Assembly (NCBI RefSeq): GCF_013299165.1 | Contig: NZ_JAAFKD010000018.1 | Span: forward strand, 80,159 to 144,158 | Source of the DNA: Microcoleus sp. bin38.metabat.b11b12b14.051 | GTDB taxonomy: Bacteria; Cyanobacteriota; Cyanobacteriia; Cyanobacteriales; Microcoleaceae | Length of the DNA stretch: 64,000 bases | Direction: 5' to 3' | Shown: positions 1 through 64,000 of the stretch, one piece after another | Position numbering within the stretch: the stretch's first letter is position 1 | How the letters are laid out: the number at the start of each line of letters is the position of its first letter | Translations under genes and position numbers: made by a program | The notes under the pieces: generated by a model | Database searches by the model: none | What the model was told of the DNA's origin: nothing | The model's input: the letters and a program-made list of their open reading frames with translations, nothing else

Positions 1-455
1 CCCGCATCACACCAGCATTGCAACTCGAAGGAGGATTAAAACTAACTCCAGAATTTGCATCCTTGCTTACAGGACTCAGCTTGTATACTGGCAGTTACAT
101 TGCAGAAATTGTCCGCGCCGGAATTCAGTCAGTCTCCCGGGGCCAATGGGAAGCAGGAAAGTCTTTAGGGCTGAAATCTGGAACCCTGATGCGGATGGTA
201 ATTTTGCCGCAAGCCTTGCGGGTGATAGTGCCGCCTTTAACCAGTCAGTATCTGAATTTAGCGAAGAATTCCAGTTTAGCCGTGGCGGTGGCTTATCCCG
301 ATGTTTACTTTGTGGTGGGTTCTCCGACGCTGAATCAGACCGGTCGGGCGATCGAGACAATGCTAATTATTATGGGGACATACCTGATAATTAGTTTGAT
401 AATTTCTCTGTTCATGAATTGGTACAACAGCACGGTACAACTCAAAGAACGGTAA
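1..455 (+). CDS. Amino-acid ABC transporter permease, C-terminal part (5' cut by window edge)
   Basis: The reading frame is already open at the window edge, so only the last ~150 residues of an integral membrane permease are seen. They carry the EAA loop typical of polar amino-acid importers (YIAEIVRAGIQSV, then GQWEAGKSLGL and ILPQALRVIVPPL), followed by a final transmembrane helix and a short basic tail. The sequence resembles the first permease of Aap/Nat-type general L-amino-acid importers. A second permease (1123) and an ATPase (2528) follow on the same strand, so this is the upstream subunit of one inner-membrane importer; a periplasmic binding protein would be expected just outside the window. 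The subunit letter (AapQ-like or NatG-like) is inferred from gene order. Confidence 0.9.
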   Translation, partial: RITPALQLEGGLKLTPEFASLLTGLSLYTGSYIAEIVRAGIQSVSRGQWEAGKSLGLKSGTLMRMVILPQALRVIVPPLTSQYLNLAKNSSLAVAVAYPDVYFVVGSPTLNQTGRAIETMLIIMGTYLIISLIISLFMNWYNSTVQLKER

Positions 456-495
456 AAAGTTAATTATTTTTTTTACTGGCTAAAGGAGAAACAAA

Positions 496-1095
496 ATGGC
501 TTACAGTGACTTTAACTTAAGCAGCGTATTGAAAACATTTAAATTAAGTTATTCTGAAACCGCTGATTTATTTGCCAACGAACAGGAATTAGAAAGCAGT
601 CCATCTCTCGCGGAAAATTTGCGGCGATATCTCCCGATAGCTGTCGGTAGCAATACAGAAAAATCGCGTTCTGAAATGATTATTGCGCCAGTATTATTAG
701 AACTGAGAGCGCAATTACAAGATCAGATAGGTTTATTTTCAGGAATAGACTTTACTGTTAATCCTGAAATTGGTTTAAATGGGATGTGTGATTTTCTAAT
801 TACCCGTTCTCCAGAATTGCTAATTGTGAAATGCCCAGTAATTGCAATTGTCGAAGCCAAAAAAGAAAATATAAGTTCGGGATTAGGACAATGCGTGGCA
901 GAAATGTTAGCGGCTCAAATATTCAACCAGCTAGAAGGCAAGGAAATTAAAGTAATTCTGGGAACTGTAACTACGGGAACAGTATGGAAATTTCTTAAGC
1001 TAGAAGGAACGGCCGTAGAAATTGACACTAGCGAGTATTTTCTGAGCAATATCAATAAAATTTTAGGGATTTTAGCAAGTGCAATGAGAAATTAA
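496..1095 (+). CDS. Conserved hypothetical protein with PD-(D/E)XK nuclease-like core
   Basis: A 199-residue soluble protein with a good ribosome-binding site (AAAGGAGAAA) before its ATG. The middle contains an E (in NPEIGLNGMCDFLI), a D at the end of a predicted strand and then VIAIVEAKKEN. This E...D...ExK arrangement is typical of PD-(D/E)XK nuclease folds. The N-terminal half is helical and has LRRYLPIAVGSNTEKSRSE, a pattern of cyanobacterial hypothetical proteins of this size. It lies between two permease genes of one amino-acid importer, 41 bp after the first and 28 bp before the second, so it is probably co-transcribed with them although no functional link is obvious. Nuclease activity is an inference from the motif; it could be a degenerate member of the fold. 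Confidence 0.7.
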   Translation: MAYSDFNLSSVLKTFKLSYSETADLFANEQELESSPSLAENLRRYLPIAVGSNTEKSRSEMIIAPVLLELRAQLQDQIGLFSGIDFTVNPEIGLNGMCDFLITRSPELLIVKCPVIAIVEAKKENISSGLGQCVAEMLAAQIFNQLEGKEIKVILGTVTTGTVWKFLKLEGTAVEIDTSEYFLSNINKILGILASAMRN

Positions 1096-1122
1096 CCACT
1101 AACCAATAACCACTAACAACTC

Positions 1123-2319
1123 ATGGAAACTCACCCCATCTTACCGCCTCCCGGCACCGAATCGCCCACCCCTTGGAATTGGGCGCGCAAAAACTTATTT
1201 AGTACGTGGTACAACAGCATTCTGACAGTAGTTTGCCTGATTGTCGCCTTTCAAACTATCACAGGAATTATCGTTTGGGCAACTACAAAAGCTCAATGGC
1301 GGGTATTAGAAGCCAACTTGCCGCTATTTTTCGTCGGCAGATTTCCCAGCGAATCCTACTGGCGGCTGTGGATAGTAGCGGGAATAATTGCCTTATTGGG
1401 CGGTTTAACTTGGGGAAATATTCAGCGAGATGAACGTTTGTGGAATCAGCCTACACTGATTTTAGTCGGTGCTGCGGTTGTTGGTGCGGTCATTTCGCCG
1501 ATCGACCTTACATCTCGCTTCTACCTCTTAGGAATTATTATCGCAGCGACTGCGGGGTATGTCGCCGCCAGACAAATCAACCCCAAAATCCTGGGTTGGA
1601 TGCCCGGAATTTGGGCTCTTTCCTTCCCGCTGATTCTGTGGCTAATTAAAGGCGGGTTAGGTTTGAGAGAAGTCTCGACAAATGATTGGGGCGGTTTAGT
1701 GCTGACGCTGTTTTTAGCAATTATTAGTATTGTGCTGTCGTTTCCCTTGGGAGTATTGCTCGCCCTCGGGAGACAAAGTTCTTTGCCAGTCGTCAAACTG
1801 CTTTCAACATTGTACATCGAAATAGTCCGCGGCTTGCCATTAATTGGCATTTTGTTTTTAGGTCAAGTCATGCTGCAATTATTCTTGCCGCCCGAATATC
1901 CCAAATTAGATAGAGTGATTCGGGCGATCGCCGGATTAACATTATTCAGTGCAGCATACTTGGCAGAAAACGTCCGCGGAGGCTTGCAAGCCGTACCCAG
2001 GGGACAAATAGAAGCAGCAAAGTCGATCGGGCTAAACACACCCCTATTGACCATTCTGATTGTACTACCTCAAGCGTTGCGAACAGTCATTCCGGCGATC
2101 GGCGGTCAATTCATCGGATTATTCATGGATACATCGCTACTTTCCCTATTCGGAATGTTAGAATTAATCGGCATCTCCCGCGCCGTTTTAGCAAATCCAT
2201 CCTACATCGGCAGGTACGCCGAAGTTTACATATTCGTCGGCATCATTTACTGGGTATTTTGCTACTCAATGTCACTCGCCAGCCGCAAAATAGAAAGAAG
2301 TTTAGAGAAGAGTCATTAG
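1123..2319 (+). CDS. Amino-acid ABC transporter permease (AapM/NatH-like)
   Basis: A 398-residue polytopic membrane protein. The first ~170 residues hold several hydrophobic helices absent from short permeases; this extended N-terminus is characteristic of the second permease of general L-amino-acid importers. The C-terminal ~220 residues form the His/Glu/Gln/Arg/opine-type permease core, with the EAA loop at AYLAENVRGGLQAVPRGQIEAAKSIGL and VLPQALRTVIPAIGGQF. It pairs with the permease at 1-455 and the ATPase at 2528-3280. The start follows a short AT-rich stretch of ACCACTAACCAATA-type repeats and has no convincing Shine-Dalgarno sequence. Substrate is probably polar or acidic amino acids by family; this is not determinable from the sequence. 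Confidence 0.92.
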   Translation: METHPILPPPGTESPTPWNWARKNLFSTWYNSILTVVCLIVAFQTITGIIVWATTKAQWRVLEANLPLFFVGRFPSESYWRLWIVAGIIALLGGLTWGNIQRDERLWNQPTLILVGAAVVGAVISPIDLTSRFYLLGIIIAATAGYVAARQINPKILGWMPGIWALSFPLILWLIKGGLGLREVSTNDWGGLVLTLFLAIISIVLSFPLGVLLALGRQSSLPVVKLLSTLYIEIVRGLPLIGILFLGQVMLQLFLPPEYPKLDRVIRAIAGLTLFSAAYLAENVRGGLQAVPRGQIEAAKSIGLNTPLLTILIVLPQALRTVIPAIGGQFIGLFMDTSLLSLFGMLELIGISRAVLANPSYIGRYAEVYIFVGIIYWVFCYSMSLASRKIERSLEKSH

Positions 2320-2527
2320 TCAGTTGTCATTGGTCATTGGTCATTGGTCATTAGTCATTGGTCAGTTGTTTGTAGGGGCGGGTTCACCAACAAAATAAAA
2401 CTCCCAAGCCAAATATATATAAACCCGCCCCTCCCAACCCGAATATATAAAAACTCCCCCTCCGCTGAATTAGTCATCATTCAACAGTCATGACGCAAAA
2501 ATTATCATTAATTTAAAAAACAAAACT
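2320..2527. repeat. Intergenic simple repeats between permease and ATPase genes
   Basis: TCATTGG-type heptamers are repeated from 2320 to about 2366, followed by a stretch with GTAGGGGCGGGTTCACCAAC and two AACCCGCCCCTCCCAA-like blocks. The DNA separates two subunits of one transporter, so the ATPase may use its own promoter. No gene is seen here. Confidence 0.6.
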
Positions 2528-3280
2528 ATGCAAGATACACTAACAGTTCCCGAAACAGTCATCGTCGCAGAAAACGTCCATAAATGGTACGGACAATTTC
2601 ACGTACTGCGTGGCGTCAGCATGAACGTCAACCGAGGCGAAGTTGTCGTCGTGATGGGGCCTTCAGGTTCCGGCAAATCGACGTTTATTCGTACTTTCAA
2701 CGCTCTAGAGGCTTATCAACAGGGCAAAATTACGATCGACGGAATTGAACTTTCCCACGACTTGCGGAACATCGACAAAATTCGCCAAGAAGTAGGAATG
2801 GTATTTCAGCAATTCAACCTATTTCCCCACCTATCAGTCCTGCAAAACGTCATGCTAGCACCCGTATGGGTGCGCCGCTGGCCCAAGAAAAAAGCCGAAG
2901 AAGTGGCGATGCAACTGTTAGAAAGAGTAGGAATTTTGTCACAAGCACAAAAATATCCCGGACAGTTATCTGGCGGACAGCAGCAGCGAGTTGCTATTGC
3001 ACGTTCCCTAGCAATGCAGCCGAAAATCATGCTATTTGACGAACCGACATCAGCATTAGACCCGGAAATGGTGCGGGAAGTTTTAGATGTGATGCGAAAT
3101 TTGGCGAAAACAGGAATTACAATGGTAGTAGTAACTCACGAAGTCGGGTTTGCGCGCGAAGTAGCCGATCGCATTGTGCTAATGGATGGCGGCGTTTTAG
3201 TAGAAGAAGCCAGGCCAGAAGAGTTTTTCCAAAATCCGAAAGAAGAACGAACCCGCAAGTTTTTATCTCAGATATTGTAA
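2528..3280 (+). CDS. Amino-acid ABC transporter ATP-binding protein (GlnQ/AapP-like)
   Basis: A 250-residue ATPase subunit that powers the adjacent permeases from the cytoplasmic face. Visible motifs in order: Walker [10 protein letters not shown] (about residues 44-52), Q-loop [13 protein letters not shown], signature [13 protein letters not shown], Walker [14 protein letters not shown] and H-loop VVVTHE. The length and the [14 protein letters not shown] form are typical of polar amino-acid importers. It is the third gene of the locus and, in cyanobacteria, ATPases of this class may serve more than one importer. A heptamer repeat begins directly at its stop codon. Confidence 0.95.
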
Positions 3281-3314
3281 CAGTTGACAGTTGACAGTTG
3301 ACAGTTGACAGTTA
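3281..3314. repeat. Heptamer tandem repeat CAGTTGA
   Basis: Nearly five perfect copies of the 7-bp unit start immediately after the ATPase stop codon. The same unit recurs at about 41515-41550 and, in either orientation, at 56265-56330. Confidence 0.9.
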
Positions 3315-3361
3315 AACAAAGTTCGCCTTCACAGACAGCATTTTATCGAATGATAGAAATA

Positions 3362-3557
3362 GGTTCGTAGTGAGGACTTTAGTCCGCATAATGCCAGAGA
3401 AAAAAACTCATCACTAAAAAAATAAACAGGTTCGTAGTGAGGACTTTAGTCCGCATAATACCAGAAAAAAAACTCATCACTAAAAAAATAAACAGGTTCG
3501 TAGTGAGGACTTTAGTCCGCATAATATCAAAGGCCTAAAGTCCTCACTACGAACCCT
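3362..3557. repeat. R1 interspersed repeat, three direct copies plus one inverted
   Basis: Three direct copies of a unit containing TTCGTAGTGAGGACTTTAGT followed by CCGCATAAT, starting at 3362, 3429 and 3495 (spacing 67 and 66 bp), then one inverted copy at about 3532-3557. The inverted copy can pair with the last direct copy to form a long hairpin. Together with the heptamer repeat this explains most of the 363-bp gap before uvrC; no gene is seen. Confidence 0.9.
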
Positions 3558-3643
3558 TCTCGGGTTGTAATTTCTGATTCATTCCCTTGACTAGGATAAC
3601 AGCGTTACAATAGTAGATATCAGCCATAAAATCTAAAATTTAT

Positions 3644-5731
3644 ATGCCGTCCACAAAAACGCTGCCGCTGATTAAAGATGCAGAACGCCTAGAAAGCCGC
3701 CTCAAAGAAATTCCGGCAGTTCCTGGTGTATACTTAATGCGAGACGAGAGCGATCACATCCTGTACATCGGTAAATCCAAAAAACTCCGAAACCGCGTCC
3801 GTTCCTACTTCCGCGAAAGCCAAAACCTCAGTCCGCGCATCGCGATGATGGTACAGCAAGTGCGCGAAATTGAATTCATCGCCACCGACACAGAAGCCGA
3901 AGCTTTAGCCCTAGAAGCCAACCTCGTAAAACAGCACCAACCTCACTTTAATGTCCTCCTCAAAGACGATAAAAAATATCCTTATTTGTGCATAACTTGG
4001 TCGGAACAATACCCGCGCATTTTCATCACCCGCAAACGCCGCGCAGGTAATGCCAAAGACCGCTACTACGGCCCCTACGTCGATACAGGCGCGCTGCGAA
4101 CTACGCTGCATTTAATTAAGCGGATTTTCCCCCTGCGCCAGCGCCCTCAGCCGCTGTTTAAAGACCGTCCCTGCTTGAATTACGACATCGGCCGCTGCGT
4201 TGGCGTTTGTCAGGGACTAACTTCCCCAGAGGAATACCACAAAATAATTCAAAAAGTGGCGATGATTTTCCAGGGAAGGACTCAGGAATTGCTGGAGATT
4301 CTGGAACCGCAAATGGAACAAGCAGCAGAAGATTTGAACTTTGAAACGGCGGCCAGGATTCGCGACCAAATTAAAGGTTTGCAGTCTTTGAGTGCTGGTC
4401 AAAAAGTGTCTTTACCAGATGATACCGTTTCCAGAGATGCGATCGCCCTGGCAGCAGACGCGCAGCACGCTTGCGTTCAATTATTCCAGATTCGCGCCGG
4501 TCAATTAGTAGGCAGATTGGGATTTATGGCGGAGATACCCTCCCAACCGCCCCTTCCTAAGGAGACGCAAGAGTTGTCTCAATCCCTGATTAATGGGGGA
4601 CAAGAATTATCTCAACTTGCTCTTTCCTCCCCCCCTTGGCAAGGGGGGGAACGAGGGGGGGTAGAGGCCGGGGCGATTTTGCAGCGGGTGTTGGAAGAAC
4701 ACTATCAAAATGTCGAATCCGTAGAAATTCCCAGCGAAATTTCTGTGCAGTACGACTTACCAGAAGCCGAAATATTAGCAGATTGGTTGAGCAACCGCAA
4801 GGGGCGAAAAGTAACGATTTTGACGCCGCAGCGCCAAACTAAGGCGGAGTTGATCGAGATGGTGGAACGGAATGCTGAGTATGAATTGGCGAGAATGCAA
4901 AAATTGGGCGATCGCAATTCTCAAGCAATGGAAGATTTAGCCGAAATCCTCGATTTGCCAGAACTACCGCACCGCATAGAAGGTTACGATATTTCCCATA
5001 TCCAAGGTTCGGATGCAGTAGCTTCCCGCGTGGTATTTATTGACGGTTTACCCGCAAACCAACACTACCGCCATTACAAAATTAAAAATCCTGAAATTAA
5101 ATCCGGTCATTCTGACGATTTTGCCAGTTTAGCAGAAGTTCTTGGTCGTCGATTTCGAGACAAGAAGGAAAAAGCAAGTTCGGCAACGAGCAATGTACGG
5201 GATTTAACGGATAGAAGAAAGAAGGAAGATGAATTGAGTAATGTAGGAGAACCGGAAGAAATTAGTAGTTTGTCTTCAGTTTCTCATACTATTTCTGACA
5301 AACCAGATTTAATTATGATAGATGGTGGTAAAGGCCAACTATCAGCAGTTGTGGCTGTTTTGCGCGAGATGAATTTGTTAGATGAGTTGCGGGTTGTCAG
5401 TTTGGCAAAGCAGCGAGAGGAGATATTTTTGCCTGGGGAATCTTTGCCGCTACCCACTAATTCTGAGCAACCGGGTGTACAATTACTGCGGCGGGTGCGG
5501 GATGAGGCGCACAGGTTTGCTGTGAGTTTTCACCGGGATCAAAGAAGTCAGAGAATGAAGCGATCGCGCTTAGATGAGATTCCGGGATTGGGACACCACC
5601 GCCAAAAACTGTTGTTAGCGCATTTTCGGTCGATCGACTATCTGCGTTTAGCAACTCCCGAACAGTTGGCGGAAGTTTCTGGAATTGGCCCGCGTCTGGC
5701 GCAGCAAATCTACGATTATTTCCATCCCTAA
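3644..5731 (+). CDS. uvrC: UvrABC excinuclease subunit C
   Basis: Makes the two incisions flanking DNA lesions in nucleotide excision repair, acting on UvrB-DNA complexes. The 695 residues show the GIY-YIG nuclease domain ([11 protein letters not shown]...[12 protein letters not shown], about 25-60), a UVR domain (about 205-240), the RNase H-like 3'-endo/5'-incision domain ([17 protein letters not shown], then [14 protein letters not shown]) and C-terminal helix-hairpin-helix motifs ([21 protein letters not shown]). The protein is longer than the usual ~610-630 residues. One extra piece (about 309-345) includes [12 protein letters not shown], encoded by a C-rich/G-rich palindromic repeat that stays in frame. 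A second low-complexity insert lies at about 505-555. Both fall between conserved domains, so function is probably kept. Confidence 0.97.
4624..4664. repeat. CCCCCCTTGGCAAGGGGGG palindrome inside uvrC
   Basis: A near-perfect palindrome followed by GAACGAGGGGGGGT. A related repeat (CTCCCCCTTGGGAAGGGGGA) occurs outside genes at about 27500-27530. Inside uvrC it is translated as [13 protein letters not shown] without disturbing the frame. Confidence 0.85.
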
Positions 5732-5861
5732 AGCCTTTTTAGCCTGGAAGAGGCGATCGGGCTACAAGCCCGATTCAGCAACTTTCAGGGATAAATCGAG
5801 AAATTTTGCACAGACCTATTGCAATTATCCGAAGCTTGTGGTAAGTTTAGGTTCTGTGTGT

Positions 5862-5932
5862 GCGGGCATAGTTTAGTGGTAAAACTTTAGCCTTCCAAGC
5901 TAACTATGCGGGTTCGATTCCCGCTGCCCGCT
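5862..5932 (+). tRNA. trnG-UCC: tRNA-Gly (anticodon UCC)
   Basis: A full cloverleaf can be drawn: acceptor GCGGGCA pairs with TGCCCGC, a short D-arm has TAGTTTAGTGGTAAAACT, anticodon stem TTAGC/GCTAA encloses loop CTTCCAA with anticodon TCC, and T-arm GCGGG-TTCGATT-CCCGC is followed by discriminator T. CCA is not encoded. The 71-nt length is normal for this isoacceptor. A strong terminator follows 14 bp later. Confidence 0.95.
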
Positions 5933-5946
5933 TACCAAGATAAATA

Positions 5947-5985
5947 CCTCAAACCTACGAGAAATCAACGGTTTGAGGTTTTTTA
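5947..5985 (+). terminator. Rho-independent terminator of tRNA-Gly
   Basis: Perfect 9-bp stem CCTCAAACC/GGTTTGAGG with a 14-nt loop followed by six T residues. Position and shape make it the terminator of the tRNA transcript. Confidence 0.88.
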
Positions 5986-6281
5986 TTGCCCAGATTACGG
6001 GTGAATCAGCGGTTGGATTGACTAAAAATTGACTACGGATTGACTACGAAACAACCAAATTGAGTATCAAGTGAGTATCAAATGATTGTGCGGCCCTTTT
6101 TTGAATACAATTTGAATACAATTTGACTAGAAATATCCAGCCGACAGTCAATAACACTAAGGTTCAGTCTGCATGAAACCCTAGATAATGGGAGTTATGT
6201 GAGTTTTGTATCTAGAATAATAATGGGTTAACATAGAGTGCCCTCAGTTGGCAAGATTGGCGATCGCCCTCAGCTTGAGTT
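5986..6281. repeat. Gene-free stretch with short direct duplications downstream of tRNA-Gly
   Basis: Contains several adjacent short duplications: ATTGACTA(C/A) three times (about 6013-6048), GAGTATCAA twice (about 6063-6080) and TTTGAATACAA twice (about 6100-6122). No gene or integrase fragment is recognisable. The promoter of the following membrane-protein gene should lie in the distal part. Confidence 0.55.
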
Positions 6282-6998
6282 ATGACTGATTCGGAGTCGC
6301 ATCAGTTACAAGGAGAACCCGTGAAATATTTTTCAGTAGTAATGTATTTGCTGCGGGAACGGCAACAATTTCTCGAAGAAATTCGCGACGGTGTTAAGCT
6401 CAAATCTAAAATTTTCGGTTTGTTAATTTCCAGTACCATATTTTTTGGTATTTACGGAGCAATATTAGGCGCATCCAGTACGTGGATGCAATGTTTGGTT
6501 TCAGCAATCAAGTTACCAGCCCTTTACTTGCTGACACTGATTATCTGCTTTCCCACACTGTATTTTTTTAATGTCATGTTTGGTTCAAAACGAACTTTTG
6601 AACAGTATTTGACATTGTTAATGACATCGATGGCAATGATTAGCGTTTTGCTGTTTGGATTTGCACCTGTCAGCTTATTTTTTCTGATCAGCAGTACCAA
6701 TTACAATTTTTATCTGCTGTTGAATGTTGCGATCATGGCAATTACAGGATTTTTGGGGGTAAGCTTCATTTATCAAGGAATGCACTTTATGTCCGAACAA
6801 GATGCCGAAGGCAAAGACATCAGGCTAAATATTTTGCGCTTCTGGTTGGGACTTTATGCCTTTGTCGGCAGTCAGTTGGGATGGACGCTGAGACCGTTTT
6901 TTGGCGCGCCGGGAAAAGCTTTTCAACTGTTCCGAGCGAGAGACAGCAATTTTTATCTGAGTCTCTGGGATTCTATTAGGTCTCTGGGAGGATTTTAA
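6282..6998 (+). CDS. Multi-pass membrane protein of unknown function
   Basis: 238 residues with a charged cytoplasmic N-terminus (about 1-45, containing RERQQFLEEIRDGVKLKSK) and about five or six hydrophobic helices from residue 46 to 205 (for example IFGLLISSTIFFGIYGAIL and ALYLLTLIICFPTLYFFNV). The overall plan resembles Yip1-like small membrane proteins found in cyanobacteria, some annotated as WH2-domain proteins, but no catalytic motif is visible. The next gene begins 29 bp downstream and is also a membrane protein, so the two probably form an operon. Function is not recognised. Confidence 0.75.
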   Translation: MTDSESHQLQGEPVKYFSVVMYLLRERQQFLEEIRDGVKLKSKIFGLLISSTIFFGIYGAILGASSTWMQCLVSAIKLPALYLLTLIICFPTLYFFNVMFGSKRTFEQYLTLLMTSMAMISVLLFGFAPVSLFFLISSTNYNFYLLLNVAIMAITGFLGVSFIYQGMHFMSEQDAEGKDIRLNILRFWLGLYAFVGSQLGWTLRPFFGAPGKAFQLFRARDSNFYLSLWDSIRSLGGF

Positions 6999-7027
6999 TT
7001 AATGTCAATTTAAGGAGATTTGCCATA

Positions 7028-7738
7028 GTGATGCAAGCGGATTTGGATGGGTTGATAATTCCTGAAAAGGAGTTGGAAGATTTGAGCGGAATAGCTTTGA
7101 GCGACGGTTTTTCAGGTAATTTTTATCGACCTGCAACACTCCGGGACGGCAAAAAGCTGTTTGCTCTTTTGTTCCATGAGTTGCTAATATTTTGCGTGAC
7201 ACTTGTTGTCTCGCTCCCTGTTGCTTTATTGGCGAATAAACATGAAGTTAGTTCCGTTAGCGATGCTGAGATATTTGTCCGGGTTTTACAAATAACTTTG
7301 GGTTTATCGCTGGCGATTACGGTTGCTTGGAATGTCTATCAATGGCTGAAAGCCAAGCCTTTAGAAACCCTGGCGGGTTTGCTGGACGAAGTTGAGAAGT
7401 ATCATGAGGTGATTAAGGCTTTAGATATTATCGATCGCCTAACCGCTGCTGGCAATTTACAAGCAAATTTGATTAACCGACAAGATGCAATTGAGGCATT
7501 ACAAATCACTAGAGAAAGTTTGGTCTGTGCTTTAAAAACAGAGAGGATTCTCCGGGAAAACCAGCAATTTATCGGTCGCCGTTACGAGTTATTTGCTAAT
7601 ATTGAAAGTAATTTGGCGGCTTTGATGGCATTGGATGTGAGCGATCGGGCCAGCGAATACGGGCGGTTGCTAAATGAGGCTTTAGAAATTGGGATGAGCG
7701 TGCACAAAGAGGTAAGAAAGTTGCAAAATGGCAAATGA
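7028..7738 (+). CDS. Hypothetical membrane protein with C-terminal helical domain
   Basis: 236 residues; the start is GTG at 7028 or the ATG immediately after it, both preceded by AAGGAG. Two hydrophobic segments (about residues 47-69, LFHELLIFCVTLVVSLPVALL, and 85-107) are followed by a ~125-residue helical, charged C-terminal region that looks coiled-coil-like (LLDEVEKYHEVIKALDIIDRL, ALKTERILRENQQFIGRR). It is downstream of, and probably co-transcribed with, the polytopic protein at 6282. No family motif is recognised. Confidence 0.7.
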   Translation: MMQADLDGLIIPEKELEDLSGIALSDGFSGNFYRPATLRDGKKLFALLFHELLIFCVTLVVSLPVALLANKHEVSSVSDAEIFVRVLQITLGLSLAITVAWNVYQWLKAKPLETLAGLLDEVEKYHEVIKALDIIDRLTAAGNLQANLINRQDAIEALQITRESLVCALKTERILRENQQFIGRRYELFANIESNLAALMALDVSDRASEYGRLLNEALEIGMSVHKEVRKLQNGK

Positions 7739-7740
7739 TA

Positions 7741-8090
7741 CAGGTTCGTAGTAAGGACTTTAGTCCTTCCATCTAAGTTTCAAATGACAGGTTCGTACTC
7801 AGGTTTGTAGTGAGGACTTTAGTCCTTCCAGGTTTGTAGTGAGGACTTTAGTCCTTCCAGGTTTGTAGTGAGGACTTTAGTCCTTCCAAGTTTGTAGTGA
7901 GGACTTTAGTCCTTCCAAGTTTGTAGTGAGGACTTTAGTCCTTCCAAGTTTGTAGTGAGGACTTTAGTCCTTCCAAGTTTGTAGTGAGGACTTTAGTCCT
8001 TCCATCTGAGTTTTAAATGACAGGTGTGCAGTCATGAATTTAGCCATTAAATCTGAGTTTTGAAGGACTAAAGTCCTTACTACGAACCTT
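7741..8090. repeat. R1 repeat array: seven tandem 29-bp units, flanked by direct and inverted copies
   Basis: A single R1 copy starts at 7743. Then seven head-to-tail 29-bp units (GTTTGTAGTGAGGACTTTAG plus TCCTTCCA) run from 7802 to 8004 with only one base varying between units. An inverted copy lies at 8063-8090. The outer copies can pair across the array. There are no spacers, so it is not a CRISPR. It fills the convergent gap between the 7028 gene and mutS and may act in transcript termination. Confidence 0.93.
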
Positions 8091-8104
8091 TTTTGGTGAC
8101 AATT

Positions 8105-10732
8105 TTAATCATCAAAGATATCTAATTGTTGGCCCTCAGACTCTTGTTTCCCTTCTTTTTTAACACCCTTCCGCAGCCCGATCGCAATTTTGCTATGTTT
8201 CTCAATCTGCTTCATCACCTGTCTCGCCCTGTCAATCACCGACGGCGGTAAACCCGCTAATCTCCCCGCTTCAATTCCGTAGGACTTGTCAGCACCGCCG
8301 GGATGAACTTCGTGCAAAAATACTATTTGATCCGGCAATTCCTTCACCGTCACCTGATAATTTGCCACATTATCCAAAATCGAAGCTAACTCGTTCAACT
8401 CGTGATAGTGAGTCGCAAAAATTGTCCGCGCCCGAATCTCGCTGGCTAAATATTCTGCCACAGACCAAGCAATCGAAAGTCCGTCAAAAGTCGCCGTTCC
8501 CCTACCAATTTCATCTAACAACACCAATGATTTCGGCGTGGCGTGATTGAGAATATTCGCAGTTTCGTTCATTTCTACCATAAACGTAGACTGACCGGTT
8601 GCTAAATCATCGACGGCGCCGACACGGGTAAAAATGCGATCGCAAATTCCCAAAGTTGCAGCCTTCGCGGGGACAAAACTGCCCATCTGCGCCATTAACT
8701 GGATCAAACCCACCTGCCGCAAATAACAACTCTTCCCACTAGCATTCGGCCCGGTTAAAATAATTAAATCTGGGCGACTTAGCGCTGCTTCCCGACCCAA
8801 AAAAGCCGAATTTGGGACAAAAAATCCCGGCGGTAAAGACTTTGCTACCACCGGATGACAACCTTCAATAATTTTAATTTCCCGACTTTCAACCATCGTC
8901 GGGCGACAGTAATCTTGATAAACTGCTACTTCCGCCAAACCGCACAAAATATCCGCCGCCGCCACCGCACGGGAAACGTTGCGAATAATTTCCGAGTGCT
9001 CTCCTACCTCCGATCGCAATTTCGCAAAAATATCGTACTCCAACTGATTCAAATCTTCCCGCGCCGTCAGAATGCGGACTTCCCTTTCTTTTAATTCTTC
9101 AGTGCTGTAGCGTTCTTCATTGGTAAGAGTTTGCTTGCGGGTGTAGTCGTTCGGTACTTGGTCAACTTTGGATTTGGTAATGCTGATGTAATAGCCAAAA
9201 GCTTTATTGTAGCCTACTTTTAAATTAGAAATTCCGGTACGTTTTCTTTCATTTGCTTCTAGATTTGCAATCCATTCTTGGTCGCCTGAAGCAGTTTGGC
9301 GCATTTCATCAAGCATCGGATTGATGCCCGGTTTAATCAAACCTCCTTCTTTTAAATGAATCGGCGGTTCGTCAACTAAATGAGTGTGAATTGTAGTTGC
9401 TAATTCTTCGAGAAGTGGCGGGACATTTTGCAATGCTTTCAAATAGGGCGAGAACCCTTCAGTGGCGATCGCAGCCAATTGCGGCAATTTCGAGAGAGAA
9501 TCGGCTAAAGCGACCAAATCTCGGGCGCTAGCGCTTCCCGAACCGGCGCGCCCCGTGAGTCTTTCGATGTCATAAATTTGGCGCAGCAACTGCTGCAAAT
9601 CTTGGCGCAGGGGATTGTTGTCTACTAATTCTTGAATCGTGTCGTGGCGGGCGCCAATGCCTTTAATGCTGAGCAAAGGTTGCAGCAACCAGCGGCGCAA
9701 AGCGCGGCCTCCCATGGCGGTGCTGGTTTTGTCTATAGCCCACAGCAGCGAACCGTGAAATACGCCATCTCTGACGGTTTGAGTTATTTCGAGATTGCGG
9801 CGAGTTTGGTAGTCGAGAATCAGAAAATCGGTGATAGTGTAAGTGTGCAATCTTTGCAAAGCAACTGCTTTTTCTTTTTGAGTTTCTTCGAGATATTGCA
9901 GCAAACCTCCGGCGGCGCGCACTGCGAGGGTAAGGTGGGCGCATCCCAGGCCTTCGAGCGATCGCACTTTGAACTTTTGCAGGATGCGCTGTTTGGCTTC
10001 GGATAGAGTAAACGGGATTTGCGATCGCAAAGAATAGCAAAACGAATTCGGCAAACAATCGGGTAAATGTTCAGATTTCTCTCCCGGCCTCAACATCGTC
10101 ACCAAATCCGGCGCATTAGTCGGAATTAGCACTTCCGAAGGCTGCAAGCGCAGCAATTCTAGGGTTAATTGTTCCAAACTATCGGCTTGGGTAGTGACGA
10201 ATTCTCCTGTAGAAATATCAGTATAAGCCAATCCCCAATGTTCGCCAGCGATGACAACTGCTGCTAAAAAGTTATTCTGTCGGGGTTTGAGCATTCCGTC
10301 ATCAGTCAAGGTTCCGGGAGTGAGAATGCGGGTAATTTCGCGCTTGACTTGGCGGCCTTCACGGGCGGCGATTGAAGCATCTTCAACTTGGTCGCAAACT
10401 ACCACAGCATAGCCTTTTTCAACTAACTGAGAAGTATAGCGATCGAGGGCGTGGTGCGGTACTCCTGTCATCGGCACTCGACCGATTTCTTTGCCGCTTT
10501 CTTTGCTAGTACAAACCAGTTCTAATTCCCGCGAAATAGTCACGGCGTCTTGAAAAAAACACTCAAAGAAATCTCCGACTCGAAACAATAAAAGTGCGTG
10601 AGGATACTGTTCTTTCACTTCCACATACCGCTGCATCATCGGCGTCAGCTTGGTGAATTCTAGTAAGCGGTGGTCGGCATTGCGGATGTTGGCTTGATTG
10701 GGGTCTGTTGGGGTAGATGCAGTGTAAGGCAT
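8105..10732 (-). CDS. mutS: DNA mismatch repair protein MutS
   Basis: 875 residues. The N-terminal mismatch-recognition domain has the Phe-x-Glu signature ([12 protein letters not shown], about 50-61); connector, lever and clamp domains follow. The C-terminal ABC-type ATPase has Walker [28 protein letters not shown], Walker [17 protein letters not shown] and the ATHYHEL switch histidine. The length is typical of cyanobacterial MutS1. It binds mismatches and starts strand-specific repair. The gene stands alone on the minus strand, convergent with the membrane-protein gene at 7028 and separated from it by the R1 array. Confidence 0.97.
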
Positions 10733-11203
10733 AAAAGGGATTGATAAATTTTTATCTTTAACAACTTTAGCGCAAGCTCGGCTTTTAGCTATAGCTAATG
10801 ATACAATTTTTGACGATTAATCCTCCTTCAGCAGGGTGCGCGATTCTCAAGATGCGGGCCCCGTTACATGGTTCGTAGTGCGTCCTGGCGTCCGCAGCAT
10901 TGAAGCGGACTGAAGTCCGCACTACGAACCCGATCGCCAAAAACAACCTCTGCCATGCCGCTCTGAGCTGTTAACTGTTAACAGAATAACCCAAAAGCTT
11001 CTGCAATTTATTCAGGTTCTGAGTTAACTTTTTTATATTTTTAAAACAGCCGAAAGATGGATTTATAAATTATACCTCGGATAGAGACCTGCTAGATTTT
11101 ATATGCTTAAGATTAAAACATTCAGCCCAGTGATTTAGCTGCTGAGTGAATTTAAGATTTAGAACCAAAATCTGCTAGAAGTTAACGAGAGGAGAACCAA
11201 ATA
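10733..11203. repeat. Gene-free interval with an R1-type long inverted repeat
   Basis: At 10870-10930, GGTTCGTAGTGCG is mirrored by CGCACTACGAACC around an internal GTCCGC/GCGGAC pair, giving a ~60-bp imperfect palindrome. The remainder contains the mutS upstream region and, before 11204, AT-rich DNA with a ribosome-binding site (AGAGGAG) belonging to the broken dehydrogenase gene. Nothing else is recognisable. Confidence 0.7.
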
Positions 11204-11399
11204 ATGAATGCTCTTTGCTGGCAAGGGAAAGATGCACGTTCACCACTATTTGAAGCCTTTGCTCGATCGGGTTCAAAAAGGCGAAATTGACCCGTCATTC
11301 GTGATTACCCACCGCATGAAATTGGATGAAGCGCCCGACGCTTACGAGATTTTCAAGCAGAAAAAAGACAACTGCATCAAAGTTGTTCTCAAACCCTAA
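11204..11399 (+). pseudogene. Zinc-dependent alcohol/formaldehyde dehydrogenase remnant (internal deletion)
   Basis: The ATG at 11204, behind an AGAGGAG ribosome-binding site, starts MNALCWQGKDA, the usual N-terminus of glutathione-independent formaldehyde dehydrogenase-like zinc alcohol dehydrogenases. After ~11 codons the frame shifts by one and the sequence continues as HVHHYLKPLLDRVQKGEIDP, then SFVITHRMKLDEAPDAYEIF and NCIKVVLKP, which is the C-terminal ~55 residues of the same family. About 300 central residues (zinc sites and Rossmann fold) are missing. The +1 frame cannot be read through from the original ATG, which stops at 11290. A small protein could start at ATG 11208, but activity is excluded. 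Confidence 0.85.
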
Positions 11400-11426
11400 C
11401 TCACCATTAATTGACAAGGAGAAACT

Positions 11427-11642
11427 ATGCTTTTACAAGAAAAAGAATCCGGCGACTTGGTAGAAATTCTCGATATCGAGACTTTAATCAGCCCTAGCCA
11501 AAATCAAGTACCGGGACGAATTCAAGCTGGTGAAGAAGAGCAAGATCCCGCACATTTTGAGAAGGATAAATTGGTTTTTCCTTCCGGCGAAGTGCTGCCC
11601 CGCTGCTGGACTGAGGAAAATTATAAAACTACCGGTTCGTAG
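11427..11642 (+). CDS. Small conserved cyanobacterial protein downstream of dehydrogenase relic
   Basis: 71 residues, acidic, preceded by AAGGAGAAACT. It contains SGDLVEILDIETL, GRIQAGEEEQDP and FPSGEVLPRCW. From memory, small proteins of this type accompany formaldehyde dehydrogenase-like genes in cyanobacteria and are sometimes labelled acetyltransferase, which their size does not support. It starts 27 bp after the relic, consistent with a former operon. The last residues and the stop codon (ACCGGTTCGTAG) are provided by an R1 repeat, so the natural C-terminus may have been altered. Function unknown. Confidence 0.65.
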   Translation: MLLQEKESGDLVEILDIETLISPSQNQVPGRIQAGEEEQDPAHFEKDKLVFPSGEVLPRCWTEENYKTTGS

Positions 11643-11746
11643 TAGGGAATTCAGTCCTCGATTGACTCATTCACTAATTCGGGACTTAAGTTTTTACTAC
11701 GAATCTCGGAACGGACTTAAGTCCTTACTACGAACCTTAGGTTTGC
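11633..11746. repeat. Degenerate R1 repeat cluster
   Basis: Three diverged R1 pieces: GGTTCGTAGTAGGGAATTCA at 11634, an inverted GGGACTTAAGTTTTTACTAC at about 11683 and an inverted copy ending TTACTACGAACC at about 11745. The first copy overlaps the 3' end of the preceding gene. Confidence 0.75.
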
Positions 11747-11846
11747 AGTGGGACTTTCATCCCATATATTTTAATTAATCAATGAACTCCTTAAGACAAA
11801 CCATATTTTTGCAATCAGTCTAATGAATTGATTAAAACGACTGAGG

Positions 11847-13001
11847 TCAGAAATCTACAATCCATTCTACCTCATGGGCTTCGGTGATATCTGGAATATC
11901 CAGGCGATTAGCCAATCTTTGAATTACGGCTTCTGGTACTGCTGCTGCGCGCGATCGATTCCGCCGCCATACTTCCTCCAAGGGAACTTCGAGATAAACA
12001 ATCCGAATTCGCACTTGATAACCAGCAAAGAAATTAATTAATTGCTGGCGCATTTGTTGAGTTGTATTTGTGGCATTCCAGACAAAAGAACGTCCCAATC
12101 TCATGTATTCCCGCGCTCGATTTTTAGCGGTCACGATTACTTCTCCGGGAGTTTCATCGGGAGGAACGTTCATCTCTTTTCGCAGCGCGTCCAAGGAAAT
12201 AACAGGCCAATTGGGCCGATTTTCTTGAATCCAATAATCTTTACCGCTTCCGGGCAATCCCGACATCAACACAACTTCGCATCGAGTATCATCAAATGCT
12301 GTATAATCGGGGTTGCCGTTCTCTTTCCGGAAGTAGATAAATCGGCTATGTGCTGATGGGAATTGTCGCGGAGAATCTAAACAATTATTTTCTTGACAAA
12401 ACTCCCGAAATAGTTCTATTTTATCCAGAATTTCTTGTCTGTCAGCACACTCTCGGCCGCGCACGTCTGCTTCTGCTAAAAGTGCGAGGAAATCGCAGCG
12501 GACAACTTGACTGGCTTTGATTACAGACTGCTGCGGGTTGGGTTTGTCCAGCAGCCAGATTGGTAAACTGCCGAATTGGACGATCGCACAAACAGTCTCT
12601 CGAATGCTAAACTGCACAGGCGGGTCAAATTGAGATAAAATTTGTCTGACCATCCTCGCACCTTGACGGGCGTGACCTTTCGAGCTAATTCTCCCATTTT
12701 CATCTATCTTAGTAAAAGCCGGTTTTGCCACATCGTGTAGCAAAGCCGCAGCAAACAGCATCGAACGTTCTTGAACAGGAAGCTGCCGCCAATTCGGGGA
12801 AGATATTAAGGCTTCGCAGACCATTTTGGTATGAATTAACACATCTCCTTCAGCATGATAAATCCGGTCTTGCTGACATCCTTCTAAGTTTTGAATCCAA
12901 TCGAAATAATTATAAATCTTCTCCCAATCCAAGAACCAATCGGGCGGTTCCGAACAAAAAGGAAAACTCCAAGTTGCAGATTGTGATAATAAAGTAGTCA
13001 C
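11847..13001 (-). CDS. HD-Pnk: HD phosphohydrolase fused to polynucleotide kinase (RNA end healing)
   Basis: 384 residues with two domains. Residues ~40-210 are an HD phosphohydrolase: H57, the HD doublet H89-D90 in LLHDVAKP, H110 and D179 in AEADVRGRE. Residues ~243-384 are a P-loop kinase: GLPGSGKD (248-255), D271 in ISLDALRKE, and a basic lid with RRNRSR. This layout matches bacterial HD-Pnk enzymes such as that of Runella, for which the kinase adds 5'-phosphate to RNA and the HD domain removes 2',3'-phosphates. The gene lies downstream of an RNA ligase on the same strand, so the pair should heal and seal broken RNA. The N-terminal ~40 residues have no recognised role. Confidence 0.88.
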   Translation of the reverse strand: MTTLLSQSATWSFPFCSEPPDWFLDWEKIYNYFDWIQNLEGCQQDRIYHAEGDVLIHTKMVCEALISSPNWRQLPVQERSMLFAAALLHDVAKPAFTKIDENGRISSKGHARQGARMVRQILSQFDPPVQFSIRETVCAIVQFGSLPIWLLDKPNPQQSVIKASQVVRCDFLALLAEADVRGRECADRQEILDKIELFREFCQENNCLDSPRQFPSAHSRFIYFRKENGNPDYTAFDDTRCEVVLMSGLPGSGKDYWIQENRPNWPVISLDALRKEMNVPPDETPGEVIVTAKNRAREYMRLGRSFVWNATNTTQQMRQQLINFFAGYQVRIRIVYLEVPLEEVWRRNRSRAAAVPEAVIQRLANRLDIPDITEAHEVEWIVDF

Positions 13002-13317
13002 GGTTTCACCTGTTTCTTAATAAAATCGTAAGGTGTGCAACGTGCACCTGTATTCTTAAGTCCGTGGAGGTGGTCGCTGAGCTTGTCGAAGTGCGGACAT
13101 TGTTTGTATAGGATCGGTTTCAACCGCCGAGTCTTATTTATTAATATCTTAATTTCTTGAGTCCGCGGAGGCGGACATTGTTTGTGTGCTCGCGTTGCTA
13201 GCGGTTTCAACCGCCGAGTCTTATTTGTTAATATCTTAATTTCTTAAGTCCGCGGAGGCGGACATTGTTTGTGTGCTCGCGTTGCTAGCGGTTTCAACCG
13301 CCGAGTCTCAAAAATTT
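13002..13317. repeat. R2 repeat block between RNA ligase and HD-Pnk
   Basis: Three direct copies (from about 13060, 13161 and 13248; the last two 87 bp apart) of a unit that reads GTCCGCGGAGGCGGACATTG, then GCGGTTTCAACCGCCGAGTC. In the first copy GGAGGCGG is replaced by GGAGG, TGGTCGCTGAGCTTGTCGAA, GTGCGG, a nested repeat. The block separates two genes that otherwise look like an operon. No gene is seen. Confidence 0.9.
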
Positions 13318-14106
13318 TCAACTAAAATTAAATAAATCAGCACCAGGACGCAAAACATTAGGTACAATCGGACGATTCAGCCAATGTCCCTCCGCGTTTT
13401 TTATCGCAGTCAAAAAGCTAGCCCGCACGTACTTGTAACGCGCCTTAACAATTCCATCTGCTTCAACTTTAATATACAAACCCTCCATAACATCACTCTT
13501 ATCAGTCTCTTTCAAACACCTCTCCTCATCTAACCCCAATTCCTGACACTGCAAGCGCAAATGCTCCAAATGTCCGGGCAAAATAAAATTAGATTTCTCC
13601 ATCAACTGCATCATTTGTTTGGGCGATTGTAGCATTCCAGAAAACAGCACAGGAGCTGAAACTAACGGCAATCCACTTAACAAATGGCGGCGGACTTCTG
13701 TACTCAAAAACTGACGAGTTTCCAAATCCAACACGTCATATTCCATAAAATAGTGCGGCAGAAAATTGTAAAAAACCGTATGTTTTGCATACAGCCATTC
13801 GCCGTACAAAATATAACGATTTCCCAGCACTTCTCCCAGAGTTCCGCTGAGACTAAAAGCCCACTGTTTGAACAAGTTAAAATGTTTTTCTCTGGGGCCG
13901 CCGGTGAGATAGTGGCCGCGACTTTGTAGCAGCATTTGCCCGTCTGGAGCGAAGCTGATGCCCGTATTAGCGCCGTCTACCTTTTCTTCGATGATTAAAT
14001 GGCGATCGGCAATAGCGCTAAATGGCACGCTGTCGAGGTCTTCATCACCAGGCTGGAAACGCGAACCTTCGATATGATAAGTTCTGGGATATTTAACAAT
14101 TTCCAC
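13318..14106 (-). CDS. RNA ligase (covalent nucleotidyltransferase)
   Basis: 262 residues with ligase motifs in order: motif I EEKVDGANTG with adenylated lysine K42, motif III-like YGEWLYAKHT (101-110), MEYDVLD (121-127), motif IV MEGLYIK (207-213) and motif V VKARYKYVR (220-228). It lacks the domains of DNA ligases and the size matches compact bacterial RNA ligases. It should join 3'-OH and 5'-phosphate RNA ends using ATP. HD-Pnk, able to make such ends, is the next gene on the same strand. The start is followed in the expected place by the conserved N-terminus and no upstream extension is needed. Confidence 0.88.
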   Translation of the reverse strand: MEIVKYPRTYHIEGSRFQPGDEDLDSVPFSAIADRHLIIEEKVDGANTGISFAPDGQMLLQSRGHYLTGGPREKHFNLFKQWAFSLSGTLGEVLGNRYILYGEWLYAKHTVFYNFLPHYFMEYDVLDLETRQFLSTEVRRHLLSGLPLVSAPVLFSGMLQSPKQMMQLMEKSNFILPGHLEHLRLQCQELGLDEERCLKETDKSDVMEGLYIKVEADGIVKARYKYVRASFLTAIKNAEGHWLNRPIVPNVLRPGADLFNFS

Positions 14107-14155
14107 AATCGATTTTAGATTTTAGATTGGAGAGCCAATTCATTAGACAAGATTG

Positions 14156-14310
14156 TAAAAGTCCTTTGAATCAATTTTTTGGACAGGCTAGAAGCCCGTC
14201 CCACAGAAAGTGCTTTGAATCAATTTTTTGGACAGGCTAGAAGCCCATCCCACAATAAAAAAAAATGTGGGATGGGCTTCTAGCCCGTCCCGATCGTTTT
14301 TGCAAGATGT
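14156..14310. repeat. R3 palindromic element with GGCTAGAAGCC core
   Basis: Two direct copies of GGACAGGCTAGAAGCCC followed by an inverted copy (GTGGGATGGGCTTCTAGCCC), flanked by AAAAGTCCTTTGAATCAATT and TTTTTGCAAGATGTCTATTA. The same flanks surround another palindrome at 44958-45072, suggesting one mobile-like element with a variable core. Confidence 0.85.
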
Positions 14311-14353
14311 CTATTAACCATTATAATAGATGTATCACAAAGGAGCGTGTATT

Positions 14354-15223
14354 TTGAAAAGTCAAAGTTTCCAGAGCGTAACCTCAGCGATCGCTGGGAT
14401 TCTATTAGTAGTCGCACTGCTTCTAGGCTTCAACTCTTTTGTTGTCATCAATCCCGGTGAAGCAGGGGTGGTCAGCATTTTAGGCAAAGCCACCGATGGA
14501 GCATTGTTAGAGGGATTTCACCTGCGACCCCCGCTGATATCCAAGGTAGATATCTACGATGTAACAGTGCAAAAATTTGAAGTTCCCGCCCAGAGTGCTA
14601 CTAAAGACCTTCAGGATTTAAATGCTAGTTTTGCGATCAACTTTCGCCTCGATCCTGCCAAAATAGTAGATGTCAGAAGGACTCAAGGAACATTAGAAAA
14701 TATAGTTTCTAAAATTATTGCTCCGCAGACGCAAGAAGCATTTAAAACAGCGGCTGCGCTGAGAACTGCCGAACAATCTATTACTCAAAGAAGCGAACTG
14801 AAACGAGACTTTGATAGTGCGCTGAAGGAAAGGCTATCAAAGTATGATGTAATCGTGCTTGATACAAGCGTTGTCAACATTCGATTCTCCACAGATTTCG
14901 CGAAAGCGGTTGAAGAGAAACAGGTTGCTGAACAGCGGGCGCAAAGAGCTGTTTATGTTGCTCAAGAAGCAGAACAACAGGCTCAAGCTGATATTAACCG
15001 CGCTCAAGGTAGAGCAGAAGCTCAAAGACTTTTGGCGGAAACTTTGAAAGCTCAAGGCGGCGATTTGGTGCTACAAAAAGAGGCGATCGAAGCTTGGAGA
15101 AGCGGCGGCGCTCAGATGCCAAAAGTGCTGGTTATGGGTAGCAATTCGAGTCGAGTTCCTTTCATTTTTAATATGAACGACATTCAGGAAGAAGCCCCTC
15201 GCCCAAAACCGGTCGATAATTAA
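14354..15223 (+). CDS. Prohibitin-like SPFH/Band 7 membrane protein
   Basis: About 289 residues. One N-terminal transmembrane helix (SAIAGILLVVALLLGFNSFV) is followed by an SPFH domain (VVINPGEAGVVSILGK to about residue 190) and a coiled coil rich in AEQQAQADINRAQGRAEAQ. This is the prohibitin layout and resembles the cyanobacterial Phb1 protein. Such proteins form membrane-attached rings or scaffolds that interact with membrane proteases. The frame is open from an ATG at 14330, but AAAGGAG lies inside that extension and is correctly spaced from the TTG at 14354, so the TTG start is preferred. Confidence 0.87.
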   Translation: MKSQSFQSVTSAIAGILLVVALLLGFNSFVVINPGEAGVVSILGKATDGALLEGFHLRPPLISKVDIYDVTVQKFEVPAQSATKDLQDLNASFAINFRLDPAKIVDVRRTQGTLENIVSKIIAPQTQEAFKTAAALRTAEQSITQRSELKRDFDSALKERLSKYDVIVLDTSVVNIRFSTDFAKAVEEKQVAEQRAQRAVYVAQEAEQQAQADINRAQGRAEAQRLLAETLKAQGGDLVLQKEAIEAWRSGGAQMPKVLVMGSNSSRVPFIFNMNDIQEEAPRPKPVDN

Positions 15224-15235
15224 AATAGCACTTAC

Positions 15236-15308
15236 CCTCTGAAACCCTGTTTCTCGGAAAATGTTGGCTTTGCTAACGAGAAATCTAGCCAGAAACCGGG
15301 TTTCAGAA
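15236..15308. repeat. R4 inverted repeat (AGAAACCGGGTTT family)
   Basis: GAAACCCTGTTTCTCG and CGAGAAATCTAGCCAGAAAC with CGGGTTTC form an imperfect hairpin after the prohibitin-like gene. Related copies occur at 44821-44887 and 63511-63577. Confidence 0.7.
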
Positions 15309-15459
15309 CAAGGGGCGCACCAGTCCTATCAGATTTGTCAGAGTGTGGTACACTTCTGAAAGTCAAAATATAGCGACAGCTTAAAACCAGTCGCTATGCA
15401 AGCAAAGTCCGCAATTAACACGCAGACAGCACATTCATTTTAGGAAGCAAGGAGAAATC

Positions 15460-15879
15460 ATGACCCGCGCTATTATGGAAACAGACAAAGGTACAATCAA
15501 TTTGGAACTGTTCGATGCGGATGCGCCGAATACAGTGAAGAATTTTGTTGACTTGGCGGAAAAAGGTTTTTACGACGGACTATTGTTTCACCGAGTCATT
15601 CCTAACTTTATGGTTCAAGGTGGCTGTCCTAAAGGTACTGGAACCGGCGGCCCCGGCTACAAAATCAAGTGTGAAATCAACTCGAACAAACATCTAGATG
15701 GTACTTTATCGATGGCTCACGCAGGCCGCGATACTGGTGGAAGTCAATTCTTTATTTGCCATTCTCCCCAGTCTCATTTAGACGGAGTTCACACAACTTT
15801 TGGCAAAACTGAAGATATGTCTGTCGTGAATGCAATCCGCCAAGGCGATAAGATTATTTCTCTGAAAATCGAGCATTAA
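15460..15879 (+). CDS. Cyclophilin-type peptidyl-prolyl cis-trans isomerase
   Basis: 139 residues, a minimal single-domain cyclophilin with no signal peptide, so cytoplasmic. Signature parts visible: [13 protein letters not shown] (catalytic Arg and Phe), [28 protein letters not shown] and [11 protein letters not shown]. It speeds proline isomerisation during protein folding. The ATG follows AAGGAGAAATC. It is short for the family but all catalytic segments are present. Confidence 0.93.
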
Positions 15880-15887
15880 TTTCTAGA

Positions 15888-16030
15888 ATACCGGGCGGTT
15901 GAAACCGCGTCTATACAAGCAAAACCCGCCTCCGCGGGTTGAAGAGAATAAGTTAAAATTACGTTATTTTCTTTACACTGCGGAGGCGGATAAAAGTTTG
16001 ACCGTTACGTGGTTTCAACCGCCGTATTAT
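15888..16030. repeat. R2 repeat pair
   Basis: GGGCGGTTGAAACCGCGTCT with CCGCCTCCGCGGG is followed by its inverse (GCGGAGGCGGA...GGTTTCAACCGCC) at 15980-16024, giving a large inverted repeat in the short gap before the next gene. Confidence 0.85.
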
Positions 16031-16056
16031 CTTTTTTAACCCAAGCGTATTGATTG

Positions 16057-16443
16057 ATGACTCTAATAAATGATGCTGCTGTGGTGGCGCAGTTAACTGA
16101 ATTGTACTTAAAATATGAAAAAGCTCTTTGTACGAATGATATTGAAACTCTCGATAGTTTGTTTTGGGATGCGCCGGAAGTCGTGCGGTTTGGGGTGACG
16201 GAGAATTTGTATGGGGGCGATGAGGTGAGGGCTTTTCGTCAAGGGCGTGAGGTTGTAAATCTCGATCGACAAATGTACAATCTAAAAGTCGTGACTTTCG
16301 GTGCAGACACAGCGGCTGTAACGCTGGAATTTCGGCGCGTAGTCGATGGAGTGGTGCGGCTGGGGCGTCAGAGTCAGATGTGGCGGAAGTTTCCTCAAGG
16401 GTGGAAGATTGTTTCAGCTCACGTTTCTTTGTTACCAGTGTAG
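16057..16443 (+). CDS. SnoaL-like protein of the AtzH/HpxZ family
   Basis: 128 residues from the ATG at 16057. The cone-shaped SnoaL-like fold is suggested by LTELYLKYEKALCTNDIETL, LDSLFWDAPEVVRFGVTENLYG and the C-terminal QSQMWRKFPQGWKIVSAHVS. Family members are annotated AtzH-like or HpxZ and accompany amidase or oxalurate breakdown genes elsewhere; no such partner is present here. A substrate cannot be assigned. An ATTGATTG sequence precedes the start, with no clear ribosome-binding site. Confidence 0.8.
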   Translation: MTLINDAAVVAQLTELYLKYEKALCTNDIETLDSLFWDAPEVVRFGVTENLYGGDEVRAFRQGREVVNLDRQMYNLKVVTFGADTAAVTLEFRRVVDGVVRLGRQSQMWRKFPQGWKIVSAHVSLLPV

Positions 16444-16498
16444 GTGTGAAACGTAAGGAAATAATAATTCTATCACATAAGCTGATTTTATTACTGAA

Positions 16499-17644
16499 TT
16501 ATTCATCTTCTAGAGCAACTTCTAATAGTTCAATTTCCAGACTTTCTTCCTCATCTGCATAATTAAATTCCAATCTGCTCTGCTTAATAATTTCGCTCAA
16601 TATACTGCTTAAATATCCTTGGGCTACAGCTTGTTCAAATCTTCCTATCAGAATAGGAACATTGATTATTTCCTCGATACATTCCATATACTGCGAGACT
16701 ATAGCATTAATTGAATACTGCTTTCGAGCTTGTGCTTCAATCTTTGATTTAATTTCAATATCTGAATCTAAAGATTTAACGACAAATGTGATCGGATACC
16801 TTTCAATTTTATCAATATCTAGGAAATATTTATTCACATCTATAGTTTCTGTCACCTGAAAAAAACGTCCGAGGGGTTTCATTACAAAGTCAATTCCCCC
16901 ATCATTAGCATTTGTCCTACCTGTTTTAAACAGCTTTAAATTTTCTGGCTGGAGTGTGTCTAGTTGATAACCCCAATAAATAACTTGGTCGTTGTAGTAG
17001 TATTTTAAGATACTATAGCTCACAATCTCGAATATTCTAGCATCTACAGTTGGCGCTACCATTTGTTGAATAAATTCTCTGACTTGAGTCTCTGTCAATT
17101 TTTGAGCATCTTTACAAAGTTGAAGAAATTTTTCAAAGCTATCTCTCTTAGCTTCCACGTAAGCGTCAATTATATCGATTATTGTTTCTGCTATATTGTA
17201 TTCATTCTCACTAATCTTAACTTTTAATAAATTTTCGTTAAACCAATACCTATTATTTTTCTGATTTATCAAAATTGGGATAAACTCACAAGTGGGAAAA
17301 TATCTTTTAAATTCTTCATTCATTCTATGATTCAAACCATGATTTTGAAGTTTTTGCCCAAACGGTAATTCACGCTGTCTGTTAAAAATATTTGTATAAA
17401 CTGCACCTTCATAATCTGAATACATCCCTGTTAGATGAAAATTTTTGACAAGATAGTCTTCAACCAGAACATAAATAGCGTATAAATTGGCAAAACTTCC
17501 TCTAGATTTTGAGCCTTTATTTGCAGATTTAGTCTTGATGTTCAAATATAAAACTAGGTGACTTTCAGCCAATATTTGAGTACCTATTTCGCCAAAATGA
17601 TTTTCTAAAATTTTCTTGATTATTTTGGTAAATTCATGTTCCAT
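16499..17644 (-). CDS. Type II restriction endonuclease (PD-(D/E)XK-like)
   Basis: 381 residues, AT-rich compared with its neighbours, starting 5 bp downstream of a DNA methyltransferase stop codon on the same strand. A nuclease-like core is visible at residues 241-266: TGRTNANDGGIDFVMKPLGR followed by FFQVTE, with E206 upstream. The GGID...QVxE form is a known variant of PD-(D/E)XK active sites. The acidic C-terminal tail (DEEESLEIELLEVALEDE) is unusual. The recognition sequence cannot be deduced. Identification rests mainly on pairing with the methyltransferase plus this motif. Confidence 0.78.
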   Translation of the reverse strand: MEHEFTKIIKKILENHFGEIGTQILAESHLVLYLNIKTKSANKGSKSRGSFANLYAIYVLVEDYLVKNFHLTGMYSDYEGAVYTNIFNRQRELPFGQKLQNHGLNHRMNEEFKRYFPTCEFIPILINQKNNRYWFNENLLKVKISENEYNIAETIIDIIDAYVEAKRDSFEKFLQLCKDAQKLTETQVREFIQQMVAPTVDARIFEIVSYSILKYYYNDQVIYWGYQLDTLQPENLKLFKTGRTNANDGGIDFVMKPLGRFFQVTETIDVNKYFLDIDKIERYPITFVVKSLDSDIEIKSKIEAQARKQYSINAIVSQYMECIEEIINVPILIGRFEQAVAQGYLSSILSEIIKQSRLEFNYADEEESLEIELLEVALEDE

Positions 17645-17649
17645 TTTAA

Positions 17650-18501
17650 TTATACTTGTAAATTTAGAGTTAGCTGTTTTGGGGAAATTTCACCGGATTC
17701 GACTTCAGACATCAGCTCCTCTTCACTATCATTCGTGGTAATTTCCAACCTCCGCAATCCTATTTGTAGATACTTTTCTTGCAATTCTATCCCAATTGAC
17801 TGTCTTTTAAGTTGCTTCGCAACATATGATGTTGTAAAAGTTCCCGAAAATATATCTAGTACAACGTCGCCCTCATTACTACTTGCTTTGATAATTCTTT
17901 CTAACAACGATGTTGGTTTTTGGGTAGGATGATCCTCATACTCAGGCATACGATATCTGACTCTCGGAAACTCCCAGACATTACCAGGAACTTTTTCAGA
18001 ATTATATACTGATGGTATGGACTTGCGGTAGTCAATTAGTTTTCTCACAGCTCCGGTTTTGGCTTCTACCAGAATATCTGAGGAATTAAATGTATAATTT
18101 CTTTTGTCTTTGACGCAATATAAAATTGGTTCGTACAGAGAACCGTAATAGTTTTTTGCTTGTACGCCAGAACTATCATAATACCACACTATTCGAGAAA
18201 GAACTGTTAAGCGCTCGCGCAAATACAAATCAAAGTATGGCATACTTTGAGTTGATGCCATTAGATACAAGCTGCCATTATGTTTGAGCTTATTAACACA
18301 TAAGTTCAACCACTGATAACTCCATTCTAAGTAGTCGCTTTCAAATTCCCATTTGTCTTGAAAACCATTGAAGTTTTTGCCAATATTATAGGGAGGATCG
18401 GCAAAAATCAAATCGATTGAGTTGTCTTTGATTTCACTTTCGATCACTTCTAGGACATCTCCTAAAATCAGCTTGTGTCCTTCGATTTCAAAGATTTGCA
18501 T
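17650..18501 (-). CDS. Type II N6-adenine (or N4-cytosine) DNA methyltransferase, beta class
   Basis: 283 residues. Catalytic motif IV DPPYNIG is at 35-41 and the AdoMet-binding motif follows near the C-terminus (LDIFSGTFTT, 215-224), the order that defines beta-class enzymes. HPTQKPTSLLERII and GIELQEKYLQIGLRRL are further family hallmarks. The GTF form of motif I differs from the usual FxGxGTT but keeps the two threonines. It should protect host DNA from the endonuclease encoded 5 bp downstream. DPPY is more often adenine-specific, an inference only. Confidence 0.9.
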   Translation of the reverse strand: MQIFEIEGHKLILGDVLEVIESEIKDNSIDLIFADPPYNIGKNFNGFQDKWEFESDYLEWSYQWLNLCVNKLKHNGSLYLMASTQSMPYFDLYLRERLTVLSRIVWYYDSSGVQAKNYYGSLYEPILYCVKDKRNYTFNSSDILVEAKTGAVRKLIDYRKSIPSVYNSEKVPGNVWEFPRVRYRMPEYEDHPTQKPTSLLERIIKASSNEGDVVLDIFSGTFTTSYVAKQLKRQSIGIELQEKYLQIGLRRLEITTNDSEEELMSEVESGEISPKQLTLNLQV

Positions 18502-18567
18502 TCAGCCTAACCTCTTTTAATTAATATTGGCTAGTGCCAATGGTAGTGACCTATGTTGTACAAATAT

Positions 18568-19692
18568 TCAATACAGTTCATACTTGAGCAAGGTACAGGG
18601 AATCGAGCCATTAAAAACCGGAATCCGCTTCGATGTTCTGAGTCCCACTTGTTTCCCCAACTCCTTATTTCCTGTCAAAATAAACGCATTCCAACCTTTA
18701 AAACGCTGCTTGAAAATATCGCCTAACATCTTATAAAGTTCTCCTAATTCCGCCGCATCTCCCAGCCGCTCTCCGTAGGGAGGATTGCAAATTAGAACGC
18801 CTCTATCTGTCGGTGCTTCTAATTCGGATAATTCGGTACGAGCAAACTTGATTTTGCCTGCAATACCTGCTTGCTGCGCGTTGGTGCGAGCTTGATCTAA
18901 CATATCAGAATCGCGATCGCACCCGGCGACCATTTCAGGAAGTTCTGGCAATTCGCTGTTTTCAGCTTCGGCCCACAATTTATCCCACAAAGGCTCGTCA
19001 AAGTCCCGCCAACTCATAAATCCAAACTTGTCGCGAAACAGTCCTGGCGCAATATTTAAGGCTTTTAAACTCGCTTCTAAAGGCAAAGTTCCTGAACCGC
19101 ACATCGGGTCTAAAAATGGTAAATCTGGCGTCCATTCTGCCATCTCTAATAGGGCCGCAGCGAGGGTTTCTTTGAGCGGAGCTAAGCCCATTGCGGGGCG
19201 ATATCCCCGCCTGTGCAAACTGCCGCCGGAACTGTCTAAACTCAAAATACCGTGGTCTCGATGGATGTGCAGGTTAATTAGTAAATCGGGATTCTCGACA
19301 TCTACATTGGAACGTTTGTTAAATTGGTGGCGCTGTTGGTCGGCGATCGCATTTTTGACCTGCAAAGCTGTAAAGTGGGTGTGATTTAATTTGTCGTTGC
19401 CGCCGGTACAGTTGACTGCTAATGTATTGTCAGGATCTATGTATTCGTCCCAAGGGATTTTCTGGACTTCGCGGTAGAGTTTATCTGAGTCGTAACACCG
19501 GAATTCGGCTATGGGAACGAGGACTCGAAAGATTGTTCTCGACCACAGGTTTACACGGTACAATAAAGCGCGATCGCCTGCAAAGTAAACTCCTGTAAAG
19601 TCGGGCTTGACATCTTGCGCCCCTAAGCTTTCTAATTCTTGGGCGGCAATTGTTTCTAAACCGCGCGCTACTGTAGCAAAATATTGATTCAT
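18568..19692 (-). CDS. THUMP-domain 23S rRNA (guanine-N2) methyltransferase, RlmL N-domain-like
   Basis: 374 residues from the ATG at 19692; an in-frame extension to 19749 is encoded by a CCCAATTCCC-type simple repeat and is not conserved-looking. The N-terminal THUMP domain (YFATVARGLETIAAQELESL to about residue 165) is followed by a Rossmann methyltransferase with LPFLDPMCGSGTLPLEA and catalytic ICNPPYGERLG. This is the layout of RlmL/YcbY N-terminal-type enzymes, which methylate a guanine in 23S rRNA; free-standing cyanobacterial forms are common. It is downstream of and co-oriented with nothing obvious. Confidence 0.88.
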   Translation of the reverse strand: MNQYFATVARGLETIAAQELESLGAQDVKPDFTGVYFAGDRALLYRVNLWSRTIFRVLVPIAEFRCYDSDKLYREVQKIPWDEYIDPDNTLAVNCTGGNDKLNHTHFTALQVKNAIADQQRHQFNKRSNVDVENPDLLINLHIHRDHGILSLDSSGGSLHRRGYRPAMGLAPLKETLAAALLEMAEWTPDLPFLDPMCGSGTLPLEASLKALNIAPGLFRDKFGFMSWRDFDEPLWDKLWAEAENSELPELPEMVAGCDRDSDMLDQARTNAQQAGIAGKIKFARTELSELEAPTDRGVLICNPPYGERLGDAAELGELYKMLGDIFKQRFKGWNAFILTGNKELGKQVGLRTSKRIPVFNGSIPCTLLKYELY

Positions 19693-20138
19693 TGATAATT
19701 GGGAATTGGGAATTGGGGATTGGGAATGGGTTTTTCTCGATCGCCCCAAATTAGATAGTAGCTCGTTTCAATCCTCAGTCTCACAAAAAACTCTCTATCT
19801 TAAGGTAGATGCCTCGGTTCAGAAATACTGATATTTTCAGAATTCATTCTCAATAGGCGATCGCCAGTCTAGCACTGTATGTGTAAAAGCGATCGATCTA
19901 ACTCGCACCCGTTAAACTCTCAAAAGTAGGCATTGCAAGGGAGTTAGTTTAATTCTCAGCTCGGCTAGAGACTCATATTCAGCATTTTTCCAGCAGCTTA
20001 TTGAAAATTATTACTAACTACTTGCGTACTTTATTGACTTCATGTTAGGCTTCTACTCAAAGCTGAAAATGCAGCCCTAACGTCAGAGTCTGGGCATATT
20101 TCAGCGAAATGGGTGTCATACAACAATTGGAGACCATT
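19693..20138. other. Gene-free interval upstream of the peptide gene
   Basis: Begins with AATTGGG-type simple repeats (19693-19735), then unremarkable AT-rich DNA with several GCGATCG-containing sites. It should contain the divergent promoters of the methyltransferase and of the peptide gene at 20139, but no clear -10/-35 pair was singled out. Confidence 0.5.
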
Positions 20139-20291
20139 ATGTCAAAGGAAATCAACGGATCGGCTCTAAAACTGTCCCGGGCTAGCAAAATCCAAGTAGA
20201 AGTCAAGGAAATTGCCAAGCACGCCACAGCTAAAAACATCTCTTCTGCGCTTAATGTTGATGCCGATGGCAGCGATGTTACTAACGAGTAA
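20139..20291 (+). CDS. Small 50-residue peptide, candidate modified-peptide precursor
   Basis: Begins at the ATG at 20139 preceded by TTGGAGACCATT (GGAG at 7-nt spacing). The first ~35 residues are helical and basic (SALKLSRASKIQVEVKEIAK, then HATAK), while the last ~15 are small, polar and acidic with no Lys or Arg (NISSALNVDADGSDVTNE). This leader-like/core-like contrast, the small size, an intergenic hairpin and the following JmjC/cupin oxygenase and redox protein genes suggest a ribosomally made, post-translationally modified peptide. No known RiPP leader motif (for example microviridin, cyanobactin or Nif11) is recognised. An in-frame ATG at 20109 is less likely because it lacks a ribosome-binding site. 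Confidence 0.6.
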   Translation: MSKEINGSALKLSRASKIQVEVKEIAKHATAKNISSALNVDADGSDVTNE

Positions 20292-20373
20292 TTGCAGGTT
20301 TTTTCATTAGACTTCGCATCCCCAAGCAAGAAGTAGTAAATTTTACTGTTGTCTGTCGGGAAGTGTGGAGTAA

Positions 20374-20403
20374 TTGAGGGCAAGCTCAAAGCATTGTCCT
20401 CAA
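20374..20403 (+). promoter_or_regulatory. Intergenic hairpin between peptide gene and oxygenase gene
   Basis: TTGAGGGCAA pairs with TTGTCCTCAA (10 bp with one G-T pair, 10-nt loop) and is followed by TTATTCAATTGTT. A stem-loop in this position can lower transcription of downstream genes relative to the peptide gene, as often seen after precursor genes. It lacks a clean U-run, so it could instead be an RNA-processing site. Confidence 0.55.
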
Positions 20404-20450
20404 TTATTCAATTGTTCAAAAGTTATTGAGAAGTTTTATCAATATAATTT

Positions 20451-21605
20451 ATGCGATCGATCGCGAATCTACTCAAACCATACAATTTAGAAGATTTTCT
20501 AGATAACAACTGGACAAACAAAGCAGTTGTTATTCCTAGCGAAGGAAACAAAGACTTTGCACACCTATTTTCCTGGGAAAAACTCAACTACATTCTGAAC
20601 TTTCACGAATTAAAATATCCCGACATTCGCTTAGCAGTAGCAGGAAAAATTCTCGACGAAAGCGAAAACGCAAATCTCATCAAACTTTGCCAATCTGGAG
20701 CAACTTTAATAGTCAATCAAGTTCACAAACTAATTCCAGAAATAGCTGAATTTGCGGCCGAACTAAAAGCAGATTTAGGCTATCCAAACCAAGTAAATGC
20801 CTACTGTTCCTGGCCCGAAAAACAGGGGTTTTCTTCCCACTACGACACCCACGAAGTTTTTATCTTACAAACAGACGGCATCAAGCAGTGGTATGTATTT
20901 GCAGACACAATTAAATACCCGCTTACAGACCAAAAATCCTCCACATTTCCGCCACCAGAAACTCCACCGTATTTAACCTGCACTTTGCATCCCGGAGATG
21001 TGCTTTACATACCGCGTGGACATTGGCATTATGCCGTTGCTTCCGATGAACCATCGCTGCATTTAACATTAGGAATTCACGGGAAAACAGGAATTGACCT
21101 TTTAGAATGGTTGGTAGGCGAATTGCGGCAACAAGAAGAGTGGCGTAAAAGTTTACCGCTGCGAATCAACCCAGATTCCATTGATGTAAGTGTAAATAAT
21201 TTAATTGCCCAATTGCACCGCTACGCAAACACCAAAAATCTTGGAGACGAGTACAGCAGCTACCTAGATAGTTTAGCGAAACCGGTGGCGAAATATTCTC
21301 TCCCTTATCAAGCAGGGTTCAACATTTTCCCCTGCGGCATCCAAACTAAGTTTAGAATTCCCAAGTTTCTGCGGGTAAAAATTCGCGAATTACCTGACGG
21401 ATGTGGATACAAAGTTGTTGTTGGAGGTAAAGAAGTATCTCTGAAAGGAGTAACGGATAAATTCATGGACAATCTATTCAGTACAGAATTTTTTACAGGA
21501 GAGGATGTGATGGATTGGTTGCCGGATTATGATTGGGAAATAGATGTAGTGCCGCTTTTGTCTAGGTTAGTAGTTGACGGAATTATTTTTGTTGGTTACA
21601 ACTAG
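20451..21605 (+). CDS. JmjC/cupin-type Fe(II)/2-oxoglutarate oxygenase
   Basis: 384 residues of the cupin_4 (YcfD/MINA53/NO66-like) class. The iron-binding triad is visible: H130-x-D132 in GFSSHYDTHEVF and distal H193 in GDVLYIPRGHWHYAV. FILQTDGIKQWYVF and PGDVLYIPRG are hallmark strands of the double-stranded beta helix. The C-terminal ~150 residues form the helical/winged-helix part typical of ribosomal oxygenases. Known members hydroxylate protein side chains (Arg of L16, His of ribosomal proteins). It follows the 50-residue peptide gene by 159 bp and precedes a Suc/Fer-like gene by 67 bp, so the peptide is a plausible substrate. A ribosomal substrate remains possible. Confidence 0.85.
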   Translation: MRSIANLLKPYNLEDFLDNNWTNKAVVIPSEGNKDFAHLFSWEKLNYILNFHELKYPDIRLAVAGKILDESENANLIKLCQSGATLIVNQVHKLIPEIAEFAAELKADLGYPNQVNAYCSWPEKQGFSSHYDTHEVFILQTDGIKQWYVFADTIKYPLTDQKSSTFPPPETPPYLTCTLHPGDVLYIPRGHWHYAVASDEPSLHLTLGIHGKTGIDLLEWLVGELRQQEEWRKSLPLRINPDSIDVSVNNLIAQLHRYANTKNLGDEYSSYLDSLAKPVAKYSLPYQAGFNIFPCGIQTKFRIPKFLRVKIRELPDGCGYKVVVGGKEVSLKGVTDKFMDNLFSTEFFTGEDVMDWLPDYDWEIDVVPLLSRLVVDGIIFVGYN

Positions 21606-21672
21606 AGAAGGGTACTAGCTGTAATAAATGGGTTGTTAAAAGAGTAATTTATGACACATAATGAGGTAGAAA

Positions 21673-22695
21673 ATGCCGGATACTTTTTTTTGCGCCGATG
21701 CTTCTAAATGCGTTCAAGAGGATATTATTGGGACTGGTACTAATTACCAAACCTATGTATTGATTGAATGCTGTTTGCCTTGGGAATCAGAAGCTTTTAA
21801 TTCTAAACAAGTTCCCCAGAGTCTCAGGGATTTGGTGGAGGAAGTAGAGCATTTTCAGCAAAAAATTAGATTTTTGTTGATAAATAGCGACCAAACTAAA
21901 TGTGCTGATCAGCGCAAGGTTTTGATTTATGACAACAAAAGTCAAGAACTTTTTGACGGTTACGAAAAGCACGAATTTAATGTAGATGACATTGACAAAG
22001 TAGCGGGAATTGTCAAAAGCTATTTAGCTGGCGAAGTCCCAGATTGTGAAGTTGAAGATAACGCAAGTAGAGATATTTTGGTTTGCACTCATGGGAGTCA
22101 TGATAGATGTTGCGCGAGATACGGCAATCCTTTTTACGCGGAAGCAACAGCTTTGGTTTCGGAGTTAGAATTGAGTGGTGTTCGTGTTTGGAAATCTAGT
22201 CATTTTGGCGGACACCGCATGGCACCGACTGCGATTGATTTGCGTGACGGCAGATATTACGGAAATCTCGATCGCACTTCGTTCAAATCTATTCTAACGC
22301 GAACTGGCGATATTGAATGTTTGAATCAGGTTTATCGGGGTTGGGGGATTTTGCCGAACCAAATTCAAGTTTTGGAACGAGATTTTATTATGCGCTATGG
22401 GTGGGATTGGTTCAATTACAAAGTTTCAGGCTGCATTGTAGAGAAAAATCTTGAAAATGATGGTTTCGTGGCTGAATTAACTTTTGAAAAAGTTGATGGT
22501 ACTTATGTCTATCGGGCTGAGTTGGCTAAAGATGAAACTAAAACAGTTCGACTTAAAGGTTCCTGTGGCGCTAAACAAGAATCGGAGTTTGTTAAGTATT
22601 TGGTAAAGGATTCTTACTTTTACTCGAAGAAAGAGGAGTTAAAGTTTGTGATTTATCCGGTAATTCCGCAGCCGATATTAGTAGAGATAATGTGA
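21673..22695 (+). CDS. Sucrase/ferredoxin-like (Suc/Fer) thioredoxin-fold iron-sulphur protein
   Basis: 340 residues. The central segment ILVCTHGSHDRCCARYGNPF followed by VRVWKSSHFGGHRMAPTAID and LRDGRYYGNLD is the signature of the Suc/Fer-like family, whose thioredoxin-like ferredoxin domain binds a 2Fe-2S cluster through Cys and His residues. The N-terminal ~120 residues contain CADASKC and a second domain. Despite the family name it is not a sucrase. Sitting immediately downstream of a JmjC oxygenase and a small peptide gene, it might supply electrons or keep iron reduced for the oxygenase; that role is inferred. Confidence 0.85.
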   Translation: MPDTFFCADASKCVQEDIIGTGTNYQTYVLIECCLPWESEAFNSKQVPQSLRDLVEEVEHFQQKIRFLLINSDQTKCADQRKVLIYDNKSQELFDGYEKHEFNVDDIDKVAGIVKSYLAGEVPDCEVEDNASRDILVCTHGSHDRCCARYGNPFYAEATALVSELELSGVRVWKSSHFGGHRMAPTAIDLRDGRYYGNLDRTSFKSILTRTGDIECLNQVYRGWGILPNQIQVLERDFIMRYGWDWFNYKVSGCIVEKNLENDGFVAELTFEKVDGTYVYRAELAKDETKTVRLKGSCGAKQESEFVKYLVKDSYFYSKKEELKFVIYPVIPQPILVEIM

Positions 22696-22742
22696 AGCTG
22701 CATCTCAATATTTGGGCGAGATTAAACAATCACAATTAAATA

Positions 22743-23149
22743 GGTTCGTAGTGAGGACTTTAGTCCGCATCCATCCGAGGACTAAAGTCCTCACTACGAA
22801 CCTTTTGATTACGGGTATTTTTTATTACAAAGAAGGACTAAAGTCCTCACTACGAACCTGTTTTTTGTGAGAGTTCAATTTCTTGAAAAGAAGGACTAAA
22901 GTCCTCACTACGAACCTGTTTTTTGTGAGAGTTCAATTTCTCGAAAAGAAGGACTAAAGTCCTCACTACGAACCTGTTTTTTGTGAGAGTTCAATTTCTC
23001 GAAAAGAAGGACTAAAGTCCTCACTACGAACCTGTTTTTTGTGAGAGTTCAATTTCTCGAAAAGAAGGACTAAAGTCCTCACTACGAACCTGTTTTTTGT
23101 GAGAGTTCAATTTCTCGAAAAGAAGGACTAAAGTCCTCACTACGAACTT
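22743..23149. repeat. R1 repeat array with six 58-bp spaced inverted copies
   Basis: One direct R1 copy starts at 22743, then an inverted copy (22778-22803). Further inverted copies (GAAGGACTAAAGTCCTCACT) start at 22832, 22890, 22948, 23006, 23064 and 23122, exactly 58 bp apart, and five of the 32-bp intervals between them are near-identical (TTTTTTGTGAGAGTTCAATT). It is a tandem amplification of a repeat plus flank, not a CRISPR, because the intervals do not differ. It fills the convergent gap between the Suc/Fer gene and the acetyltransferase gene. Confidence 0.93.
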
Positions 23150-23165
23150 TATATTATGACAGGGA

Positions 23166-23603
23166 TTAGAACTCTAACTGCATGAATACGTGCGGGATTC
23201 CCAGGTAATCAAAGGGATTTTCTTGTTCGACAAATCCGAGGTTTTGGTAAAAATGAACGGCGTTAATCCGAGACATCAGTCTTAGGCTTTGGAAATTCTT
23301 TTCCTTAGCTTGTGCGATCAATTTTTCCATCAACTTAGTGCCGATTCCCTGGTTTTGAAACTCAGGAAGTACGGCAATATAAGAGATGCTTCCCAATTCT
23401 GGGGATAATTCTCGGAGTCTGCCTGATGCGATGATTGTGCGATCGCCCTTTGCTGCTATGATATGACAAGCACCGTTCTCGTGATTGTCCCTTTCACTGC
23501 CCCTTTCCATGCCCAGGGGCGATCGCAAAACCAACCACCGCTGGTAAAACATATCCTCTAATTCTTGTGCGTTTTGAACCTGACGTATATCTATATTTGG
23601 CAT
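23166..23603 (-). CDS. GNAT-family N-acetyltransferase
   Basis: 145 residues, single domain. The acetyl-CoA-binding motif A is visible as ISYIAVLPEFQNQGIGTKLM (QNQGIG pyrophosphate loop) and motif B as AVHFYQNLGFVEQENPF. The N-terminus IRQVQNAQELEDMFYQRWLV resembles stand-alone bacterial acetyltransferases (ElaA/YjdJ-like). Substrate unknown. It is flanked by R1 repeats on both sides and shows no operon partner. Confidence 0.87.
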   Translation of the reverse strand: MPNIDIRQVQNAQELEDMFYQRWLVLRSPLGMERGSERDNHENGACHIIAAKGDRTIIASGRLRELSPELGSISYIAVLPEFQNQGIGTKLMEKLIAQAKEKNFQSLRLMSRINAVHFYQNLGFVEQENPFDYLGIPHVFMQLEF

Positions 23604-23624
23604 TTTTTCTCATAACTTACTATA

Positions 23625-23683
23625 GGTTCGTAGTGAGGACTTTAGTCCTTCTTCTGGAAAAAACTAAAGCCCTCACTACAAAC
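23625..23683. repeat. R1 inverted repeat
   Basis: GGTTCGTAGTGAGGACTTTA and its diverged inverse (ACTAAAGCCCTCACTACAAA) form a hairpin between the acetyltransferase promoter side and the tldE stop codon. Confidence 0.85.
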
Positions 23684-23698
23684 ATCCGCAATTGCGAG

Positions 23699-25045
23699 TT
23701 ACAAACTATCAGTAATACTCGTGAAATTAAAAGCTTTGACGCGCACTCCGGGCACGACACTACCGCCGTAACGTTTCACCTTGCTAACAGCATCGATATC
23801 GCGCAACATATCAGGTAAAACTTGATTGAAGCGGAAATTTTTAATCGGGTAAGCAATCTTACCGTTTTCAATCCAGAAAGTACCGTCGCGAGTCATTCCT
23901 GTTACTTCCGATGTTTTCGGATTTACGTAGTTGACATACCATGCGCGACTGACGAAAATTCCGCGTTCAGTTTGAGCGATTAAATCTGCTATACTTTGAT
24001 CGGAACCTGTCATCACCATCGGGTAATAAGCACCTTTTGCTGATTTGCCTTTTTGGGCTGCCCAATAGCGGGAATAAGATAAACTTTGAGGAATGCCATT
24101 TTTGATGATTTCCAAATAGTTATTGCTTAATCCGTCACCGAAAAAATTATTCGATCGCAATAAAGGATGATTCGGATCGCGCTGTACCTGCACTAAAGGG
24201 CTGAAAAGTTGCTCTCCAGCGCGGTTTCCAGCGGGTTTTCCTTCTGCATCTGCGATCGACATAAACGATCGCCCTTCATCCGCCGCCCGCGCATCCATTC
24301 CCCAAATAATCCACGGTAGCAAATCCGCAAAAGCAGCGCCATCAAAGATTACAGGATATATACCGGGAGTGACTTCGCGGGGGTTGCGGGAGGCTTGCGC
24401 GCGATCGACAACTTGTGCTGCTAATTCCGCCACTTGTAGTTGATTGATACCCCAAGCCGTGCTTTCCGTCCAGCTAGAACCGTCTCCAATGCGGGCTGTG
24501 AAGCCGAAATTCGCCTCTGTAGACTGGTTGCAGGCCCGGAGTCCAGTTGACGAGGCGATCGCGTACAATGACGCCTCAGCGCTCAAAGTACCGGAAGCCT
24601 CTGCACCTTCCTGAGAGGCGATCGCACAGGCTTGTCGCACCATCTCAGCGCGCGCTAGAGGCGATACAGCGGCCGTTGCTGCATCGAACGCCGCCGGCGG
24701 TAAATCGTAGGTTTGAGGCGGCAACAAGGGCATCCATTCGGGGTCTGCGGGGGCAATGCGGGCGAGTTCTTGCGATCGCTTGATGGTTTGGGCGATCGTA
24801 TCTTCATCAAATTCGGTAACAGATGCAGAGGCGCTTTTGTTGCCGAAATAGCTAGTAATGTTGAGGCTAAATACAGTCTTGCTAATATTTTGGCTGATTT
24901 GATTTTCCGAGAAACGGGAAAGAGATTCTTCGCCAGTTGAGAGACTGACAAATACTTCCTCGGCTGCGGATTGTTTCACAATAGAATCTAGCAAAAATAA
25001 TGCTCTGTCTTCGGTTAAGATTGCGGGCGATGTTGTTGCAGTCAT
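23699..25045 (-). CDS. tldE: TldE/PmbA family metalloprotease subunit
   Basis: 448 residues with the TldD/PmbA fold: an N-terminal domain with STGEESLSRFSENQISQNIS and a C-terminal region with GIYPVIFDGAAFADLLPWI and EVTGMTRDGTFWIENGKI. It lacks the HExxxH motif, as expected for the non-catalytic TldE partner. TldD and TldE form a heterodimeric barrel that degrades unfolded peptides and, in enterobacteria, removes leaders from modified peptides such as microcin B17. The tldD gene lies upstream on the same strand, separated by 389 bp of repeats. Confidence 0.9.
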   Translation of the reverse strand: MTATTSPAILTEDRALFLLDSIVKQSAAEEVFVSLSTGEESLSRFSENQISQNISKTVFSLNITSYFGNKSASASVTEFDEDTIAQTIKRSQELARIAPADPEWMPLLPPQTYDLPPAAFDAATAAVSPLARAEMVRQACAIASQEGAEASGTLSAEASLYAIASSTGLRACNQSTEANFGFTARIGDGSSWTESTAWGINQLQVAELAAQVVDRAQASRNPREVTPGIYPVIFDGAAFADLLPWIIWGMDARAADEGRSFMSIADAEGKPAGNRAGEQLFSPLVQVQRDPNHPLLRSNNFFGDGLSNNYLEIIKNGIPQSLSYSRYWAAQKGKSAKGAYYPMVMTGSDQSIADLIAQTERGIFVSRAWYVNYVNPKTSEVTGMTRDGTFWIENGKIAYPIKNFRFNQVLPDMLRDIDAVSKVKRYGGSVVPGVRVKAFNFTSITDSL

Positions 25046-25434
25046 AGTTTATCATCAAAGGGCAATTTATTTGTAACATATTCGTTCGTAGTGCGGACTT
25101 CAGTCCGCTCTTGGGATGCGGACTGAAGTCCGCACTACGAACCGTTTTGGTTATGGTAATCAACCGGATATGATATCAGTATCTGTAGGGTGTGTCGCCA
25201 TCGACAATCTCTAAAAAACCGCGAAAATCTTAGAGCGACGCACCTTATATCATGCCATAAACAAGCAGATTCGTTCGTAGTGCGGACTGAAGTCCGCTCT
25301 TGGGATGCGGACTTCAGTCCGCACTACGAACCGTTTTGGTTTAAGTTAAATTTAGGGATTCTTCTCAGGCGACACACCCTACGAATACTCTCTCTCTGTG
25401 TTCTCTGCGCCCTCTGTGGTTAAATCATTCCGAA
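25046..25434. repeat. Two R1-type palindromes and a TCTCTGTGTTCTCTGCG repeat between tldD and tldE
   Basis: Near-identical palindromes at 25084-25143 and 25273-25332 (GTTCGTAGTGCGGACTTCAG / inverse, joined by CTCTTGGGATG). From 25387 to 25433 a sequence CTCTCTGTGTTCTCTGCGCC, then CTCTGTGGTTAAATCATTCC is present, which recurs at 31726-31772. The repeats interrupt the presumed tldD-tldE operon. No gene is seen. Confidence 0.88.
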
Positions 25435-26922
25435 TTAAGACCTTCCCCCAATTTGAATATCCCTGACGCGCACCGGTACACAAGCGTGAGTCATCTGAGC
25501 AACCTGCATCGGCTCACCCTTACCACACATATTAGTACCGCACTGAACCCGTTCAGAAGCAGGGCCGATCGCATCTACTTGATTCCAGAAATCAGTGCTC
25601 ATTGAATGATAAGTTACATCCTTCAACATACCGACAACTTTACCTTTTTCCACCTTCCAGAAAGCATTACCGCCGAATTGAAAATTGCGCCGCTGTTGGT
25701 CGATCGAAAAACTGCCAATCCCATCAATTAAAATCCCATCTTCCGTATCAGCAATCATCTCATCCAAAGTAGCAGTATGACTGCCGCCATCCGGGCCCGG
25801 TTCCAATCCCAAATTAGGAATTCTCACCATCGGCACACTCGACCAACTATCAGCGCAGGCGGAACCATTGCTGCTATCACGTCCGAGGCGGTAAGCTGTT
25901 TCTCTGTCAGTGAGATAATCGACTAAAATTCCATCCTTGACAACGTACCAATCCTGGGATTTTACGCCCTCATCGTCGTAACCCATTGTACCGCGACCGG
26001 CGGGTTGAGTGCGATCGCACTTAAAGTTCACCCAAGGTGCAGCGTATTGCAGCTTATTCAATTTATCAGTAGTAGCAAAACTCGTACCAGCAAAATTAGA
26101 CTCGTAGCCGTAAACCCGGTCTAATTCCGTTGGATGTCCGACGGATTCGTGGATTGTCAGAAACAAATTTGTCGGCTTCAGAATCAGGGATTTGCAAATA
26201 CCAGCCGGAACCTTAGGCGCGGCGACTTTTTCAATCACTTCGGCCGCCACTCTGTCTATTTGACTAAGCAAATCATCGGGATTGATGTGTTCGTAACCGA
26301 TATTTAGCGGCGGGCGTTCGTAACTGCGACTTTGGGCATCGCCGCCCGCAATTGCCGTACAGCCAAAACCCGGATAGCTGCGGTAGATTGTTTGTTCGAT
26401 CAGCGAGCCTTCTGTGGAGGCAAAAACCTTGTCTTCGCGGTTAAATGTCAAAAAAGAATAAGCTTTTTTGATGCCTTGGGATTCGTGCGATAGCAGGCGC
26501 TCGTTGATGGTTAATAGGAGTTCGGCTTTGTCAGCGACGGGTACAGAAAACGGGTCAATTGCGATCGCAGTAATGTAAGTATCGACATATTTTTCGACGG
26601 GAACTAAGCGTACCGGTTCCTTTTGAGTCAAGCGGCTTCCCTTAGCGATTTCAACAGCCAAAGCGACGATTCGGGCTACCTCTGCGGGTGTTTTGCTGTG
26701 ACTGGCGGCAAAGCCCCAAGCGCCGTCTAGCAAAACTCGCACGCCAAAACCGGAACTTACATTATCGGAGATATTGCTTAAAGATCGATCGCGCGCATAC
26801 AAACTTTGCCTCCGGTAACTGCAAAAACGCACGTCACCGTATTCGCACCCAGATTTCCGAATCAAATCTACAGCCAAATTTGCCAACTCGTTAGCAGAAA
26901 CTTTTGCGGTTAACAGTACCAT
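25435..26922 (-). CDS. tldD: TldD metalloprotease (catalytic subunit)
   Basis: 495 residues. The zinc-binding motif HESVGH (in LTIHESVGHPTELDRVYGYE) is present, as is the C-terminal cysteine-containing segment RVQCGTNMCGKGEPMQVAQM. SYRRQSLYARDRSLSNISDN and GAWGFAASHS match the N-terminal domain of TldD. It should pair with the TldE protein encoded downstream. Substrates can include unfolded or modified peptides; a candidate modified-peptide gene lies about 5 kb away (20139). Confidence 0.92.
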   Translation of the reverse strand: MVLLTAKVSANELANLAVDLIRKSGCEYGDVRFCSYRRQSLYARDRSLSNISDNVSSGFGVRVLLDGAWGFAASHSKTPAEVARIVALAVEIAKGSRLTQKEPVRLVPVEKYVDTYITAIAIDPFSVPVADKAELLLTINERLLSHESQGIKKAYSFLTFNREDKVFASTEGSLIEQTIYRSYPGFGCTAIAGGDAQSRSYERPPLNIGYEHINPDDLLSQIDRVAAEVIEKVAAPKVPAGICKSLILKPTNLFLTIHESVGHPTELDRVYGYESNFAGTSFATTDKLNKLQYAAPWVNFKCDRTQPAGRGTMGYDDEGVKSQDWYVVKDGILVDYLTDRETAYRLGRDSSNGSACADSWSSVPMVRIPNLGLEPGPDGGSHTATLDEMIADTEDGILIDGIGSFSIDQQRRNFQFGGNAFWKVEKGKVVGMLKDVTYHSMSTDFWNQVDAIGPASERVQCGTNMCGKGEPMQVAQMTHACVPVRVRDIQIGGRS

Positions 26923-27294
26923 AGTGATGAGTCATTCGTCGTTCGTTATCAATCATTATAGCGCTATTTAAGGATTTGAACGAACCGCGAAGACGCGAAG
27001 AGCGCGAAGGAAGCTTGGCGAATAGAATTCGCAGCTATACAAATATGCAGGTGCTTACGCAGGTTAAATAAATGCTTTTCTTTTTTTGAGTCCGCAGGCG
27101 AGTGGAAATCGTTTGTGTAGACGCGAATTCGATTGGCCTTGACTCGGCGGTTGAAACCGCAGCTATACAAACATTCACGTGCCTGTCCAGGTTAAATAAA
27201 TATCGACTGCATTGGGTTAAAGATGTGGCGCTAAACGAAAATAACGATATTTTTAGGGGTGGGAATTCACCTGATAATTGGGCAATGGGCGTGA
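26923..27294. repeat. Gene-free interval with diverged R2-like repeats
   Basis: Contains GCGAAGACGCGAAGAGCGCG (about 26985-27005) and two copies of a GCAGCTATACAAA...GGTTAAATAAAT unit (about 27030-27073 and 27160-27202) with GGCGGTTGAAACCGC at about 27144. No intact gene is visible. Confidence 0.65.
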
Positions 27295-27438
27295 CAATTT
27301 TTAGTTCCATTAGCTCGCATTAAAGGAACTCATACTTTCCCCGAAGCTCTAAGATTGATGGCTAATCAAATTGAAGATTTGAGTGAGTTACTTTTTGATT
27401 TATCTAGTACAGATAAACCTGTTAAATGCTTCGCATAA
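27295..27438 (+). pseudogene. Orphan C-terminal gene fragment
   Basis: An open stretch without a start codon reads LVPLARIKGTHTFPEALRLM, then ANQIEDLSELLFDLSSTDKP and ends VKCFA-stop. It looks protein-like (amphipathic helix, sensible composition) but begins just after an in-frame TGA at 27292. It may be the tail of a degraded gene; the family is not recognised. Confidence 0.35.
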
Positions 27439-27537
27439 TGTCGATCAATAGCCTTGATAGCCTTGAAACACGCCTCTCGACAATTAATCCACCGCGCTAC
27501 TCCCCCTTGGGAAGGGGGATGCGAGGGTGTTCTTTAT

Positions 27538-29019
27538 CTACTTACTCGCATAACCAGTGTTCACCAAAAACTCGCGCAACTTCCCAAAGAATTGAGTGCG
27601 ATCGCGCCCTTGATAAACTCCCTCCAACAACCGCCAACCTTCCGCCTCCTGGCCCGCGACATACTTACTCGCCATGAAGGCCGCCAACACGCCTTTCACC
27701 TCTGCATCTTCGCTCGATCGCTTGCGAGATTCCAGCCACAGCTCAGCAGAGTTCGTGTATACTTCCACGAGATACTGTTTGGTAACATCTTCCATTTTAC
27801 CTTGGCGGTACTGCCAAATTTGCAGCGGCAAGCGAGAATCCGCATAATTTGTAAAAGCCTCGGCAAATCGCCCGTCCTGACTCTTGAACTCTGGGATATC
27901 ATTTTTGCCAAAATCGACAATTTCGTAGCTCACATTGCCCCAGAAATGCTTGATGTGAGTGTATTTCTTCGCCGCCGAGTCGTAGCGGTAAATAAACGAA
28001 TAATTGCAGCAGCGGACGCCGCTTTTGATTGAGACTAAATCTGCCAGCACTTCCGGTTCCTTGTCACCATCTAAATCGCGGATTCGCACCGATAACAAAC
28101 GCCCTTCGGATACTTCGTCGCTGGCTTTTTTGTCGGGATTGTCTGCGAGAGAACGAGTCGGAATCAGCACTGGTTCTTCTAATAAAATTTGACCGTTACG
28201 GATGATTTTGATGCGGATATTTTTAGCATTTTCTGCTTCTTTAACGAAAGAAACTTCCGCCCTAATTTTCCCCGATTCCGAGATTTCTGTGGTTCTCGGC
28301 GGGCCGATATCCGGCGGAACTTGGGCGATGTATTGCGAGGGAACTAAGGCTGTTTGGCTGGGTTTGGCGATCGCCTGACACAAGAAAGTTGCTACTTCGG
28401 CGCGTGTCGCATTGCGTGTAGGTTCAAGCTGTTTGACGGCGGGATAATTGACAACCAGTCGTTTTTCGGCGGCGGCGGCGATCGCATTTCTCGCCAATTC
28501 GGGAATGTCTCGCGCATCTTCAAACGTCGCATTCAAAATTTCAGGCGCTGAACCCGTAGGCGTATATTTCAAACCGCTGCTTAAGGCTACCAAAACCTGC
28601 CAGCGCGGAATATTTAATGTGGCGTTAAAAATACTGCCGCTGTATCCCGATAGAAAACCCGTCTGATAAGCTTCTCGAATTGGTTTATAACCCCAGTAAT
28701 TCGTGGGAATATCTGCAAAGTCGATCGGATTGCGGACGGTTTTGGCATCAGGAAAAGCCCTCCGCAGCATCGCTGCAAATTCCGCTCGGCTGACTGGGCG
28801 GTTCGGGCGAAAAGTGCCATCTTCATAGTAGCCGCTGATGATTTTTTTCTCGGCTAACTCCTCAATACAAGCTTGAGCCCAATGGTCTTTGACATCCTTA
28901 AATTTGGCTTCTGCCAATGCTGGCGCTACATTTAAGCCGGGAAACACTAAATTTCCGATGATTATGCCCAGGGCTACCACTAAAGCGATGACAGCTTGAC
29001 GTTTGTGCGATCGAACCAT
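27538..29019 (-). CDS. S-layer homology (SLH) domain protein, secreted
   Basis: 493 residues. A signal peptide (basic start, hydrophobic core IALVVALGIIIGNLVF, cleavage after ALA at about residue 36) is followed by three SLH modules: KFKDVKDHWAQACIEELAEK...GTFRPNRPVSRAEFA (about 39-85), a second with FADIPTNYWGYKPIREAYQT (about 100-160) and a third with FEDARDIPELARNAIAAAAE (about 165-215). The remaining ~280 residues have a beta-rich domain of unknown role (RLLSVRIRDLDGDKEPEVLA resembles a calcium-binding DxDxD loop). SLH modules anchor proteins to the cell wall. A CTCCCCCTTGGGAAGGGGGA repeat lies just past the stop. Confidence 0.88.
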   Translation of the reverse strand: MVRSHKRQAVIALVVALGIIIGNLVFPGLNVAPALAEAKFKDVKDHWAQACIEELAEKKIISGYYEDGTFRPNRPVSRAEFAAMLRRAFPDAKTVRNPIDFADIPTNYWGYKPIREAYQTGFLSGYSGSIFNATLNIPRWQVLVALSSGLKYTPTGSAPEILNATFEDARDIPELARNAIAAAAEKRLVVNYPAVKQLEPTRNATRAEVATFLCQAIAKPSQTALVPSQYIAQVPPDIGPPRTTEISESGKIRAEVSFVKEAENAKNIRIKIIRNGQILLEEPVLIPTRSLADNPDKKASDEVSEGRLLSVRIRDLDGDKEPEVLADLVSIKSGVRCCNYSFIYRYDSAAKKYTHIKHFWGNVSYEIVDFGKNDIPEFKSQDGRFAEAFTNYADSRLPLQIWQYRQGKMEDVTKQYLVEVYTNSAELWLESRKRSSEDAEVKGVLAAFMASKYVAGQEAEGWRLLEGVYQGRDRTQFFGKLREFLVNTGYASK

Positions 29020-29209
29020 ACCACAGCCTCCTCTACTTGCTTTGTTTGCGATCGAAGCTTTCGCAAGCTTTACATAATATCAGGTAATTTACCCTGTTTC
29101 TGTTAACATACTCATGACTTGCACATTCACAGCGGCGGAGTGATTCCGAGTCCAAGCGAACAAATTTCAAATGAGGGCGATTACTTAGTTTGGGTTCCCA
29201 GTGACGCCA

Positions 29210-29884
29210 TCAGGCATAAATTTGTTGCCACAGGCGATCGATTGTTACAAATTTGTAACCTTTATACAACAACAATGGAATAATTTTATCAGCAGAATCA
29301 GCCACATCTTCGCCGCCACAATAGCCGTCATGCAGTACAATAATTGAACCATTTTCAGCTTGCTGCACGACGCGACTCATAACTTTCTTCACCCCCGGCC
29401 GCACCCAATCTTCCGGGACAACACTCCACATTACCGGGCGATATTCCCACTGTTTCAATAACTCCAATGTTCGCGGCGTAAAAATGCCATTGGGCGGCCG
29501 CACGTCGCGGATTAATTTTGGGTCTAAATCGCAAGCTTTGCTAATTGCTTTTTGCGTGTCTTCTAAACTGTGTTTGAGTTCGTGGGTTTTGAGTTTAGCA
29601 AAGGATACGTGCTGGTAGCCGTGGAGACCGATCCAGTGTCCGCTTGCGTACACTTCTTTAGCTATTTCTGGATGCCTGTCAACGCAAAAACCCAGCCAGA
29701 AAAAACTCGCTTTAATGTCGTATTTGTCTAAAACTTTTAGCAGTTGAGGTGTGTGCAGTCGGTGTGGCCCGTCGTCAAATGTCAGGGCTATTTCTTGGCT
29801 GTTGATATCTCCCATCCACAGACATCCGGGAAAAGCAGATTTGAGAATGGGATGAACTACAGGAAACAGTGGTGCTAGTGGCAT
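29210..29884 (-). CDS. Polysaccharide deacetylase (NodB homology domain)
   Basis: 224 residues, nearly all of it the NodB domain. Motif 1 LTFDDGPH (catalytic Asp plus metal Asp), motif 2 GLHGYQHVSFAKL (metal His residues; the usual HTxxH is altered), motif 3 RPPNGIFTPRTL and motif 5 IIVLHDGY are visible. It should remove acetyl groups from cell-wall or extracellular glycans. A signal peptide is not obvious. The canonical second histidine spacing differs, so substrate may be unusual. Confidence 0.88.
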   Translation of the reverse strand: MPLAPLFPVVHPILKSAFPGCLWMGDINSQEIALTFDDGPHRLHTPQLLKVLDKYDIKASFFWLGFCVDRHPEIAKEVYASGHWIGLHGYQHVSFAKLKTHELKHSLEDTQKAISKACDLDPKLIRDVRPPNGIFTPRTLELLKQWEYRPVMWSVVPEDWVRPGVKKVMSRVVQQAENGSIIVLHDGYCGGEDVADSADKIIPLLLYKGYKFVTIDRLWQQIYA

Positions 29885-29964
29885 TGGTTAATGTTGCGAA
29901 AGTGCGATCGGGTAGAATTGAAGCTGCGTTACAATAGAATAAAGTTAACTCAATCGAGGCAAAT

Positions 29965-30258
29965 ATGACAACTGCCGTTGATATTGGAACCCTAATTGTC
30001 AGCACGCCGGGAACTTGCGGTGGCCGCCCCCGCATCGCAGGTACAAGAATGTCCGTGCAAAGCATAGCGATTGACTATAAAGCGGGAATGACCCCTGAAA
30101 AAATTGCTGAAGAATTTCCGCACTTGACGTTAGCACAAATTTATGCGGGTTTGGCTTATTATCACGCTAATAAAAATGAAATCGAGGCTGACATAGCAGC
30201 GTACTACCAAGAGTGCAAGTATTGGGAAGCTGAATATATGCCAGGTAATTTATCGTGA
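29965..30258 (+). CDS. DUF433 antitoxin (VapB45-like)
   Basis: 97 residues with the DUF433 pattern: TPGTCGGRPRIAGTRMSVQS followed by GMTPEKIAEEFPHLTLAQIY and a helical C-terminus. DUF433 proteins carry a winged/homeodomain-like DNA-binding region and act as antitoxins. Its stop codon overlaps the start of the DUF5615 gene by 4 bp (ATCGTGAGTC), the usual toxin-antitoxin arrangement. Probably represses its own operon. A ribosome-binding site (GAGGCAAAT) precedes the ATG. Confidence 0.87.
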   Translation: MTTAVDIGTLIVSTPGTCGGRPRIAGTRMSVQSIAIDYKAGMTPEKIAEEFPHLTLAQIYAGLAYYHANKNEIEADIAAYYQECKYWEAEYMPGNLS

Positions 30259-30626
30259 GTCAAATTCGTCTCTATATTGATGAAGATTCTGGCAACCTGT
30301 CGTTGGTAGAAGCTTTGCGGAATTCTGCTGTAGATGTGATGACTACTCCAGACGCGAACAAACTTAGCTCTTCAGATGAGGAGCAGCTAATCTGGGCAAC
30401 TGAGGAAGGACGGGTCATTTACACTTCTAATATGGGAGATTTCTGCCGTTTGCACAGAACTTTTGCTGAACGAAAGAGGACTCATTCAGGAATTATTGTT
30501 GCAACGCGACAAAGTTACTCAATAGGCGCTCAATGGCGAGGAATTTTGAATTTGATGGCTGCCAAGTCAGCGGAAGAAATGATAAATCAATTGGAGTTTA
30601 TGGGAGGTTATATTAGAGCTGAATAA
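30255..30626 (+). CDS. DUF5615 PIN-like toxin (VapC45-like)
   Basis: 123 residues starting at a GTG that overlaps the antitoxin stop. PIN-like acidic residues are visible in RLYIDEDSGNLSLVEAL (D and E), PDANKLSSSDEEQLIWA and VIYTSNMGDFCRLH. The usual D in the third position (TxDxDF) is replaced by TSNMGDF, so one metal ligand may be lost while the nearby D is kept. Expected role: RNase toxin held in check by the DUF433 protein. Confidence 0.85.
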   Translation: MSQIRLYIDEDSGNLSLVEALRNSAVDVMTTPDANKLSSSDEEQLIWATEEGRVIYTSNMGDFCRLHRTFAERKRTHSGIIVATRQSYSIGAQWRGILNLMAAKSAEEMINQLEFMGGYIRAE

Positions 30627-30801
30627 ATCTCGGTAAAAGATGAGCGATCGCCAATTACAAACATCCTTAACTCTTTTGATAGATCCTCTAACAATCTCCG
30701 ATCGCACTTACCTCTATCTCAAGATCGATGCGATCGCCCTATAGTGTCCTCCTATACTGAAAACAAGCATAAAATAATCGATAAACCGTTAAGGAGGAAC
30801 A

Positions 30802-31569
30802 ATGTCAGAGGAATATCTAGCAGAACGCACAGTTTCAGCCGTATTTAAGGAAGAAGAACAATTAGACGGCGTAATTCGGCGGTTGCTCGATCGCGGAGTC
30901 TCCCGCGACCACATCTCAGTCATGGGCAAAAACTTTCAGTCCAAAACTAAAATTGCCGGCTTTCTGACTAAAAAAGATGTGATTTTAGGCGGCCTGAGAA
31001 GCGGCGCAATTTTTGGTTCCTTATTCGGTTCTTTTTTGGGCTTGTTAACCGGCGTCGGCGTGCTGTTTATTCCCTTTGTCGGTGCAGTAGTATCGGCCGG
31101 CCCGCTGGGTGCTGTATTGTTGGGTGCAGCTAGCGGCGCGATCGCAGGTTCAGCCGGTGCGGGCTTAGTTTCGGCATTAGTCGCTTTGGGAATGCCCGAA
31201 GACAAAGCAACTATCTATCAAACCCGCGTAGAAGCAGGCGAATTTCTCGTGATGGCAGAAGTTCCAACCGACAAATCCGGCGAATTTCAACTGTTGCTAG
31301 AAAGCGCAGGCGGCGAAGAGATAACTACTAGCGAAATGACGCTACCGCGCGCCGTCAAAGGTCGCTGCAACAGTCCGGCTGACTTGTCTCCCGAAGTGCG
31401 ATCGCACCTGTCGGAACCAGCACAAAAAACCTTTATGGAATCTTACAACGCCGCATTTGACGAAAGCAATGACTCGATCCAAGCCGAACACGCCGCTTGG
31501 GAAGCCATTGACAAGGAGTACGAAGAAGATGAAAGTGGCGTTTGGACTAAGCCTTTAGCAAAAGTCTAG
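30802..31569 (+). CDS. Membrane-associated stress protein with C-terminal ChaB-like domain
   Basis: 255 residues preceded by AAGGAGGAACA. The N-terminal ~45 residues ([20 protein letters not shown]) resemble the general stress protein 17M/DUF1269-like module. A glycine-rich hydrophobic pair of helices (about 58-130) follows. The C-terminus ([20 protein letters not shown] to [18 protein letters not shown]) is a ChaB domain, a small helical module seen in cyanobacterial stress proteins. Exact function is unknown. A strong hairpin follows the stop codon. Confidence 0.8.
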
Positions 31570-31607
31570 TACCCCGATTGTGGTTAACTAATAAAAGATA
31601 GAATGCA

Positions 31608-31633
31608 GCCTCTAAAACCGAAGTTTTAGAGGC
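31608..31633 (+). terminator. Hairpin terminator after the ChaB-domain gene
   Basis: Perfect 11-bp stem GCCTCTAAAAC/GTTTTAGAGGC with CGAA tetraloop, 39 bp after the stop codon. The following TTGTAATATTT is only partly T-rich, so termination efficiency is uncertain. Confidence 0.7.
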
Positions 31634-31993
31634 TTGTAATATTTAAAAGTTTACATTAGATAGACAATATTGTCTCAGTCCTTTTATATCAAATCCGGTA
31701 GCATCGTCCTGTATTCATCTCTCTATGCTCTCTCTGTGTTCTCTGCGCTCTCTGCGGTTAAATCATTCCGATACAACCGGAAACGATAGTAATCAAATTT
31801 GGGCACGATGCTCAAAACCCATCCCACAATAAAAAAAATTGTGGGACGTTGCTCTGAGCAGCGTCCTATTTATTTTTGGAAGAGAGCTATTTTATAATTG
31901 TGAATTGTGAAAAACTTAATTACTCTGGTATTGCACAAAGTTGCGCGATCGAGTACAATCTACAAGCTGACAATATACAATTGGGCTAAGCAA
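31634..31993. repeat. Intergenic repeats upstream of rubredoxin
   Basis: 31726-31772 repeats the CTCTGTGTTCTCTGCG...GGTTAAATCATTCCGA sequence also found at 25387-25433. 31812-31870 contains CCCATCCCACAAT with inverse ATTGTGGGAC and CGTTGCTCTGAGCAGCGTCC, a small palindromic element of R3 type. Nothing else is seen. Confidence 0.7.
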
Positions 31994-32155
31994 ATGCAAA
32001 AATACGTTTGTACAACTTGCAATTACGTCTACGATCCAGAAGAAGGCGACCCCGACGGAGACATACCGCCCGGTACTGCCTTTGAAGATATCCCCGACGA
32101 TTGGGTTTGTCCCACTTGTGGGGTGACAAAATCCGATTTTGAACCAGAAGAATAA
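31994..32155 (+). CDS. Rubredoxin
   Basis: 53 residues from the ATG at 31994, a complete rubredoxin with two knuckles CTTC and CPTCG that bind one iron through four cysteines, plus the conserved [20 protein letters not shown] segment. A longer frame back to 31907 has no family similarity and is rejected. It is soluble, lacking the C-terminal membrane helix of the photosystem-linked RubA. It probably acts as an electron carrier; a flavoprotein gene begins 12 bp downstream and may be co-transcribed. Confidence 0.93.
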
Positions 32156-32167
32156 GCGAGAATAAAT

Positions 32168-33433
32168 TTGTCCGATCGAATGCTAAAAATTACAGTCATA
32201 GGTGGTGGTGCAGCGGGTTTTTTTAGCGCAATTACCTGTGCTAAAACCTATCCCCAAGCCCGCGTCACTCTACTAGAAGCAGGCCGCCAACTCCTAGCAA
32301 AAGTTCGCATCTCTGGCGGCGGACGCTGCAACGTCACTCATGCTTGTTTTGACCCCGGTGTTTTAGTGCAGAATTACCCCAGAGGAGGGAAAGCTCTGCG
32401 CGGTGCTTTTACTCGATTTCAACCCCGCGATACGGTTGATTGGTTCGCCAGTCACGGCGTGAAATTGAAAACAGAAGCAGACGGGCGAATGTTTCCAATT
32501 ACAGACGATTCGGAGACAATTGTTAACTGTTTGATCCGCGCTGCTGAGGATGCAGGCGTGAAAATTCGCACGGGCGATGCAGTTGTTTCAGTCAAGAAAT
32601 TAACCGGGAATACCACAGAGGGCGAGGGCGGGCACGGGGGCACCGCCCCTACGTTTATAATTGAGTTGAAATCGGGGGAAGAGTTGAAGTGCGATCGCAT
32701 TTTACTCGCTACAGGTAGCAATCCGTCGGGTTTCAAGTGGGCAAAAGAGTTAGGAAATACTGTAGAAGTGCCTGTTCCTTCTCTATTTACTTTTAATATT
32801 GCTGACAGCCGCATCAAAGATTTAGCCGGGGTTTCGGTTCCGAATGCTAAGGTAAAATTGGCGGGAGCAAAATTAGAACAAAGCGGGCCTTTGTTAATTA
32901 CTCACTGGGGTGTCAGCGGGCCTGCTGTACTCAAACTTTCGGCTTGGGGTGCGAGATTTTTGCACGATCGCCATTATCGAACATCTGTCCTAATTAATTG
33001 GCTTCCCCAGTACAATGCAGAGGTTTTGCGGCAGCAACTGGTAGCGGTCAAATCGCAGTTGTCGCACCGATTAATCGTCTCTAGCTGTCCGTTTCCGATG
33101 CCGCGTCGCCTCTGGGAACGTTTGACAAGTTCGATCGGCATTGATGACCAAAAACGCTGGGCTGACTTATCCAACAAAGCCCTCGATCGCCTGTTACAAG
33201 AACTCGTCCAAGGCGAATATCAGATTTCAGGAAAGGGCGCATTTAAGGAAGAATTCGTCACTTGCGGCGGTGTCAATCTCAAAGAAGTCGATTTCAAGAC
33301 GATGGAAAGCCGCCGCTGTCCCGGACTTTTCTTTGCTGGCGAAATCTTGGATATCGACGGCGTGACGGGCGGTTTCAACTTCCAAAGTGCTTGGACTACG
33401 GCGTGGTTGGCTGGAATCGCGATCGGCAAATGA
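32168..33433 (+). CDS. BaiN/HI0933-family NAD(P)/FAD-dependent flavoprotein
   Basis: 421 residues from TTG at 32168; ATG at 32180 is an equally good start. Motifs: FAD dinucleotide fold TVIGGGAAGFFSAI, the family signature RISGGGRCNVTHA, and C-terminal TGGFNFQSAWTTAWLAG. Members reduce varied substrates; the physiological role in cyanobacteria is not known. It follows rubredoxin by 12 bp. Residues ~150-161 (TEGEGGHGGTAP) are encoded by a GGGCGGGCACGGGGGCACCG repeat that has entered in frame, in a surface loop position. Confidence 0.87.
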   Translation: MSDRMLKITVIGGGAAGFFSAITCAKTYPQARVTLLEAGRQLLAKVRISGGGRCNVTHACFDPGVLVQNYPRGGKALRGAFTRFQPRDTVDWFASHGVKLKTEADGRMFPITDDSETIVNCLIRAAEDAGVKIRTGDAVVSVKKLTGNTTEGEGGHGGTAPTFIIELKSGEELKCDRILLATGSNPSGFKWAKELGNTVEVPVPSLFTFNIADSRIKDLAGVSVPNAKVKLAGAKLEQSGPLLITHWGVSGPAVLKLSAWGARFLHDRHYRTSVLINWLPQYNAEVLRQQLVAVKSQLSHRLIVSSCPFPMPRRLWERLTSSIGIDDQKRWADLSNKALDRLLQELVQGEYQISGKGAFKEEFVTCGGVNLKEVDFKTMESRRCPGLFFAGEILDIDGVTGGFNFQSAWTTAWLAGIAIGK

Positions 33434-33572
33434 TACGATTTTTGATCGATCGAGGTTTGGGAGTGGCGATCGGGCGATCGTTAAAATTTGTGTTATTTTA
33501 AAATTAAGGTGTACCAATGTGCATCAACTTTAGATTGCAGACAAAATTCGCTGTTTTGCCAAATTAACCCGG

Positions 33573-34295
33573 GTGAGAGACATGAAAAACTTGAATCTAC
33601 CAACCCTAAGATTAGACAACAACCTCGACAGCCACCTTGACTCACCATTCATCGAAAAAAGTGGCTTGCTGGAATTCAACCCCAAATTTATTAATCCCGA
33701 ATTTTTGACAACCTGGATATTTGAGACAAAGCTGTACGGAGAATTAGTATCGATAGACCACTTTGTCATCACATTTCGCGATCGCACTCAACTCGAAAAC
33801 TACGCCGACTCTTTTCGATTCTTCGGCGCCAAAATAGTTGAAGGCCCCGACTTATTCCCCATTAACTTTTGTACCGGAAACATCAACATTCCCTCAGATT
33901 TGTGGCTGCATTTAATGACCTTATTAATGCCAGCCGGCGGCCTAGTAGTATTGGATGCGCCCCACGCCACAGGCGACCAAAAAAACCGCTTCCAACAAGA
34001 AAGGGGATTAACAGCAGTTCACCACGTCGCGATTCGAGTCGAAAACGTGCAGAATGCTGCTACAATATGGCAAAACAAAAACTTTCAACCGCTATCCGAT
34101 CGACCTTTAGACTACGGCTCGTTAACCCAGTGGTTTCTGCAAAATCCTGCCGGACAAATCATCGAATTAATCGAACGCCACCCCGGCAATAACGCCACTT
34201 TCGACTGCAAAAACATAGCAGGTTTGCGATTGAGTGAAGGAAGAAGGAAGAAGGAAGAAGAAAGAAGGAAGAAGGAAGAAAGTTATAGGCTTTAA
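33573..34295 (+). CDS. VOC-superfamily (glyoxalase/HPPD-like) protein
   Basis: 240 residues with two vicinal-oxygen-chelate modules: residues ~55-125 (SIDHFVITFRDRTQLENYAD) and ~145-205 (TAVHHVAIRVENVQNAATIW, then NPAGQIIELIERHPG). Metal ligands H, H and E are present at DHF, HHVAI and IELIE. It is shorter than 4-hydroxyphenylpyruvate dioxygenase and the reaction is unknown. The last ~20 residues (GRRKKEEERRKKEE) are encoded by a GAAGGAAGAA simple repeat, so the natural end was probably near residue 218. A class II aldolase gene follows by 42 bp. Confidence 0.78.
   Translation: MRDMKNLNLPTLRLDNNLDSHLDSPFIEKSGLLEFNPKFINPEFLTTWIFETKLYGELVSIDHFVITFRDRTQLENYADSFRFFGAKIVEGPDLFPINFCTGNINIPSDLWLHLMTLLMPAGGLVVLDAPHATGDQKNRFQQERGLTAVHHVAIRVENVQNAATIWQNKNFQPLSDRPLDYGSLTQWFLQNPAGQIIELIERHPGNNATFDCKNIAGLRLSEGRRKKEEERRKKEESYRL
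34236..34285. repeat. GAAGGAAGAA purine repeat extending a gene
   Basis: A purine-only run of GGAAGAA-type heptamers that encodes the charged tail of the VOC protein. Confidence 0.85.
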
Positions 34296-34337
34296 CTTCT
34301 AGATTACCAATTACTGATTACCAATTACAACACAGAT

Positions 34338-35111
34338 ATGATAGCAATAAAAGTTCCAAAAGTCACTTTCCAACCCCCAACATTCAACTCAATTGAAGAA
34401 GAACGCCGCCACCGCAAACAGCGTTTAGCCGCCGCACTTCGGTTATTTGCCCGCTTCGGATTCAGCGAAGGAATTGCCGGACACATCACCGTCCGCGACC
34501 CCGAACACCTCGATCATTTCTGGGTCAATTCCTTTGGAATGCACTTTAGTTTAATTCGAGTCAGCGACCTAATTTTAGTCAACCACAAAGGCGAAGTTGT
34601 TGAGGGAAATAAACCCGTAAACGAAGCAGCATTTGCCATTCATTCCCAAGTACACAACGCCCGCCCCGACGTAATCGCAGCAGCCCACGCCCATTCACCC
34701 TACGGCAAAAGTTGGTCGAGTTTGGGTCGCCTCCTCGACCCCCTAACGCAAGATGCTTGCTCTTTTTATGAAGACCAAGCTTTATTTGACGATTACACCG
34801 GAGTTGTTTTGGAAATCGAAGAAGCCAAACGCATCGCCAAAACTTTAGGTGACAAAAAAGCCATTATTTTACAAAATCACGGACTGTTAACAGTAGGTGA
34901 AACAGTAGATGAAGCAGCTTGGTGGTTTATTGCGATGGAACGTTCTTGTCAAGCGCAGTTAATGGCCCAAGCAGCCGGAAAACCGATTCTCATCAAGCCA
35001 GAATGTGCGCGTTTGACACAGCAGCAAGTCGGATCGCACCGCATGGGATGGTTTAGCTTTCAACCGCTTTATGACATGATTGTGCGCCGGGAACCAGACT
35101 TGTTAGATTAA
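34338..35111 (+). CDS. Class II aldolase/adducin-family protein
   Basis: 257 residues. Zinc ligands are seen in AAHAHSPYGKSWSSL (HxH) and LQNHGLLTVGETVDEAAWW, with the N-terminal RLFARFGFSEGIAGHITVRDP also typical. Family members split or epimerise phosphorylated sugars (fuculose, ribulose) but this subgroup, common in cyanobacteria, is not characterised by sequence alone. It may be co-transcribed with the VOC protein gene upstream. Confidence 0.85.
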   Translation: MIAIKVPKVTFQPPTFNSIEEERRHRKQRLAAALRLFARFGFSEGIAGHITVRDPEHLDHFWVNSFGMHFSLIRVSDLILVNHKGEVVEGNKPVNEAAFAIHSQVHNARPDVIAAAHAHSPYGKSWSSLGRLLDPLTQDACSFYEDQALFDDYTGVVLEIEEAKRIAKTLGDKKAIILQNHGLLTVGETVDEAAWWFIAMERSCQAQLMAQAAGKPILIKPECARLTQQQVGSHRMGWFSFQPLYDMIVRREPDLLD

Positions 35112-35139
35112 TAGCTTTGATATTATTCACAATAAAAAT

Positions 35140-35288
35140 GGTTCGTAGTAAGGACTTTAGTCCTGATTGACTCATAGACAAAAAGAGGACTTGCATTCCT
35201 CACTGCAAAAAAAAATGGTTCGTAGTAAGGACTTTAGTCCTGATTGACTCATAGACAAAAAGAGGACTTGCATTCCTGACTACGAACT
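35140..35288. repeat. R1 repeat, two 77-bp direct copies
   Basis: Two direct copies (from 35140 and 35217) of TTCGTAGTAAGGACTTTAGT followed by CCTGATTGACTCATAGACAA, each ending in a partial inverse. The interval separates convergent genes. Confidence 0.88.
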
Positions 35289-35304
35289 TAATCAGTTTAT
35301 AGAT

Positions 35305-36343
35305 TTATCTAGAAGCCGATTCCAGCCAAGCAATCAAATCCTGTTGACTGGTAAAATCTAACAAAATTTCACCTAAATCATTCAATTGTTCAGGAGATAG
35401 CTGCTGGATGCGAGTTTGAATTTCTGGGGATATCTCACCAGTCCGTCGCGCAATTTGACGCAATATTAATGCCATTTGCCCCTCGATTCTACCTTCTTGA
35501 CGACCTTCTCGGATGCCTTTAATCACAGCACCACGCTGGTCTTCAAAGAACATTTCTCGTTTTTCTAATGCTTGTAATTCCTCAAGGTTTAAACTCGACC
35601 TGTTGGCGATATTAAAAGCTGTTTGAAGTTCGGGAACTGACGCAAATTTCTCCGGTATTTCCTCCAAATCGGGAGCATTTTTGATGAAATAAGCCCAACT
35701 TTGAATCAAACCTTCAACTTCTTCTAGTCTTTTATTGAATTTGGGCAATTCCAGAAAAAATAACTCTATTTCTCTGTAATACTCGATGTTTTCTTCGACT
35801 TCTTTAAACACAAAAATAAGCCCAACTTTGAATCAAACCTTCAACTTCTTCTAGTCTTTTATTGAATTTGGGCAATTCCAGAAAAAATAACTCTATTTCT
35901 CTGTAATACTCGATGTTTTCTTCGACTTCTTTAAACACAAAATGGGTGAGAAATTTCTCTGTATTCTCAAACAGAACAAAATCGGTAATTGTTAAAGCAA
36001 TCAAAGGATTTAATTTTGAGTAGCCTTCTCTGGGTTTGAGTTGAGTTGCGTAGGTTTTGGCTGCATTAAATATGACGCGCTTGGTAAAAGCTTCTACATT
36101 AATTACCTGCATTTCGATAATCACAGTTTTGTCGCCTGTAATTTTGGCTTTGACATCCAGGTAAGTGTCTTTTAAACCAGTAATTGCTGGTGCGGCGTAG
36201 GGGTCGATGATTTCTAAGTCGGTAATTGTTGGCTCTGCGTTGTAGAGCATCGCATTCAAAAAGCTAATCAAAACTTCTTTATGCTGAGGTGATGCAAAGA
36301 TTTTTTTGAAGCCAAAATCTGTTTTGGGATTGATGAAGTGCAT
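35305..36343 (-). pseudogene. Rpn/PDDEXK_2 family gene, copy A, broken by 127-bp internal duplication
   Basis: Starts at 36343 with FINPKTDFGFKKIFASPQHK like its intact neighbours and reads normally to about residue 177. There, a tandem duplication (35687-35813 and 35814-35940) repeats a segment encoding KEVEENIEYYREIELFFLEL...GLIQSWAYF. Because 127 is not a multiple of three, the frame stops at 35804 and the rest of the gene continues in another frame to 35305. The second part could be translated only by re-initiation. Copies B and C downstream of it on the minus strand's 5' side show the intact form. Confidence 0.9.
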
Positions 36344-36392
36344 AATTGGTAACGGTAATGGGTATTTGGTAAATCATGTTGCAGATCAAGAA

Positions 36393-37292
36393 TTATGCTG
36401 ACACGGATTCGAGCCAAGAAATCAAATCTTCTTGATTGGTAAAATCTAACAAAGTTTCACCTAAATCATTCAATTGTTCAGGAGATAGCTGCTGGATGCG
36501 AGTTTGAATTTCCGGCGAAATCTCACCAGTAAGTCGCGGGAGTAAACGCAATATTAATGCCATTTCCCCCTCGATTCTACCTTCTCGGATGCCTTTAATC
36601 ACAGCACCACGCTGGTCTTCAAAGAACATTTCCCGTTTTTCTAAAGCTCCTAATTCCTCAAGGTTTAAACTTGACCTGTTGGCGATATTAAAAGCTGTTT
36701 GCAGTTCTGGTACTGACGCAAACTTCTCTGGTATTTCCTCCATGTCGGGAGCATTTTTGATAAAATAAGCCCAACTTTGAATCAAACCTTCAACTTCTTC
36801 TAGTCTTTTATTGAATTTGGGCAATTCCAGAAAAAATAACTCTATTTCTCTGTAATACTCGATGTTTTCTTCGACTTCTTTAAACACAAAATGGGTGAGA
36901 AATTTGTCGGTATTCTCAAACAGAACAAAATCGGTAATTGTTAAAGCAATCAGAGGATTTAATTTTGAGTAGCCTTCTCTGGGTTTGAGTTGAGTTGCGT
37001 AGGTTTTGGCTGCATTAAATATGACACGCTTGGTAAAAGCTTCTACATTAATTACCTGCATTTCAATAATCACAGTTGTGTTTCCTGTAATTTTGGCTTT
37101 GACATCGAGGTAAGTGTCTTTTAAACCAGCAATGGCTGGTGCGGCGTAGGGATCGATGATTTCTAAGTCGGTAATTGTTGGCTCTGCGTTGTAGAGCATG
37201 GCGTTCAGAAAGCTAATCAAAACTTCTTTGTGCTGAGGTGATGCAAAGATTTTTTTGAAGCCAAAATCTGTTTTAGGATTGATGAAGTTCAT
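36393..37292 (-). CDS. Rpn-family recombination-promoting nuclease/putative transposase, copy B
   Basis: 299 residues from the ATG at 37292; an in-frame extension to 37367 is the duplicated intergenic DNA and tail of the next copy. PD-(D/E)XK core: NPKTDFGFKKIF, then YLDVKAKITGNTTVIIEMQV, with D in LDVK and ExQ in IEMQ. The C-terminal half is helical and includes GIREGRIEGEMALILRLLPR. Family members (Rpn, PDDEXK_2) are DNA nucleases linked to RecA-independent recombination or defence. It is the middle of three highly similar tandem copies. Confidence 0.9.
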   Translation of the reverse strand: MNFINPKTDFGFKKIFASPQHKEVLISFLNAMLYNAEPTITDLEIIDPYAAPAIAGLKDTYLDVKAKITGNTTVIIEMQVINVEAFTKRVIFNAAKTYATQLKPREGYSKLNPLIALTITDFVLFENTDKFLTHFVFKEVEENIEYYREIELFFLELPKFNKRLEEVEGLIQSWAYFIKNAPDMEEIPEKFASVPELQTAFNIANRSSLNLEELGALEKREMFFEDQRGAVIKGIREGRIEGEMALILRLLPRLTGEISPEIQTRIQQLSPEQLNDLGETLLDFTNQEDLISWLESVSA

Positions 37293-37342
37293 AATTGGTA
37301 ACGGGTAAGGGGTAATTGGTAAATCATGTTGCAGATCAAGAA

Positions 37343-38242
37343 TTATGCTGACACGGATTCGAGCCAAGAAATCAAATCCTGTTGACTGGTAAAATCTAAC
37401 AAAATTTCACCTAAATCATTCAATTGTTCAGGAGATAGCTGCTGGATGCGAATTTGAATTTCCGGCGAAATCTCACCAGTCCGTCGGGCAATTTGACGCA
37501 ATATTAATTCTATTTTTCCCTCAACTTTACCTTCTCGGATGCCTTTGATCACAGCACCACGCTGGTCTTCAAAGAACATTTCCCGTTTTTCTAATGCTTG
37601 TAATTCCTCAAGGTTTAAACTCGACCTGTTGGCGATATTAAAAGCTGTTTGAAGTTCTGGTACTGACGCAAATTTCTCGGGTATTTCCTCCAAATCGGGA
37701 GCATTTTTGATGAAATAAGCCCAACTTTGAATCAAACCTTCAACTTCTTCTAGTTTTTTATTGAATTTGGGAAGCTCCAGAAAAAACAACTCTATTTCTC
37801 TGTAATACTCGATGTTTTCTTCGACTTCTTTAAACACAAAATGGGTCAGAAATTTCTCTGTATTCTCAAACAGAACAAAATCGGTAATTGTTAAAGCAAT
37901 CAGAGGATTTAATTTTGAGTAGCTTTCTCTCGGTTTGAGTTGAGTTGCGTAGGTTTTGGCTGCATTAAATATGACACGCTTGGTAAAAGCTTCTACATTA
38001 ATTACCTGCATTTCAATAATCACAGTTGTGTTTCCTGTAATTTTGGCTTTGACATCGAGGTAAGTGTCTTTTAAACCAGTAATTGCTGGTGCGGCGTAGG
38101 GATCGATGATTTCTAAGTCGGTAATTGTTGGCTCTGCGTTGTAGAGCATGGCATTCAGGAAGCTAATCAAAACTTCTTTGTGCTGAGGTGAAGCAAAGAT
38201 TTTTTTGAAGCCAAAATCTGTTTTAGGATTGATGAAGTTCAT
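37343..38242 (-). CDS. Rpn-family recombination-promoting nuclease/putative transposase, copy C
   Basis: 299 residues, the most upstream of the three tandem copies on this strand. It shares almost all residues with copy B, including DFGFKKIF, LDVKAKI and VIIEMQV. Differences cluster in the C-terminal linker: GIREGKVEGKIELILRQIAR here versus GIREGRIEGEMALILRLLPR in copy B and an EGRQEGRIEG insertion in copy A. The linker may be a fast-changing module. The HEAT-repeat gene upstream is on the same strand 55 bp away. Confidence 0.9.
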   Translation of the reverse strand: MNFINPKTDFGFKKIFASPQHKEVLISFLNAMLYNAEPTITDLEIIDPYAAPAITGLKDTYLDVKAKITGNTTVIIEMQVINVEAFTKRVIFNAAKTYATQLKPRESYSKLNPLIALTITDFVLFENTEKFLTHFVFKEVEENIEYYREIELFFLELPKFNKKLEEVEGLIQSWAYFIKNAPDLEEIPEKFASVPELQTAFNIANRSSLNLEELQALEKREMFFEDQRGAVIKGIREGKVEGKIELILRQIARRTGEISPEIQIRIQQLSPEQLNDLGEILLDFTSQQDLISWLESVSA

Positions 38243-38297
38243 AATTGGTAACGGGTAAAGGGTAATAAGTAAACTTTGTTTAATTATGAACTTTTTA

Positions 38298-39044
38298 TCA
38301 TAACAATCCTTCCATTTCTAAGTCTTCAATAATCTGCAAGCCGCGCGGATCGCCGACTCGTAATAGGGAAGATTTAGCATCTTCGCGCACGCCCATATCT
38401 TGGTCTTCTTCTAATGATTCAATCAAAGCGTCGATCGCCCCAGCGTACACTACATTATTCGGCAACTCCCGCGCCAGTTGCCCGATCGCCCAAGCCGAGT
38501 TACTACGCACCGCAGATACAGCATCTCCCCGCAGTGATTCAATCAACGGCGGAATCCCCGCAATCACCACATAGTAACCAACTTTTGCCATTTGACCGAG
38601 GGAACTCGCCGCCCACAAACGCACCGCCGAAATATCAGTTCTCAGAGCATCAATTAAGGGGGCTAAAGCGCGGTGATCCGTGCAATTTCCCAGGGCCCAA
38701 ACTACCCCTTTGCGAACATAACCATTCCAATCGCGGTTAAGCTGCTCGATCAGCGGTTCCACAGCATCGGGACTCGGATTTCGCCCCAAAGCATAGGCCG
38801 CACTCACCCGCACCAAGGGGCAACCGTCTCTCAATAAATTAATTAAATGCGAAATTGCGCGATCGTCCTGCAATTCGCAAAAAGCCCGGGCCGCCATCAT
38901 CCGGTGCTGAGGTTCCGGGGATTCCAGCAAAGGCAGCATTTCCTCTGGATCTGGTAGTGGGGGTTCGGACTCATCAAAATGATCCAAAGGGCTTTCCAGT
39001 TCCGTATCAAGATCGAGGGCGTTGGGGTAGTCGTTATTGTTCAT
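38298..39044 (-). CDS. HEAT-repeat (PBS lyase-like) protein
   Basis: 248 residues made of about five HEAT motifs, for example HRMMAARAFCELQDDRAISH, VRVSAAYALGRNPSPDAVEP, VRKGVVWALGNCTDHRALAP and VRSNSAWAIGQLARELPNNV. Such repeats occur in phycobilin lyase subunits (CpcE/F-type) but also in many protein-interaction scaffolds; no phycobilisome gene is nearby, so a scaffold role is as likely. N-terminus is acidic. No signal peptide. Confidence 0.85.
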   Translation of the reverse strand: MNNNDYPNALDLDTELESPLDHFDESEPPLPDPEEMLPLLESPEPQHRMMAARAFCELQDDRAISHLINLLRDGCPLVRVSAAYALGRNPSPDAVEPLIEQLNRDWNGYVRKGVVWALGNCTDHRALAPLIDALRTDISAVRLWAASSLGQMAKVGYYVVIAGIPPLIESLRGDAVSAVRSNSAWAIGQLARELPNNVVYAGAIDALIESLEEDQDMGVREDAKSSLLRVGDPRGLQIIEDLEMEGLL

Positions 39045-39240
39045 AAAAAAACTTTACCGCACAGAGGATGCTACGGGCGCAACTCAGTCAACGGTCAATA
39101 TAAATTAGCATTCCGGGCAATAAAAGCATTCCGATTCAAGACTCAAGTCCTCCTCTTGTTCGCCCTGCAGGACGAAGAGCCATCATAATTTAGATGAATC
39201 CGAACTCTAGTTTTGACTGCAAACAAATAGCTGTTGTTTT

Positions 39241-39771
39241 TCAAAGAGATTTGATCATCCACACAGAATGACTCTCATAGCCTAATTTTTGATAGAGATT
39301 CATCGCCGGCTGATTGCTCAAAAAAACTTGCAAACCAATTTGCCGATCGCCCCTTGAACGCGCCCAATTTTCTGCCTGAATAACTAAAGCTGCACCGAGT
39401 CCTTGACGGCGATGTTCCGGTGCTATGTAGAGCAGAAAAATATGGCCGTGGCGTTCTCCAGTAGTTTGGTCGATCGCATTTCCCAACCACAAACATCCCA
39501 CAACAGATTTGGGATTTGCCGACTGCGAGGGCAGCCCGGAAAAACTTTCTCCCTCTTTCGGGCTGTTTTTCAGGCACTCTACCCACCAAAGCGGCGTCTG
39601 ATTAGAAAAATACTGCTCGACAGTTTGAGCCAAATGTCCCAATTCGCGATCCGGGTAAAGCTCTCGGTAAGTATGGTGCAGGAACTTTAGCAGTTTTGCG
39701 CGATCGAGCCCAGAACCCGATCGCAGCCAGTAGCCCGGTAATATCTGGGCTGACATCCGTTTAGCGGACAC
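39241..39771 (-). CDS. GNAT-family N-acetyltransferase
   Basis: 176 residues (or 171 from the ATG at 39756). Acetyl-CoA motif A: IFLLYIAPEHRRQGLGAALV; motif B: NQPAMNLYQKLGYESHSVWM. Residues ~68-85 (NSPKEGESFSGLPSQSANPK) form a variable insert. The start overlaps the end of a small membrane-protein gene by 11 bp, so they are likely co-transcribed. Substrate unknown. Confidence 0.87.
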   Translation of the reverse strand: MSAKRMSAQILPGYWLRSGSGLDRAKLLKFLHHTYRELYPDRELGHLAQTVEQYFSNQTPLWWVECLKNSPKEGESFSGLPSQSANPKSVVGCLWLGNAIDQTTGERHGHIFLLYIAPEHRRQGLGAALVIQAENWARSRGDRQIGLQVFLSNQPAMNLYQKLGYESHSVWMIKSL

Positions 39772-39964
39772 GGAGAGGGGAATAATTTAGCCCCAAGAAA
39801 ATCGGATTCACTGCTGCCGCTTGCTTTTGGGGGATCGCTTCCTCAATCGGTGCTGGGGCAGCCATGTCAGCCGGCAAAAAGATGCGAGCGCTGACTGCTA
39901 CCAGAGCCGCCAAAAATACTAATATCGCTATAAATGGAGCAATGTATTGACGAATGATAGCCAT
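39761..39964 (-). CDS. Small single-pass membrane protein
   Basis: 67 residues. One N-terminal transmembrane helix (FIAILVFLAALVAVSARIFL, about 11-30) is followed by a Pro/Ala-rich periplasmic or lumenal segment (ADMAAPAPIEEAIPQKQAAA). Similar small proteins are frequent in cyanobacteria but no function is known. It precedes and overlaps the acetyltransferase gene. Confidence 0.65.
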   Translation of the reverse strand: MAIIRQYIAPFIAILVFLAALVAVSARIFLPADMAAPAPIEEAIPQKQAAAVNPIFLGLNYSPLRVR

Positions 39965-40100
39965 AACCGCAAAAAAATGATTCTTGAGTAGATATTATCA
40001 AGTGTACCATACAAATCTGGTCAGTTATAATTGCTGGCAGTGCCAAATTAGCTCAAAACCAGAGCGACCGCCAATACCAACAAACACAAAATAAAATATT

Positions 40101-41471
40101 ATGAGTGCATCGCCTGCCGTTTATGAAGCTCTAGCTAAGTCAATTGTTTTTTTGAATCAAAAGCCAAGCGCCCAAAATCAAGTTTTGCGGTTCCTGGATA
40201 CTAACGGCTACTATATAGATCGCGTATTCGACGACCAAGAAACAGGCTTTTACGCGATCGGCTTCGGTTCCTCCGATCCCAAACAACCGCCAGTCCTGGT
40301 ATTTCGAGGTACAGACTTCATCGACGGCGACGCTACGTTTTCCGACTCCCCGGACATTGGCCTGCCGGAATTTGAAAACAACAAAGATAGTATCAAAAAC
40401 TGGCTGACACAAATCGGTCAAGATACAGCTAAAAACCCCAGCAAATTATTGCCCGATGTCGTGGGCCACAGTTGGGGCGGAGCGATCGCTCAAATCGTAG
40501 CCACAGAATACACATCAATTACCGGCGATATCTTTACATTCAACTCTCCCGGAGTGTCAGCAAGCATCGCCAACAATTTTAGGAGAAACCTCAGCAGAGC
40601 CGGCAACAAAAATGTCAGTCACTACATTGTCAGCGGAGATATCGTCAGCTTGTTTGGCGAAGCATTTATACAGGGAAAAGTATTTCTTCAAAGTTTTATT
40701 GACCCGAGCATTAATCCCTTAACGGTTTTGGCAAAACATCGAACCGAAAATTTATTAACAACTCCGCCCCCAGATTTTGTCCAAAGACAAATTTCCCTAG
40801 AAGACTTAAACAGTCCCGCCTTTGCCTACACCAATAACGACTCAGATTTTAACGAATTTATCGCGGCGCTAAATTTGCCACTGCCCAACGTGTCAGTCGC
40901 CATTAGATACCGAGGAGGTGCAGAGAGTTTGAGAACAGCACCAGAATTTTCTTTTGTGGACTTAATCAGACAAATGCAATTCGGTTTAGCTCCCTTGCAA
41001 CCGAATTATTTATTAGGCGATGCTCGCAACAATACTGCTACCGGCGGCCGTGGAGAAGATACGATTATCGGCAATGCCGGCAACGATACTCTCAGAGGCA
41101 ATCGAGATAATGACAGCATCATCGGCGGCCCTGGCGACGACTTCTTGTACGGCGGCAGAGATAACGATTATTTGGAGGGCGGCGAGGGCAACGATTTGCT
41201 TTCCGGCGAGTTTGGCAACGATTTTTTAATTGGCGGCGCGGGGCGCGATCGATTTGTCTTGGAATCCGGCGGCGGAGCAGATGTGATTGCCGATTTTACA
41301 AAAGGTGAAGATTTAATTGCATTATCGCGGGGTCTAACTTTTGCTCAAATTAGAGTCAGCCAAGGTGCTGACGGAGCTTTAATTACTATCCCGGTTACTG
41401 GTGAAATTCTTGCTACTCTTAGAGGCTTAGTGGCGAGCGACATTACCCGACCGGATTTTGTGCAGCTTTAG
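40101..41471 (+). CDS. Secreted class 3-like lipase with RTX calcium-binding repeats (paralogue 1)
   Basis: 456 residues, no signal peptide. An alpha/beta-hydrolase domain occupies ~1-225 with nucleophile elbow GHSWGGA (S124) and plausible partners D180 (YIVSGDIVSL) and H213 (LAKHRTEN). Residues ~305-385 are RTX nonapeptides (GNAGNDTLRGNRDNDSIIGG, then GGRDNDYLEGGEGNDLLSGE). A C-terminal segment with ADVIADFTKGEDLIALSRGL is typical of cyanobacterial RTX proteins. RTX repeats imply type I secretion and calcium-dependent folding outside the cell. The next gene is a paralogue in the same orientation. Confidence 0.87.
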   Translation: MSASPAVYEALAKSIVFLNQKPSAQNQVLRFLDTNGYYIDRVFDDQETGFYAIGFGSSDPKQPPVLVFRGTDFIDGDATFSDSPDIGLPEFENNKDSIKNWLTQIGQDTAKNPSKLLPDVVGHSWGGAIAQIVATEYTSITGDIFTFNSPGVSASIANNFRRNLSRAGNKNVSHYIVSGDIVSLFGEAFIQGKVFLQSFIDPSINPLTVLAKHRTENLLTTPPPDFVQRQISLEDLNSPAFAYTNNDSDFNEFIAALNLPLPNVSVAIRYRGGAESLRTAPEFSFVDLIRQMQFGLAPLQPNYLLGDARNNTATGGRGEDTIIGNAGNDTLRGNRDNDSIIGGPGDDFLYGGRDNDYLEGGEGNDLLSGEFGNDFLIGGAGRDRFVLESGGGADVIADFTKGEDLIALSRGLTFAQIRVSQGADGALITIPVTGEILATLRGLVASDITRPDFVQL

Positions 41472-41877
41472 TAGCCTGAAATTAGGTATTTTGACAATTG
41501 GCAGTTGGCAGAAAAGCAGTTGACAGTTGACAGTTGACAGTTGACAGTTGACTCCGAAAGCAGTTGACAGTTAACAGCTACTTATCCTTAAAAGCAAGAG
41601 GATTAAAATAGTCAATATTTTTGTTTGATTTGCCGATAGAAGGAGGAGTCTTTCAGCCGATTCTTATTGCTTGCTAAAAAAAAGCGACTTTTGCTCATAA
41701 AAATATTTACAGCGAGTATCTTATGTTGCTAAATCCGCTTCATAAAGCCTACTTATTAAGAATTTTACTATCTAAAAATAGGATAATTTAATCTTGTTAA
41801 TAAGCGGAGTTTACTGTAAAATGAATTGACTAGCTTTAAAAGCCAATCCCAATCATACGACAGGAAAAAATAAGAAT
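41472..41877. repeat. Interval between lipase paralogues with heptamer repeats
   Basis: From about 41503 to 41577, GACAGTT-type heptamers (related to 3281-3314) alternate with GCAGTT. The distal ~250 bp is AT-rich without recognisable genes and probably contains the promoter of the second lipase gene. Confidence 0.7.
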
Positions 41878-43236
41878 ATGCCCTCCTCTCCCGCCGCTTA
41901 CGAAACCATAGCCAAGCAACTTGTTTACCAAGATAACAACCCTCAGTTTCAAACTTTAGTTCAAAGTGGTTTGGCTGCTGCTGGTTACCAGATCGATCGC
42001 ACTTTTGACGATCCGCTAACTGGGTTTCACGCGATCGGCTTAATTTCCACCACCCCAGACAAACCGCCCGTATTAGTATTTCGCGGCACCGACTCGATCG
42101 TAGACGATGCTGCCAATGGAGACAGGCGCGGCGTCGGTTTCAACCAATTTGAAGCCAACAAACAAGCCTTAGGAACTTGGCTGACACAAATCAGTCAAGA
42201 CGCAACAAAAAACCCCCGCCGCCTGCCACCAGACCTACTCGGACACAGCTTGGGCGGTGCTTTAACCCAGCTAGCAGCCACCGAATTCACATCTACTGTC
42301 GGAGATATTGTCACCTTCAATTCTCCCGGAATCGCTCAGAGTAGCGTCAATACATTTAAGCAAAAAGCCGGCGCAGGTAAAAATGTAACTCACTACATAG
42401 TTAGCGGCGATTTTGTCAGCTTGGGAGGAGAAGCTTTCATTCCCGGAAAAGTAATGTTGGAAACATATACAAGCCCTATTATCAACCCGTTACTTGTCTT
42501 AGACAAGCACACACAAGCTGGTTTATTAAGCTCTCCTCCTCCCGGTTTGACTAAAACAGATATCTCTGTAGACCAGTTAAACCGCCCGGATTTCACTTTC
42601 ACCGACTCCGATTATTTAGAGCTGTTAGCAGGCTTAGACTACGCACTGCCAGGTCAGGGAACAGCGCTGCGAACGCGCAGCAGTTTAGAGCAATTAAGAA
42701 CCTCTCCGGGAAGCTCTTTTCTCGGCAACGTGGTAGCAATAAAAGCTGCTCTAGATCCGTCTCGCTCTAACAAATTAGTAGGGGACGATGCCAACAATAC
42801 AGCCTCAGGTTTGGGCGGAGACGATATTATCATTGGCAATGGCGGAAACGACACTCTCAGCGGCAACGGTGGCATGGATAACATCAGCGGTAGCGCCGGC
42901 AACGACCTGCTATATGGCGGCAAAGGAGATGACGTTTTGAACGGTGGAGAAGGAGACGACACGCTGATTGGAGGACTGGGTGCAGACCTGATAATTAGCG
43001 GCGCTGGACGCGACGTATTAGTGTTAGCAACGGGCGCTGGCCCCGACACAATTTTAGACTTTCAACAGGGTCAAGATTTAATCGGTTTAAGCAAAGGTTT
43101 GACCTTCAACCAACTGAAAATCACTCAAGGGGATATTTCTACAACCATCGAACTTGCAAGTAACGGTCAAGCTCTTGCCAGTATTCCCGGTCTCCGAAGG
43201 AGCCCGCTAACAGCCAGCGATTTTATTGTGATTTAG
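41878..43236 (+). CDS. Secreted class 3-like lipase with RTX calcium-binding repeats (paralogue 2)
   Basis: 452 residues, alignable end to end with the preceding protein. Nucleophile S124 is in the canonical GHSLGGA, with D178 in YIVSGDFVSL and H211 in LDKHTQAG. RTX repeats span ~300-385 (GNGGNDTLSGNGGMDNISGS, then GGKGDDVLNGGEGDDTLIGG). DTILDFQQGQDLIGLSKGLT parallels the C-terminal segment of paralogue 1. Tandem duplication followed by divergence is the likely origin. The ATG has an AGGAAAAAATAAG upstream. Confidence 0.88.
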   Translation: MPSSPAAYETIAKQLVYQDNNPQFQTLVQSGLAAAGYQIDRTFDDPLTGFHAIGLISTTPDKPPVLVFRGTDSIVDDAANGDRRGVGFNQFEANKQALGTWLTQISQDATKNPRRLPPDLLGHSLGGALTQLAATEFTSTVGDIVTFNSPGIAQSSVNTFKQKAGAGKNVTHYIVSGDFVSLGGEAFIPGKVMLETYTSPIINPLLVLDKHTQAGLLSSPPPGLTKTDISVDQLNRPDFTFTDSDYLELLAGLDYALPGQGTALRTRSSLEQLRTSPGSSFLGNVVAIKAALDPSRSNKLVGDDANNTASGLGGDDIIIGNGGNDTLSGNGGMDNISGSAGNDLLYGGKGDDVLNGGEGDDTLIGGLGADLIISGAGRDVLVLATGAGPDTILDFQQGQDLIGLSKGLTFNQLKITQGDISTTIELASNGQALASIPGLRRSPLTASDFIVI

Positions 43237-43265
43237 TTGGCAGTTACAATACAGATATTCGGTAG

Positions 43266-43292
43266 GGACACAACATTTGTTGTGTCCTTATT
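43266..43292 (+). terminator. Palindromic terminator after second lipase gene
   Basis: Perfect stem GGACACAAC/GTTGTGTCC with ATTT loop, followed by TTATTTAT. It lies between convergent genes and may serve both. Confidence 0.65.
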
Positions 43293-43331
43293 TATCGAGT
43301 ATCCTAATTCAATCTGCAATCTTGCTGTATA

Positions 43332-44705
43332 TTAATCGAAATCATCGAGTCCGGGTCTGGGCATAGATACTAATTTTTGCTCATCTTCTAGCGGCAAAAA
43401 GAAAATCGTCAACATACCCGGAATCACAGCCAGTGAACTGAACAAAAAATAATTTTGATAGCCCAAATCAGTCTGTAAATAGCCACTAAAAACGCCTGGA
43501 ATCAGCACTCCGGCGGCCATAAAAGCCGTTGTAATCGCATAGTGTGATGCTTCGTATTCAGGGCGGACAGTCCGCATCAAAAACACTGTATAGGCAGCTA
43601 CACCAAGTCCGTAAGTAAATTGCTCGATCGAATTTACAACATAAGCCCATTGAATCCCCGGTTGATTGATTGCCAACATCCAATATAAGACGTTAGTCGA
43701 ATTTTGCAGAATTGCCGTCGGCCACATCCATTTTTTCAATCCTTGTGTTGCAATCAAATAGCCGCCCAGCAACCCTCCGATTAACAGGAAAATCACGCCG
43801 ATAGTACCCGATAGCAATCCCATATCCGACGTAGAAACTGCTAATCCCCCCTTCTCAACTTTATCCATTAAAAAAGGGGCAGCCATTTTAAATGTCAAGG
43901 CATCGCCCAACCGAAAAATCAAAACATAAGTTACAATCCAACCAATCTTATCTTGCTGGAAATAGGTTTTAAATGACTCAAAAAAGCTGGTTGTCCGCTG
44001 TGGCGCGCCATCTTCGACAGCATAATTTCTAGGATAGGGAAGATACCAGCGCTGGAACAGATAAATCAGTACAAATAGAATGGCACAAATCCCAAAGGCT
44101 GTCGCCCAGCCATATTTCAGCGCAGACACGCTAAAAGACGAGCCCAAAAGTGACAACTGAATGTCCTGATATACCTTTGTATCGCCAGCGGTTCCTGTGA
44201 CTAAATGCTGTTCTGCTATTTTCCCTGCTAAAAATACCAATAAACCGCTGCCAGCAATGACTGCGCCCCTGTAGGCGGTGTTGCGAACGCCGACAAATAG
44301 GGCTTGTTTGTCTTTATTGAGAACGTTTAAGTAAAATCCATCAATGGCGATGTCGTGAGTAGCGGACACAAAGGCGATCGCCGTAAATATCACAAGTGAT
44401 AGAATAACAGGCTCCGGCGTCAATACGCCAAAAGCCAGCAAAGCAAACAAAAAAATAGAAATAATTTCTGTTGTTAAAATCCACTTGCGTTTAGTGGAAT
44501 ACATATCAACGACGGGGCCCCACAAACCTTTTAATACCCAGGGAAAAGACAACAAACTTGTCAATCCGATCATCTCGTTGCTGGTTCCCATCCCTTTCAA
44601 AAAAATCACCGACATTAAATTAACGACGGTGTACGGGAGACCCTGAGCGAAGTACAATACAGAGACCCACAATCCATCGATCTGTTTTTTTTCCATTGCA
44701 GACAT
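43332..44705 (-). CDS. Major facilitator superfamily transporter (AmpG/RhtX-like)
   Basis: 457 residues with about twelve hydrophobic helices. The start (LWVSVLYFAQGLPYTVVNLM and FPWVLKGLWGPVVDMYSTKR) resembles AmpG-type permeases and RhtX/FptX siderophore importers, which share the PxxxGxxxDxxxxRRW-like loop; THDIAIDGFYLN is another shared element. Substrate cannot be told apart from sequence: muropeptides, siderophores or another solute. No siderophore genes are nearby. Inner membrane. Confidence 0.82.
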   Translation of the reverse strand: MSAMEKKQIDGLWVSVLYFAQGLPYTVVNLMSVIFLKGMGTSNEMIGLTSLLSFPWVLKGLWGPVVDMYSTKRKWILTTEIISIFLFALLAFGVLTPEPVILSLVIFTAIAFVSATHDIAIDGFYLNVLNKDKQALFVGVRNTAYRGAVIAGSGLLVFLAGKIAEQHLVTGTAGDTKVYQDIQLSLLGSSFSVSALKYGWATAFGICAILFVLIYLFQRWYLPYPRNYAVEDGAPQRTTSFFESFKTYFQQDKIGWIVTYVLIFRLGDALTFKMAAPFLMDKVEKGGLAVSTSDMGLLSGTIGVIFLLIGGLLGGYLIATQGLKKWMWPTAILQNSTNVLYWMLAINQPGIQWAYVVNSIEQFTYGLGVAAYTVFLMRTVRPEYEASHYAITTAFMAAGVLIPGVFSGYLQTDLGYQNYFLFSSLAVIPGMLTIFFLPLEDEQKLVSMPRPGLDDFD

Positions 44706-44820
44706 ATTTGGGCTAACTACTGATCTAATTTACTGATTTGGTTTACTGAGTGCGATCGACAATTTCCGGTCAACGCAACCACTCGCATCACAGTATATTA
44801 GTTTTGGACGCACGAGTAGC

Positions 44821-44887
44821 GAGAAACCGGGTTTTTTAGCAAAATATTTCATTCGGGCGAGTACAATTGGTAAAAACCCGGTTTCTT
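44821..44887. repeat. R4 inverted repeat
   Basis: GAGAAACCGGGTTTTTTAGC mirrored by GGTAAAAACCCGGTTTC around a ~30-bp loop. Same family as 15236 and 63511. Confidence 0.85.
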
Positions 44888-44957
44888 TATCGGAAATGTG
44901 TAATTCTTATATTTGCGATCGTGATGACAGCGCTAGCCATATAAACAATATATTTTT

Positions 44958-45073
44958 TGCAAAAGTCTTTTTAATCAACTTTTGGAACGGGCAAGATGCC
45001 CGTTCCACAGAAAAAAATATTTTGTGGAACGGGCATCTTGCCCGTTCCTAAGTATTTTTGCAAGAGGTCTAAT
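44958..45073. repeat. R3 palindromic element with GGGCAAGATGCCC core
   Basis: GGAACGGGCAAGATGCCCGT is inverted at 45025-45049, framed by GCAAAAGTCTTTTTAATCAA on the left and TTTTTGCAAGAGGTCTAATC on the right. The frames match the R3 element at 14156-14310 although the palindrome differs. Confidence 0.88.
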
Positions 45074-45084
45074 CTGTTTTAGCA

Positions 45085-47643
45085 TCATTCTGACTCACAA
45101 ATATTTTCATCTTTTGAATAAGCTTGCAACAGATGTTGTCCGTTAAAATGAATCAGGTGAGTAGCTTCTTCTGCTACCCAGACATCGGTTTCCCAGGAAA
45201 TATCAGATAGATATTCCGCCATTGCCTTGCGGCTGAGGAAAGCTGTCACCATCACCAAAGGTACTGTCGAACTTCTAAAAAGATTCTCAAGCTCAGTTTT
45301 GCGTTTGGGATTAATCGGGCCGTGAGAAGTAACAGCTTCAATCAACACCAACCAGTTTCTTTCAGTAAAGTGAATAATTACATCTGGCATCTTACCGTGA
45401 GCATCAACTGTAACGCCTAGTGCAGTTAACGATGGTTCGTTGAAATGAGCAAACTTTTCATCGGTATCTCCGACATAAAGCAGCCTACCAGCAGGAGTAA
45501 ACCGAGTCGCAAACTCACTAATAATTTTGGCAATTAAAACGTTGTGTCCCCCTGGTGAAAGAGTTTTAATCTCGCCTTCAATTGTAATTGGAATTCGCGC
45601 CATTTCTCGCTCTTGTGCATATCGTTTTTTGAGCGTTTCGACGGATGCGAGGTAAGCACGAACATTCTTCTCCCAGTCAGAACTTTCATAAGTTCGTAGC
45701 AGTTCCAAAGCACTGTCTTCTATCCGATATGCTGTTTTGGGACTGTTCACCGGACGTTCGGGACTGTCAGGATTAACAACAATTAAACCTGCATCAAGAA
45801 ACTGATGCACAGTCTGGCGGCGCACACTTTCCCGCGTATTTGCTGCATATTTTTTACCGTACTCCTGCTTCATAAATTCCATAATTGGTGTGATTCCCAA
45901 AAGTGGAGATTTTGCCGATTCCCAAGTATCCTTTGGCTTGATGTCAAGCAAAGCCAGAAGAGTTAAGGCTGAACGTTCGTTAAGCTGACCTTTTGGAAAA
46001 CCCAGCGTTGCAAGTATTTCTAAAGATTCATCGATACGGTTTTTGATTGTCATCGGGCTATTTTCTAATGGATTTGTCACCTTCAGCAGTTGTCTCTCGA
46101 CAAGTTGATCAATCTCTCGTTGTGTAGGAAATATTTCTCCTATTTCAGCACCAAGTAGAAATAGTTGTTTTAAACTAGGATACTTCAAATTACGCAAATC
46201 AGTAGCATTAACTTGAGTGTTTCCATTAAAAAGTCGAAAAAAATCATCGATCAAGCTCGAATTTAGATAAACTGCCAATCCCCGCGCGAGAGTGAGGTTT
46301 AATCCGCGTCCTTGTTGGTGAAAATAATTTAAATGGTTCTCAAAACCAACGCTAGAACTATTAATTTTATTGCCATCCCAGACAACGGCAACAATTCGCT
46401 TTTTCTCTTCCTTGGATGAGAAGCGCTTGGTCAAAACATAATGTTCGTTAGCTACTAGCTGTGGAGCAGTTTTTTCCGTAACAGCTAAAGCTTGATGCTT
46501 TCTGGTTGCTGTCGGATATTCAACGCCGCCAGCCGAGAAGTGTGCTGGATAAATCAGCGGAACTGTATTGTTTTCTAGTTCTAACCGCAAATCAGAGCGA
46601 ACGCGAAAATCTACAACTTTTCCGGTGGAGACTGTTAAGCCTAATTCTTGTAGATTACAAGTGAATTGAGCCATTTGCTCGACTACTTGCTGGCTGACTG
46701 AATCCGGTAGAATCCGAATGAATTGGTCGGAATCTTTGGGGTTAACGACATCAGCATATCGTAAATTATGAGATAAAATTAAGTCGTCCTCAGCAATATT
46801 GCTGGAAGTTATAAGTACAGTATCTGGCTTTTCTATTTGTTGGGTAGCTCGCATAATAATAGTTTCTTGCAGCACCGCATCATCGCGAAATATTTCCTGT
46901 CTGGATTCAAAGATGTGTATTTGGCGTAAAGCCATCATTTGCAGGAAGACTTGGCGGAAATCTCGAAAGTATAAACCGTTGCAAAAGCTGCGGGGAGTTA
47001 TCGAAACTAATTCACCGTTTGGTTTGAGCAGTTTAGCTGCTGCAATGGTGAATCCAGCGTAGAGATTGCTGGTTTCTACTCCTATAGCACGCAGCAATGT
47101 TCTGACTTGGGATTTAGCATCTATTTTGGCGTAGGGAGGATTGATAATTGCATTTGTGAATTCTAGTTTTACAGACTGTGTAAATAAATTGGGATGCAAC
47201 ATATCCGCCGCGTCTTTGATGAAATCTACTTCACGAATTTCACTGGTGAAAAATATGCCGGAGTTCTGACATTCAATTCTGCATAACTCTAAAGTTTTCT
47301 TGAGGTAATCACTCAAAATAATGTCTATTTCATAGGCTATAATGTGCAGGCTTCGTGGTTTGTTTGGGCGTTGGCAAAGCTCGCAAACAACTGCGGCTAA
47401 TAGGGAGCCAATACCTGCACCTGCATCTAAAAGCGATATATCAGAACAATTAAATTCAAACATTCCAGCCATCAAAATTGCCACAGAGCAAGGTGTTAAA
47501 AATTGTCCCTTTTCTCCCCTCTGGCTTTGCTGCAACTTCTGGGTTGCTTCTAACCGGAATAAATCTATTTTATTGAGTAAATTTTTTGCTGTTGTTTGGC
47601 TGTCAGCAGGAATGATTAGGGTTTGAAAGTGCGGTGCTATCAT
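45085..47643 (-). CDS. Fused restriction-modification enzyme: adenine methylase plus BsuBI/PstI-type endonuclease
   Basis: 852 residues from the ATG at 47643 (an in-frame extension to 47769 is possible). The N-terminal half is a gamma-class N6-adenine methyltransferase: GEKGQFLTP, AdoMet motif LLDAGAGIGSLLAAV, catalytic INPPYAKI, then a target-recognition region. From about residue 530 the chain continues as a BsuBI/PstI-family endonuclease: a winged-helix part (ESLEILATLGFPKGQLNERS) and a nuclease core with LLYVGDTDEKF, GKMPDVIIHF and LIEAVTSHGPINPKRKTEL. In known systems of this type the two proteins are separate and recognise CTGCAG. An internal Met near the junction has no ribosome-binding site, so one chain is made. 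Specificity is inferred. Confidence 0.88.
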   Translation of the reverse strand: MIAPHFQTLIIPADSQTTAKNLLNKIDLFRLEATQKLQQSQRGEKGQFLTPCSVAILMAGMFEFNCSDISLLDAGAGIGSLLAAVVCELCQRPNKPRSLHIIAYEIDIILSDYLKKTLELCRIECQNSGIFFTSEIREVDFIKDAADMLHPNLFTQSVKLEFTNAIINPPYAKIDAKSQVRTLLRAIGVETSNLYAGFTIAAAKLLKPNGELVSITPRSFCNGLYFRDFRQVFLQMMALRQIHIFESRQEIFRDDAVLQETIIMRATQQIEKPDTVLITSSNIAEDDLILSHNLRYADVVNPKDSDQFIRILPDSVSQQVVEQMAQFTCNLQELGLTVSTGKVVDFRVRSDLRLELENNTVPLIYPAHFSAGGVEYPTATRKHQALAVTEKTAPQLVANEHYVLTKRFSSKEEKKRIVAVVWDGNKINSSSVGFENHLNYFHQQGRGLNLTLARGLAVYLNSSLIDDFFRLFNGNTQVNATDLRNLKYPSLKQLFLLGAEIGEIFPTQREIDQLVERQLLKVTNPLENSPMTIKNRIDESLEILATLGFPKGQLNERSALTLLALLDIKPKDTWESAKSPLLGITPIMEFMKQEYGKKYAANTRESVRRQTVHQFLDAGLIVVNPDSPERPVNSPKTAYRIEDSALELLRTYESSDWEKNVRAYLASVETLKKRYAQEREMARIPITIEGEIKTLSPGGHNVLIAKIISEFATRFTPAGRLLYVGDTDEKFAHFNEPSLTALGVTVDAHGKMPDVIIHFTERNWLVLIEAVTSHGPINPKRKTELENLFRSSTVPLVMVTAFLSRKAMAEYLSDISWETDVWVAEEATHLIHFNGQHLLQAYSKDENICESE

Positions 47644-47774
47644 TTGTTGAGAAAAGTTCGATCGCCAGTTCAGTCTATTTTCGTCCAAACTTGCACTAAT
47701 GTGCGAAAATGTCAAGCGGACGCTCAAACCAAATGTCCGTAAAGGACAGTTAAACGCTCTCTCACACATTCCTC

Positions 47775-49418
47775 ATGCGAAAGACCAAAACATTCTTTTT
47801 GTCAAGCTTATTCTCGATCGGCTTAACAATCAGTTTTCTGCTGACTCCCGGTTGGTTATCAAACTTTTTCCCTTCACGGGCGATCGCCATTATGCCCCCA
47901 CAACAAACCCGAACCAGCGAATTTCGCGCCTTCTGGGTGGATGCCTTCAACCCCGGTTTCAAAACGCCTCAAGAAGTCACCAAGTTGATTGCAGACGCCC
48001 AGAAAGCCAATGCTAACGCGATCGTCGCCCAAGTCCGCCGCCGTGGCGATGCCTTTTACACAAGTACGATCGAACCCCGCACCACCGATCCCAATGTTCC
48101 AGCAGGTTTCGATCCCCTCCAAGATTTGATTGACAAAGCTCACGCCGCAGGTATAGAAGTACACGCTTGGATGGTGACGCTACCAGTAGTTTCCGGTGGC
48201 AAACTTCCCGCAAATCACATTTGGCAAGAACATGGGCCTAATGCCCCAGGAAAGGACAATTGGGCAATGCTGACTTCGGGTGGCGAAGCAAAGGGTTTCC
48301 TCGATCCAGGCAATCCAGACGCGCTAGATTATACTGTTTCCGTCTATTTGGACTTGTTGAAGCGCTACGATGTGGACGGCGTACAGTTGGATTACGTGCG
48401 CTACGGCGGGCCGAATTGGGGCTACAATCCTACTTCGATCGCCCGTTTCAACCAACAAAACGGTCGATCGGGCAAACCGTCAGCCAGCGATCCGCTGTGG
48501 ATGCAGTGGCGGCGCGATCAAGTGACAAATTTAGTGCGGAAGCTTTATGTAGAAGCGATGGCGATTAAACCGCGCGTTAAAATTACCGCAGCGACGATCG
48601 CCTGGGGAGACGGCCCAGCTAACGATGCAGGCTGGTATAAAACGCAACCGTACCAAGAAGTATTGCAGGATTGGCGCGCTTGGTTGGAAGAAGGTATTCT
48701 CGATATGGCGATGCCGATGACTTACCAGCGTGAGTACAAGCCGCAGCAAAAGCTGGGTTACAACCACTGGATCGAGTACGCTAAAGACCACCAGTACAAC
48801 CGCCAAATCGCGATCGGCCCTGGCAATTACCTCAACTACATCGAAGACACCCTCGCCCAAATCCGCCGCGCTGAAGCGCCTTCAGCCAAAGGAAATAACG
48901 TTGCGGGTACGGTTTTGTATTCCTACGCTAGCAGCAATATTTACACAAACGGTGAACTGCGATCGGGTGGTAGCGGAGATTTGCCCCGCCAGCCTTGGAA
49001 ATACGTTCCGCAAACCAACGATTTGTTTTACAGCGCGCTGTCGCAACCGAGTCAATACGTTGACGCTGCGACGGGCAGAACTATTCAAACTCAGCCGGTG
49101 TGGACTTTGCCAGCAAAGGTTCCTGATATGCCTTGGAAGTCGCGGCCGACTGCTGGGGCGATCGCCGGAAATTTCCAACGGTGCGATTCCCTACGGGATA
49201 GCTTCGCCGCGCGTACTTGCGACGGTGCGAGCTTGACATTACAGGCGATTAATGCTGGTGGCAATGTGCGCCAACTGCGCGCGGATGGTAAAGGATGGTT
49301 TGGGGCGATCGAGCTTTCGCCCGGTTCCTATCAGTTGAAAGTTGACGGAAGTCAAATTCAACAAATAGTTAATGTTGTCGCCGGTGAAGTCACAAAAGTG
49401 AATTTCGCAGCCTCTTAA
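47775..49418 (+). CDS. GHL10-type glycoside hydrolase-like secreted protein
   Basis: 547 residues. An N-terminal signal sequence (TKTFFLSSLFSIGLTISFLL) precedes a TIM-barrel domain of the GHL10/DUF187 family: EFRAFWVDAFNPGFKTPQEV, NAIVAQVRRRGDAFYTS, GIEVHAWMVTLPVV, DVDGVQLDYVRYGG and GILDMAMPMTYQREY. Such proteins act on cell-wall or extracellular polysaccharide; the exact substrate is unknown. The C-terminal ~80 residues form a beta-sandwich-like domain. Residues ~471-482 (DSLRDSFAARTC) are encoded by a short palindromic repeat also present in the regulator gene at 54905. Divergent from the fused restriction-modification gene. Confidence 0.88.
   Translation: MRKTKTFFLSSLFSIGLTISFLLTPGWLSNFFPSRAIAIMPPQQTRTSEFRAFWVDAFNPGFKTPQEVTKLIADAQKANANAIVAQVRRRGDAFYTSTIEPRTTDPNVPAGFDPLQDLIDKAHAAGIEVHAWMVTLPVVSGGKLPANHIWQEHGPNAPGKDNWAMLTSGGEAKGFLDPGNPDALDYTVSVYLDLLKRYDVDGVQLDYVRYGGPNWGYNPTSIARFNQQNGRSGKPSASDPLWMQWRRDQVTNLVRKLYVEAMAIKPRVKITAATIAWGDGPANDAGWYKTQPYQEVLQDWRAWLEEGILDMAMPMTYQREYKPQQKLGYNHWIEYAKDHQYNRQIAIGPGNYLNYIEDTLAQIRRAEAPSAKGNNVAGTVLYSYASSNIYTNGELRSGGSGDLPRQPWKYVPQTNDLFYSALSQPSQYVDAATGRTIQTQPVWTLPAKVPDMPWKSRPTAGAIAGNFQRCDSLRDSFAARTCDGASLTLQAINAGGNVRQLRADGKGWFGAIELSPGSYQLKVDGSQIQQIVNVVAGEVTKVNFAAS
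49185..49218. repeat. GATTCCCTACGGGATAGC repeat inside the GHL10 gene
   Basis: GATTCCCTACGGGATAGC followed by TTCGCCGCGCGTACTT. The identical 18-bp core with a similar tail occurs in frame at 55394-55427 in a different gene. Confidence 0.9.
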
Positions 49419-49727
49419 TCAGTCTGTAGGGTGGGCGCCGCCCACCTTACAGACTGAATTGTAATCTTTTCTTCAGTCCGCGGAGGCGGACTTCGTTTGT
49501 GTAGACGCGGTTTCAACCGCCGAGTTTTCTCTGCCCACATTACCTCCTAAATTGTCATCTTTTCTTCAACCCGCGGAGGTGGTCGCTGAGCTTGTCGAAG
49601 TGCGGGTTTTGTCTGTGTAGACGCGGTTTCAACCGCCGAGTCTTCTCCAATTTTCCTTGTATTAAACTATAATCCCAAGCTATAATCAAATTATCCTGCA
49701 TCAAATTGTGATTTTTCTGGTGAAGCT
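49419..49727. repeat. R2 repeats and a GTGGGCGCCGCCCAC palindrome
   Basis: TCTGTAGGGTGGGCGCCGCC and its mirror at 49421-49457, then two R2 units (about 49471-49524 and 49566-49641). The second unit carries the nested TGGTCGCTGAGCTTGTCGAA insert at the same place as the copy at 13060. The last ~80 bp should contain the promoter of the Uma2 gene. No gene is seen. Confidence 0.88.
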
Positions 49728-50312
49728 ATGCTAATAACAGAAGCCCCTTTCACGCTCCGTAAATGGACAGTAAAAGAATATCGCAAGCTGGGAGAAATGG
49801 GATTTTTTCACCCAGAGGAACGAGTCGAATTAATTTCAGGAAATATTATCAGAATGAGTGCAAAAGGAACTGCCCATACTTCTGCCACTAGACGCACTTC
49901 GACGCTGCTGCGCGATCTTCTCGAAAACCTGGCTGCTGTCTATACTCAAGATCCGATCGCCCTTGATGACAATTCCGAACCCGAACCGGATATCACCTTA
50001 GTCAGAATCGATCCCTTTGACTACGCCACTCACCATCCGACTCCCTCAGAAGTATATCTAATTATCGAAGTGGCAGACAGCAGCTTAGCTTACGATCGCG
50101 AAATCAAGGCCAAAATCTACGCGCGATCGGGAATTGCCGATTATTGGGTATTAAATGTAAATGATAGACAACTACACGTTTTTCGGGAACCCGCTGATGA
50201 TCGATATCAAAGCGAAGTCATTCTTGGGGAAACTGCGAACATTTCACCGCTACAATTTCCAGATTTTAATATCGCAATTCAAGAAATGCTGCCACCAATT
50301 ATATCAAATTGA
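49728..50312 (+). CDS. Uma2-family endonuclease-like protein
   Basis: 194 residues with the Uma2 PD-(D/E)XK pattern: REP-type start TLRKWTVKEYRKLGEMGFFH, VELISGNIIRMSAKGTAHTS, EPEPDITLVR, VYLIIEVADSSLAYDREIKA (catalytic E in IIEV) and YARSGIADYWVLNV. These proteins are extremely numerous in cyanobacteria and linked to mobile or repetitive DNA; the biological role is uncertain. Confidence 0.9.
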   Translation: MLITEAPFTLRKWTVKEYRKLGEMGFFHPEERVELISGNIIRMSAKGTAHTSATRRTSTLLRDLLENLAAVYTQDPIALDDNSEPEPDITLVRIDPFDYATHHPTPSEVYLIIEVADSSLAYDREIKAKIYARSGIADYWVLNVNDRQLHVFREPADDRYQSEVILGETANISPLQFPDFNIAIQEMLPPIISN

Positions 50313-50340
50313 CAACCACTATCAAACTAATACAATAATT

Positions 50341-50421
50341 GCAGTCGGTTTTAACCGACTTAAGCTTTGAGCCAGGGGTTTTAACCCCTGGCGGAAGGAC
50401 TAAAGTCCTCACTACGAACCT
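50341..50421. repeat. Intergenic palindromes and an R1 copy
   Basis: GTCGGTTTTAACCGACTTAA, then CCAGGGGTTTTAACCCCTGG and an inverted R1 copy (GGAAGGACTAAAGTCCTCAC, to 50420). The first two are strong hairpins between convergent genes and may terminate transcription. Confidence 0.8.
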
Positions 50422-50433
50422 AATTCCTAATTC

Positions 50434-51354
50434 CTAATCGCTTTCGAGAATGCTGGCTAGCAAAGCTTGCTGGGCGTGCATCCGATTTTCCGCTTGATCC
50501 CAAACGCGCGATCGCGAACCTTCAATCACCGCATCGGTAATCTCTTCATCTCGGTGTGCCGGCAAACAATGCAGTACAATCGCATTTTTATCCGCCATCT
50601 CTACGAGTTTTTCGTTTACCTGATAAGGTTCAAACAAAGGAATCCTGAGTTTAGCTTCCTCTTCCTGTCCCATACTTGCCCAAACATCAGTATAAATTAC
50701 TTGAGTATTCTTAGCAGCAGCTTCCGCATCAGCAGTCACAGTAACTTCTGTTTGTCCATTAGCAATCGCCTTAGCTTTTTCGACAATCTCAGGATTTGGC
50801 AGGAAATCTTGAGGACAAGCAATTCTGACATTCATTCCCATCATTGCACAGCCCAACATTAGCGAATTAGCCATGTTATTGCCGTCACCAAAATAAGTTA
50901 ATGTCAGTCCTTCTAGCTTACCGAAACACTCTTTTACTGTCATCAAATCCGCCAATACTTGACATGGATGTTCGTCATCTGTCAGCGCATTAATCACAGG
51001 GATTTTGGCATAATTGGCAAAAGTTACTAAATCCTTTTGCTCGAAAGTCCGAATTGCCAAAATGTCTAAATATCGGTCTAAAACCCTTGCTGTATCGACC
51101 AATGGTTCACCACGGCTGACTTGCGTAACGTTAGGATTGAGGTCAATAACTTGCCCTCCTAATTTATACATTGCCACCGTAAAACTCACCCGAGTTCTTG
51201 TCGAAGCTTTGGAAAATAATAAGCCGAGAACTTTATTGCGTTTCAGCTTCACCATTCCCGATTTTAAACTGGTTGCGAGATCCAGCAAATAATTTAATTC
51301 GTCAATACTTAAATCTGCCAGACTTAATAAATCTCGTCCTTTTAATGAGTCCAT
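50434..51354 (-). CDS. argF: Ornithine carbamoyltransferase
   Basis: 306 residues from ATG 51354 (an upstream ATG at 51372 is also in frame). Carbamoyl-phosphate loop FSKASTRTRVSF, DDEHPCQVLADLMT, ornithine-loop region DVWASMGQE and catalytic HCLPAHRDEE are all present. It forms citrulline from ornithine and carbamoyl phosphate in cytoplasmic arginine synthesis. The length and motif set are typical of anabolic enzymes. No neighbouring arginine gene is seen. Confidence 0.96.
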   Translation of the reverse strand: MDSLKGRDLLSLADLSIDELNYLLDLATSLKSGMVKLKRNKVLGLLFSKASTRTRVSFTVAMYKLGGQVIDLNPNVTQVSRGEPLVDTARVLDRYLDILAIRTFEQKDLVTFANYAKIPVINALTDDEHPCQVLADLMTVKECFGKLEGLTLTYFGDGNNMANSLMLGCAMMGMNVRIACPQDFLPNPEIVEKAKAIANGQTEVTVTADAEAAAKNTQVIYTDVWASMGQEEEAKLRIPLFEPYQVNEKLVEMADKNAIVLHCLPAHRDEEITDAVIEGSRSRVWDQAENRMHAQQALLASILESD

Positions 51355-51454
51355 GCTTTCCCCTACACACAAATTTCTAACTGTGTCTTAAATCTTAGCC
51401 GACAGAGGCGGGTTTTGTTTCTGCAACCCGCTGGTTGACATCTGCGGGTAAGGT

Positions 51455-52465
51455 TTATGCGGGCAATTGCTCGATCGCGCGATCGATCAAATTGCAACCT
51501 TGCTCAACCGTTTCTACCACAGCCAACACACCCCGCAATTCCGCAGCACCGGGGAAGCCCTTAGCATACCAGGTTAAGTGCTTGCGCGCTTGAGTGACAC
51601 CGCTTTCACCTTTATATTCCCACAGAGCCCGCAGATGTTCCTTAGCACATTCCAGGAGTTCAATTGGTGTCGGAGGTATCTTTTCTACACCAGTTTTCAA
51701 GAAATAATCGACTTCTCCCACCATGAATGGATAGCCCAAAGTTCCCCGCGAGCACATCACTCCGTCAGCGCCAGTTTCTTCGAGACAGCGCACCGCTGCT
51801 TCCACTGAAAAAATGTCTCCGTTACCAATCACAGGAATCGATAAAACTTCCTTAACGCGACGAATCCATTCCCATTTTGCCGGGCCGGTGTAACCTTGCG
51901 ATCGCGTGCGGCCGTGGATGGTAATCATTTTTGCTCCCGCATCCTCCATCCGCTTGGCAAATTCCAAAATATTAATTTCTTTGTCACTCCAACCGATGCG
52001 AGTTTTCACTGTCACAGGAACATCTACAGCTTCCACAACCGCCCGCACAATTGCCTCGGCATTTTCGGGATCTCGCAGCAGAGAAGAACCGCCGCCGTTT
52101 TTAGTGATTTTGTTGACGGGACAGCCCATATTAATATCAACTGTATCCGCTCCTTCTGCCACAGCTTTCTGCGCCGCTTCTGCCAAGAAATTCGGCCGAC
52201 AGTCAAACAATTGAATGCTAATCGGGCGCTCATTTGGATCGATTTCCATAATTCGCGGTAGTTGCTTCACGTAGTGCAAACCCGTAGCATTCACCATTTC
52301 GGTGTACATCATTGAATCTGGGGCGTAGCGACGCACCAGGCGGCGAAATACCAAATCGGTGACGCCGGATAAGGGCGATTGCAGGACGCGACTTTTGACT
52401 TCAAAGTCGCCGATTTTCAGCGGAGTTGCTAATCTTTCTTTTAATTCGGGTGATAGAGTAAGCAT
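51455..52465 (-). CDS. dusB: tRNA-dihydrouridine synthase (DusB-type)
   Basis: 336 residues from the ATG at 52465 (52477 also in frame). The FMN barrel shows LQSPLSGVTDLVFRRLVRRY, the family signature DINMGCPVNKITKNGGGSSL with the catalytic Cys, TVKTRIGW, ITIHGRTRSQGYTG and IPVIGNGDIF. It reduces uridines in the D-loop of tRNA. The C-terminal helical domain (HLTWYAKGFPGAAELR) is intact. The gene follows no operon partner; argF lies 83 bp downstream on the same strand. Confidence 0.94.
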   Translation of the reverse strand: MLTLSPELKERLATPLKIGDFEVKSRVLQSPLSGVTDLVFRRLVRRYAPDSMMYTEMVNATGLHYVKQLPRIMEIDPNERPISIQLFDCRPNFLAEAAQKAVAEGADTVDINMGCPVNKITKNGGGSSLLRDPENAEAIVRAVVEAVDVPVTVKTRIGWSDKEINILEFAKRMEDAGAKMITIHGRTRSQGYTGPAKWEWIRRVKEVLSIPVIGNGDIFSVEAAVRCLEETGADGVMCSRGTLGYPFMVGEVDYFLKTGVEKIPPTPIELLECAKEHLRALWEYKGESGVTQARKHLTWYAKGFPGAAELRGVLAVVETVEQGCNLIDRAIEQLPA

Positions 52466-52477
52466 AGTGGATCGCAC

Positions 52478-53239
52478 TTTAATTCTAATATCTGTATATT
52501 CTACTACTCTTTCGCTAATTCATAGTTGTTAGTTGTATTTTTAGCCGATGATCGATCGCTCTCTGTTTCGGCAAATTAGTTGCGCGATTGTCATTGCGAA
52601 AGTAAGTGAAGCAATTGCAGGGGCTTGAGATTAGTTCCCTCTGCTATCCCATCGCTTTGGAATCATGGGTATTGAGACTGACTATGACAAAAAGTATATT
52701 TAACCAGACTGCAATGCCTATTTTCAACGGACTTGCCAGAATTTAACTGTTGTGAAACCAGAACCCAAAGCCGCACCCTGACAAAACTCATAGGATTTTA
52801 GACTTCGACTTCGCGAGCGTCGAACGATTTTAGACTTCGACTTCGCTCAGTCGAACGATTTTAGACTTCGACTTCGCGAGCGTCGAACGATTTTAGATTG
52901 ATAATGCCTGATGACTACTATGGTTTGCAGCACTGCTGTGCAGTGGCGTTCTTTGTTGGAACTGGTATAGAACTATCTGTCGTTGCCGCTTGACTTTTGC
53001 TCTATCTATGGGGCTTTGCCACTAATGGGCGATCGACCTACTAAGACTGTCGCGCAAGTCACTTTTTTATTCCTTAATTATGCCGCAACCTTCTGCCTGT
53101 CGCAGCCTTCCGCCTTCAGACGACTAATGCTTAAATTTATTGGGATTCTGCAAAAGCCATCCATAACATCGTTTTAAACTACAATTGGTTGATTCCCGAC
53201 TAGCCCGATCGAACATTATAAGAATCGTAGAGAATTTAT
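52478..53239. other. Gene-free interval between dusB and pgi
   Basis: No intact gene or RNA is recognised. It contains the ACTTCGACTTCGCGAGCGTC repeat array (52794-52900). The final ~200 bp should include the pgi promoter. Divergent promoters are expected here because the flanking genes point away from each other. Confidence 0.55.
52794..52900. repeat. Tandem repeat, 32-bp unit with CTTCGACTTCGCGAGCGTCG
   Basis: Three full units start at 52794, 52826 and 52857, with a partial fourth at 52889. The middle unit reads CGCTCAGTCG where the others read CGCGAGCGTCG. Each unit contains a short inverted repeat (TTCGAC...GTCGAA). Confidence 0.9.
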
Positions 53240-54832
53240 ATGGACGCCGCAGCACTCTGGCAACGCTATCAAGACTGGCTTTACTATCACCAGGGATTGG
53301 GACTTTATCTCGATATCAGCCGCATGGGATTCGACAACGATGCGCTAACAGCACTGAAGCCCAAATTTGACAAAGCTTTCAAAGACATGACAGCTTTGGA
53401 AGCAGGTGCGATCGCCAATCCCGACGAACACCGCATGGTTGGTCACTACTGGCTGCGAAACCCCGATTTAGCTCCCACTCCAGAATTAAAACAAGAAATA
53501 GTCGCAGGCATATCACAAGTAGAAGAATTTGTCAAGAAAGTTCAAAACCGCGATATTAAACCGCCATTTGCTCCGCAATTTACCGATATTATCTCGATCG
53601 GCATTGGCGGTTCTGCCCTCGGCCCTCAATTCGTCGCCGAAGCCTTATCTCCAGACATTCCGCCCCTAGCAATTCATTTTATCGACAACACAGATCCCGC
53701 TGGGATCGATCGCATCCTCAACAAAATCAAAGACAAACTCAGCAGCACCTTAGTAATTACTATTTCCAAATCCGGCGGCACCCCCGAACCCCGCAACGGC
53801 ATGATCGAAGTTCAAAAAGCCTTCGCAGCCCAAAAACTCGACTTTGCCAAACAGGCAATTGCCATCACCGGCACAGACAGCCAACTAGACAAATTAGCCA
53901 AATCACAAGGCTGGATTACCAGCTTCCCCATGTCAGACTGGGTGGGAGGACGCACTTCGGAACTCTCAGCAGTAGGACTTTTGCCAGCAGCTTTACAAGG
54001 AATCGACATTCGAGCGATGCTCGATGGCGCTAAAGTCATGGACGAAGCTACCAGAATTCCCGACATTAAAAACAATCCCGCCGCCCTTTTAGCCATGTCC
54101 TGGTATGTTGCGTGCAACGGACGCGGCGAGAAAGACATGGTAGTTTTGCCTTACAAAGATTCCCTACTATTGTTCAGCCGCTATTTGCAGCAGCTAGTCA
54201 TGGAGTCGATCGGCAAAGAAAAAGATTTAGACGGCAAAACAGTTTATCAAGGAATAGCAGTCTACGGCAACAAAGGTAGCACCGACCAACACGCCTACGT
54301 CCAGCAACTACGAGAAGGCGTGCCGAATTTCTTCCTAACATTTATCGAAGTTTTGGAAGACAGACAAGGCATTTCTGCTGAAGTAGAAACAGGCGTCACC
54401 TCGGGAGATTATTTATCTGGTTTGTTGCAGGGAACTCGACAAGCTTTGTACGAAAATCACCGAGATTCAATCACCGTCACAATTCCCCAAGTCAACCCTC
54501 GGACAGTAGGAGCCTTAATCGCCCTCTATGAAAGAGCCGTAGGTTTTTACGGTTCCTTGGTGAATGTCAATGCGTATCACCAACCAGGGGTCGAAGCAGG
54601 CAAAAAAGCGGCCGCTGCTGTGTTGGAGTTGCAGCAACTGGTATTGGAAGCGATCAAAAATACTCAAACACCTCTGTCTGTAGCAGAAATAGCCAAAAAA
54701 GCAGGAAAGCCAGAGCAAATCGAGACAATTTACAAAACTCTGCGGCATTTGGCCGCCAATGGGCGTGGCGTAGCTTTGCAGGGAACATTAGCGCAGCCTG
54801 GTACTTTAACTGCAACTTATCAAGAGAATTAA
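53240..54832 (+). CDS. pgi: Glucose-6-phosphate isomerase
   Basis: 530 residues. Sugar-phosphate sites: [32 protein letters not shown], and the C-terminal catalytic [37 protein letters not shown] contains the family signature. Interconverts glucose-6-P and fructose-6-P in glycolysis, gluconeogenesis and the oxidative pentose phosphate route. It has the cyanobacterial form of the family with a C-terminal helical add-on ([20 protein letters not shown]). A clear terminator follows. Confidence 0.95.
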
Positions 54833-54847
54833 ACAGTAGAATTAAAA

Positions 54848-54880
54848 ATTAAAAGTGACTAATTTCACTTTTAATTTTTC
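54848..54880 (+). terminator. Rho-independent-like terminator after pgi
   Basis: ATTAAAAGTGA pairs with TCACTTTTAAT (11 bp) followed by TTTTTC. It is AT-rich but positioned 16 bp after the stop codon. Confidence 0.75.
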
Positions 54881-54904
54881 ATGTTTAATTTTTAATGTCC
54901 GCCC

Positions 54905-55645
54905 ATGCCCTTGACGATTCTGGTTGCTGACGACGATTTCGCGACGCGCTTGTCGATTACCGACTATCTGGAAATTACTGGATACTCTGTAATCGCTGCT
55001 GAGAACGGCAAAGAAGCTTTAGGCTTGGTAGAGGAATATCAGCCCCATCTGATTGTCACCGACATTACAATGCCCGAGATGGATGGCTACGAATTTGTAC
55101 GCCGAGTTCGGACTCGTCCCGCTTTCCGCTTGCTACCGGTGATTTTTTTGACGGAACGGACGAGCACGCAGGAACGGATTCGCGGCTATCAGATGGGGTG
55201 CGACAATTATCTGGCTAAGCCTTTTGATCTCCCGGAATTGGGGGCGGTAATTCGCTCTTTGCTCGATCGCTACGCTCTAATTGCTCAATCACCGTCTCGT
55301 TCCCCCGAACTCAAACCGATGCCAGCAGAGGCAGGAATCATCACCAATGACAAGCCTGAAGCGGATTTTTCAACTCAAAAGCCAGAAACTGGGGATTCCC
55401 TACGGGATAGCTCCTTAGCGCGTGCATTTGGCAGCCGCGATGCTCCGACTTTGACGCAGCGAGAGCAAGAAGTGCTAGATTTGCTGACAGAAGGTCTTTC
55501 TAATATTCAAATCGGCGATCGGCTTCACCTTAGCCACCGAACCATCGAAAAGCACGTCAGTAGCTTGTTCAGAAAAACTGAAAGCAACAACCGCGCAGAA
55601 CTCGTGCGTTTTGCGATGGAACACCATTTGGTCGGTAATTGGTAA
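54905..55645 (+). CDS. NarL/LuxR-family response regulator
   Basis: 246 residues: receiver domain ~1-122 with acidic pair D10-D11, phospho-acceptor D53 (LIVTDITMPEMDG), T83 and K105 (NYLAKPF), then a LuxR-type helix-turn-helix ~182-243 (LTQREQEVLDLLTEGLSNIQ, HLSHRTIEKHVSSLFRKT). No histidine kinase is adjacent, so the signal is unknown. The linker is unusually long (123-181) and contains DSLRDSSLARA encoded by a palindromic repeat shared with the GHL10 gene. Confidence 0.92.
   Translation: MPLTILVADDDFATRLSITDYLEITGYSVIAAENGKEALGLVEEYQPHLIVTDITMPEMDGYEFVRRVRTRPAFRLLPVIFLTERTSTQERIRGYQMGCDNYLAKPFDLPELGAVIRSLLDRYALIAQSPSRSPELKPMPAEAGIITNDKPEADFSTQKPETGDSLRDSSLARAFGSRDAPTLTQREQEVLDLLTEGLSNIQIGDRLHLSHRTIEKHVSSLFRKTESNNRAELVRFAMEHHLVGNW
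55394..55427. repeat. GATTCCCTACGGGATAGC repeat inside the regulator linker
   Basis: Same 18-bp core as at 49185, translated in the same frame (DSLRDS). It lies in the linker between receiver and DNA-binding domains. Confidence 0.9.
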
Positions 55646-55739
55646 TTGGTAATTGGGAATTGGGCATAGGGCATCGGGCATCGGGCATGGATTATTTTGA
55701 TCAACCAATAACCAATAACCAATAACCAATAACAACTGA
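55640..55739. repeat. Simple repeats between convergent genes (GGTAATT, GGGCATC, CCAATAA)
   Basis: GGTAATT units, then GGGCATC units and, after a unique core, CCAATAA units in the opposite sense, so that the two ends can pair as a hairpin. Confidence 0.8.
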
Positions 55740-56201
55740 CTACTTGACATACTCCAACAAACCCTCGCAAGCATCCAGCAATAAATCAATTACTCGATCA
55801 AATCCCTCTGGGCCACCGTAGTAAGGATCGGGAACTTCCTTCAAGTCGTGCGCTCGGCAAAACTCGCACATCAAGCGCACTTTATCTTTATATTTTCCCG
55901 CAGTATCAACAGCAAGAATATTGCGATAATTGTCTTTATCCATCGCCAGAATCAAATCAAAATTTTCAAAATCTTGCCTCTGAAATTGGCGGGCTTCGCC
56001 TAGCAATTCAATCTTGCGCTTCTTTGCTGCCAAAGCCATGCGGCTATCAGGTGGGCTGCCAATGTGATAGCCACCAGTTCCCGCTGAATCGCAGGTGATG
56101 CGATCGCCCAAACCAGCTTTTTTGATTAAGTGATTCATAATATTTTCTGCTGAGGGCGATCGGCAGATATTTCCGAGGCAGACAAACAATAATTTAGTCA
56201 T
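55740..56201 (-). CDS. Low-molecular-weight protein-tyrosine phosphatase
   Basis: 153 residues. The phosphate-binding loop is at the N-terminus (LFVCLGNICRSPSAE, CX5R) and the general-acid Asp lies in VPDPYYGGPEGFD. It removes phosphate from protein tyrosines; cyanobacterial members have been linked to photosynthesis and exopolysaccharide control, but no partner is present here. The downstream partner is a simple-repeat zone and no kinase gene is nearby. Confidence 0.94.
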   Translation of the reverse strand: MTKLLFVCLGNICRSPSAENIMNHLIKKAGLGDRITCDSAGTGGYHIGSPPDSRMALAAKKRKIELLGEARQFQRQDFENFDLILAMDKDNYRNILAVDTAGKYKDKVRLMCEFCRAHDLKEVPDPYYGGPEGFDRVIDLLLDACEGLLEYVK

Positions 56202-56204
56202 TAG

Positions 56205-56331
56205 TTATTTGTTATTTGTTATTTGTTATTTGTTATTTGTTATTTGTTATTTGTTATTTGTTAACAGTCAACAGTCAACAGTCAACAGTTAACTGTTGAC
56301 TGTCAACTAACAACAGTCAACAGTCAACAGA
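56205..56331. repeat. TTATTTG heptamers and CAGTCAA heptamers
   Basis: About eight TTATTTG units followed by CAGTCAA units and an inverted TTGACTG stretch (56278-56306), ending directly at the ybaB stop codon. Confidence 0.9.
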
Positions 56332-56682
56332 TTAACCGAAACCGGGGAGATTGAGTCCACCGGTGAGTTCTTCCATTTTCTCCCGCATCGTTGCCGTAGA
56401 CTTAGTGTAAGCATCCAGCATCGCCACAGTGACGAGTTCAGAAACCACATCAGCACCTTCACCGATCGCATCGGGGGAAATTTCCACGCGGCGGGGTTCT
56501 TGGTTCCCGCTGAGAAAAACCTTAACCAAGCCGCCGCCGGCTGTTCCCTCAATTTCCATTACATCCAACTCTTCTTGAAGCTTTTTAGCTCCTTCTTGAA
56601 CCTGCTGAGCTTTTTTGAAAGCTTCAGTCAGTTCTTTCATTTTACCCAGGCCGAAGCCAAATCCTTGTCCTGATTTTGTCAT
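56332..56682 (-). CDS. YbaB/EbfC-family nucleoid-associated protein
   Basis: 116 residues from the ATG at 56682; a longer frame to 56802 covers repeat DNA and is not supported. Conserved parts: [40 protein letters not shown] and [20 protein letters not shown]. The Gly-rich start (GQGFGFGLG) is typical of cyanobacterial members. Small dimeric proteins that coat DNA and affect gene expression. It lies downstream of murB on the same strand with a long leader in between. Confidence 0.9.
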
Positions 56683-57118
56683 AAAAAGAAATACGGTAAG
56701 TGGGAAACTCGGCGACTTTAGTCCCGAGAGGGAAACGACCCGGGGGACTTTAGTCCCCGTGAACCCCCTTGCGGGGTTGGAGGGGTATGGTTGCCCCTCC
56801 AATGGAGATCTTGTGGTCTCCTTTCTCCCTTGCGGGGTAATGTTGGCCTCGACCTGGTTATAAAGGCTTGTTAGACCTGCAACACTGTTTCAGTGACTTT
56901 AAAACTGTTTAATTGCAGATGACAGAGCGAAAAACTGGCGTCGCATTCTCCGGTGTCGTGACCTAAATAACGGCTCCTCGCGATCGAGGGGTCTGGTCAG
57001 TACAGCTTGCTCGATTTCTCTTACAAGCTCAGTCCCTAAAGGGCTGAGTTACTGACAGTTACTTTGTGGTGGTGTGTGGGCTGACAGTCTGCCGTTGCCG
57101 CATTACTTCAATGATGCC
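56683..57118 (-). other. 436-bp leader-like interval between murB and ybaB with several hairpins
   Basis: Near ybaB, R1-related GGGACTAAAGTCCC pieces and a GGAGGGG...CCCCTCC palindrome (about 56700-56800). Further upstream CCTCGATCGCGAGG (about 56976-56990) and an imperfect CTCAGCCCTTTAGGGACTGA hairpin (about 57026-57046) stand out. The DNA is GC-balanced and not repeat-like between 56870 and 57060, so it may hold a structured RNA, but no known class was recognised. Confidence 0.45.
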
Positions 57119-58075
57119 TTAGGAGGGAAACTCTCCTAGTATTCTAACTTCTGGCTCCAACAACAGCGACCACCGCTGCTCGACTTGCTGTTGAACGTGG
57201 CGGATCACTTGAAAAATATCATTAGCCGTTGCTGACCCGCAGTTAAGAATAAAATTAGCATGGCGCTGGGCTACTTGTGCGCCGCCGATCTGATATCCCT
57301 TGAGTCCCGCTTGTTCGATCAGCCAACCCGCCGCCTTCGGGCTGGGGTTGCGGAAGACTGAGCCGCAGCTAGGCAGGTGGTAAGGTTGACTCGTCCGCCG
57401 CTGGCTGAAATTGTTGTTAGTTTCTGCCATGACTTGCGATCGATCGAATCCCGGCTGCAACTGGAACGTCGCTTCTGTTACCAGGCGATCGCCCCCTTGC
57501 AGCACCGAAGTCCGGTAACGATATCCTAAATCTTTTGGTGTGAGAATTTCCACCTTACCATTAGGAGATAGCAGGCGAGCGTTGACCAGAATATCAGCAG
57601 CACAGCCCCTGTGAGCCCCTGCATTCATCACCACAGCCCCTCCGACGGTGCCCGGTATGCCGACTGCCCATTCTAGACCTTTCCAGCCTCGTTTGGCAGC
57701 CAACCAAGCAAGGCGGGGAATTGACTCTCCCGCCCCGGCTGTAACTTGACCTGTTTCTGCATGAAAATTTACCTGTTTGAGGTAGCGAGTGGCGACAACC
57801 AACCCGGGTAAACCCCGATCGCTCACCAACAAATTAGAACCAGCACCCAGCAGAGTCACCGGTACCCCCTCATCGTGTGCCCAGGCAAAACTAGCTTGCA
57901 AAGCCTCCATGCTGCGGGGAGCAACGTACCACTGGGCCGGGCCACCGACTCGGAAGGAAGTCAGCCCCGCCAGCGCAACTTGAGAGTTAATTTTACAATC
58001 AGTTCCCCACAAAGAAACAGGAGAATACACTCGCCGATTTTCCTTAACAGAGGAGTCATTCGAGATAGTCACCAT
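57119..58075 (-). CDS. murB: UDP-N-acetylenolpyruvoylglucosamine reductase
   Basis: 318 residues. FAD-binding segments TSFRVGGPAQWYVAPRSMEA and TLLGAGSNLLVSDRGLPG, then GIPGTVGGAVVMNAGAH, and the catalytic Ser in SCGSVFRNPSPKAAGWLIEQ. It reduces the enolpyruvyl group to form UDP-MurNAc in peptidoglycan synthesis, cytoplasmic. murC lies 158 bp upstream on the same strand, so the two probably belong to one operon. Length is normal for a type-II/long N-terminal form in cyanobacteria. Confidence 0.95.
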   Translation of the reverse strand: MVTISNDSSVKENRRVYSPVSLWGTDCKINSQVALAGLTSFRVGGPAQWYVAPRSMEALQASFAWAHDEGVPVTLLGAGSNLLVSDRGLPGLVVATRYLKQVNFHAETGQVTAGAGESIPRLAWLAAKRGWKGLEWAVGIPGTVGGAVVMNAGAHRGCAADILVNARLLSPNGKVEILTPKDLGYRYRTSVLQGGDRLVTEATFQLQPGFDRSQVMAETNNNFSQRRTSQPYHLPSCGSVFRNPSPKAAGWLIEQAGLKGYQIGGAQVAQRHANFILNCGSATANDIFQVIRHVQQQVEQRWSLLLEPEVRILGEFPS

Positions 58076-58233
58076 CTTGAAAATCCTTAAAAATATCTTC
58101 TATTCCAGACTTGGTTGAAAATTCATTTACCTGTGGTTGTGCCGGTCGAACGGACAATTAGCCGAACAAAAGTATCGGTACAATCTGCACCGCCGTTATC
58201 TCGATCGACTCGGCACTCAGTCCCAAAGGCGAT

Positions 58234-59790
58234 CTAATCCGGGCGATCGGCTTGTTGGTAGAAAGCCATAACCTCTGGAATAATCTGATTCAGATTGCCT
58301 GCGCCCAAAAACAAAGCCAAATCTCCCGGTTGAAGGTTTTCGGTTAAAAACTTGGTGACAGACTCTAGGGAAGGGCAAAACTCAACGTCTCGGCCTTCTT
58401 TAGCAATCAAATCAGCAACCTGCTGCCCGGTAATCTCTCCTGAATTGGGTTCCCCAGCACTATAAATATCGCAAGTTACAACCAAATCTGCATCCCCAAA
58501 AGATTGAGCAAATTCTGGCAAAAATGTCAGAGTCCGGCTATAACGGTGCGGTTGAAAAATAGCAACTACTCTTCGAGATTTGGAATTCTTTTCGCTACCT
58601 TCGATCCGCAAGCGAGCAGCGGCCAAGGTAACGCGAATTTCGCTAGGGTGGTGGGCGTAATCGTCCACAAACAAGATGTCATTCTGAAAGCCCCGTACCT
58701 CAAAACGGCGGCGAGCGCCTTCAAACCCGGCAATCGCTTTGGCGATCGCCGAAAACTCCAACCCTAACAATCGACCCACTGCTACCGCAGCTAGTGCATT
58801 GCTGAGATTGTGTTTCCCCAGCAATTTCAACTCCATTTCCCCGAGCAAAGTTCCTCGCTCCGAAATTGCAGCCTTGGTACTTTCGGCTCCGTACTCTACC
58901 CCCGAGGCCGTGTAATCAGCATTGCTTTCGGGATGCAAGCTGTAGCTGACATTGGGAGCAAGGCAGTCTTTGACAATTTCGTCATCTATGCAGCCGACCA
59001 AAGTTTGACAGTTTTGGGCAAACACCTTAAATGTGTCTATTACCTGGTCTAGCGTATCGTAATGGTCTGGATGATCCAGTTCCACATTCGTCACTATGCC
59101 AATTTTGGCTATCAGGTTGACGAGAGAACCGTCGGATTCATCAGCCTCGGCAACTAAGTAAGGGCCTTCCCCTAAACGAGCATTGCCTTCCCAAGCATTT
59201 ACCTCGCCTCCTACTACGATCGTCGGGTCTAGACCTGCTGCCATCAGCATGAAGCCGATTAAGCTGCTAGTAGTAGTTTTGCCGTGAGTCCCCGCTACAG
59301 CTATGCTTTGGTAATCTTGAATTAAGGCTGCCAACACATCCGAGCGATGAAAAATCGGACAGCCCAAATCTAAAGCAGCTCGATATTCGGCATTTGCCGG
59401 GTGAATTGCCGTCGAGCATACAACTTGAGGCAATCCCGAAGTTGCCGTAGCGCCCGAACCGTTGCCGTTCAATTGCAGAGCTGCGGCTGTCGCCACGGAA
59501 GTTCCTACCGTACCAGCGACTGCCGAGGATGCGGCTTTTTCCGGCGCCCCGCGATCGGGACTGCTACCGTTGACCGTCGTTTGAAATACTTCAAAATTGC
59601 TGGCATCTTGATGCCAAAAAATGTGAGCTCCCATTTCTTGCAAGCGCTCGGTTATATGACTCGATTTAATGTCGGAGCCGTACACAGGCAACTTGCGTTT
59701 CGCTAGAATGTAGGCAAGGGCTGACATTCCAATCCCACCAATGCCGATGAAATGAAATGGTCTCCCGCTGAAATCAACAGAACTCGGCAT
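58234..59790 (-). CDS. murC: UDP-N-acetylmuramate-L-alanine ligase
   Basis: 518 residues. N-terminal nucleotide fold FHFIGIGGIGMSALAYILA, P-loop AVAGTHGKTTTSSLIGFML, ELDHPDHYDT and DDYAHHPSEIRVTLAAAR. It adds L-alanine to UDP-MurNAc. Compared with ordinary members it has a ~55-residue insertion (about 65-120) that is rich in Ala, Gly, Ser and Asn (AVAGTVGTSVATAAALQLNG), placed in the first domain between conserved strands and unlikely to touch the active site. murB follows on the same strand. Confidence 0.95.
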   Translation of the reverse strand: MPSSVDFSGRPFHFIGIGGIGMSALAYILAKRKLPVYGSDIKSSHITERLQEMGAHIFWHQDASNFEVFQTTVNGSSPDRGAPEKAASSAVAGTVGTSVATAAALQLNGNGSGATATSGLPQVVCSTAIHPANAEYRAALDLGCPIFHRSDVLAALIQDYQSIAVAGTHGKTTTSSLIGFMLMAAGLDPTIVVGGEVNAWEGNARLGEGPYLVAEADESDGSLVNLIAKIGIVTNVELDHPDHYDTLDQVIDTFKVFAQNCQTLVGCIDDEIVKDCLAPNVSYSLHPESNADYTASGVEYGAESTKAAISERGTLLGEMELKLLGKHNLSNALAAVAVGRLLGLEFSAIAKAIAGFEGARRRFEVRGFQNDILFVDDYAHHPSEIRVTLAAARLRIEGSEKNSKSRRVVAIFQPHRYSRTLTFLPEFAQSFGDADLVVTCDIYSAGEPNSGEITGQQVADLIAKEGRDVEFCPSLESVTKFLTENLQPGDLALFLGAGNLNQIIPEVMAFYQQADRPD

Positions 59791-59943
59791 CTTCGCTCCT
59801 CACACACCACGCCACGCCAATAACACGCGATATTATATCAAGAATTATTTTTTCAGGATACAGTTCGCTATAGATTTTTGTACACAATACTCTGCGCTTC
59901 CCTAAATTTCGGGATTTGTAGAGAGGTTTGTCTTGTATCCTAT

Positions 59944-60010
59944 TTGACATCCTCCCCGACCTAAAAGGTGCGGGGATTCCAAGAATCACTTCTTGGAACT
60001 TTCTGCTTCA
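59944..60010 (-). ncRNA. Putative omega/reRNA scaffold at the TnpB element right end
   Basis: Two consecutive hairpins (CCAAGA...TCTTGG at 59979-59996 and CCCCG...CGGGG at 59954-59975) overlap the 3' end of tnpB and the right end. In studied systems this region gives the scaffold of the guide RNA, with the guide read from the flank beyond about 59944. The 5' limit is not determined here. Confidence 0.55.
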
Positions 60011-61158
60011 AAGCAACTGCCATCAGACTTATGCCTATCCGGTCTTACGTTCGCTCCACAGACTTTCACCGCAAGCCCTGCGGCAAGAATATTCTGAGCC
60101 GCATTGATATCTCGATCGTGGTGCGTTCCACACTGCGGGCAATCCCATTCACGGATGTTCAAAGGCAACTTTTCTACAATGTGACCGCAAGGCCCGCATC
60201 GCTTAGAACTCGGAAACCATCGGTCAATCTTAATCAGAGTGCGATCGTACCACTCGCACTTGTATTCAAGTTGTCTGACCAATTCACGCCAACTCGCATC
60301 ACTGATAGAAAGGGACAGCTTCCGATTCTTGACCATATTCTTCACAGCCAAATCCTCGACGGCGATGGTTTGGTTTTCACGCACCAATCGAGTTGTCAAC
60401 TTGTGAAGGAAATCTTTTCTGGCATCGCTAATTTTTCCATGGACTTTAGCGACTTTAATCCAGGCTTTGTATCGGTTTTTAGACCCTTTCTGCTTACGGC
60501 TCAAGGCTTTCTGAGCTTTTTTGAGTTGAGCGCGTTTTGCTCCAAAGCCTTTGGGGTTAGCAATTTTTTCGCCCGTGGAGAGAGCAATTAAGCTTGTGAT
60601 ACCCAAATCAATCCCAACTTGATTCGGAGATTTTGGCAATGGATCAATTGCAATATCCACCAACAAAGATATTGTCCATCTACCAGCGGACGATAGCTTT
60701 ACCGTGACGCTGGAAGGAATCGCCCTAGAGGGCAATGCTCGACTCCAGCGGATCTTGAGTGGTTCAAAACACTTAGCCAAGTAGACTTGACCATCTTTGA
60801 ATTTAAACGCAGACTTGGTAAACTCTGCGCTTCCCCCATTCCGCTTCTTTTTGAAGTTGGGATACTGCGCCCTACCTTCAAAAAAATTAGAGAACGCCTT
60901 TTGGAGATGTCGCAATCCTTGCTGCAATGGAACACAGCTAACTTTATTCAGAAAGTCGAGTCCCTCTTCTTTCTTCCATTCCGTCAACATTGCCGAGGTA
61001 TCGCTGTAGCCGACTCGTTTCTTGTCGTTATACCAAGCTTCGGTTCTGACAGCCAAAGCACGGTTGTAGACAAGACGAGTACAGCCCATCGTTCTCCGCA
61101 GCAAGGTTTCCTGCGACTGAGTTGGATAGAAACGGTACTTGAAGGCTTTCTGTGTCAT
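59986..61158 (-). CDS. tnpB: TnpB RNA-guided DNA endonuclease
   Basis: 390 residues. The split RuvC-like nuclease has D184 (VGIDLGIT), E269 (IAVEDLAVKNM) and D350 (HHDRDINAA); a zinc finger CGPC...CPQC lies at 321-343. All catalytic residues are kept, so it looks active. TnpB proteins use an RNA derived from the element's right end to cut matching DNA next to a short motif. The start ATG is at 61158 after a left-end region with an AT-rich promoter-like stretch. The C-terminal tail after D350 is short and basic. Confidence 0.93.
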   Translation of the reverse strand: MTQKAFKYRFYPTQSQETLLRRTMGCTRLVYNRALAVRTEAWYNDKKRVGYSDTSAMLTEWKKEEGLDFLNKVSCVPLQQGLRHLQKAFSNFFEGRAQYPNFKKKRNGGSAEFTKSAFKFKDGQVYLAKCFEPLKIRWSRALPSRAIPSSVTVKLSSAGRWTISLLVDIAIDPLPKSPNQVGIDLGITSLIALSTGEKIANPKGFGAKRAQLKKAQKALSRKQKGSKNRYKAWIKVAKVHGKISDARKDFLHKLTTRLVRENQTIAVEDLAVKNMVKNRKLSLSISDASWRELVRQLEYKCEWYDRTLIKIDRWFPSSKRCGPCGHIVEKLPLNIREWDCPQCGTHHDRDINAAQNILAAGLAVKVCGANVRPDRHKSDGSCFEAESSKK

Positions 61159-61478
61159 AGCTCACATTTTAGCAATTATTCTGTAAAATTGTTAGCTCGA
61201 AGAGTAAAGCCGTCCTTTAAGGACGGGGTTTCTACCCACTATTTCTATTGACTTAGTACCGAGTCGATTTCCGGAACGGTCACAACTATAAAATTGCAGG
61301 TTAGAGAGGATGGGGTTTGGGGTCTGGGGCAACAGACTGATTTTGGGCGATCGCATATTCCTGTATGATTTTTTTCCATCCCCTTGCTGTGCTGGGATAC
61401 CGCAGCGTATTCCCCACGATATTTTTACGCCCGATGTGGGGTGAAACCCACAAAGATTTACCAAGACTACCACTTTGT

Positions 61479-62216
61479 ATGGAAAAAATAGCGATTTTGG
61501 GGGGGACTTTCGATCCGGTTCACTGCGGGCATTTGTTGATGGCCGAGACGGCGGTGAGTCAATTTGGGATCGATCGAGTCATTTGGGTGCCCGATCGCGT
61601 TCCTCCTCACAAGAGCCGCCCGGATTTGGCAAGTTTCCAGCAGCGGCGGGCAATGCTGGCTCTGGCGATCGCCGATCGCCCTGACTTCCAAATTGCGCCA
61701 CCAGAGGCAAATCAGTCAGTCAGTTCCTTTGCGATCGACACTTTACTGTACTTGCAACAAATGTATCCAGGCGATCGGTTGCACTGGATTATTGGCAGCG
61801 ATGCTTTCAAAACTATTCCCAAATGGCACCGCTCCGCCGAAATCGGTAGGTTGTGCCACTGGTTGGTGGGCCCGCGTCCGAGTCAGGGCGATCGGCAGAC
61901 AGAAGCAAGCAGGGACATCGGGGCAACCTTGACGTTTGAGTGGGGGGAGAGTCCGAGGGATGTGCCGATCGATGCCGGCGGCCGCAGGATGCAGGTTGAG
62001 ACAAATGCTGTAGGGATCGAAGTTGCCGCACAAATGGCCCTTCTGGGCGTGGAGATTCGCTGGGAGGTGCTGTCGATGAGGGCGATCGATCTTTCATCGA
62101 GCCACATCCGCCACCTCGCGGCCGAAAATCGCGACCTCCGCTACCTCATCCCAGAACTTGTCCGGGGTTATCTGGCCGCCCACCAGCTTTACCAACAACC
62201 AGCGGCCCAAAGCTGA
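61479..62216 (+). CDS. nadD: Nicotinate-nucleotide adenylyltransferase (NadD-like)
   Basis: 245 residues from the ATG at 61479; a longer frame to 61365 lacks family similarity. ILGGTFDPVHCGHLLMAETA contains the HxGH nucleotidyl-transfer motif; LHWIIGSDAFKTIPKWHR and SSSHIRHLAAENRDLRYLIP are the other conserved blocks. It adds AMP to nicotinate mononucleotide in NAD synthesis. It begins a short distance downstream of the TnpB element's left end. A ~40-residue loop (about 135-180) is longer than in E. coli NadD. Confidence 0.9.
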   Translation: MEKIAILGGTFDPVHCGHLLMAETAVSQFGIDRVIWVPDRVPPHKSRPDLASFQQRRAMLALAIADRPDFQIAPPEANQSVSSFAIDTLLYLQQMYPGDRLHWIIGSDAFKTIPKWHRSAEIGRLCHWLVGPRPSQGDRQTEASRDIGATLTFEWGESPRDVPIDAGGRRMQVETNAVGIEVAAQMALLGVEIRWEVLSMRAIDLSSSHIRHLAAENRDLRYLIPELVRGYLAAHQLYQQPAAQS

Positions 62217-62388
62217 ACGCCTTGGGCTTTGCGATTTCTACCTGATAAAAAACTTCCAGCTTTTTTGATTAACACAAAAAGTTAGAAAGGATCGAGCTTT
62301 GCGATATGATCTGGTGTCAGAAGTCAATTCTTAAATTTTTCCAAAATTTAAGCCTGAGTTAAGGGCTGCCATCGTTAGGAGGTACAAG

Positions 62389-63408
62389 GTGATTAGAGTC
62401 GCGATCAATGGTTTTGGGCGTATTGGGCGCAGTTTTGCGCGTTGCTGGCTGGGTCGAGAAAACAGTGAGCTAGAGCTAGTAGCAATTAATGACACTTCCG
62501 ATCCAAAAACTAATGCCCACCTGCTGAGATACGATTCCATGATGGGAACGTTGAAGGGTGTGGACATCAGTACGGATGAAAATTCGATTATTCTCAATGG
62601 CAAGACAGTTAAATGCGTGAGCGATCGCAATCCGCTCAACCTGCCTTGGAAAGATTGGGGTATTGATCTGATTATTGAAGCAACAGGCGTCTTCGTTGAC
62701 CAAGCTGGTGCATCGAAGCATATCACTGCCGGCGCTAAAAAAGTGTTGATTACTGCTCCCGGTAAAGGGCCAGAAGTCGGCACCTATGTGATGGGAGTCA
62801 ACCACCACAACTACAAGCACAGTGACTACACAGTCATCAGCAATGCTAGCTGTACCACTAACTGTCTAGCTCCCGTGCTGAAAGTGCTTAACGACAATTT
62901 TGGCATCGTCAAAGGCATGATGACCACTACCCACAGCTATACTGGCGACCAGCGCTTGTTGGATGCCAGCCACCGCGACTTGCGGCGGGCGCGGGCTGCG
63001 GCGATGAATATTGTGCCGACATCTACTGGTGCTGCTCAAGCTGTGGCTTTGGTGATTCCAGAATTGAAGGGTAAGTTAAACGGTATCGCGATGCGCGTTC
63101 CGACTCCTAATGTGTCGGTAGTTGATTTTGTGGCTCAGGTAGAGAAAAAGACTTTTAGCGAGCAAGTAAATCAAGTTTTCAAAGAAGCAGCCGAAGGCTC
63201 GATGAAGGGGATTTTGGAGTACAACGATTTGCCTCTTGTGTCTTGCGACTATCGCGGAAACGATGCTTCTTCGATCCTGGATTCCAGCTTGACGCTGGTG
63301 ATGGACGGCGACATGGTGAAGTTGTTGGCTTGGTACGACAATGAGTGGGGCTACAGTCAGCGCGTAGTTGACTTGGCTGAATTGGTCGCCCAACGGTGGG
63401 AAGCCTAG
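62389..63408 (+). CDS. gap2: Glyceraldehyde-3-phosphate dehydrogenase, Gap2 type
   Basis: 339 residues from a GTG preceded by AGGAGGTACAAG. NAD(P) fold [16 protein letters not shown], catalytic Cys in [35 protein letters not shown] and [15 protein letters not shown] are all present. The [15 protein letters not shown] segment and overall form match the Calvin-cycle Gap2 enzyme of cyanobacteria, which works with NADPH in the anabolic direction. Its strong ribosome-binding site suits a highly expressed gene. Confidence 0.94.
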
Positions 63409-63746
63409 TATCAGAAGCCAGAAGGCATTAGCCAGCAGGTAAAAGGTAAAAAAGCTGATTTTTTTTACTTTTGAGTCAATCTCTAACTGGCTGGCGATCG
63501 CACGGGCAGACAGAAACCGGGTTTTTTCACCCAAATCTTTGGTTCAAACCCTTAATATGGGTAAAAAAACCGGTTTCTGTAGTCAAGAGCGTAAGTCCTG
63601 AAATTTGTTTGTTGTCAAGACTTAAACTCGCCCTCTCTAGTCCTCGCAAAATCCCAAATATTAAAAATAATAAAAATTATGATGGTAAAAGTTAAACAAC
63701 TGGAAAAATAGCAACAGCTACGGTAGAGTTTTGCCAAAAAAAATAT
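63409..63746. repeat. Gene-free interval with R4 inverted repeat (63511-63577)
   Basis: AGAAACCGGGTTTTTTCACC is mirrored by GGGTAAAAAAACCGGTTTCT, a long hairpin containing T-runs that may end the gap2 transcript. GGTAAAAAAGC...TTTTTTTTACT at about 63441-63470 is another weak terminator-like hairpin. No gene is seen. Confidence 0.75.
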
Positions 63747-64000
63747 ATGAAAAAAGCGCTAATTTGTGGTATATCAGGTCAAGACGGAGCTTATTTAGCA
63801 AAACTGCTGCTCGATCGGGGTTATGAAGTTTGCGGCACCTCCAGAGACGCCCAAATGTCGAGTTTCCGAAACCTAGCTCGTTTGGAAATCCGAGACAAAG
63901 TAAAATTAGAGTCAATGTCTCTCAACGATTTTCGCAGCGTCTTGCAAGTATTGGCAAAAATTGCACCAGACGAAGTGTACAATCTCGCGGGTCAAAGTTC
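63747..64000 (+). CDS. gmd: GDP-mannose 4,6-dehydratase, N-terminal part (cut by window edge)
   Basis: The first 84 codons are present: KKALICGISGQDGAYLAKLL is the NAD(P)-binding glycine motif of extended short-chain dehydrogenases and GISGQDG is characteristic of GDP-mannose dehydratases; DEVYNLAGQSS continues the family pattern (usual ...YNLAAQSHV). The enzyme makes GDP-4-keto-6-deoxymannose for fucose- or rhamnose-type sugars in surface polysaccharides. The gene runs past position 64000. Confidence 0.9.
   Translation, partial: MKKALICGISGQDGAYLAKLLLDRGYEVCGTSRDAQMSSFRNLARLEIRDKVKLESMSLNDFRSVLQVLAKIAPDEVYNLAGQS

Follow-up and report, generated by a model that had tools for sequence, protein, structure and literature searches.

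A conserved peptide–JmjC–Suc/Fer cassette of cyanobacteria as the probable source of a gene-encoded metal chelator of a new kind

What is made by a locus in which a 50-residue peptide gene is followed by a JmjC oxygenase and an iron–sulphur protein? The locus lies in a 64,000-nucleotide stretch of Microcoleus DNA, which is called the window here. Its forward strand encodes the peptide MSKEINGSALKLSRASKIQVEVKEIAKHATAKNISSALNVDADGSDVTNE (20139–20291), a 384-residue JmjC_2/cupin_4 2-oxoglutarate/Fe(II) oxygenase (20451–21605) and a Suc_Fer-like protein of the thioredoxin-like [2Fe-2S] ferredoxin type (21673–22695). The first-pass annotation placed all three genes correctly. The best explanation, which could as easily prove wrong as right, is a small RiPP pathway that would yield a ribosomally made Fe(III) chelator, with the Suc/Fer protein freeing the iron by reduction. 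Because the peptide is inherited with JmjC and Suc/Fer in many other cyanobacteria, at times within iron-scavenging clusters, it is the probable precursor of a gene-encoded metal (iron) chelator of a new kind.

The peptide gene is real, because its dN/dS is ~0.18 over 13 same-genus copies and residues 16–27 show no amino-acid change in any of them. It has the ribosome-binding site of its own that had been assigned to it: a GGAG is found 8 nt upstream of the open reading frame and is kept across genera. The window peptide has no Pfam or NCBIfam match at E<=1, and a three-core relative from Okeania has no NCBIfam match at E<=0.1.

Together, the peptide, JmjC and Suc/Fer genes form a recurring cassette, which is spread over cyanobacterial families and is present in Trichodesmium, Okeania, Moorena and Microcoleus. 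Within a spread of 386 genomes of the phylum, JmjC was found in 25, and a strong peptide match was accompanied by an adjacent JmjC in 8/8 genomes. Same-genus genomes that have either gene have both, side by side. The first-pass annotation had held that its proposal would fall if the peptide were not conserved beside the oxygenase; the comparison was run and the proposal survived, with the two genes co-occurring strictly and adjacent in relatives. The linkage of precursor and enzyme is therefore established, and the tree of JmjC is mirrored by its partner genes. A convergent GNAT acetyltransferase gene (23166–23603, reverse strand; Acetyltransf_1, 5.3e-18), which the earlier gene list lacked, adjoins the cassette in 42 of the 57 loci of the JmjC group termed group 1. 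It is an accessory gene or a neighbor and not an obligate member of the pathway, because several genomes have it but not the cassette, and in two it lies on another contig.

The oxygenase matches PF08007 (8.8e-25) and has the jelly-roll with HxD...H iron ligands that defines JmjC_2. This triad, which had been read as intact, comprises H130, D132 and H193 and is invariant in 53 homologues. The predicted structure (model pLDDT 92.6) is best matched by NO66, MINA53 and YcfD, which share the HxD...H site and the three-domain fold (Z 19–29, 18–25% identity; for NO66 and MINA53, Z ~29 and 19–25% identity). These matches favor a reading in which JmjC is a ribosomal-protein oxygenase of the ordinary kind, next to a peptide that acts unmodified as a regulator or lies there by chance. 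That reading is barely credible, as it is opposed by the strict co-occurrence and adjacency of peptide and JmjC across families, by the conserved leader and tandem cores described below, and by partner genes that follow the JmjC tree. NO66, MINA53 and YcfD act on ribosomal proteins and, unlike the window enzyme, have no adjacent precursor peptide. By sequence, the JmjC proteins form a clade that is separate from the ribosomal oxygenases and travels with peptides.

The precursor is divided into a leader and a core. The leader recognition motif, SKIQVEVKEIAK, spans residues 16–27 (20184–20219, forward strand), is invariant in the genus and is conserved across families; the strand-forming sequence SKIQVEVKEI is common to related precursors. 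In a same-frame surrogate model with the enzyme, a strand is predicted at residues 19–24 (block pLDDT 81–86). The earlier description of a basic, helical first part is thus partly right, and has to be amended for the conserved leader, which is modeled as a beta-strand motif and not as a basic helix. The core, NVDADGSD (residues 39–46; 20253–20276, forward strand), contains three Asp and was delimited by alignment and tail comparison. Related precursors have ~three Asp in a short core, which is present in one to three tandem copies; that of Okeania reads NFDADGGDR three times. Asp and Gly are the only constant residues of group-1 cores, which have no Cys and few Tyr.

Aligning the tails, a check that the first-pass annotation had suggested, gave a conserved leader followed by tails that are variable and repeated in relatives. 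A leader motif with a short, repeated core is the anatomy of a RiPP precursor, and here the short encoded precursor adjoins its modifying enzyme and is conserved with it in relatives. As had been proposed, the Asp-rich tail is likely to serve as the substrate: across genera, the tails have converged on ~three Asp and form tandem cores. The peptide is very probably the substrate of JmjC.

The leader strand, SKIQVEVKEI, would dock on JmjC, probably on its C-terminal winged-helix-like domain. In the model, residues 300–384 form three strands and then three helices, which is the order of a RiPP recognition element (RRE), a fold that takes up a leader by adding it as a strand, although ribosomal oxygenases also have a winged helix at this place. 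In the text of Bregman et al. 2025 (PMC12710340) consulted here, fish and algal proteins are reported to have PF08007 joined to an RRE-like fold, and bacterial homologues (~30% identity) to lie in RiPP-like contexts. The C-terminal domain of the window enzyme, as modeled, may be comparable; for the reported proteins, that text describes no precursor, core, partner, function, Suc/Fer or iron link. A second likeness is to biphenomycin, where the JmjC-domain oxygenase BpmG hydroxylates an ornithine side chain of a ribosomal precursor (PMC12257519), much as hydroxylation is proposed here. There, JmjC is one tailoring step in a cluster with an MNIO, an arginase and a B12-radical SAM enzyme (PMC12257519), whereas the window JmjC is the only recognizable peptide-modifying enzyme, would act on an Asp/Gly core and is accompanied by Suc/Fer.

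Once the peptide is bound, JmjC would convert Asp of the DADGSD core to beta-hydroxy-Asp, a chemistry that is reasonably probable. It is very unlikely that the enzyme instead carries out another core oxidation (Asn hydroxylation, desaturation, a cross-link or backbone cleavage) to give an antimicrobial or signaling peptide. The chemistry of JmjC/2-oxoglutarate enzymes in RiPPs is varied, and includes the ornithine hydroxylation of BpmG (PMC12257519) and a Cys-Tyr cross-link reported by a 2025 JACS study of alpha-ketoglutarate-dependent macrocyclization (cited in PMC12636437); the precursors of the sister group, group 2, also contain Asn/Ser repeats. Against this, only Asp and Gly are constant in group-1 cores, the lack of Cys and scarcity of Tyr do not fit Cys-Tyr cross-linking, and no immunity or dedicated exporter gene lies beside most cassettes.

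The third protein, Suc/Fer, matches PF06999 (7.8e-30) and carries the CX8C...HX3H cluster motif that, with this match, defines the Suc_Fer/thioredoxin-like [2Fe-2S] ferredoxins. The motif is intact in 48/48 full-length copies checked, and a sequence search of the PDB found no solved homologue. The same bis-His [2Fe-2S] ligand motif is known from Aim32 (PMC8482512). Aim32 itself serves redox quality control in mitochondria (PMC8482512), whereas the window protein belongs to a subfamily found with the peptide–JmjC pair and with siderophore-uptake genes.

The linkage of Suc/Fer to the cassette is also established: it starts 67 bp past the JmjC stop on the same strand, as the first-pass annotation had it, and adjoins JmjC on one strand in 49/57 group-1 loci. 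That arrangement favors the version first proposed, a modified-peptide pathway of unspecified purpose in which Suc/Fer gives electrons to JmjC or re-reduces it. Such support of the oxygenase is probably wrong, however, and the version as a whole is decidedly unlikely, because the sister group of JmjC homologues, which have leader-bearing precursors, manages without Suc/Fer (0/23) and the nearest Suc/Fer homologues are found in operons with a TonB receptor and an Fe-siderophore-binding protein that lack JmjC (L153–L155). Furthermore, Suc/Fer is the last gene, after the transport genes, in one of the loci discussed next (L172), and 2-oxoglutarate oxygenases are not known to need a ferredoxin. 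The absence from the sister group and the JmjC-free siderophore operons favor ferric-chelate reduction; the comparison of loci points to this role rather than to support of JmjC.

Siderophore-transport genes surround relatives of the cassette. In L172, genes for AraC, peptide, JmjC, TonB, FecB-like protein, MFS and Suc/Fer follow one another on one strand, and L173 has TonB, FecB-like protein, peptide, JmjC, Suc/Fer, GNAT and MFS. Both therefore link the cassette to a TonB siderophore receptor, an Fe-siderophore-binding lipoprotein and an MFS exporter, and the receptor of L172 scores 396 bits against TIGR01783, 'TonB-dependent siderophore receptor', whose cut-off is 223.5. L176 keeps the same transport company with a JmjC that lacks the N-terminal 137 residues, and a search of this locus for the peptide found none. 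In L113, TonB lies ~4 kb from the cassette. Few loci are of this kind: three, all of one family, and L113. In the genome to which the window belongs, no TonB receptor barrel is present; the receptor query matches only an AMIN segment there. Uptake through TonB is therefore not available to this organism. Consequently the window cassette would work like a siderophore system and is not one, because linked receptor, binding protein and exporter genes are present only in relatives (L172 and L173).

How would such a peptide hold iron? Beta-hydroxyaspartate siderophores are made by NRPSs and bind iron through beta-hydroxy-Asp as a bidentate ligand. The window product would use the same ligand, and ~three such residues would give a hexadentate Fe(III) chelator, either a ribosomally made siderophore or an iron-buffering peptide. 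Suc/Fer would then reduce the ferric complex and release the iron, a step suggested by its genomic company. The NRPS products differ in being non-ribosomal and made with unrelated hydroxylases, while the window product would be gene-encoded. Methanobactins (PMC3621798) and bufferins (cited in PMC12710340) are likewise gene-encoded, enzyme-modified metal-binding peptides, metal binding being a proposal for the window product; they differ in binding copper, not iron, in using MNIO/DUF692 enzymes and in having no JmjC or Suc/Fer (PMC3621798; PMC12710340). In the open literature, with subscription papers mostly outside the scope and prior work thus possible, the searches found no JmjC/Suc-Fer peptide class and no ribosomal iron siderophore.

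The balance tips slightly towards a cassette that serves to chelate iron or another metal. The fuller proposal is more tentative, a possibility somewhat short of even: a class of ribosomally encoded iron siderophores with multicore DxDGxD precursors, which a leader-guided JmjC would convert to tri-(beta-hydroxy-Asp) Fe(III) ligands served by a dedicated Suc/Fer reductase. Counting against iron are a core with only two Asp plus a Glu (G206), the small number of transport loci, the missing TonB barrel, the absence of an export gene and a leader peptidase from the window cassette, and the resemblance of DxDG to calcium-binding loops. Indeed, the hydroxylated peptide could bind calcium or another divalent metal in an acidic, EF-hand- or thrombospondin-like DxDxDG loop, with a structural or signaling role and an unrelated redox role for Suc/Fer. 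In an EF-hand loop of 12 residues, NVDADGSDVTNE fits positions 1, 3, 5, 6 and 12; calcium-binding EGF domains are known to carry beta-hydroxylated Asp; and strongly acidic repeats make up the related secreted precursors. This is nonetheless rather unlikely, since position 8, hydrophobic in EF-hands, is Asp, many cores stop at GGD without Glu12 (L096, L097), and the ferredoxin and siderophore-transport genes are left without a reason. With these deviations from DxDxDG..[ILV]...E, the core is not an EF-hand.

Putative regulatory sequences accompany the cassette. Upstream of the peptide, a candidate operator and promoter (20001–20050, forward strand) consists of the palindrome-like TTGAAAATTATTACTAA (20001–20017), a -35-like TTGCGT and a weak -10; in most of the 25 loci aligned, which come from many genera, it is conserved at ~-115 to -150 relative to the start of the peptide. 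The palindrome has 3 mismatches to a Fur-like consensus, which no shuffle equalled, and may be a Fur-type operator. The 250 nt before JmjC are an invalid control for it, as they carry a motif of their own. Here, a second palindrome that resembles a Fur-family box, TGAGAAGTTTTATCA (20427–20441, forward strand), lies just before the JmjC start and may be regulatory; the window copy is degenerate, with 3 mismatches to TGATAATNATTATCA. Such boxes, which would fit control by a metal, precede JmjC in 27/57 group-1 loci (p<=0.05 against shuffles) and in 0/23 group-2 loci. They sit at an odd position and are absent from L172 and L173, and the transport-gene loci that were tested lack them. Genome-wide counts in the window's own genome at 2 mismatches were uninformative, because the reversed-pattern control gave 36 against 29, so that only the positional, cross-genus test carries weight.

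The hairpin reported at 20374–20403, between peptide and JmjC, is real, with a main stem at 20368–20409 (forward strand; -26.7 kcal/mol, z -6.4), and is a possible attenuator. As a conserved element it was rejected even within the genus; it is not a defining part of the cassette, because several same-genus copies lack it.

If the proposed pathway is correct, it would be a RiPP family whose main modifying enzyme is a JmjC/cupin_4 protein of ribosomal-oxygenase architecture, and its product the gene-encoded equivalent of the beta-hydroxyaspartate siderophores that are made without the ribosome. An orphan Suc_Fer subfamily would gain a function, and the organisms concerned would be filamentous and bloom-forming cyanobacteria, in which iron limits growth and nitrogen fixation. 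The sister group suggests that leader-guided protein hydroxylation by JmjC is widespread, and unstudied, in cyanobacteria. Its loci (n=23) encode leader-bearing, secreted precursors, which are acidic repeat proteins found with JmjC and a nucleotidyltransferase-like gene.

The window comes from a filamentous cyanobacterium; among named genera, Microcoleus, Tychonema and similar ones are closest to it. The peptide, oxygenase and redox genes of the window lie on one strand: a 50-aa peptide ORF (20139–20291), a PF08007 JmjC oxygenase (20451–21605) and a PF06999 Suc_Fer-like protein (Suc/Fer, 21673–22695). The peptide has no match in Pfam or NCBIfam. A GNAT gene (23166–23603) converges on the three genes, and between it and Suc/Fer is a 58-bp unit in tandem (22829–23147; 5.5 copies, 99% matches), which contains the palindrome AGGACTAAAGTCCT. 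The same-genus genomes with the peptide are exactly the 14 that have its close JmjC, the window's own included, and the two genes are adjacent in all 14. The 13 same-genus peptide copies compared have a dN/dS of ~0.18, and residues 16–27 (SKIQVEVKEIAK) are unchanged in them. In 386 genomes spread over the phylum, 25 of which have the JmjC family, there were eight strong peptide-profile matches, each with an adjacent JmjC; a ninth (E 0.004) has an internal stop and looks like chance. Simple arithmetic, which ignores shared ancestry, puts the probability of this overlap at ~1e-10.

A scan of named genomes provided 80 JmjC loci, which were split mainly by similarity rank: group 1 comprises those ranked above locus L099, plus L100, L113 and L122, which were added on account of their peptides. 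Group-1 peptides are ~40–66 aa long, lie upstream of JmjC, and share the middle sequence R-x-S-K-I-Q-[VI]-E-V-K-[DE]-[IL]. The tails that follow contain N-x-D-[AS]-D-G-[GS]-D once (Microcoleus), twice (Scytonema, Brasilonema, Symploca) or three times (Okeania, NFDADGGDRNFDADGGDRNFDADGGDRHH). Most cores have three Asp, some have four or five, and one has two. The fixed leader and variable, sometimes multiplied core give these peptides the appearance of RiPP precursors, and the cassette is filed as a new RiPP family. The first-pass annotation had proposed a peptide-JmjC-Suc/Fer pathway, and the many genera, multicore precursors and sister group place this on firmer ground than it claimed. In a divergent cassette (L156, 5674–8300), JmjC and Suc/Fer are preceded by two 46-aa peptides in tandem, whose tails are of the ...RPKFTKQTWESGEN type.

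Suc/Fer adjoins JmjC in 49/57 group-1 versus 0/23 group-2 loci; several of the group-1 loci that lack it are contig ends. GNAT adjoins JmjC in 42/57 versus 0/23, and as it is also found without the cassette, it is a frequent neighbour and not an obligate part. Conversely, a minimal-nucleotidyltransferase-like gene is adjacent in 11 of the 23 group-2 loci and in none of the 57 in group 1. When 71 enzymes were placed on a maximum-likelihood tree, one change was enough to separate the loci with Suc/Fer from those with the nucleotidyltransferase (support 83/90; shuffled mean, 13).

The JmjC model (mean pLDDT 92.6) best matches the ribosomal oxygenases NO66 (Z ~29), MINA53 and YcfD at 18–25% identity, and the sequence matches NO66 at 1.5e-34. 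The iron ligands are invariant. The C-terminal order, strand-strand-strand-helix-helix-helix, is that of a RiPP recognition element; ribosomal oxygenases likewise have a winged helix at this position. Since peptide and JmjC share a reading frame, they were modelled as a single-chain surrogate (20139–21602, stops read as Gly). Here, the leader block has a pLDDT of 81–86 with a strand at residues 19–24, and the intergenic linker is mostly below 50, which suggests that the leader may dock on JmjC. Bregman et al. had earlier placed bacterial PF08007 homologues in RiPP-like contexts (PMC12710340), and BpmG is a JmjC enzyme that hydroxylates a RiPP precursor, at ornithine (PMC12257519). In the cassette, JmjC would hydroxylate Asp residues of the core. 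Two Okeania loci (L043, L044) have extra JmjC C-terminal pieces (residues 290–381 and 327–381) directly downstream of the JmjC gene.

The CX8C...HX3H of Suc/Fer, the cluster ligand motif in Aim32 (PMC8482512), is intact in all full-length copies checked. Outside JmjC loci, the closest Suc/Fer homologues (43–48% identity; three loci, two genomes) have genes for an Fe-siderophore-binding lipoprotein and a TonB receptor as neighbours, and lie either between the two or beside both. Cassette relatives keep similar company. Locus L172 encodes, on one strand and in this order, an AraC regulator, peptide, JmjC, a TonB siderophore receptor exceeding the TIGR01783 cut-off, a periplasmic Fe-siderophore-binding-like protein, an MFS transporter and Suc/Fer. 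In L173, a TonB receptor, binding protein and MFS transporter flank a peptide-JmjC-Suc/Fer-GNAT block, and in L113 a TonB receptor is ~4 kb from the cassette. The same transport genes accompany a decayed locus, L176 (around 6934), where a peptide was not found and JmjC lacks its first 137 residues. None of this company was seen in the group-2 loci examined.

Because of this company, the proposal that Suc/Fer supports the oxygenase is probably wrong. Read most economically, the product would be an iron chelate and Suc/Fer its reductase, instead of the oxygenase's electron donor. Calcium binding by the peptide is possible, but the cores miss EF-hand features; the product is likely metal-chelating, with iron the most likely metal. 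Two findings count against a siderophore. The window genome has no TonB receptor barrel, so its peptide has to act intracellularly, be exported and then used in some other way, or have a different purpose. The transport-linked cassette loci are mainly from one family and, where tested, are without Fur-like boxes.

The peptides are preceded by a ATTGAAAATnATTCTCAACTA-like element and a promoter-like -35, both kept across genera. In addition, a palindrome just before the JmjC start fits the published 7-1-7 Fur consensus. The consensus was fixed ahead of testing, by which time the genus alignment had been inspected. The palindrome beats shuffles (p<=0.05) in 27/57 group-1 versus 0/23 group-2 loci; near-copies inflate the 27, but Scytonema, Brasilonema, Microseira, Moorena and Iningainema have it as well. 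It lies at the ribosome-binding site, an odd place for Fur; it may instead reflect Zur, PerR or an RNA effect. A plain pattern count of Fur-like sites over the window's genome was uninformative.

The loci of group 2, the sister group (L103–L121, L184–L207; for example L106, 5611–5898, L114 and L186), have exported precursors with a signal peptide, a strand motif of the group-1 kind, S-I-E-V-E-V-x-x-L (SIEVEVVNL-like), and then Asp/Asn/Ser/Tyr/Gln repeats, which can be long (NSNSNSDSDS, DYDQDYDQ). Their nucleotidyltransferase-like gene is often convergent, and the one copy tested had no Pfam match. Group 2 may be an unstudied secreted-protein hydroxylation system.

Other loci are decayed: L152 (3296–4906) has Suc/Fer and GNAT but neither JmjC nor peptide, and L075, L076, L084 and L089, mainly Rhizonema, keep JmjC with no peptide or Suc/Fer within the available contig. 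Beside JmjC in L042 (1021–1335), and upstream of it in L099 and L180, are 102–104-aa peptides with a double-glycine-like leader type (MIISDLNYLEVAQE...GG) and VDVDVDQDFNVDIDVDVD tracts; L042 has two copies of the peptide in tandem. Distant JmjC homologues lie beside a lasso-leader-like peptide (L145, 889–1158; YEQPSLKKYGTMKDFTLG) or a LanC-like gene (L147 and L148, 183–1332), neighbours that hint at RiPP use of JmjC enzymes. Streptomyces JmjC homologues (L116, L124) have 46–47-aa peptides (MAKIPAAPKSEVHAGRQPKRIGFSVETVKTAQVKSVPNLEVDQKDV) just upstream with the same kind of strand motif, which extends the theme to actinobacteria.
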